Shown here: one piece after another, positions 1 through 37,225 of the stretch
How positions within the stretch are numbered: position 1 is the stretch's first letter
Layout of the letters: each line of letters begins with the position of its first letter
Source of the DNA: Methylothermaceae bacterium
GTDB taxonomy: Bacteria > Pseudomonadota > Gammaproteobacteria > Methylococcales > Methylothermaceae
Reading direction: 5' to 3'
Assembly: GCA_026981855.1 (NCBI GenBank)
Contig: JALSIB010000055.1
Span: forward strand, 1 to 37,225
DNA length: 37,225 nt
Position numbers and translations under genes: made by a program
The notes under the pieces: model-generated
Seen by the model: only the letters and a program-made list of their open reading frames with translations
Database searches by the model: none
Told to the model about the DNA's origin: nothing

Positions 1-105
1 ATCTTTTACCACTGGTGGCGGCGACACCCCGCTCCTGGCATCACTGACCCTCCCATTGACGACCTTTTCAACGAATCCGGTGGCTTGTTGGCGGGAATCA
101 GGTGA
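1..105 (+). CDS. C-terminal end of an unidentified protein (partial)
   Basis: An open frame enters from the left edge and ends at TGA 103-105, giving 34 residues that finish ...NESGGLLAGIR. The reading frame is the first frame of the window and looks protein-like (aromatic and acidic residues, no low complexity), but no family can be recognised from this tail. It is in the same orientation as grxD, about 100 bp upstream. It could be a chance open frame. Confidence 0.4.
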   Translation: MFYHWWRRHPAPGITDPPIDDLFNESGGLLAGIR

Positions 106-206
106 AAAAATGGGGAGACGCCAGGGTATTGGAAGGGTGATGAGGCCGCCATTTATCTGATAAAATCACTCAGGTTTATGGACGGATTATGAGGACTGGT
201 GAAACC

Positions 207-530
207 ATGACTGTCAACGAGCGGATCGAGCAACAGCTCAAAGAGCATCCCGTGATTCTCTATATGAAAGGCACCCCGGATTTCCCCCAGTGCGGATTTT
301 CCGGCCGTGTGGTCGAGATCCTCAACGAATGCGGGGTCGAATATGCCTACGTGAACATTCTGGAGGATCCACAATTGCGTGAAGCCCTCAAGCAGTATTC
401 CAACTGGCCCACCTACCCCCAGTTGTATGTCAAGGGAGAGCTGGTGGGCGGCTGCGACATTATGATTCAGTTGCACCAAAGCGGCGAGCTTCGGAAGATG
501 CTGGAACAGGCGGTGGCCACGGCGCAATAG
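207..530 (+). CDS. grxD: Monothiol glutaredoxin, Grx4 family
   Basis: A 107-residue monothiol glutaredoxin of the family that binds a glutathione-ligated [2Fe-2S] cluster and delivers or senses iron-sulfur clusters in the cytoplasm. The signature CGFS active site is present after the conserved MKGTPDFPQ stretch. The family features WPTYPQLYVKGELVGGCDI, which form the glutathione-binding region, follow in order. Length is normal for the family. The start MTVNERIEQQ at 207 matches family N-termini; an in-frame ATG at 189 would add six residues (MRTGET) and is less likely. The gene converges with rnt, with only 3 bp between the stop codons. Confidence 0.95.
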   Translation: MTVNERIEQQLKEHPVILYMKGTPDFPQCGFSGRVVEILNECGVEYAYVNILEDPQLREALKQYSNWPTYPQLYVKGELVGGCDIMIQLHQSGELRKMLEQAVATAQ

Positions 531-533
531 GGG

Positions 534-1172
534 TCAGACGGTTTCCTGGGGTTGGGAAGCGCGCTTGAGCAGTTCCCAGGTATTGACGATGGTGCAGAAC
601 AATTCGGCCGTTTTTTCCGCGTCGTAGCGGGCCGAGTGGGCTTCCTGATTGTCCCACTCGATGCCTGCGGCCTTGATGGCCTTGGCGAGCACCGTCTGGC
701 CATAGACCAAGCCCCCCAGCGTGGCCGTGTCGAATGTGCTGAAAGGGTGGAACGGATTGCGCTTCAATCCTGCCCGCCGGGCGGCTGCATTGACGAAGCC
801 AAGATCGAAGGAGGGGTTGTGCCCCACGAGGATGGCCCGGGTGCAGCCGTTTTTTTTGATCGCGGCCCGAACCGGTTGGAAAATCTTGAGCAATGCCTCT
901 TTTTCATCCATGGCGATACGGAGTGGATGATGGGGGTCTATCTTGTTGAATTCGAGCGCCGCAGGGTCGAGATCGGACCCTTCGAAGGGGGTGACATGGG
1001 CGGAATACACCTCGGCTGTCTGCAACATCCCTTGCGGGTCCATGGATGTGATCACTGCGGCGATTTCCAGCAGGGCGTGCCTGTTGGGATCGAAACCGGC
1101 TGTTTCGACATCGACGATGACCGGGAGATAGCCTCGAAAGCGGCCGGCTATGGGCGATTTGGCTTGTTTCAT
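534..1172 (-). CDS. rnt: Ribonuclease T
   Basis: A DEDDh-family 3'-5' exoribonuclease that trims the CCA end of tRNA and matures 5S/23S rRNA and small RNA 3' ends. The 212-residue protein has Exo [11 protein letters not shown] (D and E metal ligands), an Exo II region HNPSFDLGF, and Exo [16 protein letters not shown] containing the catalytic His and last Asp. The start [23 protein letters not shown] gives the N-terminus normal for RNase T. RNase T is largely restricted to Gammaproteobacteria, so it helps place the organism. It is divergent from mlaA and convergent with grxD. Confidence 0.95.
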
Positions 1173-1314
1173 GGAGATGGCCGAACAGGTCGAAGAGATG
1201 GAAGGAAAAATTCAGTATAGCCTGAACTCGAAGAGCGGCGCTGAATATGCTATGTTTCTTTCTTTTTTTGCGCAGTCTGGTGCTCGCGTTATGGATAACA
1301 ACCTGGAAAAATCG

Positions 1315-2043
1315 ATGACTCCGTGGCGCCGGGTGGTCGTTCTCCTGGCCACTCTGGCGTTGAATGGTTGCGCCACCCAGGGGGATTCCCGGGATCCTTG
1401 GGAACCTTTCAACAGAGGGGTGTTCAGGTTCAATGATACCCTCGATACCTATGTGATGAAACCCATCGCCAAGGGATATCAATGGGTCACCCCCGAATTC
1501 GTCGATCAAGGCGTAACCAACTTTTTCGACAACCTCAACGATATTGCTGTGACCGCCAATGACCTGTTTCAGTTCAAATTCAAGCAGGGAGGGCAGGACA
1601 TGGCCAGGCTTTTGCTCAACACCACGCTGGGTATAGGAGGCATCGTCGATGTCGCCACCGAGGTCGGCCTGGTCAAGCACAACGAGGATTTTGGCCAGAC
1701 TTTGGCAGTGTGGGGCGTGCCTTATGGGCCTTATCTGGTATTGCCTTTTCTCGGCCCCAGTTCGCCCAGGGACGCGGTGGGATCGGCCGCCGACGGCTTC
1801 ATGAATCCAATTTCGTATACACCTTTGTGGGCGGTGAGGATTGGGTTCTTTGGCGTCAAAACCATCGACTTTCGGGCCGACAACCTCAGCGCCACCGAGA
1901 TTCTCGATGAAGCGGCGCTGGACAAGTACGCTTTCATGCGCAATGCCTACTTTCAGCGGCGCGAATATTTGATCTACGATGGTGAACCGCCCCTGGACGA
2001 CGAATTCGAGAAATTCGAGCAGGAGCTGGAAGAAGAGCTTTAG
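1315..2043 (+). CDS. mlaA: Outer-membrane lipoprotein MlaA (VacJ), phospholipid transport
   Basis: MlaA sits in the outer membrane with porins and removes misplaced phospholipids from the outer leaflet, passing them to the Mla retrograde pathway. From ATG 1315 the 242-residue protein begins with a short Arg-rich n-region, a hydrophobic core and lipobox LNGC, a clean lipoprotein signal. The mature part has the family features DPWEPFNRGVFRFND, LLNTTLGIGGIVDVA, FGQTLAVWGVPYGPYLVLP and AYFQRREYL. An ATG at 1291 would add eight residues (MDNNLEKS) ahead of the signal; the frame is open further upstream into rnt but that part is not plausible. The acidic tail ends in a stop that overlaps the pyrC stop by 4 bp. 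The other mla genes are not nearby. Confidence 0.93.
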   Translation: MTPWRRVVVLLATLALNGCATQGDSRDPWEPFNRGVFRFNDTLDTYVMKPIAKGYQWVTPEFVDQGVTNFFDNLNDIAVTANDLFQFKFKQGGQDMARLLLNTTLGIGGIVDVATEVGLVKHNEDFGQTLAVWGVPYGPYLVLPFLGPSSPRDAVGSAADGFMNPISYTPLWAVRIGFFGVKTIDFRADNLSATEILDEAALDKYAFMRNAYFQRREYLIYDGEPPLDDEFEKFEQELEEEL

Positions 2044-3080
2044 TCACTCACGAGCCGCCAGCGGCAGCTTTCCCCTCCCCGGAGCGGGGCGATCTCGATG
2101 CCGGTGGGGCTGACATAATGCTCGGGAACTTCCCATTCCGAGGCCTCGAGCGTGATCGTGGCCCGATTGCGGGGCAGGCGATAGAAGTCCGCCCCATGGT
2201 GGCTGGCGAAAGATTCCAGTTTATCCAGAGAGCCGGCTTGTTCGAAGGCCTCGGCATAGAGTTCCATGGCCAGCGGGGCGGAAAAACAGCCGGCGCAACC
2301 ACAGGGGCTTTCCTTTCGTTCCCGCGCGTGGGGCGCGCTGTCGGTGCCGAGGAAGAATTTGGGATTGCCGGAGGTGGCGGCCTCGAGCAAAGCCTGGCGG
2401 TGGCTTTCCCGTTTGAGGACGGGCAGACAGTAATAATGTGGCCGGATTCCACCCACCAGAAGGATGTTGCGGTTGTAGAGCAGATGCTGGGGGGTGATCG
2501 TGCCGGCGATATTGGCGGGGGTCTGGGTGACGAACTCCACGCCTTCGCGGGTGGTGATGTGTTCCAGCACGATCCGCAGCCGTGGGAAGCGCCGGTGGAT
2601 GGATTGAAGCGCCCGCTCGATGAAGACTCTTTCCCGGTCGAAGATGTCGATGTCGCCGTCGGTGACTTCGCCGTGAACCTGAAGCACCAGATCCCTGGAT
2701 TCCATGCGTTCCAGCAATGGATAGATTTTCTCCAGCTTGCCGACGCCGGCCTCCGAATGGGTGGTGGCGCCGGCCGGGTAAAGTTTGCAGCCGAGGATCC
2801 ACGGGGTTTGAGCGGCCTTTTCTATTTCCCCCGGGGAGGTGTTTTCGCTCAGGTAAAGACACAGGTAAGGCTCGAAAGGGTGTTTTTCCGCCACCGCCGC
2901 CAGAATTCTCCGGCGATAGTGAAGGGCTTGCGCCACCGTGAGGATGGGGGGAGAAAGGTTGGGCATGACCAGTGCCCTGGCGAATTGGCGGGCGCTGAAG
3001 TTCGCCACGAAAGACAGCATGGCATCGTCGCGCAGATGGAGATGCCAGTCGTCGGGTTGAATGATCGTGAGGGTTTGCAT
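2040..3080 (-). CDS. pyrC: Dihydroorotase (class II, PyrC type)
   Basis: Catalyses reversible cyclisation of N-carbamoyl-aspartate to dihydroorotate, the third step of pyrimidine synthesis. The 346-residue protein shows the zinc-binding HLHLRDDAM, the carbamylated-lysine region KLYPAGATT, HGEVTD, EHITT and GTDSAPH of the 346-348 aa gammaproteobacterial enzyme. The start is placed at the Met preceding QTLTIIQPDDWHLHLRD; the frame is open 15 codons further upstream but those residues have no counterpart in the family. Also present is the Cys-containing CGCAGCF segment seen in E. coli PyrC. The gene is tail-to-tail with mlaA and its TAA overlaps the mlaA TAG. Confidence 0.95.
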   Translation of the reverse strand: MQTLTIIQPDDWHLHLRDDAMLSFVANFSARQFARALVMPNLSPPILTVAQALHYRRRILAAVAEKHPFEPYLCLYLSENTSPGEIEKAAQTPWILGCKLYPAGATTHSEAGVGKLEKIYPLLERMESRDLVLQVHGEVTDGDIDIFDRERVFIERALQSIHRRFPRLRIVLEHITTREGVEFVTQTPANIAGTITPQHLLYNRNILLVGGIRPHYYCLPVLKRESHRQALLEAATSGNPKFFLGTDSAPHARERKESPCGCAGCFSAPLAMELYAEAFEQAGSLDKLESFASHHGADFYRLPRNRATITLEASEWEVPEHYVSPTGIEIAPLRGGESCRWRLVSD

Positions 3081-3268
3081 GCGATATGACCTGAATCGGG
3101 GGAAATTTGGGTATACTGGAAACAATCACCGGTTCAGTCAAGTCAAAGACTTGAAAATTTGCAGGCCACCCCAAATCTGTTTTCCCGGAACCTTCTTCCT
3201 CCGGGGCTGTGAATGGACCGGAAACCGATTCGGATTGCTGAATGTTCGCTTTTCCAGGAGGTGATGAG

Positions 3269-3562
3269 ATGCCGATTTATGAATACCAATGCCAGTCTTG
3301 TGGTCATGAACTGGAAGCCTTGCAGAAAGTGAGCGATCCGCCTCTCAGCGAGTGTCCCGAGTGTCACCGCGAGGCACTGCAAAAGAAGATATCGGCCGCG
3401 GGCTTCCGCCTCAAGGGCAGTGGTTGGTACGAGACCGATTTCAAGAAGGGATCGGAGAAGAAAAGAAATCTGGCCGATGAGGGGAAGAAATCCGAAAAGA
3501 AAGAGGCATCGGCCGCCAAGAACAAGTCGTCCCAGGCGCCGGCTGCCAAAGCCGGCAGCTAG
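3269..3562 (+). CDS. FmdB-family zinc ribbon protein
   Basis: A 97-residue protein beginning MPIYEYQCQSCGHELE with a second pair CPEC, the CXXC...CXXC zinc ribbon of the FmdB/putative regulatory protein family. The last ~45 residues are a Lys/Ala/Ser-rich low-complexity tail. A very strong ribosome binding site (ggaggtgat) precedes ATG 3269, which settles the start against the in-frame ATG at 3242. It lies directly upstream of aspS on the same strand (70 bp), an arrangement common in Gammaproteobacteria and suggestive of cotranscription. Molecular role unknown. Confidence 0.88.
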   Translation: MPIYEYQCQSCGHELEALQKVSDPPLSECPECHREALQKKISAAGFRLKGSGWYETDFKKGSEKKRNLADEGKKSEKKEASAAKNKSSQAPAAKAGS

Positions 3563-3632
3563 GCAGCTTGCTTCCGGCTTCGGGGCGACTTAATATTCCT
3601 CACTTTTTTGACTACAGGATTTTGAAATAATC

Positions 3633-5444
3633 ATGATGCGAACCCATCGGTGTGGAGAACTGAATGAAAGTCATATCGACCAGGAAGTCGTGCTGTCGGG
3701 CTGGGTCCACCGGCGCCGGGATCACGGTGGGGTCATATTCATCGACCTCAGGGACCGGGAAGGTTTGGTGCAGGTGGTCGTCGATCCTTCGACCCCGGAA
3801 GCGTTCTCGCTTGCCGAACAGGTTCGCAGTGAATTCGTCATCAAGGTGAGGGGCCGGGTCCGGCGCCGGCCCGAAGGCACCGAAAACCCGAATCTTCCGA
3901 CAGGGCAAATAGAAGTCCTGACCTCGGAGCTGGAAATCCTCAATCGCGCCGAAACTCCCCCATTTCCGGTGGAAAGCGATATTCCGGTGAGCGAGGAAGT
4001 TCGGCTCCGTTATCGTTATCTGGATCTCAGGCGGCCGGAGATGCAGGCCAAATTGCGGGCAAGGCGGGACATCGTGAGGGTGTTGCGTCGTTTTCTCGAC
4101 GAGCACGACTTCTATGAAATCGAGACGCCGTTTCTGACCAAGGCGACGCCCGAGGGCGCCAGGGACTATCTGGTGCCGAGCCGGACCCATCCCCATTCGT
4201 TCTTCGCCCTGCCGCAGTCCCCCCAGTTGTACAAGCAGCTGCTGATGATCGCCGGCTTCGACCGCTATTACCAGATCGTGCGTTGTTTCCGCGACGAGGA
4301 TCTGCGCGCCGACCGCCAGCCGGAGTTCACTCAGCTGGATATCGAGACCTCGTTCATGGATGAACACGATATCATGGCACTCATGGAAGAGATGATGCGG
4401 CGCCTGTTCAGGGAAGTCCTGGATGTGAAACTGCCCAATCCGTTTCCCCGTCTCAGCTATGCCGAGGCCATGCGGCGTTTTGGCAGCGACAAACCGGATC
4501 TGCGGATTCCGCTGGAATTGGTCGATCTGGCCGATCTGATGCAGGCGGTCGAGTTCAAGGTCTTTTCAGCCCCCGCCAAAGACCCCGCCGGGCGGGTGGC
4601 GGCACTCAGGCTGCCGCAAGGGGCGGATCTCAGTCGTAAGGAAATCGACGATCTGACCAAGTTCGTCTCCAATTACGGCGCCAAGGGGCTGGCCTATGTC
4701 AAGGTCAACGACCGCGAGGGGGGCAGGGAAGGCCTGCAGTCCCCGATTCTGAAATTTCTTCCGGACGAGGTGATCGAATCGATTCTTGAAAGGACCGGCG
4801 CCCAGACGGGGGATCTGATTTTCTTCGGGGCCGACAAGGCTAGGATAGTCAATGAAGCCCTGGGGGCGCTACGGGTCAAATTGGGCACTGACAGGGGGTT
4901 GGTGGAGGAAGGCTGGCGCCCCCTGTGGGTGGTGGATTTCCCCATGTTCGAATGGGACGAGGAGCAAAAACGCTGGGTTGCCCTGCATCACCCTTTCACC
5001 GCTCCCGCCTGCACCATCGACGAATTGCAGGCGGATCCGGGCAAGGCGCTTTCCAGAGCCTACGACATGGTGCTCAATGGCGTCGAAGTGGGCGGTGGAT
5101 CCATTCGTATCCACACCCGGGAGATGCAGCAGGCGGTGTTCAGGCTGCTGGGAATCGGCGAGGAGGAAGCGCGGGAGAAATTTGGTTTTCTGCTCGATGC
5201 GCTCAAGTACGGTTGCCCGCCGCACGGGGGTATCGCCTTCGGCCTTGACCGCTTGGTGATGTTGATGACAGGTTCCAGGACGATTCGCGACGTAATGGCT
5301 TTCCCCAAGACCCAGACGGCGGCCTGTCCGATGGTGGATGCGCCGGCGGTGATCAACGAGGAGCAGTTGCGTGAATTGATGTTGCAACTTCGTAAACCGC
5401 CCCGGCAGCGGGCGACGGAAAGATCCGAAAGCGCGGCCGGATGA
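3633..5444 (+). CDS. aspS: Aspartyl-tRNA synthetase, bacterial type
   Basis: Charges tRNA-Asp with aspartate in the cytoplasm. The 603-residue class II synthetase has an N-terminal OB-fold anticodon-binding domain ([23 protein letters not shown] split over about residues 20-45), motif 2 [18 protein letters not shown], the bacterial GAD insertion domain in the middle, and motif 3 [13 protein letters not shown] near the C-terminus. Two ATGs are adjacent (3633, 3636); the family usually begins MRTHxCGxLN, so the second may be used. If the organism lacks AsnRS the enzyme may be non-discriminating; this cannot be judged here. Confidence 0.97.
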
Positions 5445-5477
5445 ATCGGGTTTTCAATTCAGCCAGACGGTGAATCT

Positions 5478-6572
5478 ATGACAGCAGCATTGGCGATTCA
5501 GGACTACGCCTTGATGGAGGACGCGGACTGCGAAGCGCGGATCGAAGCGGCCAGGGAAAAGCTGGGAGAGCGACTGGTCATTTTGGGGCATCATTACCAG
5601 CGTGACGAGGTTTTCCGCCACGCCGATCTGACCGGGGATTCTCTCAAGTTGTCCCGGGAAGCGGCCCAATCCAAAGCGGAATACATCGTGTTTTGCGGCG
5701 TTCATTTCATGGCCGAAGTGGCCGATATCCTCTCGCGTCCCGAGCAGATCTCCATTCTTCCCGATTTGGCGGCGGGCTGCTCCATGGCCGACATGGCCAA
5801 CCTGCCCAAAGTGGAACAGTGCTGGAACGAGTTGTCACGGGTGATCGACGTGGAAAATCAGGTCACTCCCGTCACTTACATCAACTCGGCGGCCGATCTC
5901 AAGTCTTTCTGCGGGCGCCATGGCGGGATCGTGTGCACTTCCAGCAACGCTGCCCGGATTCTGGAATGGTCTTTCGGCCAGAGAGAAAAGGTGCTGTTCT
6001 TTCCCGATCAGCATTTGGGTCGAAACACCGGCTACGAGATGGGGATTCCCCTCGATGAGATGGTGGTATGGCAAGCCGGAAAGCCTTTGGGAGGGCTGAC
6101 CGCAGAGCAGATCCGCAAAGCCCGGATCATCCTTTGGGAAGGGTTTTGTTCGGTCCATCAGATGTTCCGTCCCGAGCACATCGACCGTTTCCTGGAACGT
6201 TATCCAGAGACCAAAGTGATTTCCCATCCGGAATGTTCTTTCGAGGTATGCCGGAAGAGTCATTATCTGGGATCGACCGAAACGATTCTGAAAACGGTTC
6301 GCGCCGCAGAGCCCGGCACACGTTGGCTGGTGGGGACGGAACTGAATCTCGTCAACCGGTTGCGTCAGGAAATGAAGCCAAAAGGGGTGGAGGTTCATTT
6401 CATGTCACCGATGGTCTGCATGTGCTCGACCATGTTCAGAACCGACCCTCAGCACTTGGCATGGGTGCTGGAGAATCTGGCCGAAGGTCAGGTGGTCAAC
6501 AGAATCCAGGTGCCTGAAAAGGAAGCCGGGGAAGCGAGGCTGGCCTTGGACAGGATGTTGGCGCAGGGATGA
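5478..6572 (+). CDS. nadA: Quinolinate synthase A
   Basis: Condenses iminoaspartate with dihydroxyacetone phosphate to quinolinate in de novo NAD synthesis, using a [4Fe-4S] cluster. The 364-residue protein contains the three conserved Cys contexts: FCGVHFMAEVA, the AAGCSMADMA/ICTSSNA region, and the HPECSFEVC and CMCSTM segments toward the C-terminus. ILGHHYQRDEV and DLTGDSLKLSR are the family N-terminal signatures. It starts 33 bp after aspS and may be cotranscribed with it. Its stop is one base from the ribA stop on the other strand. Confidence 0.96.
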   Translation: MTAALAIQDYALMEDADCEARIEAAREKLGERLVILGHHYQRDEVFRHADLTGDSLKLSREAAQSKAEYIVFCGVHFMAEVADILSRPEQISILPDLAAGCSMADMANLPKVEQCWNELSRVIDVENQVTPVTYINSAADLKSFCGRHGGIVCTSSNAARILEWSFGQREKVLFFPDQHLGRNTGYEMGIPLDEMVVWQAGKPLGGLTAEQIRKARIILWEGFCSVHQMFRPEHIDRFLERYPETKVISHPECSFEVCRKSHYLGSTETILKTVRAAEPGTRWLVGTELNLVNRLRQEMKPKGVEVHFMSPMVCMCSTMFRTDPQHLAWVLENLAEGQVVNRIQVPEKEAGEARLALDRMLAQG

Positions 6573-6573
6573 A

Positions 6574-7194
6574 TCAGCGGCCTGTTTCGGCTTTTTTCAA
6601 GGTGAGAAGGTGGGCCATCTTCTCCGCTTTGGCCTTGAGATAAGGCAGGTTTTCTCTGTGGTGTCCCACTTCGATCGGGACCCTTTGTTCCACCTCGATT
6701 CCGTACTTCTCCAGTTCCTTGATTTTTTCCGGATTGTTGGTGATCAAGCGGACGGATTGAAGCTGTAAGTCCTTGAGGATCAGGGCGGCGATCCGGTAAT
6801 CGCGTTCGTCCGCCTGATGTCCCAATTTCAAGTTGGCGTCCACCGTATCGAACCCTTGATCCTGGAGATTGTAGGCCTGAAGTTTCTTGAACAGGCCGAT
6901 GCCCCGGCCTTCCTGTCTTAAATACACCAGTACCCCGCATTCGGACTCTCCGATCAGGCGCAGCGCTTCTTCCAGTTGTTGTCCGCAATCGCACCGTTGT
7001 GAGCCGAAAACATCGCCGGTCAGGCATTCGGAATGAAGCCTGACCAATACGCTCCGCCGCCCTTTGATTTTTCCTTTGACCATCGCCAGATGCTCCTTGC
7101 CATCGATGTCGTTCTCATAGTAATGGAGGCTGAATTCCCCATGCCGGGTGGGTATTCTGGCGCAGACGGTGTTTTTGATACTGGCTTGTTTCAT
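6574..7194 (-). CDS. ribA: GTP cyclohydrolase II
   Basis: Opens GTP to 2,5-diamino-6-ribosylamino-4(3H)-pyrimidinone 5'-phosphate, the first step of riboflavin synthesis. The 206-residue stand-alone enzyme has the zinc-binding pattern CLTGDVFGSQRCDCGQ, the catalytic YLRQEGRGIGL segment and the C-terminal LITNNPEKIKEL. Length is typical for monofunctional RibA (not fused to RibB). No FMN riboswitch-like structure is evident in the 160 bp upstream. Convergent with nadA. Confidence 0.95.
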   Translation of the reverse strand: MKQASIKNTVCARIPTRHGEFSLHYYENDIDGKEHLAMVKGKIKGRRSVLVRLHSECLTGDVFGSQRCDCGQQLEEALRLIGESECGVLVYLRQEGRGIGLFKKLQAYNLQDQGFDTVDANLKLGHQADERDYRIAALILKDLQLQSVRLITNNPEKIKELEKYGIEVEQRVPIEVGHHRENLPYLKAKAEKMAHLLTLKKAETGR

Positions 7195-7356
7195 CTATGG
7201 CAATATACCTTAAAAAAGATAGATTTTTGTAGATTGCATGGAAATATTCAGTGGCGTATCGCCAAACAAATCCAAGCTGTCTGGTCCGGCGGGTTTTTGT
7301 CCGCCATGGCGATCGATCCACGCCTTCCAGAGCGAAGAAATGGCTCTGGGTTCATG

Positions 7357-8271
7357 TCATTCATGCTCGTTTGGAGCGTCAGTCACCTTCGATGGTTCCA
7401 GTTCCGCCAGGATTTCCGTCCATCTGTCGCCGTCGCCGGAACCGGCTTCTTTGGATAGCGACAGAAGATTGAGGGTCATCGCGGTGGTGACGATGGGGTC
7501 GAGAAACACCGTCTTGATCCAGAAGGTCAAGATGGCGGCGAAGATCGGCTTCCATATTCCCAGGCTGATGGGTAACGCCTCGTCCACCCAGCCCACCGGT
7601 TTGAGCAGCACCCAGAACGCAATGAGCAGTATGGTGTATAAAAAAGCATTGAGAATCAGGCTATAACGAAAGAAAATCTGGAAATTTTCACAGAAAGTCA
7701 AAGCGCTTCGGCGTAAGGCGGTAATGCTCATTTCCTTGATTACAGGCGCCAGCATCGCGTCGGCGGCAAATCCCATCGTTGCCGTGACCAGGGCTTTTTG
7801 CAATGCCTGCGTTTTCGTTGCAACGGAGGGGTTCCCGGTGGCGTTCGCGGTGAAGGCCTGGGCGATGACTTGTTTTAATTTGAGCCGGTATTCCCAAGCC
7901 GTCCCGGGGTCGGGAAACAACGTCTGCACTTGTTGTTTCAGCTGGCTGTGGAGGGCCTTTCCGGAAGGCAGTTCGGCGCCTGTGATCCGTTTGACGATGG
8001 CAAACAGCTGGGGCAGATCCAGGTGAAAGAAAAGGGCGGGTCTTGCAATGCGATAGCCGTAGAGGGCTCCGATCAGGCCCGCTGCGGCGCCTATCTGTCC
8101 CCAGAATCCGGGGTTGTCGGAAAAAGAGGCCAGGCCGAAGAAACTGCCGGCGCCCAGGGGAATGGAAAACAGCAGGCCAAGCGTGATGGCGGCATGGATC
8201 AAGATCCTCCGGTTCATGACCGGCATGGTGCGTTCCAGTATCTGGGTGGCTTTGAGCAGGTTCAGTTGCAT
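7357..8271 (-). CDS. Unknown integral membrane protein
   Basis: A 304-residue protein I do not recognise. Visible: two hydrophobic segments at about residues 22-45 and 58-78, a long amphipathic middle with KALVTATMGFAADAM, two more hydrophobic segments at about 195-225 and 238-265, and a charged acidic C-tail. A good ribosome binding site (aggagg) precedes the ATG. It lies 39 bp downstream of the HDOD gene on the same strand, so the two are probably cotranscribed. The location is likely the inner membrane; no function is proposed. Confidence 0.75.
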   Translation of the reverse strand: MQLNLLKATQILERTMPVMNRRILIHAAITLGLLFSIPLGAGSFFGLASFSDNPGFWGQIGAAAGLIGALYGYRIARPALFFHLDLPQLFAIVKRITGAELPSGKALHSQLKQQVQTLFPDPGTAWEYRLKLKQVIAQAFTANATGNPSVATKTQALQKALVTATMGFAADAMLAPVIKEMSITALRRSALTFCENFQIFFRYSLILNAFLYTILLIAFWVLLKPVGWVDEALPISLGIWKPIFAAILTFWIKTVFLDPIVTTAMTLNLLSLSKEAGSGDGDRWTEILAELEPSKVTDAPNEHE

Positions 8272-8310
8272 ATTCGTCCTCCTGTTCCTTCGTTTTATGA
8301 ATTGATGACG

Positions 8311-9498
8311 TCAGCTTGATTTTTCGAGTTGATGTCTGATGCTTTCCGCCGCTTCGATCGCCTCCAGATAAGCCTGCATGGTGTTTTGCAGATCCAGTTG
8401 GGGTAGGGGAAGTCTGTGGCAGATACCACGTTCCAGGCTCAGCGTGGATTGCAGCACCTGACCAATGGGGCCATTCCCATACAACAGCGCCTGATTGATC
8501 TCGTCAGTCAGATTGAGTTGTTGCAGTATTTCTTCCATGGGGGCGTCCATGATGGCGTCCAGTAATGAAAACAGGCCGCTGATATAGTACTGTTCGGCGT
8601 CTTCGCGCCCCAGTTGCCCGGCGATCTGTTCGCAGGTGCGGGCCCTTACCAGGGCCGTGATTATCAGTTCCCTGGGTTCGTAGTCGATGGCATTGATGGC
8701 GATGACCATGGCCCATTGTTTGATCCGGTTCAAACCAAAGAAGACCACGGCCCTTTTGATGGAATCCACCTTTTTGGGCAGCCCATAAAAGGCCGCGTTG
8801 ATCAGCCGGAGTATTTTATAACTGAGCGTGACATCCTGACTGACCAGGTTTTCCACTTCTTCGATGGTGATGTCGGGATCCTGCAACCTGGCCAGGAGCC
8901 GCAGGATGGCCAGGCGGTTGGCGGGGATGTGGGTGCCCTGGAGGAGGCGCGGGCGCTGGAAAAAATCACCCTGAAAATAATCGAACCCGGCATCGAAGGC
9001 GGCATCGTATTGTTCCCGGGTTTCCACCTGATTCACCAGGAGCTTGAGTCCCTTCGCGTGAATTTCATCCAGAAAGGGAGCTATTTCCTTCACCGCCTCT
9101 CCTGCTTCCACGGCGAGGAGGGTGGCGAAATCCAGCTTTTTGGCCAGCTGAGGGGCATAGTGATGGGTGGCGATGGCAATCAGGTATCCCTGTGCGGCAA
9201 GTTCTTTGAGGTGCTTTTCTGCCTGCTCGTCGAGCGCTTGCCAGTTGGCACAGAGAACCAGTTGTTGTTTGGGAAGGGAAAGATCGGGCAGATTCTCCAG
9301 CCAGGAGGCGGGGAAACTGAGAAGGCCGGCTTTCCCTCCTGTCAGTTTCTCCAGCCGGGCCTTTTCCCACACCTGTTGAAGCGTTTGCAGGGGCGCGTCG
9401 TCCACGTTCCGGGTGGAATCGCAAGGTAGCAGCTGATAGGCGAATACATCCAATTGCCGGTCATAGATGGGACTGCGGCCGATAAAACCTTGGATCAT
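8311..9498 (-). CDS. HDOD-domain signalling protein with degenerate EAL-like N-terminus (YuxH/CdgJ type)
   Basis: A 395-residue protein. The N-terminal half follows the EAL-phosphodiesterase-like pattern of YuxH-type proteins, starting FIGRSPIYDRQLDVFAYQLL, but the EAL catalytic motif position reads AYQLL, so c-di-GMP hydrolysis is unlikely. The C-terminal half is an HDOD domain (about residues 195-390): NRLAILRLLARLQDP, SQDVTLSYKILRLINAAFYG and FFGLNRIKQWAMV are typical. Such proteins (for example CdgJ in Vibrio) act in regulation of motility and biofilm without enzymatic activity. A GAGGGG ribosome binding site precedes the ATG. Likely cotranscribed with the downstream membrane protein. Confidence 0.87.
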   Translation of the reverse strand: MIQGFIGRSPIYDRQLDVFAYQLLPCDSTRNVDDAPLQTLQQVWEKARLEKLTGGKAGLLSFPASWLENLPDLSLPKQQLVLCANWQALDEQAEKHLKELAAQGYLIAIATHHYAPQLAKKLDFATLLAVEAGEAVKEIAPFLDEIHAKGLKLLVNQVETREQYDAAFDAGFDYFQGDFFQRPRLLQGTHIPANRLAILRLLARLQDPDITIEEVENLVSQDVTLSYKILRLINAAFYGLPKKVDSIKRAVVFFGLNRIKQWAMVIAINAIDYEPRELIITALVRARTCEQIAGQLGREDAEQYYISGLFSLLDAIMDAPMEEILQQLNLTDEINQALLYGNGPIGQVLQSTLSLERGICHRLPLPQLDLQNTMQAYLEAIEAAESIRHQLEKSS

Positions 9499-9582
9499 GG
9501 TGAACCCCTCTTATGAATTTTTCGGTTTTGAGACGGTGGAATGGAGGCCGGGAACAAGGTCGCCGCCAGGGAAAACCAGCGC

Positions 9583-9611
9583 TTGACAGGATTGTCCCGA
9601 ATAAGCATAAT
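9583..9611 (+). promoter_or_regulatory. Sigma-70 promoter of tRNA-Met
   Basis: TTGACA (9583-9588) and CATAAT (9606-9611) are separated by exactly 17 bp. A GC-rich discriminator (GCCCCC) follows, typical of stable-RNA promoters under stringent control. The expected start is near 9618, a few bases ahead of the tRNA. Confidence 0.85.
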
Positions 9612-9623
9612 GCCCCCTTCTAG

Positions 9624-9700
9624 GGCTACGTAGCTCAGCTGGTTAGAGCACAGCACTCATAATGCTGGGGTCGGTGGTTCAAGTCCACCCGTAGCCACCA
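9624..9700 (+). tRNA. tRNA-Met (CAT), elongator type
   Basis: A 77-nt tRNA with encoded CCA. The acceptor stem GGCTACG pairs with CGTAGCC (9690-9696). The D-loop is AGCTCAGCTGGTTAGAGC, the anticodon arm CAGCACTCATAATGCTG shows CAT, and the T-arm GGTGGTTCAAGTCCACC is intact. The perfect 1-72 pair and close likeness to E. coli metT indicate the elongator, not the initiator, which has a C1-A72 mismatch. Confidence 0.97.
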
Positions 9701-9780
9701 TTTTCTTCCTTTCCGCTTGACGCTTTTTCCCCGCTCCCCATCATTTTTTTCTGATCTTGCCTATGGTAAAGTTCCAAGGG

Positions 9781-9826
9781 CCAACCTTCCTTTGTGGCAC
9801 CTGATTTGGCACAATAACAAGGTTGG
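9781..9826. promoter_or_regulatory. Inverted repeat upstream of the copper-protein operon
   Basis: CCAACCTT (9781-9788) and AAGGTTGG (9819-9826) form a perfect 8-bp inverted repeat 30 bp apart. Inside lies a short direct repeat (TGGCAC, TTGGCAC). A CATAAT-like -10 follows at 9830-9835. This could be an operator or leader hairpin for the operon that starts at 9861; the assignment is inference. Confidence 0.35.
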
Positions 9827-9860
9827 TTGTCATAATAACATCTCATCATTTGGAGGAGCT

Positions 9861-10478
9861 ATGCGCACATTCGTAAGATTGATTCTCGCATTGTCATTTG
9901 GGGTTGCTTCACTGTCACCGGCATTCGCCGATGGGGGCGGAGGTGGCGGTGCGGCGACCGGATGTCGTCTTTCCGTTGGCCCCTTTACTTTGTTGTTTTC
10001 GGCTTATCAACCCCAACTGACCGCCGATGCCAAATACTGCACCGACATTCCCGGCCTGGGGCGGACCAACCTGGTGGTTGACTACGAAGCCAAGGAAGGT
10101 TCCACTTCCATCGGAAGCCAGAGACGTCTGGATCAGGAAATCAAGAAAATGAAGTTGGGCGTCAAGCTGATTCGTGAATCGGATGGCAAGGTGCTGGTGG
10201 AGGAGCCGCCCAAGGCTTTCCGTTCCGGTATCGTGGAAACCGTGGCCAATCTGGACCAGCCGGGTGCCTATGAATTCGAGGTCAAGCTGGTCGGCCCTGA
10301 CGGAAAAGAAATGGAAAACCACCTGGAATTGACCGTGGGCAAGGACAGTGGCGAGCAACTGAGAAACATGATCATCGCCTTTGTGGTTCTGTTTGCCGTC
10401 TTCTATCTGGCCTACCTGTCCCATGCGGGCTTCAGGCAGAAAGTGGATGCCTTTTTCGGCAAACTCAAGGAATTCTGA
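9861..10478 (+). CDS. Membrane-tethered periplasmic protein, first gene of copper-protein operon
   Basis: A 205-residue protein of unknown family. It has a Sec signal peptide (MRTFVRLILALSFGVASLSPAFA), a Gly-rich linker, a periplasmic domain of about 140 residues with two cysteines (GCRLS, KYCTD) that could form a disulfide, and a C-terminal transmembrane helix at about residues 172-192 followed by a basic cytoplasmic tail. The middle looks beta-rich (QPGAYEFEVKLVGPDGKE resembles an Ig-like or FixG/CopC-like fold), but I cannot place it. GGAGGAGCT before ATG 9861 sets the start. It is 43 bp ahead of the multicopper oxidase gene; the three genes share a strand and a terminator, implying a common function. 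Confidence 0.8.
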   Translation: MRTFVRLILALSFGVASLSPAFADGGGGGGAATGCRLSVGPFTLLFSAYQPQLTADAKYCTDIPGLGRTNLVVDYEAKEGSTSIGSQRRLDQEIKKMKLGVKLIRESDGKVLVEEPPKAFRSGIVETVANLDQPGAYEFEVKLVGPDGKEMENHLELTVGKDSGEQLRNMIIAFVVLFAVFYLAYLSHAGFRQKVDAFFGKLKEF

Positions 10479-10521
10479 TTGATCCCGAGTCGATAAAATA
10501 AAGTTAAATCAAAAAGCAACG

Positions 10522-12255
10522 ATGCAGCAACGCAAAGCTTATATGACGGGCGGGACAGGTCTTCTTGTCCTGCTTCTGTCTTTTGGGGTGGCGGCGGATG
10601 TGCCGCCATCTTCTTCTGTCAAGAGGGGATCCGCGCCGCAGGTGGAGCCTTTTTGTCCCAAGGAACGCCCTGTCAAGTGGCGTGACGAACAACGAGTGGA
10701 CGGGGTGGAGATCCAGGAGGAACGGACCTGCCTGCCTGACAATCCCTACGACATCGCCGCTTTCGTCAAGGGTACGAACAACATTTCCATGCCTACCCTG
10801 ATGAAGACCAGGCTGGCCGCCGATGCGGTGATCAAGCGCAACGACCGGGACGGCGACGGAGACCCCGACGAGATCATCATCAAGCTTGAAGTTGCTGAAT
10901 TGAATGGCGCCTCTCCCGATACCACCGAACCGGTGCATACTTTCGCCCCCGCCCCGGGCATCCGGCCGGCGTTCTGGGTGTTCGTTCCCAAGACCCGGGG
11001 TATGGCCACCAAGGATGAACACAGTACCGAGGCCAATCCCTTGCTTCGGACCCCTTCACCGGTCATTCGGGTGGAACAGGGGGACACGGTCAAGATTGTT
11101 TTGGAAAATACCCATTATTTTCCCCATACCATCCATTTGCACGGGGTCGATCATCCCTTCGTCGATGCCAGGGGGGAGGGAAACGACGGGGTGCCGCAAA
11201 CCAGTGAGGATTTCGTTCTGCCGGGGGGCAAGCGGGTCTATGACATCCAGCCGCGCCAGCCCGGAACCATGATCTATCATTGCCACGTTCAAACCCACAC
11301 CCATTTGGCGATGGGGCTGATCGGCATGTTCGTGGTGGAGGAAAACCGACCCAACAACTGGGTGCAGACTTTCAATATCGGTGCCGGCAAGGTTCGCCAT
11401 CCTTCCCGGGCCGTTCGGGAAGAATACGACCAGGAATACGACCTGCACTATCAGGCCGTGGACAAAGAGTTGCACCGGATCGTGCAGTCGTCCAACGATC
11501 CTCGCGTGATTGCCAAACGCATGAACCGGGAATACGATCTCACCGACGCCACGGAAGACTATTTTCTGCTCAACGGCCGCTCGTTTCCCTATACCCTGAG
11601 AGAATCCCTGTTGATCGTGGAGCCGGACCAGAATGTGAAACTGCGGATCCTCAATGCGCAGGGGGAGATGCTGGCGGTGCATACCCATGGACACAAGGCG
11701 ACCATCACCCATTATGACGGCATAGAGCAGAATCCCATGGCGCAGATCACCCGGGACGTGTTCGATCTGGCCCCTGCCCAAAGGCTCGATCTCAAACTCG
11801 AAACCACCAATGACGGGCTGCACAACTATGGCCCTGGCGTCTGGGTGTTCCACGATCATGTGGAAAGAGGCATCACCACCGATGGCATGAATCCGGGTGG
11901 CAACATCAGCGCGGTGGTCTACAAGTCCTTCCTGGATGCCAACGATGTGCCCAAGGTTCAGGGAATCGATCTGGCGCGCTATTTCACCCGGGAGTTCCAT
12001 CAGCGGAAACTGCCGGTGTGGCAGAACCTGGATGAATGGGACAGTCTCGGCGAGCCGGAAACCGAAGCCCCGGAAGCCGTGGCTGGAGAGGCCGAAGAAG
12101 TGCATGCGGAAGAGAAAACAGTGGCCGAACCTGCCAAGACTCCTTGGCGAAACCTGCTGATCGGGCTGCTGCTCGGGCTTTTGGCGTATATTCTTTTTGC
12201 CAACCGTCAGCGTGGCAGAGAACTGTTTTGCCAGTACGTATTGGGGAAGGGATAA
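10522..12255 (+). CDS. Two-domain multicopper oxidase with C-terminal membrane anchor
   Basis: A 577-residue exported protein: signal peptide (about 1-26), then cupredoxin domain 1 with FPHTIHLHG (near residue 200) and YHCHVQTHTHLAMGL (near 252), then domain 2 with VHTHGHKAT (near 386) and VFHDHVERGITTDGM (near 443). It ends in an acidic linker (about 510-535) and a hydrophobic helix LLIGLLLGLLAYILFA. The His-X-His pairs fit the trinuclear copper cluster. The only Cys-His...Met type-1 site is in domain 1, since the matching Cys in domain 2 is Asp (HDH). That fits two-domain multicopper oxidases or NirK-like proteins rather than three-domain laccases/CopA. The substrate is unknown. It stops 1 bp before the cupredoxin gene. 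Confidence 0.85.
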   Translation: MQQRKAYMTGGTGLLVLLLSFGVAADVPPSSSVKRGSAPQVEPFCPKERPVKWRDEQRVDGVEIQEERTCLPDNPYDIAAFVKGTNNISMPTLMKTRLAADAVIKRNDRDGDGDPDEIIIKLEVAELNGASPDTTEPVHTFAPAPGIRPAFWVFVPKTRGMATKDEHSTEANPLLRTPSPVIRVEQGDTVKIVLENTHYFPHTIHLHGVDHPFVDARGEGNDGVPQTSEDFVLPGGKRVYDIQPRQPGTMIYHCHVQTHTHLAMGLIGMFVVEENRPNNWVQTFNIGAGKVRHPSRAVREEYDQEYDLHYQAVDKELHRIVQSSNDPRVIAKRMNREYDLTDATEDYFLLNGRSFPYTLRESLLIVEPDQNVKLRILNAQGEMLAVHTHGHKATITHYDGIEQNPMAQITRDVFDLAPAQRLDLKLETTNDGLHNYGPGVWVFHDHVERGITTDGMNPGGNISAVVYKSFLDANDVPKVQGIDLARYFTREFHQRKLPVWQNLDEWDSLGEPETEAPEAVAGEAEEVHAEEKTVAEPAKTPWRNLLIGLLLGLLAYILFANRQRGRELFCQYVLGKG

Positions 12256-12256
12256 G

Positions 12257-13120
12257 ATGAACAAACTGCGCAATCTCGTATTGGCCCTTGCCGGGCTGGC
12301 GGTGGTGTCCTTTCAGGTGCAGGCGGCCAGGATGCCGATGATGAACCATGGGCGGATGCTCATGGACATGAGCGGCAAAATGGTCATGGGGCAGAATACC
12401 GACCAATTGCCCGAAGGTTGCCGGAGGATTTCCGAGGACGTCGAGATCATCGTCGGCGCGGGCCACAAATATTCCCGCCCCTATCCCGGAACGATGTTCG
12501 GATACAGCGAGCATCAATGGCAAGTCAAACCCTGCGCGCGGGTCACGGTCACACTGAAAAACGATGATCAGATCCGGCATCAGTGGATGTTGCACGGCTT
12601 GCCGGAAGACCTCTATCCAAAAGGGATGTTCCATATCGAGGTGACCGGGCCGGGGGAAGTGACCGGAACTTTCATCGTTCCCCGGGAGGACAAGACCTAT
12701 CTGGTCCATTGCGATATCGCCCAACACACGGAGAAAGGGATGAAAGCCCAATTGGTGGTGGGCAAGGGCAGTGGTACGCTTCCCGGGATTCCGGGTATAT
12801 CGGAGCCTGTGGTCAAGTATCTCCAGCAGCCGACAGCCGAGGGGGAGAAGCAGACCTCCGTGATTGTCGTGAAGGCGCCTGAACCCAGCGGGCAAAAAGA
12901 AGAACCCTCCATGCTTTCGGGTATGCTGATTCTCGGGCTGGTCATCGCCATTCTGGGTGCCCCCTATCTGTTGCGCTGGCTGGGAAGCCGCTTTTTCGGC
13001 ATGTCGGGAAAGGCGTTGAGCGGCTATCTGTTCGACCGCTTGATGGCGGTCTTCTGTCTGTTCTTCCGCTTGTTCATGGCGGTTTGGGACTGGTTCCGGC
13101 CCCGGCAGCGTTCAGTCTGA
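12257..13120 (+). CDS. Membrane-tethered cupredoxin
   Basis: A 287-residue protein with a signal peptide (MNKLRNLVLALAGLAVVSFQVQA), a Met-rich segment (MPMMNHGRMLMDMSGKMVMG, possible copper-binding), and a cupredoxin fold. The type-1 ligands are His in RHQWMLHG (about residue 108) and Cys, His, Met in VHCDIAQHTEKGM (about 150-163). A linker and a hydrophobic helix (about 217-235) plus a second hydrophobic stretch near the C-terminus (about 255-278) anchor it in the inner membrane. It follows the oxidase gene immediately, so it may pass electrons to or from the oxidase. The family resembles plastocyanin/azurin-like proteins but not a named one. Confidence 0.83.
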   Translation: MNKLRNLVLALAGLAVVSFQVQAARMPMMNHGRMLMDMSGKMVMGQNTDQLPEGCRRISEDVEIIVGAGHKYSRPYPGTMFGYSEHQWQVKPCARVTVTLKNDDQIRHQWMLHGLPEDLYPKGMFHIEVTGPGEVTGTFIVPREDKTYLVHCDIAQHTEKGMKAQLVVGKGSGTLPGIPGISEPVVKYLQQPTAEGEKQTSVIVVKAPEPSGQKEEPSMLSGMLILGLVIAILGAPYLLRWLGSRFFGMSGKALSGYLFDRLMAVFCLFFRLFMAVWDWFRPRQRSV

Positions 13121-13144
13121 AGCATCTGTTTTGACCGATGAATG

Positions 13145-13173
13145 AAAAAGCCCTCCCTTCGGGAGGGCTTTTT
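13145..13173. terminator. Strong bidirectional Rho-independent terminator
   Basis: A 13-bp perfect stem (AAAAAGCCCTCCC / GGGAGGGCTTTTT) with a 3-nt loop, carrying A-tract and T-tract ends, lies 24 bp after the cupredoxin stop. It ends the copper-protein operon and separates it from the next gene. Confidence 0.93.
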
Positions 13174-13191
13174 ACCGTCCGCTGACTCGAT

Positions 13192-13611
13192 ATGGACTAT
13201 TCCCTCGGTGCGCTTTTTCTCAGTGCCTTCGTTTCCTCCACTCTGGCGCCTGGCGGCTCCGAAGCGCTGCTGGCATGGCTGCTCGCCAAGGCGCAACAGC
13301 CTGCGTGGCAGTTGTGGCTCAGCGCCACCTTGGGCAATACTTTGGGGGCGATGACGACTTGGGGAGTGGGTATCCTGATGGCGTGGGGATGGTCATTCGG
13401 GCGCTGGAAAATCGGCAATGTATCGGTACGAACCGTGCGGTGGCTGCGTCGATTCGGGCTCCCGCTCCTGCTTTTGTCGTGGCTGCCGGTGGTAGGGGAT
13501 GGTTTTTGTCTGGCGGCCGGCTGGTTGCGTCTGCCCTGGCTGCCGGGGCTGGCGATGATCGCCTTGGGCAAGGGATTGCGCTATGGCGCTTTGGTCTGGT
13601 GGTTGGGATGA
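13192..13611 (+). CDS. YqaA/DedA-type (VTT) small membrane protein
   Basis: A 139-residue polytopic membrane protein. The N-terminal LGALFLSAFVSSTLAPGGSE, the GNTLGAMTTWGVG helix, the RFGLPLLLLSWLPVVGDGF stretch and a C-terminal hydrophobic helix match the YqaA subgroup of DedA/SNARE-associated proteins, where the Pro-Val-X-Gly-Asp segment is conserved. DedA relatives act in lipid carrier recycling; the role of YqaA is not established. ATG 13192 comes 18 bp after the terminator with no clear Shine-Dalgarno, so its promoter must lie within or upstream of the terminator, or expression is weak. Confidence 0.82.
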   Translation: MDYSLGALFLSAFVSSTLAPGGSEALLAWLLAKAQQPAWQLWLSATLGNTLGAMTTWGVGILMAWGWSFGRWKIGNVSVRTVRWLRRFGLPLLLLSWLPVVGDGFCLAAGWLRLPWLPGLAMIALGKGLRYGALVWWLG

Positions 13612-13620
13612 AGCGCGCCA

Positions 13621-13646
13621 CCCTTTGCCATCGACATGGCAAGGGG
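13621..13646. terminator. Hairpin between convergent genes
   Basis: CCCTTTGCCAT and ATGGCAAGGGG form an 11-bp stem (one G-T wobble) around a CGAC loop between the YqaA-type gene and the SBP56-family gene. There is no T-run, so termination is only plausible from position and symmetry. Confidence 0.5.
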
Positions 13647-13675
13647 CGGCGGTCGTTCGATCCTTCCAAAGGGGA

Positions 13676-14974
13676 TCAACGATACAACGCATAGGCGCCA
13701 AAGCGCATCTGGTGAGGGCGCCCCAATTTCCGGGCGATGAAATCCACCTGGAACAAGGGGCTCAGATCCTTGCCATTCCAGGCAAAAGCCTTGACGTACT
13801 GCTCGTTGTCCTTACCCTTCTTGTCCCACTTGGAAAGCAGCGAGGAGCTGAAATAGACCCGCTTTCCGTCCCAGCTCTGGGAAACCATGTTGACCTGGGC
13901 GCCGATCTTTTTGCTATAGACCTCTCGGGGTTTGAATGGGTTGGAGATGTCGAACAGGCGGGCCTTGCCGTCCATGAAGGTGGTGACCCACAATTTTTGG
14001 TCGTCGCTTTCAATCGAGATGTCCACCGGTAGCAGGGTCTTCTGCGGATCGCCGATATCGGCGACCGGCTTGGCCTGCCATTTCCCTGTGTCATCCAGAT
14101 GGATCAACCAGATCTTTGCGGTCAGTGCGGTGCTGGTGAAACAGTAATTGTGGTTCGGATTCCAGGCGCAGCGGATTTCCAAAGGCGATCCTGGAACGTC
14201 GAAGACCAGTTTGGGTTTTCTGTCTTCCAGATCCCACAGCACCATGGTATTGCCGAAGTCCTGCATCGCCTGGGGATCCTGCATCAATTCCCCCAGATCG
14301 CGCATGTAGTTGCGGTGGCCTGTGAAAGAGGAGGTCAGCATGATTCCGAGGCGTGGCAGGGCGCGCACGTCGTATCCATAGCCGTCGGCGAATTTGCCGC
14401 TCTTGACGGCGCCGCGCAGGTCGTCATCGGTTGGCATCCAGTAGGTGGCGACATATTCCCCCTCGTTGGTGTATTCCACCAGCGCGGTGCGGCCGCCGTA
14501 GTCCTTGTTGTTGGACAGGCCGCTGATGATCATCCTGTCAGGGAGCGCATAGGTGGTGTGAGGGCCCACCACGCCGCCGCTCTTGGTGACGAAATCATCG
14601 ATCACCTTGATCAGTTTGGGTTTGGCTGGGTCGGTGTGAACGTCGAAGATGAAAATCTTGCTGCTGTCCAGGCCGCCAGCCCAAAGATATTTACGGTCGT
14701 CGGTGAAGCCGGAGTGATGGGCTTCGTGACGGCCACCCACCGAGATGCTGTGGATCACCTTGCCATAGGTGGCCGATTTCGGATTGGCGTCGATGGTGAC
14801 CAGCTTGTCGGAGCCGTCCCCCAGACCCTCCATGCCCAAGGTCCAGACATAGATGAAATCCTCCTGACCGACGATTTTCTGCATGTAAGGGGATAAAGGT
14901 GTCTCATCCGCTTTCAGATGAAAGGGGACGATGACCGTCAAAGTGATCATCATTAAACAGATTTTTCTTATCAT
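13676..14974 (-). CDS. Periplasmic SBP56 / methanethiol oxidase family protein
   Basis: A 432-residue protein with a signal peptide (MIRKICLMMITLTVIVPFHLKA) and a beta-propeller-like body resembling selenium-binding protein 56, the family of bacterial methanethiol oxidase (methanethiol to formaldehyde, H2S and H2O2). Seen: GGRHEAHHSGF with clustered His, GGLDSSKIFIFDV, PHTTYALPDRMIISGLSNN, SFTGHRNYM and a final RPHQMRFG. The CXXC of eukaryotic SBP56 is absent, so this is a divergent member and the substrate is uncertain. The start at 14974 is supported by GAGG six bases upstream; the frame extends further but without signal character. It lies 89 bp downstream of the DUF4242 gene on the same strand. 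Confidence 0.72.
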   Translation of the reverse strand: MIRKICLMMITLTVIVPFHLKADETPLSPYMQKIVGQEDFIYVWTLGMEGLGDGSDKLVTIDANPKSATYGKVIHSISVGGRHEAHHSGFTDDRKYLWAGGLDSSKIFIFDVHTDPAKPKLIKVIDDFVTKSGGVVGPHTTYALPDRMIISGLSNNKDYGGRTALVEYTNEGEYVATYWMPTDDDLRGAVKSGKFADGYGYDVRALPRLGIMLTSSFTGHRNYMRDLGELMQDPQAMQDFGNTMVLWDLEDRKPKLVFDVPGSPLEIRCAWNPNHNYCFTSTALTAKIWLIHLDDTGKWQAKPVADIGDPQKTLLPVDISIESDDQKLWVTTFMDGKARLFDISNPFKPREVYSKKIGAQVNMVSQSWDGKRVYFSSSLLSKWDKKGKDNEQYVKAFAWNGKDLSPLFQVDFIARKLGRPHQMRFGAYALYR

Positions 14975-15063
14975 TACATTCCTCTTCGCTTGAGGTGGGG
15001 GCCTGGCTCCCACACAAATTTTTATTTTGGTGCCGAAGCGTCGGCAGATATGGTGAAAATGAT

Positions 15064-15339
15064 CTATCCCTCCGCCGTCGTGGGATCGATTTTCGTTTTG
15101 ACTTCGCTGATCCGGTTGGCGGGAAATCCTCCCTTGGCGGCGTGTTCTTTCACGGTTTCTTTATCGGGTGCGATATAGATGCAGTAGATCTTGTCCTGGG
15201 TGACATAGCTTTCCACCCATTGGATCTGCGGCCCCATTTCCCGGAGGATGCCGCAGGATTTCTGGGAGATGGCGGTCAGGTCTTCGGGTGACAGCTCGCC
15301 GGCTCCGGGGATGTCTCGTTCGATCACATATTTAGGCAT
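15064..15339 (-). CDS. DUF4242 protein
   Basis: A 91-residue cytoplasmic protein starting MPKYVIERDIPGAG, with the typical DUF4242 layout (SQKSCGILREMGPQIQWVESYVT, IYCIYIAPDKETVKEHAAKGGFP, small ferredoxin-like fold). Function unknown for the family. An excellent ribosome binding site (AAGGAGC) precedes the ATG, so the longer open frame upstream is not used. A NemR-type operator-like sequence sits just upstream (15368-15391), suggesting control by the adjacent TetR regulator. It probably heads a unit with the SBP56-family gene. Confidence 0.85.
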   Translation of the reverse strand: MPKYVIERDIPGAGELSPEDLTAISQKSCGILREMGPQIQWVESYVTQDKIYCIYIAPDKETVKEHAAKGGFPANRISEVKTKIDPTTAEG

Positions 15340-15367
15340 GATATGCTCCTTTGGTTGGTGGTTGAAA

Positions 15368-15391
15368 TGACCGGTCGGTTTCCGGTCGGGT
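15368..15391. promoter_or_regulatory. Possible TetR (NemR-like) operator of the DUF4242 gene
   Basis: ATGACCGGTCGGTTT, followed by a second CCGGTCGGGT, lies about 30 bp before the DUF4242 start. The first part matches ATGACCAGTCGTCTT in the promoter of the tetR gene at most positions, so both may bind the same repressor. It contains the self-complementary GACCGGTC. Confidence 0.5.
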
Positions 15392-15440
15392 AAATGAAAT
15401 CCGTCGTTTCGCCGGTCTCGGGGCGTGGCCGTGATCCGCC

Positions 15441-16037
15441 TCAAGCCGGCAAAGTGAATTCGAACACCTCTGTCATATAGGCTTTCAATGGGGCGTTGGA
15501 TTGTTCGATCTTCATGCGCAACAGCGCCCCTTGCCAATAGTCCACCAGGAAGTCCGCCAATTCCCCGGCGCTTCGGTCCCGGCGGACGAGATTCATCTGC
15601 TGAGCCTGTTCCAGGGCTTCGGCAATCTTGTTTCGGTATCGGTGGAGCGCCCGTTGCAGGGCCTTGCGGCACAGGTCGCTGGTATCGCCGATTTCCCCCA
15701 TCAGGTTGCCGAGCAGACAGCCTCCTTTGAATTGACTGTCGGTCAGTTCCTGAATCAACGCCTCGAAATAGCCGCGCAAGGCTGTCAGCGGGTCCAGTTC
15801 CGGGCGGGAGAGAAAGTCGTCGAGCTGCTCGATGAAGGGTTCGATGTAATGGGCGATCACTTCGGCGCCAAAGGCTTCCTTGTTTGGAAAGTAGTTGTAA
15901 AACGATCCCTTCGGGATCCCCACTTCCTTGAGGATTTCCTGCAGACCGGTCCCGTGGTAGCCCCTTTCCATCAGCAATTGAACCCCTTTGTCCAACAGCC
16001 TTTCCCGGTTTAGTCGTTTACGTGCTTCACGATCCAT
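15441..16037 (-). CDS. TetR-family regulator, NemR-like
   Basis: A 198-residue repressor. The N-terminal helix-turn-helix (about residues 12-55: LLMERGYHGTGLQEILKEVG, IPKGSFYNYFPNKEAFG) is typical of the NemR/AcuR branch. The ligand domain has KGGCLLGNLMGEIGD, where Cys107 aligns with the redox-sensing Cys106 of E. coli NemR (SGCLTVKLSAEV), hinting at reactive electrophile or aldehyde sensing. The start MDREARKRLNRERLL is used; the extra open frame upstream covers its own promoter. No ribosome binding site is visible because the predicted transcript starts at the ATG. Likely represses itself and the DUF4242/SBP56-family genes. Confidence 0.87.
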   Translation of the reverse strand: MDREARKRLNRERLLDKGVQLLMERGYHGTGLQEILKEVGIPKGSFYNYFPNKEAFGAEVIAHYIEPFIEQLDDFLSRPELDPLTALRGYFEALIQELTDSQFKGGCLLGNLMGEIGDTSDLCRKALQRALHRYRNKIAEALEQAQQMNLVRRDRSAGELADFLVDYWQGALLRMKIEQSNAPLKAYMTEVFEFTLPA

Positions 16038-16043
16038 GCATGT

Positions 16044-16072
16044 ATAATATGACCAGTCGTCTTGAAATGCAA
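16044..16072 (-). promoter_or_regulatory. tetR promoter with operator between -35 and -10
   Basis: On the minus strand TTGCAT (16072-16067) and TATTAT (16049-16044) are 17 bp apart. The spacer contains AAGACGACTGGTCAT, the counterpart of the site before the DUF4242 gene. The -10 ends only 6 bases before ATG 16037, so the mRNA should be leaderless or nearly so. Repressor binding here would block RNA polymerase directly. Confidence 0.65.
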
Positions 16073-16130
16073 CCTCATTGGTGGAACGGCTTTCCCCTGT
16101 CGCGGGGGAAAGCGACAAGGGGCGATGTTT

Positions 16131-16913
16131 TCAATCCTCGGCGGCCGCCCGTATCCACTCCGGCGCTGTCAAAGGGCCTTTCAATTTCCTGCCCAGGTTT
16201 TTCAGGCGTTGCCCTTGACGGATGATGAAAGCCGCTCCTCCGATCGCCACGGCATCCACCAGACAATACCATGTGGCGACTCCGCTGGGAGGATTGCCTT
16301 GGGAAAGTGAGAAGGTGGGATCGATCGGGGCCCAGGCCCAGGTATTGAGTGCGGTGCCGATCAGTTCCAGGTGGGTGGTGATGAAGAACGCCGCCAGATA
16401 GACGAGGGGATTGCGTCCCCACAGAACGCAGGGAACATAGATCAAAAACAGAATCATGCCGAGCCAGTCGCTGCGCCCTGCAAGGGTCACTCCCCAAAGT
16501 GACCACAATCCCATGGATATCAGCACCAACCATGTGATTTGGCGCTGGTACGACCGGAACAAGGGGGAGCGGGCGAGGGCGACCGCCGTGAGGTAGACCA
16601 TTCCATGGCCCGGTGGAATATAGGCGGGGATATTGTGGAAATAGTAGATGTAGCCTTGCATCATACCCGATGCGAAGTGTTCTCCTGCGGTGGCGAACAG
16701 GATCGCGACCAGAACCTGAAGGCGCACCAGATTCGATTCCCGCAGCAATAATCCGGCCAGGACCACCCAGCCACATTGGCCAACGGCCTTTTGCAGCCCC
16801 AGATCATGGAAAGAGTCGACATAGAGGCACAACGCGATACCGAGAAAAGTGACAGCGGCTATGAACAGCTCTCTGGAGCTGGCTTTGATGATCCGGAGGG
16901 TCTGTATCGCCAT
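16131..16913 (-). CDS. Unknown polytopic membrane protein
   Basis: A 260-residue protein with about seven hydrophobic segments (near residues 15-32, 42-57, 64-82, 100-115, 125-145, 148-185, 208-225) and few polar loops. Notable residues are GEHFASGMMQGYIYYFHNIPAY and HGMVYLTAVAL, where His and aromatic residues cluster near membrane edges. No family recognised. It lies upstream of tetR on the same strand with a 93-bp gap that contains the tetR promoter, so it is a separate unit. No clear ribosome binding site is seen before the ATG. Confidence 0.7.
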   Translation of the reverse strand: MAIQTLRIIKASSRELFIAAVTFLGIALCLYVDSFHDLGLQKAVGQCGWVVLAGLLLRESNLVRLQVLVAILFATAGEHFASGMMQGYIYYFHNIPAYIPPGHGMVYLTAVALARSPLFRSYQRQITWLVLISMGLWSLWGVTLAGRSDWLGMILFLIYVPCVLWGRNPLVYLAAFFITTHLELIGTALNTWAWAPIDPTFSLSQGNPPSGVATWYCLVDAVAIGGAAFIIRQGQRLKNLGRKLKGPLTAPEWIRAAAED

Positions 16914-17158
16914 TGATCTATTGGTAGCAAATGATTTTGAAAATTACACTGTTATCGTTTTCAGGGCAAGGGCCCGGCGTATTTTCCCGATGGGAGAGAG
17001 GAACGGACTGGTGGAATGGAATCCATCATAGCCGTTCTGGCCAAGAAATGTCAGAAGCGTTATGCTTGCCTGTTCCAGAGGCGAGAACTTCGGCGGTGGA
17101 ACCATCGTCGAAGACAGAACCCATTATAAATCAGTGATAAAGACCGGAGTGGGTATTT

Positions 17159-17626
17159 ATGTTCAAGAAGTTTATTCAAAACCCCTATTCTTTGCTGCTG
17201 TTGGCCGTCTATGTCGTGGCATTGTACGTTTTGCTGAATAAGGCGATCGTGCCATTTGTGATGAACGTGGTCAACAGCGAGACGTTTAGTGGCGATCCTT
17301 CACAGTCCGGCCAAGTGTCGGAGGTTCACGACAACCGGACAGCGATGGCGCTGTTGCAGTGCAACAGGTTCGTCAAGGACAAATTCGACGAAGACGTCAA
17401 CCTGACTTTCGCCAATAGCGGTTACAGCTCATGGGACATTGGTTATGGACGCTTCATCATCAAATCCCACGTGGACGTCACAGAGCCGAGCGAGCCGACG
17501 GTACGCAAGAACTTCGTCTGTGAGATCAAACACTCCGGGGGGGACCTGGACGACCAGGAGAACTGGGATCTGAAGGGACTTGCGATGCACGATGTCAGTA
17601 TGGCCGCCGCTCCCGCAGCGGAATGA
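17159..17626 (+). CDS. Unknown single-pass membrane protein
   Basis: A 155-residue protein with one N-terminal transmembrane helix (about residues 11-27, SLLLLAVYVVALYVLL), then a soluble domain of about 110 residues with two Cys (LLQCNRFV and NFVCEIKH) and an Ala-rich end. The helix is likely an uncleaved anchor with the domain in the periplasm. No family recognised. GGAGTGGG lies ahead of ATG 17159. The 245 bp upstream show no other gene. A GC-rich hairpin follows the stop. Confidence 0.72.
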   Translation: MFKKFIQNPYSLLLLAVYVVALYVLLNKAIVPFVMNVVNSETFSGDPSQSGQVSEVHDNRTAMALLQCNRFVKDKFDEDVNLTFANSGYSSWDIGYGRFIIKSHVDVTEPSEPTVRKNFVCEIKHSGGDLDDQENWDLKGLAMHDVSMAAAPAAE

Positions 17627-17678
17627 ACCGCAGCGGGCGTTGAAAAAGAAAACGGCGAAGAAATCTCTCCAACCCTTG

Positions 17679-17702
17679 GAGGCGCCGGGCTTCCGGCGCC
17701 TC
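17679..17702. terminator. GC-rich hairpin between convergent genes
   Basis: GAGGCGCCGG and CCGGCGCCTC form a perfect 10-bp stem with a 4-nt loop, between the 17159-17626 gene and the Tim44-like gene that converges on it. Only a short T-rich tail (tcttc) follows, so it is a probable rather than certain terminator. Confidence 0.6.
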
Positions 17703-17710
17703 TTCGATCG

Positions 17711-18640
17711 TCAGCCGACTTGCTGAATCCCGTCCAGCAGCCAATGAGGGGCGAAGTCCTGTTTGGATCGGGTGAAATGCCACACTTCCTGAATGCGTTC
17801 AGGGGGTAGCTTTCCTTCCTGGATCAGGGCATCGAACAATACGGTCGCTTCCTGGGTTTTTGGATGATCCTGGAAGTCGATCAGGCGTGCTTCCAGTTCG
17901 ATCACCTTGGTGGGGGCGTCATCATGGCCCAACCGGCTTCTTTGATCCTTGAGCTCGATGAACACGTCGTCTGTCGTCAATCCGCGGATCTCGGCCAATT
18001 CGTCACGATTCCAGGCGTCTTGAAGGTGGATGAAGACCTCTTTCACCTCCTGCAAAAATTCATCGATATCGAATTCTTGAGGCAGCACCAGGTTGGGTTG
18101 CCCGATGGCTGGGGAGCTGTTATCCCGCCCTTTTCCGAACAGCAGATCGGTGGAAAAAGCGCGATCCTGCGTTGGCTGCGGCGTTCCCCCGAAGGCGCCG
18201 CCTTCTCTGTCGAAAGGCTCCGGAGAACCGTATCCATAGGGTGTTTGGGGCGCCGCGCGGGTGCGCCGGGAGAGGAGTTTGAAGGCCAGAAAGGCCAATC
18301 CCCCAAATACCAACAGGTCGGCGAAATTGATGTTTTCGAAGGCGCCGCCAAAGAACAGGGATCCCAGCAGGCCCCCGATCAGAAAAGGTGCCAGCATTCC
18401 CAGGAAACCTCCCCGGTTGCGCCAGGACTGGCGGGTGTTCTGGTTTTTCTGGATCGCCTTCTGTTGGGAATAGCTGGGTCTCTTGGGAATTTGAGAGCGC
18501 CTGTAAGGGGTGTTGTAGAACGACTTTCCGCCAAACGAGCGGCCACCACCGAAGCGTTTGGCTTCCGCGTCGGAAAAAGGAGTCGCCAGGATGAGGGCGG
18601 CGAGCAAAAAGAGAAAGGAGGTCAATCTGAATTTGGGCAT
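17711..18640 (-). CDS. Tim44-like domain protein
   Basis: A 309-residue exported or membrane protein: signal peptide-like N-terminus (about 1-27), a Gly/Arg/Ser-rich stretch (KRFGGGRSFGGKSFYN), a Gln/Asn/Arg-rich region, two hydrophobic segments (GMLAPFLIGGLLGSLFFGG and LLVFGGLAFLAFKLL), and a C-terminal Tim44-like/NTF2-fold domain (about residues 195-305: DEFLQEVKEVFIHLQDAWN, ending with RSKQDFAPHWLLDGIQQVG). The ending PHWLLDGIQQ is characteristic of this proteobacterial family. AAGGAA precedes the start. Function in bacteria is unknown. Confidence 0.88.
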   Translation of the reverse strand: MPKFRLTSFLFLLAALILATPFSDAEAKRFGGGRSFGGKSFYNTPYRRSQIPKRPSYSQQKAIQKNQNTRQSWRNRGGFLGMLAPFLIGGLLGSLFFGGAFENINFADLLVFGGLAFLAFKLLSRRTRAAPQTPYGYGSPEPFDREGGAFGGTPQPTQDRAFSTDLLFGKGRDNSSPAIGQPNLVLPQEFDIDEFLQEVKEVFIHLQDAWNRDELAEIRGLTTDDVFIELKDQRSRLGHDDAPTKVIELEARLIDFQDHPKTQEATVLFDALIQEGKLPPERIQEVWHFTRSKQDFAPHWLLDGIQQVG

Positions 18641-18718
18641 GGTTGGGTTCCTTGGTTTTACTTTGGGTTTCTGCTGGAATAATGGCGGATCGTTACACGC
18701 TTCGAGAGTTCCCGTCCT

Positions 18719-19198
18719 TCATCGTTCGCGCCGCCAGTCGCCACTTTTGCCGCCGGACTTTTCCACCAGACCGATGGCGTTCAGGGTCATGCCCCGGTCC
18801 ACGCTTTTGCACATGTCGTAAACGGTCAGCAGAGAGATTTGAACCGCGGTCAAGGCCTCCATTTCCACCCCGGTGGGGGCGGTGGTTTCGGCAACCGCCC
18901 GGCAGAGGATCCGCTGGTGTTCGGGTTCGGGGACAAGGTCGATTTCCACTTTGGTCAAGGCGATCGGGTGGCACAGGGGAATCAGATCCGATGTTTTTTT
19001 CGCCGCCATGATGCCGGCGATCCGGGCGATTCCCAGCACATCTCCTTTCTTGTGGCCACCCTGGACGATCAGCGCCAGGGTTTGGGGGTTCATGCCGATA
19101 TGGCCTTCCGCCACCGCCCGTCGCCGGGTGGAAGGCTTTTCTCCCACGTCCACCATGTGGGCCCGGCCGTGGGCATCGAAATGGGTGAGTTCAGTCAT
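18719..19198 (-). CDS. moaC: Cyclic pyranopterin monophosphate synthase MoaC
   Basis: Together with MoaA it converts GTP to cyclic pyranopterin monophosphate, the first stage of molybdenum cofactor synthesis. The 159-residue protein has [49 protein letters not shown] and the catalytic Lys region CKSVDRGM. Length is normal. It is divergent from moaD-moaE (58 bp apart); moaA is not in the window. The formate dehydrogenase downstream needs this cofactor. Confidence 0.96.
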
Positions 19199-19255
19199 GG
19201 TTCATCCTGTGATTAAATGATGGCAGGGTTTTGGAGTTTGAAAAGGTGCAGTCCC

Positions 19256-19486
19256 ATGGCGATCAGGGTGCGAATGTTTGCTAGTTTACAGGAAAAATGG
19301 CGGATCGATCAGATCGAGGTGGAGCCTTGCGGGCTGGAAACCGTCGCCGATGTGTGGCGAAACGTAACGGGCGAGGCATTGCCGCCACACGTGTTGTCGG
19401 CGGTGAACATGGATTATGCCAGCCCCGCCACGCCGGTCAAGGATGAAGACGAGGTCGCCTTCTTCCCTCCGGTCACAGGAGGGTGA
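19256..19486 (+). CDS. moaD: Molybdopterin synthase small subunit MoaD
   Basis: A 76-residue ubiquitin-fold sulfur carrier. It ends in PPVTGG, the C-terminal Gly-Gly that is thiocarboxylated before sulfur transfer to precursor Z. The start at ATG 19256 (MAIRVRMFASLQEKW) fits the family; the frame is open back to 19217. DEDEVAFFPPVTGG is the typical MoaD ending. It overlaps moaE by 4 bp (GTGA), implying translational coupling. Confidence 0.93.
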   Translation: MAIRVRMFASLQEKWRIDQIEVEPCGLETVADVWRNVTGEALPPHVLSAVNMDYASPATPVKDEDEVAFFPPVTGG

Positions 19487-19923
19487 CGGTGCGGGTCGTT
19501 TTGTCATCGCGTCCGTTTGATCCCTGGCAATCGGTGCAAGCATTCCAGGCCGGCAGCCTGCAACGGGGAAGTTATGGCGCTACGGCGGTTTTCGTGGGAA
19601 CCATGAGGGATTTCAACGAAGGCGAGACGGTCGATTCACTGTACCTTCAGCACTATCCGGGGATGACCGAGCGCGAGTTGGAGAGGATTTTGCGCGACGC
19701 CCGCGCCCGCTGGGCGTTTCTGGACGCCATGATCGAGCATCGGGTGGGGGGGATCGATCCGGGCGAGCCCATCGTCGTGGTTGGCGTCTGGTCGGCCCAC
19801 CGCAAAGAGGCGTTCGAGGCCTGCCGCTGGATCATGGAGGCGCTCAAAAGCAGGGCGCCCTTCTGGAAGAAGGAAAGCGGGCCCGGGGGGGAGCGCTGGG
19901 TCGAGCGCAACACCCCCGGCTGA
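19483..19923 (+). CDS. moaE: Molybdopterin synthase catalytic subunit MoaE
   Basis: Forms the heterotetramer with MoaD that inserts two sulfurs into cyclic pyranopterin monophosphate. The 146-residue protein has GATAVFVGTMRDFN, LQHYPGMTERELE, VVVGVWSAHRKEAFEACRW and the catalytic-lysine segment KSRAPFWKKE. It starts with GTG overlapping the moaD stop, preceded by CAGGAGG. It ends 5 bp before the ppa stop on the other strand. Confidence 0.95.
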   Translation: MTVRVVLSSRPFDPWQSVQAFQAGSLQRGSYGATAVFVGTMRDFNEGETVDSLYLQHYPGMTERELERILRDARARWAFLDAMIEHRVGGIDPGEPIVVVGVWSAHRKEAFEACRWIMEALKSRAPFWKKESGPGGERWVERNTPG

Positions 19924-19928
19924 CGCCG

Positions 19929-20477
19929 CTAGAAGTGAGGCTTTTCTTTTTGCCGGTTGTAGCGTTCGATTCCCGAGGTGATCTCCTGTTTGGCTTCTTC
20001 GGGACCGAGCCAGCTTTCCACCTTGACCCACTTGCCCGGCTCCAGATCCTTGTAATGCTCGAAGAAATGGGCGATCTGGGCGAGCTGGGATTCGGGCACG
20101 TCGCGGAAGGAATCGACAGTGCGGTACAAGGGCGTCAGCTTGTCCACGGGGACGGCGAGCACCTTGGCGTCGATGCCCGATTCGTCGCTCATCTGCAGCA
20201 TTCCGATGGGACGGCAACGGACCACCGATCCGGGGATCAGTTTCCACGGCGCGATCACCAGGACATCGACCGGATCGCCGTCTTCAGACAGGGTATGGGG
20301 GACATAGCCGTAATTACAGGGATATTGCATGGCCGTTCCCATGAACCGGTCGACGAACAAGGCGCCCGTTTCCTTGTCCACTTCGTACTTGACCGGGTCG
20401 CTGTAGGCTGGAATTTCAATGATCACGTTGATATCGTGAGGAATGTTGTTCCCGGTGGGAACCCGCATCAATGCCAC
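19929..20477 (-). CDS. ppa: Inorganic pyrophosphatase (family I)
   Basis: Hydrolyses pyrophosphate in the cytoplasm, driving biosynthetic reactions. The 182-residue protein has [40 protein letters not shown] (metal-binding Asp cluster), AVPVDKL and [21 protein letters not shown], close to E. coli Ppa (176 aa). The start codon is GTG with AAGGAG eight bases upstream; the product would read MALMRVPTG. Divergent from the DUF2797 gene with a 37-bp gap. Confidence 0.96.
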
Positions 20478-20514
20478 AGTCTTTACTCCTTCGGATGATC
20501 AAAAACACTCCATT

Positions 20515-21342
20515 ATGAATGACATTGGCCCTTTGCGCAAAATGGAAACCAAGCTGGATGACGGAGGGAAGGTTTCCTATGATCTCCCGTTGGGAGATGA
20601 ACGGGTTCCTTTGCTCCCCTTGCTGGGCGAGCGGCTGAACCTGATCTATCAAGGTGAGATTCACTGTATCCACTGCGGGCGCAAGACCTCCAAAAGCTTC
20701 AATCAAGGCTATTGTTTTCCCTGTTTCCGCCGACTGGCCCGCTGCGATACCTGTATCGTCAAACCCGAACTGTGTCATTTCGATCAGGGAACGTGCAGAG
20801 AGCCCGACTGGGGGAGGGAGAATTGCCTTCAGCCTCATATCGTCTATCTGGCGAATGCTTCCGGATTGAAGGTGGGCATCACCCGCAAACGGCAGCTTCC
20901 CACCCGCTGGATCGACCAGGGAGCGACCCAGGCGCTGGCGATTCTGGAGGTATCCTCCCGTCTGGTGTCCGGCAAGGTGGAAATGATCCTGAAATCCCAT
21001 GTCAGCGACCGGACTCAATGGCAGAGGATGCTCAAGGGAGAGGCGGAGGCGGTGGATCTGGAAACCGAAAGGGAACGGTTGCTTGGATTGTGCGAGGCGG
21101 AGATCCTCGAGGTGGAACGGTCGTTTGGGCCGGGATCGGTCAAGCGGCTTGCCGGGGCCGAGGTTGCGGCCATCCGCTATCCGATATTGGAATACCCCGC
21201 CAAGATCAAATCCTTCAATTTCGACAAGCAGAACGAGGTGGGCGGAACCTTGCTGGGGATCAAGGGGCAGTATCTGATATTCGACAGCGGGGTGATCAAC
21301 GTGCGCAAATTCGCAGGTTACGAGGTGGCGCTCGATTTATAG
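20515..21342 (+). CDS. DUF2797 family protein
   Basis: A 275-residue protein of the DUF2797 family, function unknown. The N-terminal third holds a cysteine-rich zinc-binding-like region (IHCIHCGRKTSKSFNQGYC, CFPCFRRLARCDTC, ELCHFDQGTC). The middle has PHIVYLANASGLKVGITR, resembling a GIY-YIG-like core (YLA...KVGITR), and the end reads GGTLLGIKGQYLIFDSGVINVRK. The start ATG 20515 (MNDIGPLRKMETKL) matches the family; the open frame upstream overlaps ppa. It is convergent with comM. Confidence 0.87.
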   Translation: MNDIGPLRKMETKLDDGGKVSYDLPLGDERVPLLPLLGERLNLIYQGEIHCIHCGRKTSKSFNQGYCFPCFRRLARCDTCIVKPELCHFDQGTCREPDWGRENCLQPHIVYLANASGLKVGITRKRQLPTRWIDQGATQALAILEVSSRLVSGKVEMILKSHVSDRTQWQRMLKGEAEAVDLETERERLLGLCEAEILEVERSFGPGSVKRLAGAEVAAIRYPILEYPAKIKSFNFDKQNEVGGTLLGIKGQYLIFDSGVINVRKFAGYEVALDL

Positions 21343-21367
21343 CGAAACGAATCGGGGGGCGGGAAAT

Positions 21368-22909
21368 TCACGGCGCCACGCCGCGTGTTTCCGCAGCCCT
21401 GGCCCGGCGATCCAGCTTGCGGTAAGCGATGGCCTCGCTCAAATGTTTCGAGCCGATTTGCCGACTCTCGTCGATGTCGGCGATGGTGCGGGCGACCTTG
21501 AGGATCCGGTGCAGGGCGCGGTGGGAGAGGCCGAGTTGATCGACGGCCCTGGCAAGCAGTTTCTCGCTGCCGCCATCCAGCCCGCAATGGCGTTCTATCT
21601 CTCCCACGTTCATCTGGGCGTTGAGTCTGCCGCAACGGCTGAGGGCGATTTCACGGGCCTGGATGACCCGGCGGCGCATCGTCTGGCTTGAAATTTCGTC
21701 TCCTTTCGCTTTTCCCAACAGTTCGTGGGTGTGACACTGCACTTCCAGGTGGAGGTCGATTCTGTCCAGCAGCGGGCCGGAGATCCGGTCGCGGTAACGC
21801 GAGATCTGAAGCGGAGAGCATCGGCAACGTCCGGATGGATCGCCCTGATAGCCGCAGGGGCAAGGATTCATCGCCGCCACCAGCTGAAAGCGGGCGGGAA
21901 ACGTCGCCTTGCTCGATGCCCTGGAAATGGTGATCCGGCCCGTTTCCAGCGGTTCCCGCAGAACTTCCAGAACTTTGCGGTGAAATTCCGGCAATTCATC
22001 GAGGAACAGGATGCCCCGGTGGGCCAGTGAAATCTCTCCGGGGCGGATTTGTCCGCCTATTCCACCCCCCACCAACGCGGGCGCGGAAGCCGAGTGATGC
22101 GGATTTCGATAGGGTGGCAGGCGCCACTTCGAGGGGTCGAAAGCCTGGCCGCTGACCGAGTGAATGGCCGCGGTCTCCAGTGCCTCTTCCTGGGTCAATG
22201 GGGGCAGGATGGTGGGCAGGCGTTCGGCCAGCATGGATTTTCCGGAACCCGGCGGACCGAGCATGAGCAGATTATGTCCGCCGGCGGCGGCGACCTCCAT
22301 GGCCCGCTTGGCTTGGTAATGACCCCGGACTTCGGAAAAGTCGATGCGGGAAGCGGGGAAGGCGGTGGTGTCGACCGGGCCGGGCGAGGGCAGGGGTTCC
22401 CGGTCCTGGAGATGGGCGCAGACTTTCAGCAGATGATCGCAGGCGAACACGTTCAACGTTTCCACCAGAGCCGCCTCACCGGCATTTTCGGCGCTGACGA
22501 TCAGCGATCTTCCCGCCTTGTGGCAGTGGAGCGCCGCTGGCAAGGCACCCCGGATGGGGCGCAGTTCACCGCCGAGGGAGAGTTCACCGAGGAATTCATA
22601 ATCGTCCAGCGGCGGAGAGGGGATCTGTCTGGAGGCGGCCAGGATGCCAAGCGCGATGGCGAGATCGAAACGGCCGCCTTCCTTGGGCAGGTCGGCCGGG
22701 GCCAGATTGACCGTGATCCTGCGGGTGGGGAATTCGAAACCACAGTTGACGATGGCCGCCCGCACCCGGTCTTTGCTTTCCTTGACCGCGGTTTCCGGAA
22801 GCCCGACGATGGCGAGGCTGGGCAGGCCGTTGGCCAGATGGACTTCGACGCTTACCTCCGGCGCTTCCACGCCGCACTGGCCGCGGCTGTAGACCCTTGC
22901 CAGCGCCAT
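21368..22909 (-). CDS. comM: ComM/YifB-type Mg-chelatase-like AAA+ helicase
   Basis: A hexameric helicase that promotes branch migration during natural transformation in Vibrio and Acinetobacter. The 513-residue protein has the N-terminal Lon-substrate-like domain (HLANGLPSLAIVGLPETAVKE), Walker A GPPGSGKSM (about residues 220-228), Walker B ILFLDELPEF, the NPCPCGYQG and CRCSPLQISRYRDRISGPL segments, and a C-terminal domain with RALHRILKVARTIAD. Length is typical. It begins one base after ubiK on the same strand, a common gammaproteobacterial arrangement. Confidence 0.95.
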   Translation of the reverse strand: MALARVYSRGQCGVEAPEVSVEVHLANGLPSLAIVGLPETAVKESKDRVRAAIVNCGFEFPTRRITVNLAPADLPKEGGRFDLAIALGILAASRQIPSPPLDDYEFLGELSLGGELRPIRGALPAALHCHKAGRSLIVSAENAGEAALVETLNVFACDHLLKVCAHLQDREPLPSPGPVDTTAFPASRIDFSEVRGHYQAKRAMEVAAAGGHNLLMLGPPGSGKSMLAERLPTILPPLTQEEALETAAIHSVSGQAFDPSKWRLPPYRNPHHSASAPALVGGGIGGQIRPGEISLAHRGILFLDELPEFHRKVLEVLREPLETGRITISRASSKATFPARFQLVAAMNPCPCGYQGDPSGRCRCSPLQISRYRDRISGPLLDRIDLHLEVQCHTHELLGKAKGDEISSQTMRRRVIQAREIALSRCGRLNAQMNVGEIERHCGLDGGSEKLLARAVDQLGLSHRALHRILKVARTIADIDESRQIGSKHLSEAIAYRKLDRRARAAETRGVAP

Positions 22910-22910
22910 T

Positions 22911-23656
<746 letters not shown>

Positions 23657-23674
23657 AGCGTAGGGGAAAACGAG

Positions 23675-24967
23675 ATGAATAAACAACACGGATTTTTTTT
23701 CGTGCCGGCGGGGCTTGGCGTTTTCTCGCCGGCCGCTCTGGCAGGACAGCTGAACGGGGCCGATACCGCCTGGGTCTTGACTTCCACCGCCCTGGTGCTT
23801 TTCATGACATTGCCCGGTCTGGCGCTTTTCTACGGGGGGCTGGTCAGGGTCAGAAACGTTCTCTCCATCCTGATGCAGTGCTTTGTGATCGCCGCGGTCG
23901 TTTCGTTGCTTTGGCTGGTCGCGGGCTACAGTCTGGCTTTCGGCGATGGGGCGGCGGTTCAGCCGTGGATCGGAGGACTGGAGCGGGTACTGGTTTGGGG
24001 AATGGGGCCCGACGGTCTTTCGGGCAGTATTCCTGAAGTGGTGTTTCTGGCTTTTCAGATGACTTTCGCCATCATCACCCCGGCTTTGATCATCGGTGGT
24101 TTCGCCGAGAGAATGCGCTTTTCCGCCATGTTGTGGTTCAGTGCCTTGTGGCTGCTGCTGGTCTATGTTCCAGTCTGTCACTGGGTGTGGGGGGGTGGCT
24201 GGCTGGCCGATCTTGGCGTGATGGATTTTGCCGGCGGGATCGTGGTGCATTTGACCTGTGGCGTGGCGGCCTTGGTGGCGGCCCTGGTCTTGGGACCCAG
24301 AAAGGGATTTCCCAAAGTACCGATGCCGCCTCACAACATGACCATGACGGTCACCGGTGCCGGAATGCTCTGGGTGGGGTGGTATGGCTTCAACGGCGGC
24401 AGCGCCCTGGCGGCCGATGGGGGTGCGGGAATGGCGCTTTTCGTGACCCACATCGCGGCATCGGCCGGTGTGCTGACCTGGATGGCCATCGAATGGGTGC
24501 GTTTTGGCAAGCCCAGCGTTCTGGGCGCCGTGACCGGTATGGTGGCGGGGCTCGGAACCGTCACTCCGGCTTCGGGTTTTATCGGTCCTGCCGGGGCATT
24601 GGGGCTCGGCATTCTGGCAGGCGGCATTTGTTTCACCGCCACTCAGATCATCAAACGGGTGCTGAAAATAGACGATTCGCTGGACGTGTTTCCGGTCCAT
24701 GGAGTGGGGGGGATTCTGGGATCGCTGCTGACGGCGGTGCTGGCCAGTGAGACGTTGGGCGGTTTTGGTTTGGCGGAAGGGGTGACCGTGCTCGGCCAGT
24801 TGGGGGTTCAGGCCATCGCGGTGATCAGCGTGGGGTTATGGTGTGGGCTCATCACCTTCGGCCTGCTGAAAGGGCTTGACCTGTTGATCGGAATCCGTGT
24901 CAGTCCGGAAGTGGAAACCGAAGGGCTGGATATCTCCCAGCACGAGGAGACAGGTTACCATTGGTGA
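23675..24967 (+). CDS. amtB: Ammonium transporter AmtB
   Basis: A 430-residue ammonium channel. A cleavable signal-like N-terminus (FFFVPAGLGVFSPAALA) is followed by 11 hydrophobic helices. Seen are ALFYGGLVRVRN, FGGFAER-type IIGGFAERMRFSAM, the first conserved pore His in CHWVWGGGW, VHLTCGVAALVAAL, the cytoplasmic loop PHNMTMTVTGAGMLWVGWYGFN and the second pore His in VHGVGGILGSLL. It works in a trimer regulated by GlnK. A hairpin lies just after the stop. Confidence 0.96.
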   Translation: MNKQHGFFFVPAGLGVFSPAALAGQLNGADTAWVLTSTALVLFMTLPGLALFYGGLVRVRNVLSILMQCFVIAAVVSLLWLVAGYSLAFGDGAAVQPWIGGLERVLVWGMGPDGLSGSIPEVVFLAFQMTFAIITPALIIGGFAERMRFSAMLWFSALWLLLVYVPVCHWVWGGGWLADLGVMDFAGGIVVHLTCGVAALVAALVLGPRKGFPKVPMPPHNMTMTVTGAGMLWVGWYGFNGGSALAADGGAGMALFVTHIAASAGVLTWMAIEWVRFGKPSVLGAVTGMVAGLGTVTPASGFIGPAGALGLGILAGGICFTATQIIKRVLKIDDSLDVFPVHGVGGILGSLLTAVLASETLGGFGLAEGVTVLGQLGVQAIAVISVGLWCGLITFGLLKGLDLLIGIRVSPEVETEGLDISQHEETGYHW

Positions 24968-24977
24968 AGGCGCGTAT

Positions 24978-25007
24978 CTGTCATGGCCTTTTTCAGGGCC
25001 ATGACAG
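24978..25007. terminator. Hairpin between amtB and marR
   Basis: CTGTCATGGCC and GGCCATGACAG form an 11-bp perfect stem around TTTTTCAG, between the convergent amtB and MarR genes. No T-run follows, so termination is inferred from location. Confidence 0.55.
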
Positions 25008-25016
25008 ACGTCCCCG

Positions 25017-25601
25017 TCAGGCGACCAGCCCGGATTCGTCAGCGCCCAGATCGTGTTCGCGGCACACTTGCTCCAATTCCTGGGCGGAGAGCGGCATCCG
25101 GGTCAATTGGCAGACGTTGCCGTCTTCGCCCCTTGAAAGGTGGTAGCAGGTTCCGCATACACCGAAAGGTTTGAACCCCCGCACGCTTTGCATGGCTTTC
25201 AACAAGGTTTCGAGATTGGCCAGCAGCTGATCGCGTTGCGCTTGCGGCATCAGGGCCAATCCTTGTTTCAGCAGGTCAGGAGGAAAAGTTGTGTCGACTA
25301 CCAACCTTCCTTTCTCGGTCAAAAACAAATGAATCACCCGTTTGTCCGCCGGGTCCGGTTTCTTGTCGATATAGCCCTTTTTCTCCAGCACCGACAAAGA
25401 CTGGGAGACCGTTCCCTTGGTCAGGCCGAGATATTCGCTGACCGCGGCGGGGATGTCACTGTGTTGGTTGCACAGGTTCAGATAGTGAAGAATTTCCAGC
25501 TGGACCGGTTGCAAAGGGGGATCGGTTTTGGCCTGACGGGTTTCGGCGCGCAACAGGTTGCCTATCCTTTCCAGAAATTTGTATATGTTGCTGCTGTTCA
25601 T
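25017..25601 (-). CDS. MarR-family regulator with C-terminal cysteine cluster
   Basis: A 194-residue regulator. The winged helix-turn-helix spans about residues 30-110: LQPVQLEILHYLNLC, YLGLTKGTVSQSLSVLEKKG, and DKRVIHLFLTEKGR for the wing. Beyond the usual MarR length is a C-terminal part with GVCGTCYHLSRGEDGNVCQL and then QVCREHD, giving four Cys in a CX2C-X11-C-X16-C-like array that could bind a metal or iron-sulfur cluster. ATG 25601 is used; a TTG lies just upstream in frame. It is divergent from a cytochrome c gene 89 bp away and may regulate it. Confidence 0.88.
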   Translation of the reverse strand: MNSSNIYKFLERIGNLLRAETRQAKTDPPLQPVQLEILHYLNLCNQHSDIPAAVSEYLGLTKGTVSQSLSVLEKKGYIDKKPDPADKRVIHLFLTEKGRLVVDTTFPPDLLKQGLALMPQAQRDQLLANLETLLKAMQSVRGFKPFGVCGTCYHLSRGEDGNVCQLTRMPLSAQELEQVCREHDLGADESGLVA

Positions 25602-25615
25602 CAAATTGTCCGTGG

Positions 25616-25644
25616 TTGACAGAACGCCGGATCATTCGGTAGGT
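25616..25644 (+). promoter_or_regulatory. Candidate promoter of the cytochrome c gene
   Basis: A perfect TTGACA (25616-25621) is followed after 18 bp by TAGGTT (25640-25645 region). It lies in the MarR/cytochrome c divergent region, 70 bp before the cytochrome start. A second TATAAA lies at 25659-25664 without a good -35. Confidence 0.45.
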
Positions 25645-25690
25645 TCATTCCGCATCCTATAAAAATCACAACTCGAGCCGGAGGAGAAAC

Positions 25691-26014
25691 ATGAAAAAAA
25701 CCTTATATATAATAGCTGTTTCTTTGTGTCTGGGCCACCTTGGCAGCGCCGGGGCCGCCGATGCCGGGGCGGGAAAAGCATTGTCCCAAGGCAAGGGATG
25801 TTCGGGGTGCCACGGGGCCAATGCCATCAGCGCCGAGGGAACCGGCTATCCCAATCTGGCCGGCCAGAGGGCGCCCTATCTGGAAAGGGCCCTGAAGGCC
25901 TATCGCGACAAGTCCAGGCAGGCGCCCTTGATGAACGGCATGGCGGCGGGATTGAGCGACGAAGACATCGCCAACCTGGCCGCCTATTACGCCAGTTTGA
26001 AACCCTGTCCCTGA
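25691..26014 (+). CDS. Small periplasmic class I cytochrome c
   Basis: A 107-residue monohaem cytochrome with a signal peptide (about 1-22, ending GSAGAA). CSGCH haem attachment is near residues 36-40, followed by [19 protein letters not shown] and a distal Met ligand in [26 protein letters not shown]. This is the single-domain cytochrome c4/c5-like pattern. A strong ribosome binding site (GGAGGAG) precedes the ATG. An electron-carrier role is certain in type, but the partner is unknown. A hairpin ends the unit. Confidence 0.92.
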
Positions 26015-26032
26015 AAGACGGCTGAACGGATG

Positions 26033-26058
26033 ACGGAGCCCGGCTGAGCGGGCTCCGT
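26033..26058. terminator. Hairpin between cytochrome c and speE
   Basis: ACGGAGCCCG and CGGGCTCCGT form a perfect 10-bp GC-rich stem with a 6-nt loop between convergent genes. There is no T-run. Confidence 0.6.
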
Positions 26059-26068
26059 GCCGCGGCTG

Positions 26069-26935
26069 TCAGCCTGTCGCTTCCTGTTCTTCCACGGCTT
26101 GCAGGAAGAAATCGGGGGCGGCGAAGGCCGCCTTGTGGATGGCCAGATTGTAATAGCGGGTGGAAAACGGCTTGTTGGCGATGTCCTGTTCGCGCGGATG
26201 TCCGATGCCGCTTTTGGCGGCTACGGTGCCGCTCCACCAGCCGGAGGGATAGACCGGCTGGGGAAAGAACAGGGTGCTGACTTCCTTGAACCCGGCCGAT
26301 TTCATGGCTTTGCGCATGGGGTGGAGGATGTGGGGGTGGAACAGGGGGGATTCGCTCTGCTGGATCAACAGTCCGTCTCCTGACAGGCAGCGCAGGCAGT
26401 CCCGGTAGAAGTCCTCGGTGAACAGCCCCTCTCCGGGCCCCAAGGGGTCGGTGCTGTCGACGATGATCACCTCCACACTGCCTGGCGGTGACCGCTCCAC
26501 CCATTCGATCCCGTCCTCGAATTTCAATTGCGCCCGGGGGTCGTCGTTGGCCCGGCACAGTTCGGGGAAAAACCTTTCCGCAAGCCGGGTCACCCGTTCG
26601 TCGATTTCGATCTGAACCGCCTCTTCCACCTCCGGGTGCTTGAGCACCTCCTGCAGGCTGCCGCAATCCCCGCCGCCTATGATCCATACCCTCGATGGGG
26701 AGGGGTGGCTGTACAACACGGGATGGGTCATCATTTCGTGATAGAGGAAGTTGTCCCGGGCGGAGAGCATGACGAAGCCGTCGATGACCATCAGATTGCC
26801 GAAGCCGGCGGTCCGATAGATTTCGATTTTCTGGAACGGCGTCTGTTCCTCGTGCAGCTTGCGTTCGATTTTGAAGGAGAAGGCGCTGTGATTGTCTTCG
26901 TCGATTTCGGTGAACCACTCGTTTGGATTGAGCAT
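26069..26935 (-). CDS. speE: Spermidine synthase
   Basis: Transfers aminopropyl from decarboxylated SAM to putrescine. The 288-residue protein has YHEMMTHPVL, VWIIGGGDCGSLQEVLKH (usually GGGDGG; here Cys replaces a Gly), the acidic EIDERVTRLAE, the catalytic region DSTDPLGPGEGLF, and NLAIHKAAFAAPDF. The start MLNPNEWFTEIDED is chosen; an ATG 12 codons upstream is open but unlike the family. The substitutions leave some doubt about the exact polyamine product. Divergent from the formate dehydrogenase operon. Confidence 0.92.
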   Translation of the reverse strand: MLNPNEWFTEIDEDNHSAFSFKIERKLHEEQTPFQKIEIYRTAGFGNLMVIDGFVMLSARDNFLYHEMMTHPVLYSHPSPSRVWIIGGGDCGSLQEVLKHPEVEEAVQIEIDERVTRLAERFFPELCRANDDPRAQLKFEDGIEWVERSPPGSVEVIIVDSTDPLGPGEGLFTEDFYRDCLRCLSGDGLLIQQSESPLFHPHILHPMRKAMKSAGFKEVSTLFFPQPVYPSGWWSGTVAAKSGIGHPREQDIANKPFSTRYYNLAIHKAAFAAPDFFLQAVEEQEATG

Positions 26936-27008
26936 GGGCGGGCGTGTCTCCTGATTGAATAAAACCGGCAAAGTTTCCTATATTACGGGTTCGGTCGCAA
27001 ACCCCCCA

Positions 27009-27038
27009 TTGACCTGCCCGTGGCAATGGCGTTTTAAT
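27009..27038 (+). promoter_or_regulatory. Candidate promoter of the formate dehydrogenase operon
   Basis: TTGACC (27009-27014) and TTTTAA/TTTAAT (27032-27038) are spaced 17-18 bp apart and placed 30 bp before the first gene. This is the best sigma-70 match in the divergent region with speE. Confidence 0.45.
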
Positions 27039-27067
27039 TGGCAGGAAATTGTCTCGAGGATGTTTCC

Positions 27068-27262
27068 ATGGCAGATAAATCTCCCGTCAGAATCGATCGC
27101 CGAGGATTTTTCGGCAAGCTGTTCGCCGTGTCCACCGCGGCCTCCGCCTTGACGCTGGCGCGGCCTGGCGATGTCCGGGCGAAGGTGTCCCGATCCCCGA
27201 AGACAGGCGGTTACCGGGAGAGCGACCATATCCGCCGTTACTACCGCAGCGCCCGGGGGTAA
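27068..27262 (+). CDS. Formate dehydrogenase region Tat-target small protein
   Basis: A 64-residue protein with a twin-arginine signal (RIDRRGFFGKLFAV) and the C-terminal motif GYRESDHIRRYYRSARG. This is the pattern of the small Tat-target protein found next to formate dehydrogenase genes in proteobacteria. Function is unproven; it may accompany or help assembly or export of the enzyme. It is 2 bp ahead of fdhA and clearly cotranscribed. The start is MADKSPVRIDRRGF; an earlier in-frame ATG lacks support. Confidence 0.88.
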   Translation: MADKSPVRIDRRGFFGKLFAVSTAASALTLARPGDVRAKVSRSPKTGGYRESDHIRRYYRSARG

Positions 27263-27264
27263 GC

Positions 27265-30126
27265 ATGAAACTGATCAGACGCCCACTGCCGCAGGATGAC
27301 GGCCAGGGAATGGATCGCCGCACCTTCCTCAAGGGCTCCGGCGCGGCCGTTGGCAGCTCCGTCCTGGCCGGGAGCCTTTCCTTCAGGATGATTCGCCGGG
27401 CCGAGGCCCACGAAGGGCACGATCACGGGGACGAGGTGCGCCAGATCAAGACCGTTTGCACCCATTGCTCGGTGGGTTGCGGGGTGATCGCCGAAGTCAG
27501 AAACGGCGTTTGGATGGGGCAGGAGCCGGCGTTCGATCATCCCTTCAACCTGGGCGCCCATTGCGCCAAGGGGGCGTCGGTGCGGGAACACGGCCGTGGC
27601 GACAAGCGCCTCAAATATCCGCTGAAGAAAATCGATGGTCGGTGGCGGCGGATCAGCTGGGAGCAGGCGATCGAGGAGATCGGGGCGAAACTGCTGACCC
27701 TCCGCGAACAGTCGGGGCCGGATTCCGTATACTGGCTGGGTTCCTCCAAGCACAACAACGAACAGGCGTATCTGCTGCGCAAGTTCGTCGCCCTGTGGGG
27801 CACCAACAACGTCGATCATCAGGCCAGGATCTGCCATTCCACCACCGTTGCCGGGGTTGCCAACACCTGGGGCTACGGGGCGATGACCAACTCCTACAAC
27901 GACATTCACAACAGCCGCGCGATTCTGATCATCGGCGGCAATCCGGCCGAAGCCCATCCGGTTTCGATGCAGCACATCTTCCGCGCCAAGGAAAAGGGCG
28001 CCCGTCTGATTGTGGTCGATCCCCGTTTCACCCGCACCGCCGCCCACGCCGATCAGTACGTCCGCATCCGCCCCGGTGGCGACATCCCTTTCGTCTACGG
28101 CCTGTTGTGGCACATTTTCGAGAACGGCTGGGAGAACCGGGAATTCATCAAACAGCGGGTCTACGGCATGGACGCCATACGCGCGGAGACGAAGAAGTGG
28201 CCGCCCGAGGAAGTGGAGCGGGTGTGCGGGGTGCCGCGGGATCAAGTGTTCCAGGTCGCCAGAACCCTGGCCGAGCACCGTCCCGGGACCGTGGTCTGGT
28301 GCATGGGCATCACCCAGCACCACCACGGCAACAACCAGACCCGGCTGCTGTGCATCCTGCAGCTGGCCCTGGGCAACATGGGGGTGGCCGGCGGCGGCAC
28401 CAACATCTTCCGCGGCCACGACAACGTCCAGGGGGCCACCGACGTGGGGCCCAACGCCCACACCCTGCCGGGCTATTACGGCTTGAGCGAAGAGGCGTGG
28501 CGCCACTGGGCCCGGGTATGGGATGTGGATTACGATTGGCTTTCGGCCCGTTTCGACCCGGCGGAATACGACGACGGCAAGGGGGGGAAAGCCAGAACCA
28601 TGTTCCAGGCGGGTATTCCGGTGTCGCGCTGGATCGACGGGGTGCTGGAGGACAAGGCCAACCTGTCCCAGAAGGACAACATCCGCGCCATGATCTTCTG
28701 GGGGCACGCCCCCAACAGCCAGACCCGGGGGCTGGAGATGAAACGGGCCTTCGAGAAGCTGGATCTTCTGGTGGTCATCGACCCTTACCCCACGGTGTCG
28801 GCGGTGATGCACGAGCGGCGCGACGACACCTACCTGCTGCCCGCCTGCACCCAGTTCGAGACCCGCGGCTCGGTGACCGCCTCCAACCGTTCGGTGCAGT
28901 GGCGCAACCGGGTGATCGAGCCCCTGTTCGAGTCCCAGCCCGACCACGTCACCATGTATCAGCTGGCGAAGAAGCTGGGTTTCGCCGCCGAGCTGACCAA
29001 ACACATCCGGGTCGAGGAGGACGAGCCTGTCATCGAGGACATCCTGCGGGAGATCAACCGCGGCACTTGGACCATCGGTTACAGCGGTCACAGTCCCGAG
29101 CGGTTGAAGCGCCAGCAGGAAAACTGGCACACCTTCGACACCACCACCCTCAAGGCCGAGGGCGGTCCCTGCGACGGCGAATACTACGGTCTTCCCTGGC
29201 CGTGTTGGGGCACGCCGGAGCTGGGACATCCGGGTACGCCCATCCTCTACGATTTGTCCAAACCGGTGGCCGGGGGCGGGCTGCCGTTCCGGGCCCGTTT
29301 CGGCGTCGAGCGTGACGGTGTCAGTCTTCTGGCCGAAGGCAGCTACACCCGGGACTCGGAGATCAAAGACGGCTACCCCGAGTTTTCCGACGCGCTGCTC
29401 AAGAAACTGGGCTGGTGGGACGATCTCACCCCGGTGGAGAAGCAGGCCGCGGAAGGCCGCAACTGGAAGACCGACCTTTCCGGCGGTATCCAGCGGGTGG
29501 CGATCGCTCACGGTTGCGCCCCCTTTGGCAACGCCAAGGCCCGCTGTGTCGTCTGGACCTTTCCCGATCCCGTGCCGGTCCACCGCGAGCCGATTTACAG
29601 CAACCGGCGTGATCTGGTGGAGCGGTACCCCACTTACGCCGATCGCGGGCGCTTCTTCCGCCTCCCCACCCGCTACGCCTCGTTGCAGCAAATCGATTTC
29701 AGCCACAGGTTCCCCCTGGTGATGACTTCCGGCAGGCTGGTGGAGTACGAAGGAGGTGGTGCCGAAACCCGTTCCAATCCCTGGCTCGCGGAACTGCAGC
29801 AGGAAATGTTCGTGGAGGTGCACCCGGCCGACGCCAACGACGCTGGTCTGCGCCACGGCGGCAAGGTCTGGGTCGAGGGGCCGGAAGGCGGGCGGATCCT
29901 GGTGACCTGCTTCGTCACCCGTCGGGTGCCGAGGGGCACGGTGTTCATGCCGTTCCATTTCGGTGGCCGGTGGCAGGGGGAGGATCTGCAGGACCGTTAT
30001 CCCGAAGGGACCGCTCCCTATGTGCGCGGGGAATCGTGTAACGTGGTATTCACTTACGGTTATGATTCGGTCACCATGATGCAGGAAACCAAAGTATCGT
30101 TGTGCCGGCTGAAACGGGAGGGATGA
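27265..30126 (+). CDS. fdhA: Formate dehydrogenase catalytic (alpha) subunit, periplasmic, Cys-type
   Basis: A 953-residue molybdopterin (bis-MGD) oxidoreductase oxidising formate to CO2 in the periplasm. Features: Tat signal at residues 17-22 (DRRTFL), His-rich HEGHDHGDE, a [4Fe-4S] site with Cys65, Cys68, Cys72 and Cys100, and Mo/W ligand Cys190 followed by His191 (ARICHST), so no selenocysteine is needed. Further landmarks are IIGGNPAEAHPVSMQHIFRA, GITQHHHGNNQTR, GNMGVAGGGTNIFRGHDNVQG and the C-terminal cofactor-binding domain (FPLVMTSGRLVEYEGGG, EVHPADAND). Together with the 4Fe-4S and cytochrome b subunits it forms a membrane-bound quinone-reducing complex. The very long antisense frame is a codon-bias shadow. 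Confidence 0.95.
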   Translation: MKLIRRPLPQDDGQGMDRRTFLKGSGAAVGSSVLAGSLSFRMIRRAEAHEGHDHGDEVRQIKTVCTHCSVGCGVIAEVRNGVWMGQEPAFDHPFNLGAHCAKGASVREHGRGDKRLKYPLKKIDGRWRRISWEQAIEEIGAKLLTLREQSGPDSVYWLGSSKHNNEQAYLLRKFVALWGTNNVDHQARICHSTTVAGVANTWGYGAMTNSYNDIHNSRAILIIGGNPAEAHPVSMQHIFRAKEKGARLIVVDPRFTRTAAHADQYVRIRPGGDIPFVYGLLWHIFENGWENREFIKQRVYGMDAIRAETKKWPPEEVERVCGVPRDQVFQVARTLAEHRPGTVVWCMGITQHHHGNNQTRLLCILQLALGNMGVAGGGTNIFRGHDNVQGATDVGPNAHTLPGYYGLSEEAWRHWARVWDVDYDWLSARFDPAEYDDGKGGKARTMFQAGIPVSRWIDGVLEDKANLSQKDNIRAMIFWGHAPNSQTRGLEMKRAFEKLDLLVVIDPYPTVSAVMHERRDDTYLLPACTQFETRGSVTASNRSVQWRNRVIEPLFESQPDHVTMYQLAKKLGFAAELTKHIRVEEDEPVIEDILREINRGTWTIGYSGHSPERLKRQQENWHTFDTTTLKAEGGPCDGEYYGLPWPCWGTPELGHPGTPILYDLSKPVAGGGLPFRARFGVERDGVSLLAEGSYTRDSEIKDGYPEFSDALLKKLGWWDDLTPVEKQAAEGRNWKTDLSGGIQRVAIAHGCAPFGNAKARCVVWTFPDPVPVHREPIYSNRRDLVERYPTYADRGRFFRLPTRYASLQQIDFSHRFPLVMTSGRLVEYEGGGAETRSNPWLAELQQEMFVEVHPADANDAGLRHGGKVWVEGPEGGRILVTCFVTRRVPRGTVFMPFHFGGRWQGEDLQDRYPEGTAPYVRGESCNVVFTYGYDSVTMMQETKVSLCRLKREG

Positions 30127-30244
30127 ACATGCGATCGGTAACCATGCCGGGAAAAGGTGAGGGGGATGCCGGGAATCTGTCCCCCCGCGCCCGAAACCCC
30201 GCCATTGTTTCCCTGGCGTGCCACGAGACGGAATGGAGCCCGAC

Positions 30245-30859
30245 ATGGCGCGAATGAAATTTCTCTGTGACGATGAGCGCTGCATCGAATGCAATGCCTG
30301 CGTGACCGCCTGCAAGAATGAAAACGACGTGCCGTGGGGCGTGAATCGCCGCCGGGTGGTGACCTTGAACGACGGCCAGCCAGGGGAGAAATCCATCTCG
30401 GTGGCCTGCATGCACTGCACCGATCCGCCTTGCGCCGCGGTGTGTCCCGTGGATTGTTTCTATATCACCGAAGATGGCGTGGTCTTGCACGACAAGGACT
30501 TGTGTATCGGTTGCGGATACTGTTTCTATGCCTGCCCCTTCGGAGCGCCGCAGTTTCCCCAGGACGGGGCTTTCGGCGCCCGGGGGAAGATGGACAAATG
30601 CACTTTCTGCGCCGGGGGACCGGAGGAGGATCTGTCCGAGGCGGAATTCGAAAAATACGGCCGCAACCGCCTGGCCGAAGGAAAGCTCCCCCTGTGCGCC
30701 GAAATGTGTTCCACCAAGGCGCTGCTGGCGGGGGACGGCGACATCATTGCCGACATCTTCCGGGAGCGGGTGGTGCGCCGGGCCGGTCGGGACGATGACA
30801 GAAAGCCGCCGGCCTCCCCCTGGGGCTGGGGCCAGGCCTATGGAGGGAAAAAGCCGTGA
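30245..30859 (+). CDS. fdhB: Formate dehydrogenase iron-sulfur (beta) subunit
   Basis: A 204-residue ferredoxin-like subunit with four 4Fe-4S motifs: CDDERCIECNACVTACK, CMHCTDPPCAAVCPVDC, CIGCGYCFYACPFG and the C-terminal CTFCAGG...CAEMCSTKALL. It relays electrons from the catalytic subunit to the haem subunit. ATG 30245 (MARMKFLCDDERC) follows GGAG at good spacing; the frame opens nine codons earlier. It overlaps the small lipoprotein gene by 4 bp (GTGA). Confidence 0.95.
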   Translation: MARMKFLCDDERCIECNACVTACKNENDVPWGVNRRRVVTLNDGQPGEKSISVACMHCTDPPCAAVCPVDCFYITEDGVVLHDKDLCIGCGYCFYACPFGAPQFPQDGAFGARGKMDKCTFCAGGPEEDLSEAEFEKYGRNRLAEGKLPLCAEMCSTKALLAGDGDIIADIFRERVVRRAGRDDDRKPPASPWGWGQAYGGKKP

Positions 30860-31038
30860 AAGCATGGCGTCTGGCTGGAATGGTGATGCTGCTGGCAGGT
30901 TGCGGTGGGGAATCGGCGGACACCCTCCTCGATGACAATCCGGGCTATGCGGGCAAGCCGGACAAGCACGCGATGGCCGGCGCGGAAAGGGAGACGGTGC
31001 TGCGCCAAAGGTTGCTCAAGATCCAAACGGACCGTTAG
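30856..31038 (+). CDS. Small lipoprotein of the formate dehydrogenase operon
   Basis: A 60-residue protein starting at GTG within the fdhB stop (overlap GTGA). It has a short signal and lipobox LLAGCGG, then DDNPGYAGKPDKHAMAGAERETVLRQR. Small lipoproteins like this occur between beta and gamma subunit genes of this FDH type. Role unknown. It ends 8 bp before the gamma subunit. Confidence 0.8.
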   Translation: MKAWRLAGMVMLLAGCGGESADTLLDDNPGYAGKPDKHAMAGAERETVLRQRLLKIQTDR

Positions 31039-31046
31039 GAAAGGCG

Positions 31047-32072
31047 ATGGCTGCAACAGGATGTCACCGTTTTGGCCGACTGGTTCGCTGGGGCGTGCTG
31101 GTGGGCGTATTGCTGATGTACGCCTCCCTGCTGTGGGCGGCCGGTCCGGACGGCGCCAATCCGCGTTCGGATTTGTGGCGTCAGGTGCGGGAGGGCGTCA
31201 GTGGATACAGTGCGGTGGCGGGTCAGGAAACCGGGGAGTTGATCCAGGCTTCGGGTGAATTCTGGCGCCGGCTGAGAAACGGCCCGCTTTCCTGGGCGGT
31301 GGGCCTGGCGCTGGGGGGAACGTTGGCCGCCTTGTCCCTGTTCTATCTCCTCAAGGGCCCCATACGCCTCGCCAAACCCCGCACCGGGGTTCTGGTGCCC
31401 CGCTGGAACGCGGCAGAGCGGTTTCTGCACTGGCTGACGGCGCTATCATTCATCTTGCTGGCCCTGACCGGGCTTGGTCTGCTGTATGGGCGCAAGGCGC
31501 TGTTGCCCTGGATGCAACAGGAAACCTTCGCCGCCGTGCTCGGCTGGGGGAAATTCCTGCACAACCTCACCGGGCCGCTTTTCGTCCTGTGCCTGTTGGC
31601 GATGACCTGGATGTGGTTCAAGGACAATCTGTGGCGCAAGAGCGACTGGCGCTGGTTCAAGTCCTTTGGCGGCATGTTCGGTGGCGGGCACCCGCCGGCG
31701 GGACGGATGAACGCGGGAGAGAAGGCCTGGTTCTGGCTGCTGGTCACTTTCGGAACCCTGGTTTCGCTTACCGGCCTAGTGCTGGATTTCCCCTTGTTCG
31801 GTCTGGAAAGGGAGTGGATGCAGCTTTCCCACCTGCTCCATGTGGCCGGCGCTCTCGTGATCATGACTGGGGCGCTGGGGCACATTTACATCGGTTCCCT
31901 GGGTACGGAGGGTGCTTTGGAAGGCATGGTCCGCGGCAGGGTGGATCTCTCCTGGGCCAGGCAGCATCATCGGTTGTGGCTGGAAGAGATCGGAATCGAG
32001 AAGAAACGGCCCAAGGGCGAAGCGACGCCGGAAACCGAACGCCCAACGGGTTTCTTCCGCCCGCAGGGATGA
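31047..32072 (+). CDS. fdhC: Formate dehydrogenase cytochrome b556 (gamma) subunit
   Basis: A 341-residue membrane subunit. An N-terminal hydrophobic segment, a periplasmic stretch and about five transmembrane helices in all carry haem-ligand histidines: RWNAAERFLHWLTALSFILLAL, KFLHNLTGPLFVLCLLAMTW and LSHLLHVAGALVIMTGALGHIYIG. This is the FdnI-type cytochrome that passes electrons to quinone. The C-tail (ETERPTGFFRPQG) is charged. It is the last gene of the formate dehydrogenase operon. Confidence 0.93.
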   Translation: MAATGCHRFGRLVRWGVLVGVLLMYASLLWAAGPDGANPRSDLWRQVREGVSGYSAVAGQETGELIQASGEFWRRLRNGPLSWAVGLALGGTLAALSLFYLLKGPIRLAKPRTGVLVPRWNAAERFLHWLTALSFILLALTGLGLLYGRKALLPWMQQETFAAVLGWGKFLHNLTGPLFVLCLLAMTWMWFKDNLWRKSDWRWFKSFGGMFGGGHPPAGRMNAGEKAWFWLLVTFGTLVSLTGLVLDFPLFGLEREWMQLSHLLHVAGALVIMTGALGHIYIGSLGTEGALEGMVRGRVDLSWARQHHRLWLEEIGIEKKRPKGEATPETERPTGFFRPQG

Positions 32073-32160
32073 CTTTCCCACCGACCCGCCCCCCCGCTTC
32101 GGGCAGGCCCCGGGGAGGTGTTTCCGACCACCCGGGTTATTTTCCCGTGTCACCATCCGG

Positions 32161-32197
32161 TTTCGGTCCGGCGGCCCCTTCCGCCCGGACCCCGAAA
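32161..32197. terminator. Intergenic hairpin after the formate dehydrogenase operon
   Basis: TTTCGGTCCGGCGG (32161-32174) folds on CCGCCCGGACCCCGAAA (32181-32197) around CCCCTT, with two unpaired cytosines. There is no T-run on the plus strand, so termination of the operon is only plausible. Confidence 0.45.
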
Positions 32198-32236
32198 AAA
32201 CAAACCGACAGGTGTTGAGGAAATGGAGAGGGAACG

Positions 32237-33220
32237 ATGACGACAGAAGGAAAACGACGCTACCGCATGGACCCCAACCGCGATTACCGCGATCCCGAAT
32301 TCTGCGGGAATGAAGACGGAGAAACGCTGAATCAGGGCGCGGTGACCCACTACGACGAATGTTACCGGGATTATCTGACCGCCTGGTGCAACCGCGACAA
32401 CCTGGCGCTGCATTATGGATACTGGGACCGCAGCGAACCCTACCGCCATCATCGGGCGTTGCTGGACAAAAACCGGCTGTTGTATGAAAAGGCGGAAATC
32501 GTTCCCGGCGACCGGGTGCTGGACGCCGGTTGCGGGATTGGTGGAAGCGCCATCTGGATGGGCAAACACCATGACAACCGGGTGACCGGCATCAGCATCA
32601 GCGCCCGGCAGGTGCATTGGGCCGGTCACCATGCGAAGCGTCACGGCGTGGCGGACAAGGTGAGGTTCGAGGTGGCGGATTTTTGCCGGATGCCGTTTCC
32701 CGATGAATCCTTCGATGTGGTCTGGGCACTGGAGAGCGCCTGCCACGCCTTGCACAAGGGCGATTTTATCCAGGAGGCCTGGCGGGTGTTGCGCCCCGGC
32801 GGGCGTCTTGTGGTCTGTGATGGTTTCCTGCTGCAACGGGAATTCAGCCCGCGGCAGTGGAAAGCGGTCGTCACCTGTCTCAACGGCTGGGCCGTACCCA
32901 ATCTGTGTTCCCGCCCGGAATTTCAGGGGTTGCTGGAGGAAGCAGGCTTCCGGGAAATCTCGGTTTGCGACATCACCCGGCAAACCCTTCCCTCGGCGCG
33001 GCACATGTACAAGGTGGCCAGGCGGTTGTACCCGGTGCAAAAAATCAGCCAGTGGCTGGGGTTGAGAACCCGGGCGCAAACGGCGAATTACCATGTCGGC
33101 CTGGCGCAGTTGCTGCTGTTCGAAGAGCGGTTGACGGAATATTGTGTTTTCGTCGGCCGCAAACCGGCCGGTAGGCGAAGCCGGCAGGGCAGGGGCGGGC
33201 TTTCTTGTGGAGGCGGATGA
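32237..33220 (+). CDS. SAM-dependent methyltransferase
   Basis: A 327-residue class I methyltransferase. Motif I reads VLDAGCGIGGSAIWM, followed by VTGISISARQVHWA, FEVADFCRMPFPDESFDVVWALESACH (motifs II region) and WRVLRPGGRLVVCDGF. This layout resembles the tocopherol/sterol/glycine-betaine-type small-molecule methyltransferases; the substrate is unknown. A Gly/Arg-rich tail (RRSRQGRGGLSCGGG) is unusual. GAGGAAATGGAGAGGG provides ribosome binding. It is the last core gene before the integron cassettes. Confidence 0.85.
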   Translation: MTTEGKRRYRMDPNRDYRDPEFCGNEDGETLNQGAVTHYDECYRDYLTAWCNRDNLALHYGYWDRSEPYRHHRALLDKNRLLYEKAEIVPGDRVLDAGCGIGGSAIWMGKHHDNRVTGISISARQVHWAGHHAKRHGVADKVRFEVADFCRMPFPDESFDVVWALESACHALHKGDFIQEAWRVLRPGGRLVVCDGFLLQREFSPRQWKAVVTCLNGWAVPNLCSRPEFQGLLEEAGFREISVCDITRQTLPSARHMYKVARRLYPVQKISQWLGLRTRAQTANYHVGLAQLLLFEERLTEYCVFVGRKPAGRRSRQGRGGLSCGGG

Positions 33221-33539
33221 CCATGATGATGTCCTCTGGAATCAGGGTTGGTGTCGTGAGGCTTTGGCCTCTTCAATCAGGCTGGAAAGTACGTCTCTGG
33301 CCTGGAACAAAGGATAACTCCTTCGGGGAATATGATCACACGGGATCCAACACTTAACGACATGCCATTGCGATCCGGCCGACTCTTCGAGCCAGAGGGG
33401 CAACGATCCCGCTGGCCCAGGGCATCGTTATATTCGCCCCGGTTTCGTCCAACCCTCATCTTAGACAGATACGAGGGGAAGGATTTATGCAACAACGTCA
33501 TATGGGTATGATATTTTCATTCGATCTAAAATATATGAA
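33221..33539. other. Non-coding boundary between core genome and cassette array
   Basis: About 320 bp with no convincing gene. The first part is GC-rich like the core, and from about 33480 the sequence turns strongly AT-rich. The position is where an integrase gene divergent from the array would be expected, yet the only minus-strand frame (33277-33501) does not read like a tyrosine recombinase. It may be remnant or rearranged DNA. Confidence 0.6.
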
Positions 33540-33595
33540 TAGACGAAATTCGTCTAGTATTAGAATGACGAGTTTCGTCTATTTAACTGTTAGGC
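33540..33595. other. Candidate attI-like recombination site
   Basis: The triplet-core GTTAGGC (33589-33595) opens the first cassette but is not preceded by an attC stem. Upstream are TAGACGAA-A-TTCGTCTA (33540-33556, a perfect inverted repeat) and GACGAGTTTCGTC (33567-33579). GACGAA recurs just after the core. Direct repeats beside a GTTRRRY core resemble the integrase-binding layout of attI. No intI is adjacent, so the call is inferential. Confidence 0.45.
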
Positions 33596-33653
33596 TTTCG
33601 ACGAATCTGTCTTTAACTCCCCTTAATTGGGCGTGTAAGGAAATAAAGTAATA

Positions 33654-33731
33654 ATGAAGAAATTATTAGAGAGTAAAGCAATAAATTTAGAGGCTTATTT
33701 GGCTTCTGTAGAAAAATTAATTGCCTACTGA
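33654..33731 (+). CDS. Tiny ORF of 25 codons in the first cassette
   Basis: ATG 33654 to TGA 33731 encodes 25 residues (MKKLLESKAINLEAYLASVE... then KLIAY) with an amphipathic helical look. GTAAGGAAATAAAG lies 10-17 bases upstream as a possible ribosome binding site. The stop is inside a hairpin. It could be a leader peptide, a real microprotein or chance; no homolog recognised. Confidence 0.4.
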   Translation: MKKLLESKAINLEAYLASVEKLIAY

Positions 33732-33749
33732 CAATACGCTGTCAGTAGG
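33724..33749. terminator. Hairpin over the end of the tiny ORF
   Basis: CCTACTGACA and TGTCAGTAGG form a perfect 10-bp stem with loop ATACGC, immediately followed by GCTTCTCTATAATT. It may be a terminator or attenuator ahead of the ABM gene. It lacks the AAC/GTT core, so it is not attC. Confidence 0.5.
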
Positions 33750-33794
33750 GCTTCTCTATAATTGCTTCTTTTCAATTAAATGAGGTAATAAAAC

Positions 33795-34094
33795 ATGAAA
33801 AACAATGAGTATGTATTAGAGGTAGCGATATTTACAGTAAAAGAAGAATTTACTGAGAGAATGCCCGAGATACGGGCTGGGTTAAGAAAAGCACTAATAG
33901 ATTTTTCTGGCTTAATGGAGTTAGAAACGTTTTCACCTATTGACAATAATAGGGTGTTTGCAGACATTGCAAAGTGGGATACATTAGAGAATGCAATGAT
34001 AGCCGCGAAAGCATTTGAAAGCGGAGATAGCCGATTCTTGCCCTACATGGAAGCTATCGAGGATATAAAATTTATGGGGCATTTTAAACCATAA
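33795..34094 (+). CDS. Antibiotic biosynthesis monooxygenase-like (ABM/dimeric alpha-beta barrel) protein
   Basis: A 99-residue cassette protein: EVAIFTVKEEFTERMPEIRAGL at the N-terminus, ALIDFSGLMELETFSPIDNNRVFADIAKWDTLENAMIAAKAFE in the middle. The beta-helix-beta pattern, with FADIAKWDTLENA in the typical strand-to-helix position, matches the ABM/dimeric barrel superfamily. These range from quinol monooxygenases to binding proteins, so the function is not defined. GAGGT eight bases before ATG 33795 gives the start. Confidence 0.75.
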   Translation: MKNNEYVLEVAIFTVKEEFTERMPEIRAGLRKALIDFSGLMELETFSPIDNNRVFADIAKWDTLENAMIAAKAFESGDSRFLPYMEAIEDIKFMGHFKP

Positions 34095-34097
34095 AAA

Positions 34098-34212
34098 GCC
34101 TAACAAATAGCTCCAGCGGACAATTTACAGCGTGGTTTGTTTGCGTATTCGCTTCGCTCAATTTTACGCAAACAAACCACGCTGTAAATTGCCGCTGAGC
34201 AAGGCGTTAGGG
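34098..34212 (+). other. attC site 1 (115 bp)
   Basis: R'' GCCTAAC and R' GTTAGGG (34206-34212) bracket two long arms: CAGCGG-A-CAATTTACAGCG... pairs with ...CGCTGTAAATTGCCGCTG, with one extrahelical A and a variable loop around TTCGCTTCGCTC. The near-perfect folding and GTT core define an integron recombination site. Confidence 0.93.
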
Positions 34213-34235
34213 CAGAAAAATAGTGGGGGTGCTAC

Positions 34236-34754
34236 TTGAACGAAAAAGAGGCTATTGAAAAAGCTACTGCCGACGCATTCATCAAATTGTATAACTCTGA
34301 ATTTGGAACATCTTTTTCAATTGTTGAACACTCAGATGCCCCAGATATTCGTTGCAAAGATCCAGATGGAAACACATTCAATTTTGAAATTACCCTGACA
34401 GAGGATAGGCCAGGAGACATACAAGCAAACCTCGGTAGATCTAATCATAGGAGTTTAGAATCACTGAAAGAACATCTTGTCAACGTAAAAGCCGGAAGAT
34501 CTAATCCTTTTGAAAGAGTGAGTTGTCTGCAAGGTAATGTAACTGCAATGATTATAAGTAGAATAAAGCCTAAATTGAAAAAAGATTACGGAAACAATGT
34601 TGCCCTTGTAATCAGAGATGCATCACCTATAGACTGGGATTGGGACATGGTTATAGATCAAATTAAATCCCAGCTTGATTTGGAAAGAAATCCATTTGAT
34701 AAAGGAATTTGGATCATAACATACCGAAAAGATAAAATTTATAGTATCTTATAA
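34236..34754 (+). CDS. Cassette protein of unknown family, possible PD-(D/E)XK-like
   Basis: A 172-residue protein starting at TTG 34236, eight bases after GGGGGT. Near residue 35 it has SDAPDIRCKDPDGNTFNFEIT. The PD..-(about 17 residues)-E-X-T arrangement resembles the PD-(D/E)XK nuclease-like core, where EVT/EIT replaces EXK in many distant members. Further features: a helical middle (SLESLKEHLVNVK), RIKPKLKKDYGNNVALVIRD and IWIITYRKDKIYSI. No family is firmly recognised and nuclease activity is not shown. Confidence 0.7.
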   Translation: MNEKEAIEKATADAFIKLYNSEFGTSFSIVEHSDAPDIRCKDPDGNTFNFEITLTEDRPGDIQANLGRSNHRSLESLKEHLVNVKAGRSNPFERVSCLQGNVTAMIISRIKPKLKKDYGNNVALVIRDASPIDWDWDMVIDQIKSQLDLERNPFDKGIWIITYRKDKIYSIL

Positions 34755-34766
34755 TCTTTCAAGAAG

Positions 34767-34898
34767 CCCTAACCAGCGGCTGCAAGGGACGGCAAACAGC
34801 TCGGCGGTTTTTGCAAGGCAGTGCCCCGCGCAAAACTTAGCAGCATTTCCAGGCTCGTTGCCCCGCATGTTTGCCGCCCCTGAGCCGTAGCGTTAGCG
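34767..34898 (+). other. attC site 2 (132 bp)
   Basis: R'' CCCTAAC and R' GTTAGCG (34892-34898). The inner arms share CTAAC...CGGCT..A.GG..CGGCAAACA and its complement (TGTTTGCCG...AGCCGTAGCGTTAG). The centre is long and variable. Confidence 0.9.
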
Positions 34899-34920
34899 GA
34901 AATTTACTCGGAGGTATAAA

Positions 34921-35133
34921 GTGAATACAGAATATACTGCTGTAATCAAAAAAGAAGGAGAATGGTGGATTGGATGGATCGAAGAAATTCCAGGGGTAAA
35001 TTGCCAGGAAAAAACTCGTGAGGATTTACTTGAAACTATAAAGGTCACCCTGAAGGAGGCCTTGGAGTTTAACCGCAAGGATGCACTTTCTGCTGCGGGA
35101 TCCAATTACAGTGAAGAAAAAATAGCTGTATGA
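34921..35133 (+). CDS. hicB: HicB-type antitoxin
   Basis: A 70-residue protein with the HicB fold signature: YTAVIKKEGEWWIGWIEEIPG, then VNCQEKTREDLLETIKVTLKEALEF. It lacks a DNA-binding C-terminal domain, as in the short HicB group. It starts at GTG eight bases after GGAGG. Its stop overlaps hicA by 4 bp (ATGA), so translation is coupled. Confidence 0.9.
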   Translation: MNTEYTAVIKKEGEWWIGWIEEIPGVNCQEKTREDLLETIKVTLKEALEFNRKDALSAAGSNYSEEKIAV

Positions 35134-35318
35134 AGCGAAGCCAGTTATTGAAATATCTTCGTGCCAATGGGTGTGAGTTGTTGAGAGAGGGCGGTCGTCA
35201 TTCGTGGTGGTATAATCCATCCCAAAATAAGCGGTCGGCCATACCGCGCCACTCGGAGATCAAGGATATTCTTGCCAGAAAAATATGCAAAGACCTTGGC
35301 GTAAAGCTAATCAAATAA
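35130..35318 (+). CDS. hicA: HicA-type mRNA interferase toxin
   Basis: A 62-residue double-stranded RNA-binding-fold toxin that cleaves mRNA. It has KRSQLLKYLRANGCELLREGG, the catalytic His in GGRHSWWYNP, and RSAIPRHSEIKDILARKICKDLG. The order antitoxin-toxin is the reverse of classical E. coli hicAB but is usual in this subgroup. It may stabilise the array. The stop is 2 bp from attC 3. Confidence 0.93.
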   Translation: MKRSQLLKYLRANGCELLREGGRHSWWYNPSQNKRSAIPRHSEIKDILARKICKDLGVKLIK

Positions 35319-35319
35319 C

Positions 35320-35391
35320 CGCTAACAATGCGCTCGTTCGGACGCAAACTCCGCTGCGCTTCGTTTGCGCCGCACAGCTTGGTCGTTATGC
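35320..35391 (+). other. attC site 3 (72 bp)
   Basis: R'' CGCTAAC and R' GTTATGC (35385-35391). The arms include GCGCTCGTTCGGACGCAAACT and CGTTTGCGCCGCACAGCTTGG around a CCGCTGCGCT centre. It closely resembles attC 4 in size and in the AGCTTGGTCGTTA end. Confidence 0.9.
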
Positions 35392-35466
35392 CACGGTATC
35401 CTAGGTTTGGTAGTCAGTTAATTCTTGTGGAGCCAATCAATAAATTGACTTTATGGTCTAAATAAA

Positions 35467-37035
35467 ATGAGTAATCCAATTACTATACGCAAGCTAATAG
35501 ACCGCATCACATCTGGTGATATTCGAATACCTGCCTTCCAGAGGGACTTTGTGTGGGAGCCTGAGCAGGTGGCTTTTCTCTTAGATAGTATATACAAAGA
35601 ATTTCCTATCGGAACAGTAATTCTATGGAAAACGGATACTCGGCTAAGCACAGAAAAAAGGCTTGGGTTATTTGATCTGCCTGAGCCACATAAAGATTAC
35701 CCTGTAAACTACGTTTTAGACGGACAGCAACGTCTAACTGCATTATTTAGTGTATTCCAAACAGAGCTGGATCCAATATCTGACGAATGGGTTGATATAT
35801 ATTTTGATATGTATGCCGAGGAAAATATGCAGGAATCGTTGTTTTTGGCGCTAGATAAATCTGAAGTCGATCCGTTGCGTCATTTTCCCGTTAATACTCT
35901 TTTTGACCCGGTTTCTTATCGGGCGGCTACCAATAAGCTAGATGATGAAATTATATTGAAACTCGATAACCTTCAATCAAGGTTTAAAGAATATCTGATT
36001 CCTAATGAAGTTTTTGAGTCGGAAGATAGAAATAAAGTGGCTATTGTGTTCGAGAGAATTAATCGAGCAGGAACAGAATTAGATGTATTCGAGCTTCTTT
36101 CTGCTTGGAGCTGGTCTGATGATTTTGACCTAGTAGAAAAATTTCGGATGCTTCAAGAGTCGATCGCGGAACATAACTTCGCTGATTTAATTGATGATAA
36201 AGACCTTCAACTCAGAATTTGCGCCGGTGTTATTTCTGGAGAGACAACGCCGCAAGTTATTATGGCTCTTCAGGGAGAAGAGATACGCTTGAATTTCTCA
36301 AAAATAGAGAAAGGTATCTTGGGGGCTTTGGATTTCCTAAAACGCGAAGCAAATGTTAAGCATTATAAGATGCTGCCTTTCCCTGGGCTGCTTGTGCCTT
36401 TATCTGTGTTTTTCGCAACGGACAGTGAGGATGGATTCCGGTATACGTCAAAGCAACGTGACAAGATTCTTAGATGGTTTTGGAGGTCGCTGTTTACTCG
36501 CCGGTTTTCCGCGGGCGTAAATAGGAGACAACGGGAGGATATTGCTGAGTTGTTAAAACTAAAAAATAATGAAGATTATGATATGAAGCTGCCTGAAGCA
36601 GATGTGCGCATAGATTTTAAGCAGAGTCCGTTTTCTAGTGGCAGTGCAAATGGTCGGGTGATGATTTTGCTTTTAAACTCAACGATGCCGCACTCGCTTT
36701 TAAGTGGTGCAAAAATTGATCTTGATAATGTTTTGAAGAAAGGTAGTAAGCATGAATACCATCACATATTCCCGCAGAAATATCTAGAAAGGTTGGGATT
36801 TGATAGAAAACAGGCAAACGTCCTTGCAAACATCTGTTTCTTAACAAGGAGCGACAATAACAATATTAAAGATAAGGCTCCATATGAATATGTTGCAAGT
36901 ATACCAGATGAAGTGAGGGTTGAATATCTTGCAAGTGCGCTATGTCCGGAAAATATTGCAGAACTAGATTATCCAGAATTCTTAAAGGTTAGATCCGAAA
37001 TAATAGAAAGACGAGCGAAGGAGCTTATGGCATAA
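35467..37035 (+). CDS. DUF262 / HNH protein, GmrSD-like putative anti-phage nuclease
   Basis: A 522-residue protein. The N-terminal DUF262 (GmrS-like, ParB-type NTPase) domain has IRIPAFQRDFVWEPEQ, PIGTVILW and the DGQQRLTALF motif (about residues 90-100), then VFERINRAGTELDVFELLSA. The C-terminal third has an HNH-like region YHHIFPQKYLERLG with ANICFLTRSDNNNIKDKAP. This combination in one chain occurs in type IV modification-dependent restriction systems related to GmrSD, so a phage defence role is likely but unproven here. ATG 35467 lacks a clear ribosome binding site. The stop lies inside the R'' core of attC 4. Confidence 0.85.
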   Translation: MSNPITIRKLIDRITSGDIRIPAFQRDFVWEPEQVAFLLDSIYKEFPIGTVILWKTDTRLSTEKRLGLFDLPEPHKDYPVNYVLDGQQRLTALFSVFQTELDPISDEWVDIYFDMYAEENMQESLFLALDKSEVDPLRHFPVNTLFDPVSYRAATNKLDDEIILKLDNLQSRFKEYLIPNEVFESEDRNKVAIVFERINRAGTELDVFELLSAWSWSDDFDLVEKFRMLQESIAEHNFADLIDDKDLQLRICAGVISGETTPQVIMALQGEEIRLNFSKIEKGILGALDFLKREANVKHYKMLPFPGLLVPLSVFFATDSEDGFRYTSKQRDKILRWFWRSLFTRRFSAGVNRRQREDIAELLKLKNNEDYDMKLPEADVRIDFKQSPFSSGSANGRVMILLLNSTMPHSLLSGAKIDLDNVLKKGSKHEYHHIFPQKYLERLGFDRKQANVLANICFLTRSDNNNIKDKAPYEYVASIPDEVRVEYLASALCPENIAELDYPEFLKVRSEIIERRAKELMA

Positions 37036-37101
37036 CAAGGCGCTGCACTGGACACCAATTCCGCTGCGCTCCATTGGCGCCAGTGAGCTTGGTCGTTAGG
37101 T
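37030..37101 (+). other. attC site 4 (72 bp)
   Basis: R'' GCATAAC (37030-37036) and R' GTTAGGT (37095-37101). The arms GCGCTGCACTGGACACCAAT and CATTGGCGCCAGTGAGCTT flank TCCGCTGCGCTC. The R' box is contacted or cut by the transposase-bearing element that follows, its TGT beginning at 37101. Confidence 0.88.
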
Positions 37102-37225
37102 GTCAAGACCCGCGAGATTATTTACTGGTAACTTGAAGGAATCGGGTTTTTTCTCATACCAATTTTGTAGTGTTTGCATGGGCGTTTTGTGATTCAGGGC
37201 TCGTTGAGGGATGTGATAGAGGTAG
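37096..37225 (-). CDS. C-terminal end of an IS481-type transposase (partial)
   Basis: On the minus strand the last 42 codons read YHIPQRALNHKTPMQTLQNW, then YEKKPDSFKLPVNNLAG and LDT, before TAA at 37096-37098. HIPQRALxxKTPxxALxxWxxxxP is the typical end of IS481/IS3-related DDE transposases. The rest lies beyond the right edge. The final codons and TGT end coincide with TGTCAAGACC, which looks like the terminal repeat of an IS481 element, and the stop is formed by the attC GTTAG. Confidence 0.8.
   Translation of the reverse strand, partial: YLYHIPQRALNHKTPMQTLQNWYEKKPDSFKLPVNNLAGLDT
37101..37225. mobile_element. End of an insertion sequence (IS481 group), partial
   Basis: The element appears to start with TGTCAAGACC at 37101, right at the attC 4 crossover, and runs out of the window. 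Only one terminal repeat is visible, so neither a target duplication nor full length can be determined. Confidence 0.6.

Follow-up and report, generated by a model that had tools for sequence, protein, structure and literature searches.

In the window (the whole stretch of DNA that was analysed, 37,225 nucleotides from a Methylothermaceae bacterium), positions 9861-13120 of the + strand carry an operon encoding a PmoD-like protein, a two-domain multicopper oxidase (MCO) and a cupredoxin, as read from the open reading frames. The three proteins are probably helpers of copper membrane monooxygenase (CuMMO), the enzyme by which methane or similar compounds are attacked. The more specific reading preferred here, that they form a membrane-bound periplasmic module which handles and oxidises Cu(I) and serves CuMMO (pMMO and its relatives), has about an even chance of being correct. 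Direct support comes from the protein families, the copper ligands, the anchors seen in hydropathy profiles, the gene linkage, a fusion protein in a distant relative (G443) and, in some lineages, physical linkage to pmo genes. According to the available parts of PMC6189053, the activity of pMMO drops 10- to 100-fold on isolation, and unidentified proteins that load it with copper or deliver electrons to it are suspected. The trio occurs in nearly all sampled Methylococcales genomes, in several lineages next to pmo genes, which makes it a concrete candidate for such a helper. The features of the locus are as follows.

9861..10478, + strand: PmoD/AmoD-family protein, 205 aa, with signal peptide, C35, C60 and C-terminal TM 165-191; Met/His ligands of the CuA motif missing
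10522..12255, + strand: two-domain MCO, 577 aa (Pfam Cu-oxidase_2/3), with N-terminal extension and C-terminal TM anchor 541-563
10843..10869, + strand: calcium-loop-like DxDGDGDPD, MCO residues 108-116, its five Asp kept in 105/105 MCO rows
11125..11313, + strand: MCO domain 1 copper ligands by alignment to 3G5W/2ZWN (T1 H202, C254, H261, M264; trinuclear H205, H207, H253, H255)
11680..11859, + strand: MCO domain 2 trinuclear ligands by alignment (H387, H389, H444, H446)
12257..13120, + strand: membrane-anchored type-1 cupredoxin, 287 aa (Pfam Cu-oxidase_2; model pLDDT 84.9; cupredoxin fold Z 11.6)
12326..12394, + strand: Met/His-rich segment of the cupredoxin by composition, residues 24-46, 9 of 23 being Met or His
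12578..12742, + strand: cupredoxin T1 ligands (H108, C152, H157, M162)
about 13145..13173, + strand: intrinsic terminator-like hairpin (fold, -22 kcal/mol; a shorter stem of the same hairpin is also listed separately)
13192..13611, + strand: small membrane protein of the VTT-domain (DedA-like) family, encoded directly 3' of the cupredoxin gene in many relatives
16131..16913, - strand: unannotated polytopic membrane protein, 260 aa, encoded in several relatives just 3' of the VTT gene and on its strand

The genes are separated by 43 nt (pmoD-like/MCO) and 1 nt (MCO/cupredoxin), and hydropathy places a hydrophobic segment at the N-terminus and another at the C-terminus of each product. The original prediction of a same-strand operon with 1-43 bp spacing and a terminator, whose products all have a signal peptide and a C-terminal anchor, is thus borne out. 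Its view of a three-gene unit holds for the trio itself; in many relatives, however, the cluster continues past the cupredoxin gene with that of a VTT-domain protein and, in fewer, that of a 260-aa polytopic protein. This tally of downstream neighbours leaves aside the loci below L053 and 34 later loci, the window's own included. A VTT_dom match was found in 16/18 homologues of the small membrane protein, although the window copy itself gave none. Neither these downstream genes nor the CuMMO link figured in the prediction.

By sequence profile, the first gene product is a PmoD/AmoD-family protein. The profile of its family (A3) has a sole match in the PDB, PmoD 6cpd_A (E 3.2e-22; matches up to 0.1 considered); the single sequence reached 6cpd at only E 0.55. 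C35 and C60 are invariant in 20/20 alignment rows. The initial description of this product as an unknown beta-rich protein is therefore replaced, and part of what had been put forward as an undescribed system is already known, since gene 1 belongs to the PmoD family; the distinction from CopA, CueO and NirK stands. The window sequence, CRLSVGPFTLLF, does not contain the CuA motif Cx7MxHxnC, and a CuA site was rejected because the Met/His ligands are missing from it. The Cx7MxH ligand set occurs in no trio-linked PmoD of two PmoD alignments, on which this reading rests; a rough motif scan mislabelled several rows through signal-peptide cysteines. Cx8MxnC PmoDs are commonly encoded near multicopper oxidase genes according to the available parts of PMC6189053, and PmoD-MCO gene adjacency is thus already published. 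In the portion of PMC6688271 available, the M. capsulatus pmoD homologue MCA2130, whose neighbour is an MCO gene, shows lowered expression when copper is absent, a response counted here for the copper-handling and CuMMO reading.

The second product has two cupredoxin domains, with the T1 ligands in domain 1 and eight trinuclear histidines, as expected of a two-domain MCO and as predicted for its only type-1 site. Ligands were assigned by alignment to 3G5W and 2ZWN, whose residues we take to have the corresponding copper-site roles. All twelve are kept in 103 of 105 rows of an alignment of sequences of at least 520 aa from loci outside L013-L052 (114 rows before duplicate removal), which includes the fused G443 protein and a degenerate row from G001. 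A quick MCO tree, made without bootstrap, carried a long-branch warning. The conserved DxDGDGDPD loop may have a calcium role. Membership in the NirK, CopA, CueO or laccase groups was rejected: against curated NCBIfam cut-offs, the protein scored 51 of the 478.95 bits needed for CopA (TIGR01480), 37.1 of 525 for CueO (NF008205) and 40.6 of 296.3 for NirK (TIGR02376). The suspicion that this is not a standard CopA/CueO system is accordingly upheld, and the oxidase does not fall inside NirK or CopA by these cut-offs.

For the third product, the type-1 ligands and the Met/His-rich segment agree with the Met-rich cupredoxin first proposed. The Met+His fraction of this segment exceeds that of the core in 90/90 homologues (range 4-48%), and the C-terminal hydrophobic stretches lie at 215-243 and 258-280 by hydropathy. 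Because its profile (A1) matched no solved chain in the PDB at 0.001, the predicted cupredoxin fold rests on the model.

All three families were found in 57/61 genomes of the order Methylococcales (strong matches to the MCO in 58, gene 1 in 57 and the cupredoxin in 58). They form one same-strand cluster in 44/61, which indicates that the operon is more than chance. The trio is therefore kept as a unit among gamma-proteobacterial methanotroph relatives, and its members are not independently scattered, although a pmoD-cupredoxin pair apart from any MCO also occurs in 12 genomes of the order. These counts used 82 MCO, 70 gene-1, 82 cupredoxin and 22 PF02461 places; left out were the MCO fragments G011:C221, G040:C12:437616 and G004:C170, distant MCO matches below 60 bits, weaker second gene-1 copies and three weak or partial cupredoxin rows. 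Three of the 61 genomes lack all three families and also the CuMMO marker PF02461. Within genus g6, module and PF02461 are both present in 11/14 genomes and both missing in 3/14 (exact p 0.0027, relatedness ignored).

In 11/61 genomes of the order, an MCO gene and pmoA share a strand and are no more than 9 kb apart. PF02461 places beyond the 22 computed were checked by visual comparison, in which none was within 9 kb of an MCO. The gene order is pmoC-A-B-pmoD-MCO-cupredoxin-VTT in L054, L055 and L056; MCO-cupredoxin-VTT-260aa-pmoC-A-B in L057; pmoD-MCO-cupredoxin-VTT-260aa-pmoC-A, followed by the contig end, in L058; and pmoA-B-pmoD-MCO-cupredoxin in L136 and L148, with pmoB split over two ORFs in L136. 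A Binatia MAG (L146) has pmoD-C-A-orf-B-pmoD-MCO-cupredoxin-PQQ alcohol dehydrogenase; for Binatota, the available parts of PMC8262859 cover pmoD and the order of the CuMMO genes, but the word 'multicopper' does not appear in them. The trio in the window's own locus is not beside pmo genes. In 39/50 genomes of the order with both, the module does not lie close to pmoA, which counts against a role as CuMMO helper. The window genome and 7 other MCO-bearing genomes of the order gave no match to PF02461. Among named-locus genomes, the marker was found in 30/50, and the 20/50 misses include M. capsulatus Texas, which we take to be a known pMMO organism. Its absences there consequently say little, and PF02461 was dropped as a CuMMO test in these genomes. 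For the misses in the order and in the named-locus genomes alike, a likely explanation is that assemblies lose the multicopy pmoCAB genes.

Outside the order, the family of G247 (another class, probably alpha-proteobacteria) had the MCO in 0/80 genomes at E<=1e-25, although this cut-off gave matches for the query elsewhere, the family of G162 included. PF02461 was present in 4/80, so that the module is not universally required for CuMMO. G001 keeps PF02461, while its only strong MCO has lost 11/12 copper ligands and its cupredoxin two. In the phylum of the Binatia genome G575, the MCO (846 bits) and PF02461 were each found in 1/247 genomes, in both cases G575, the chosen centre. G632 has a 99-bit MCO piece only, and in plasmid records neither the MCO nor the G443 protein had a match over 80% of its length. 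This last protein fuses MCO, a cupredoxin part (residues 471-583, E 1.2e-26 to the window cupredoxin profile) and CusF; G443 gave no match to PF02461.

In the proposed mechanism, copper would be bound on the periplasmic side of the membrane by two anchored proteins, the PmoD-like one and the cupredoxin, whose Met/His tail would take Cu(I). The T1 site of the MCO would accept electrons from Cu(I) or from reduced cupredoxin, and its putative activity would be the reduction of O2 to water at the trinuclear cluster, whose ligands are complete. Copper near pMMO could thereby be kept as Cu(II), which may limit Cu(I)/O2 damage and aid copper loading or upkeep of pMMO. Counted for copper handling were the G443 fusion, the Met/His tail, the kept MCO ligands and a CueO-like neighbour in L063 and L108; counted against the reading as a whole were CuMMO without MCO in the G247 family, the restriction of the MCO to one of four genera in the G162 family, the degenerate G001 genes, the window genome without PF02461 and the window PmoD without Met/His ligands.

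An electron-transfer branch is a possible but clearly less probable alternative. The cupredoxin would shuttle electrons between the membrane pool and a partner, either pMMO or the MCO, and the MCO would protect or tune the monooxygenase by reducing O2, as a safety valve or a local oxidase. Consistent with this are the neighbouring genes for a T1 cupredoxin and for an MCO that has T1 and trinuclear sites, the C-terminal membrane segments of all the products, the proximity of pmo genes and (in Binatia) of a PQQ alcohol dehydrogenase gene, and the MCO-cupredoxin fusion of G443, which the solved N. maritimus MCO 9cck also shows. However, the CusF fusion and the Met/His tail point to copper itself, and four CuMMO genomes lack the MCO.

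It seems unlikely that the genes serve general copper tolerance, as a substitute for CueO without a special tie to CuMMO, and co-occur with it because these bacteria need much copper. The fused G443 protein, in a genome with no PF02461 match, suits such a role equally, and a lone MCO adjoins a CueO-like MCO (below the CueO cut-off) in L063 and L108; pmo-gene linkage in several lineages and a presence that follows PF02461 within genus g6 argue against it. An extension of the copper module to five proteins is similarly doubtful: the PmoD-like protein, MCO, cupredoxin, VTT and 260-aa proteins would form a dedicated copper-redox complex. Docked to CuMMO, it would provide what pMMO is short of after purification, be it electrons or the right copper state, and it would travel with pmoCAB between distant lineages. 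If so, this complex would be one missing activity factor of pMMO.

In nitrifiers, where conservation was to be checked, the unit is incomplete: the Nitrosomonas loci covered have the MCO-cupredoxin pair, but no adjoining pmoD, and in the Nitrosomonas-like family of G162 the MCO search matched 65/120 genomes, which all belong to one of its four genera. That the genes serve methane oxidation alone was dropped as a reading, as Nitrosomonas, an ammonia oxidiser, has the pair. It is improbable that the MCO oxidises hydroxylamine or NO arising from the action of the monooxygenase on ammonia: the pair is kept in Nitrosomonas and the MCO in those 65 genomes, norC-like and norB-like genes (Pfam cytochrome c and COX1 only) adjoin it in G162 and 3g5w, a closest solved relative, is from N. 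europaea, but the other genera of the family lack the MCO, the G443 fusion carries CusF, and norC-like genes occur in 2/25 and norB-like genes in 1/25 Nitrosomonas-type loci within the flanks covered, so that Nor-gene linkage was rejected as a general feature.

A description of the whole module was not found in the available parts of the literature examined; the supplementary figures of PMC6189053 (20 operon groups) may show part of it. The accessible text of the M. capsulatus transcriptome paper PMC4831470 has no occurrence of 2129, 2130 or 2131, and 2128 appears once in an unplaced context. Nor is the trio described in the portions available of PMC10176486, PMC13003922, PMC13374858, PMC9038741, PMC517821, PMC9600857, PMC12510462 and PMC10030591.

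Among known systems, the CopA/CueO copper-resistance oxidases share the MCO fold and a presumed copper context, but the window MCO scores far under their curated cut-offs. The best solved relatives, 3G5W (N. europaea blue copper oxidase) and 2ZWN (metagenome laccase), share the ligand pattern. The predicted model resembles them in fold (Z 25.5/25.3, rmsd 3.0/3.2, 282 residues aligned), whereas identity in the fold alignment is 26-27%, and the window MCO family adds a C-terminal TM and a ~170-residue N-terminal extension in which the DxDxDxDxD loop is invariant. MCOs of this two-domain type, with the T1 site in domain 1, are known as trimers whose trinuclear sites lie between subunits. The N. 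maritimus MCO 9CCK shares the modelled core (Z 23.0, 258 residues) and a cupredoxin partner, encoded by a separate gene in the window; unlike the window protein, it is archaeal and a single chain with C-terminal cupredoxin, at 19% identity. Finally, the first product shares with PmoD/AmoD (6CPD; PMC6189053) the signal peptide, the CxnC pair, the C-terminal TM and a profile match at E 3e-22, but the window copy is without the Cx7MxH ligands of the CuA site and is partnered with an MCO and a cupredoxin.

The trio is genuine: gamma-proteobacterial bacteria with copper membrane monooxygenases (CuMMO) conserve it as a module of copper proteins, all from known families. ORF calls on the window agree with the three reading frames and spacing originally proposed, and hydropathy with the signal-like N-terminus and C-terminal membrane segment of every product. 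The cupredoxin C-terminus has two membrane stretches (helices 222-246 and 251-280 in the structure model). The features concerned, with others in the window, are:

9624-9700, tRNA-Met (CAT), immediately before the operon
9861-10478, + strand, gene 1, PmoD-like protein
10522-12255, + strand, gene 2, multicopper oxidase (MCO)
12257-13120, + strand, gene 3, cupredoxin
13192-13611, + strand, small membrane protein (VTT)
13676-15013, methanethiol oxidase MtoX, scoring 735 bits against an NCBIfam cut-off of 650; four loci of one group (L065, L073-L075) have a homologue next to the trio
16131-16913, - strand, polytopic 260-aa membrane protein; one weak plasmid match, Legionella adelaidensis
23675-24967, ammonium transporter (Pfam)
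27241-30420, 1059-aa minus-strand ORF with no Pfam match at 1e-5, overlapping a 953-aa plus-strand ORF
35467-37035, GmrSD-type restriction protein (Pfam)

The host genome is 2.75 Mb and 99% complete, the window being its contig C55. The nearest named record by MCO is a Methylothermaceae MAG (85% identity), and other close records are mostly Methylococcales, which makes the host a relative of gamma-proteobacterial methanotrophs. The proposed unit proved to be conserved: the full trio is clustered on the same strand in 44 of 61 genomes of the window's order. Of 80 named loci retrieved by MCO, 35 have pmoD-MCO-cupredoxin, the others carrying MCO-cupredoxin (26), MCO alone (18) or, at a contig end, pmoD-MCO (one). 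Strong MCO matches occur in 58 of the 61 genomes (the search threshold admits two more, 60 in all, by general MCO similarity only), gene 1 in 57 and the cupredoxin in 58. None of the three families was found in three of the 61 (G025, G034, G055), and G017 has MCO and cupredoxin with no gene-1 match, its MCO sitting at a contig start. A pmoD-cupredoxin pair stands apart from any MCO in 12 genomes, 11 of which fall among the 14 having MCO but no full trio. A second copy, of MCO and cupredoxin only, is present in many genomes including the window's own (G000:C54); that contig of the window genome also carries a copper nitrite reductase above the NirK cut-off (L169, 7929-9152; 329 of 296 bits). 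Nitrosomonas-named loci are all of the MCO-cupredoxin type, and the nesting of their MCOs as a clade (support 100) within those of Methylococcales in a quick tree suggests acquisition by transfer.

The original prediction left gene 1 as an unknown, and it has no Pfam or NCBIfam match. As a single sequence it reaches PmoD only at E 0.55; a 25-sequence profile, with the PmoD structure 6CPD as its sole match up to 0.1 (E 3.2e-22), places it in the PmoD family. Both PmoD cysteines are retained, and the CuA ligands described in the accessible text of PMC6189053 are missing from the window copy. In alignments, trio-linked relatives mostly have a His 10 or 11 positions past the first Cys; pmoCAB-linked copies are of the Cx8M form in L054 and L055 and the Cx8MH form in L056. 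According to that text, copper is bound by its Cx8M and Cx9H representatives, which have no CuA site, and PmoDs of the Cx8M form are commonly encoded close to an MCO. The accessible part of PMC6688271 cites earlier work in which a pmoD homologue beside an MCO gene of M. capsulatus was down-regulated without copper, and places a pmoD next to an MCO of some kind in Methylacidiphilum Kam1.

Gene 2 encodes, as predicted, a two-domain MCO, ligand alignment placing the type-1 (T1) copper ligands in domain 1 beside eight trinuclear histidines. All twelve ligands are intact in 103 of 105 aligned homologues, the exceptions being M. capsulatus Texas (M264 to Leu) and G001 (eleven ligands gone), and all five Asp of the DxDGDGDPD loop are retained in 105 of 105. 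Gene 3 encodes a single-T1 cupredoxin (among 90 rows H108 is kept in 90, C152 and H157 in 89 each, M162 in 88), rightly called Met-rich: Met plus His average 30% of its N-terminal tail versus 9% of the core.

The link to CuMMO was followed with PF02461 (AmoA/PmoA family), found in 50 of the 61 genomes, all of which also have the MCO. Eight of the 11 genomes without it, the window genome included, have the MCO; most of these eight are fragmented assemblies, and identical pmoCAB copies are presumably often lost from assemblies. In one genus, probably Cycloclasticus, 11 of 14 genomes have both and three neither. Eleven genomes encode the MCO on the strand of pmoA and less than 9 kb from it; in the other 39 of the 50, module and pmoA are apart. 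In transcription order, L054, L055 and L056 read pmoC-pmoA-pmoB-pmoD-MCO-cupredoxin-VTT, L057 reads MCO-cupredoxin-VTT-260aa-pmoC-pmoA-pmoB, and L058 reads pmoD-MCO-cupredoxin-VTT-260aa-pmoC-pmoA up to the contig end. Moreover, L136 and L148 have pmoA-pmoB-pmoD-MCO-cupredoxin, and Binatia L146 has pmoD-pmoC-pmoA-orf-pmoB-pmoD-MCO-cupredoxin, followed by a PQQ alcohol dehydrogenase above its cut-off (594 of 480 bits). At L072 (4687-7637, G040) the MCO is broken into two ORFs and the PmoD ORF is short, and the sole PF02461 match of that genome is on another contig; the module may be decaying.

An even sample of 398 genomes across the phylum (MCO at E<=1e-25, PF02461 by its cut-off) gave PF02461 in two, G162 and G247, and the MCO in three, the window genome, G162, which has both, and G443, which has no PF02461 match. 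The family of G162 has the MCO in 65 of 120 genomes, all within one genus of four, and the MCO of G162 groups with Nitrosomonas in a quick tree. In the family of G247, PF02461 occurs in 4 of 80 genomes and the MCO in none of the 80, so that CuMMO can do without the module.

The three-gene unit as originally drawn is conserved but lacks two genes linked to it in relatives. Among loci with 600 nt or more past the cupredoxin, VTT homologues directly follow it in 26 of 41 trio and 4 of 4 pmoD-cupredoxin loci versus 2 of 33 MCO-cupredoxin loci; the VTT domain is found in 16 of 18 homologues, and the window copy by itself gives no match. Homologues of the 260-aa protein occur in 14, 4 and 1 of the same sets, respectively, usually immediately behind the VTT gene and transcribed in the same direction; the window copy is 3 kb off on the opposite strand. 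None of 18 homologues has a Pfam match, and the stretches PxGHGxVYLTA and GNPPSGVAxWYCLVDA are strikingly conserved. Both genes sit between module and pmo genes in L057 and L058.

Copper handling is the best reading of the module's role, and could equally prove right or wrong; it is drawn from linkage, ligands and a single fusion. This fusion, one ORF of G443 (L163, 6093-8099), combines an MCO part (residues 46-419), a match to the trio cupredoxin family (residues 471-583, E 1.2e-26) and a CusF domain (Pfam 4e-13); the MCO and the cupredoxin therefore probably cooperate, with copper as their target. The trio of G001 (L065, 5862-8693) counts against copper handling: its MCO lacks 11 of 12 copper ligands and its cupredoxin C152 and H157, so that, judged by sequence, both copper proteins are degenerate together, while the reading frames are open, the PmoD cysteines retained and PF02461 present in the genome. 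At L063 and L108, a lone MCO adjoins a CueO-like MCO (266-270 of 525 bits, below cut-off).

The suggestion of an undescribed system may hold for the module as a whole, of which no description was found in the main-text passages of the open-access literature searched; its protein families are known, and the adjacency of PmoD and MCO genes is in print (PMC6189053, accessible text). Curated cut-offs rule out a CopA, CueO or NirK identity for the MCO, as had been anticipated for CopA and CueO. By sequence and fold, the closest solved structures to the MCO (model mean pLDDT 73) are 2zwn and 3g5w (Z 25.3 and 25.5), followed, close to a tie, by NirK chains (Z about 24), and the best fold matches of the cupredoxin are auracyanin, NirK domains and nitrosocyanin, tied at Z 11.6 to 11.5.
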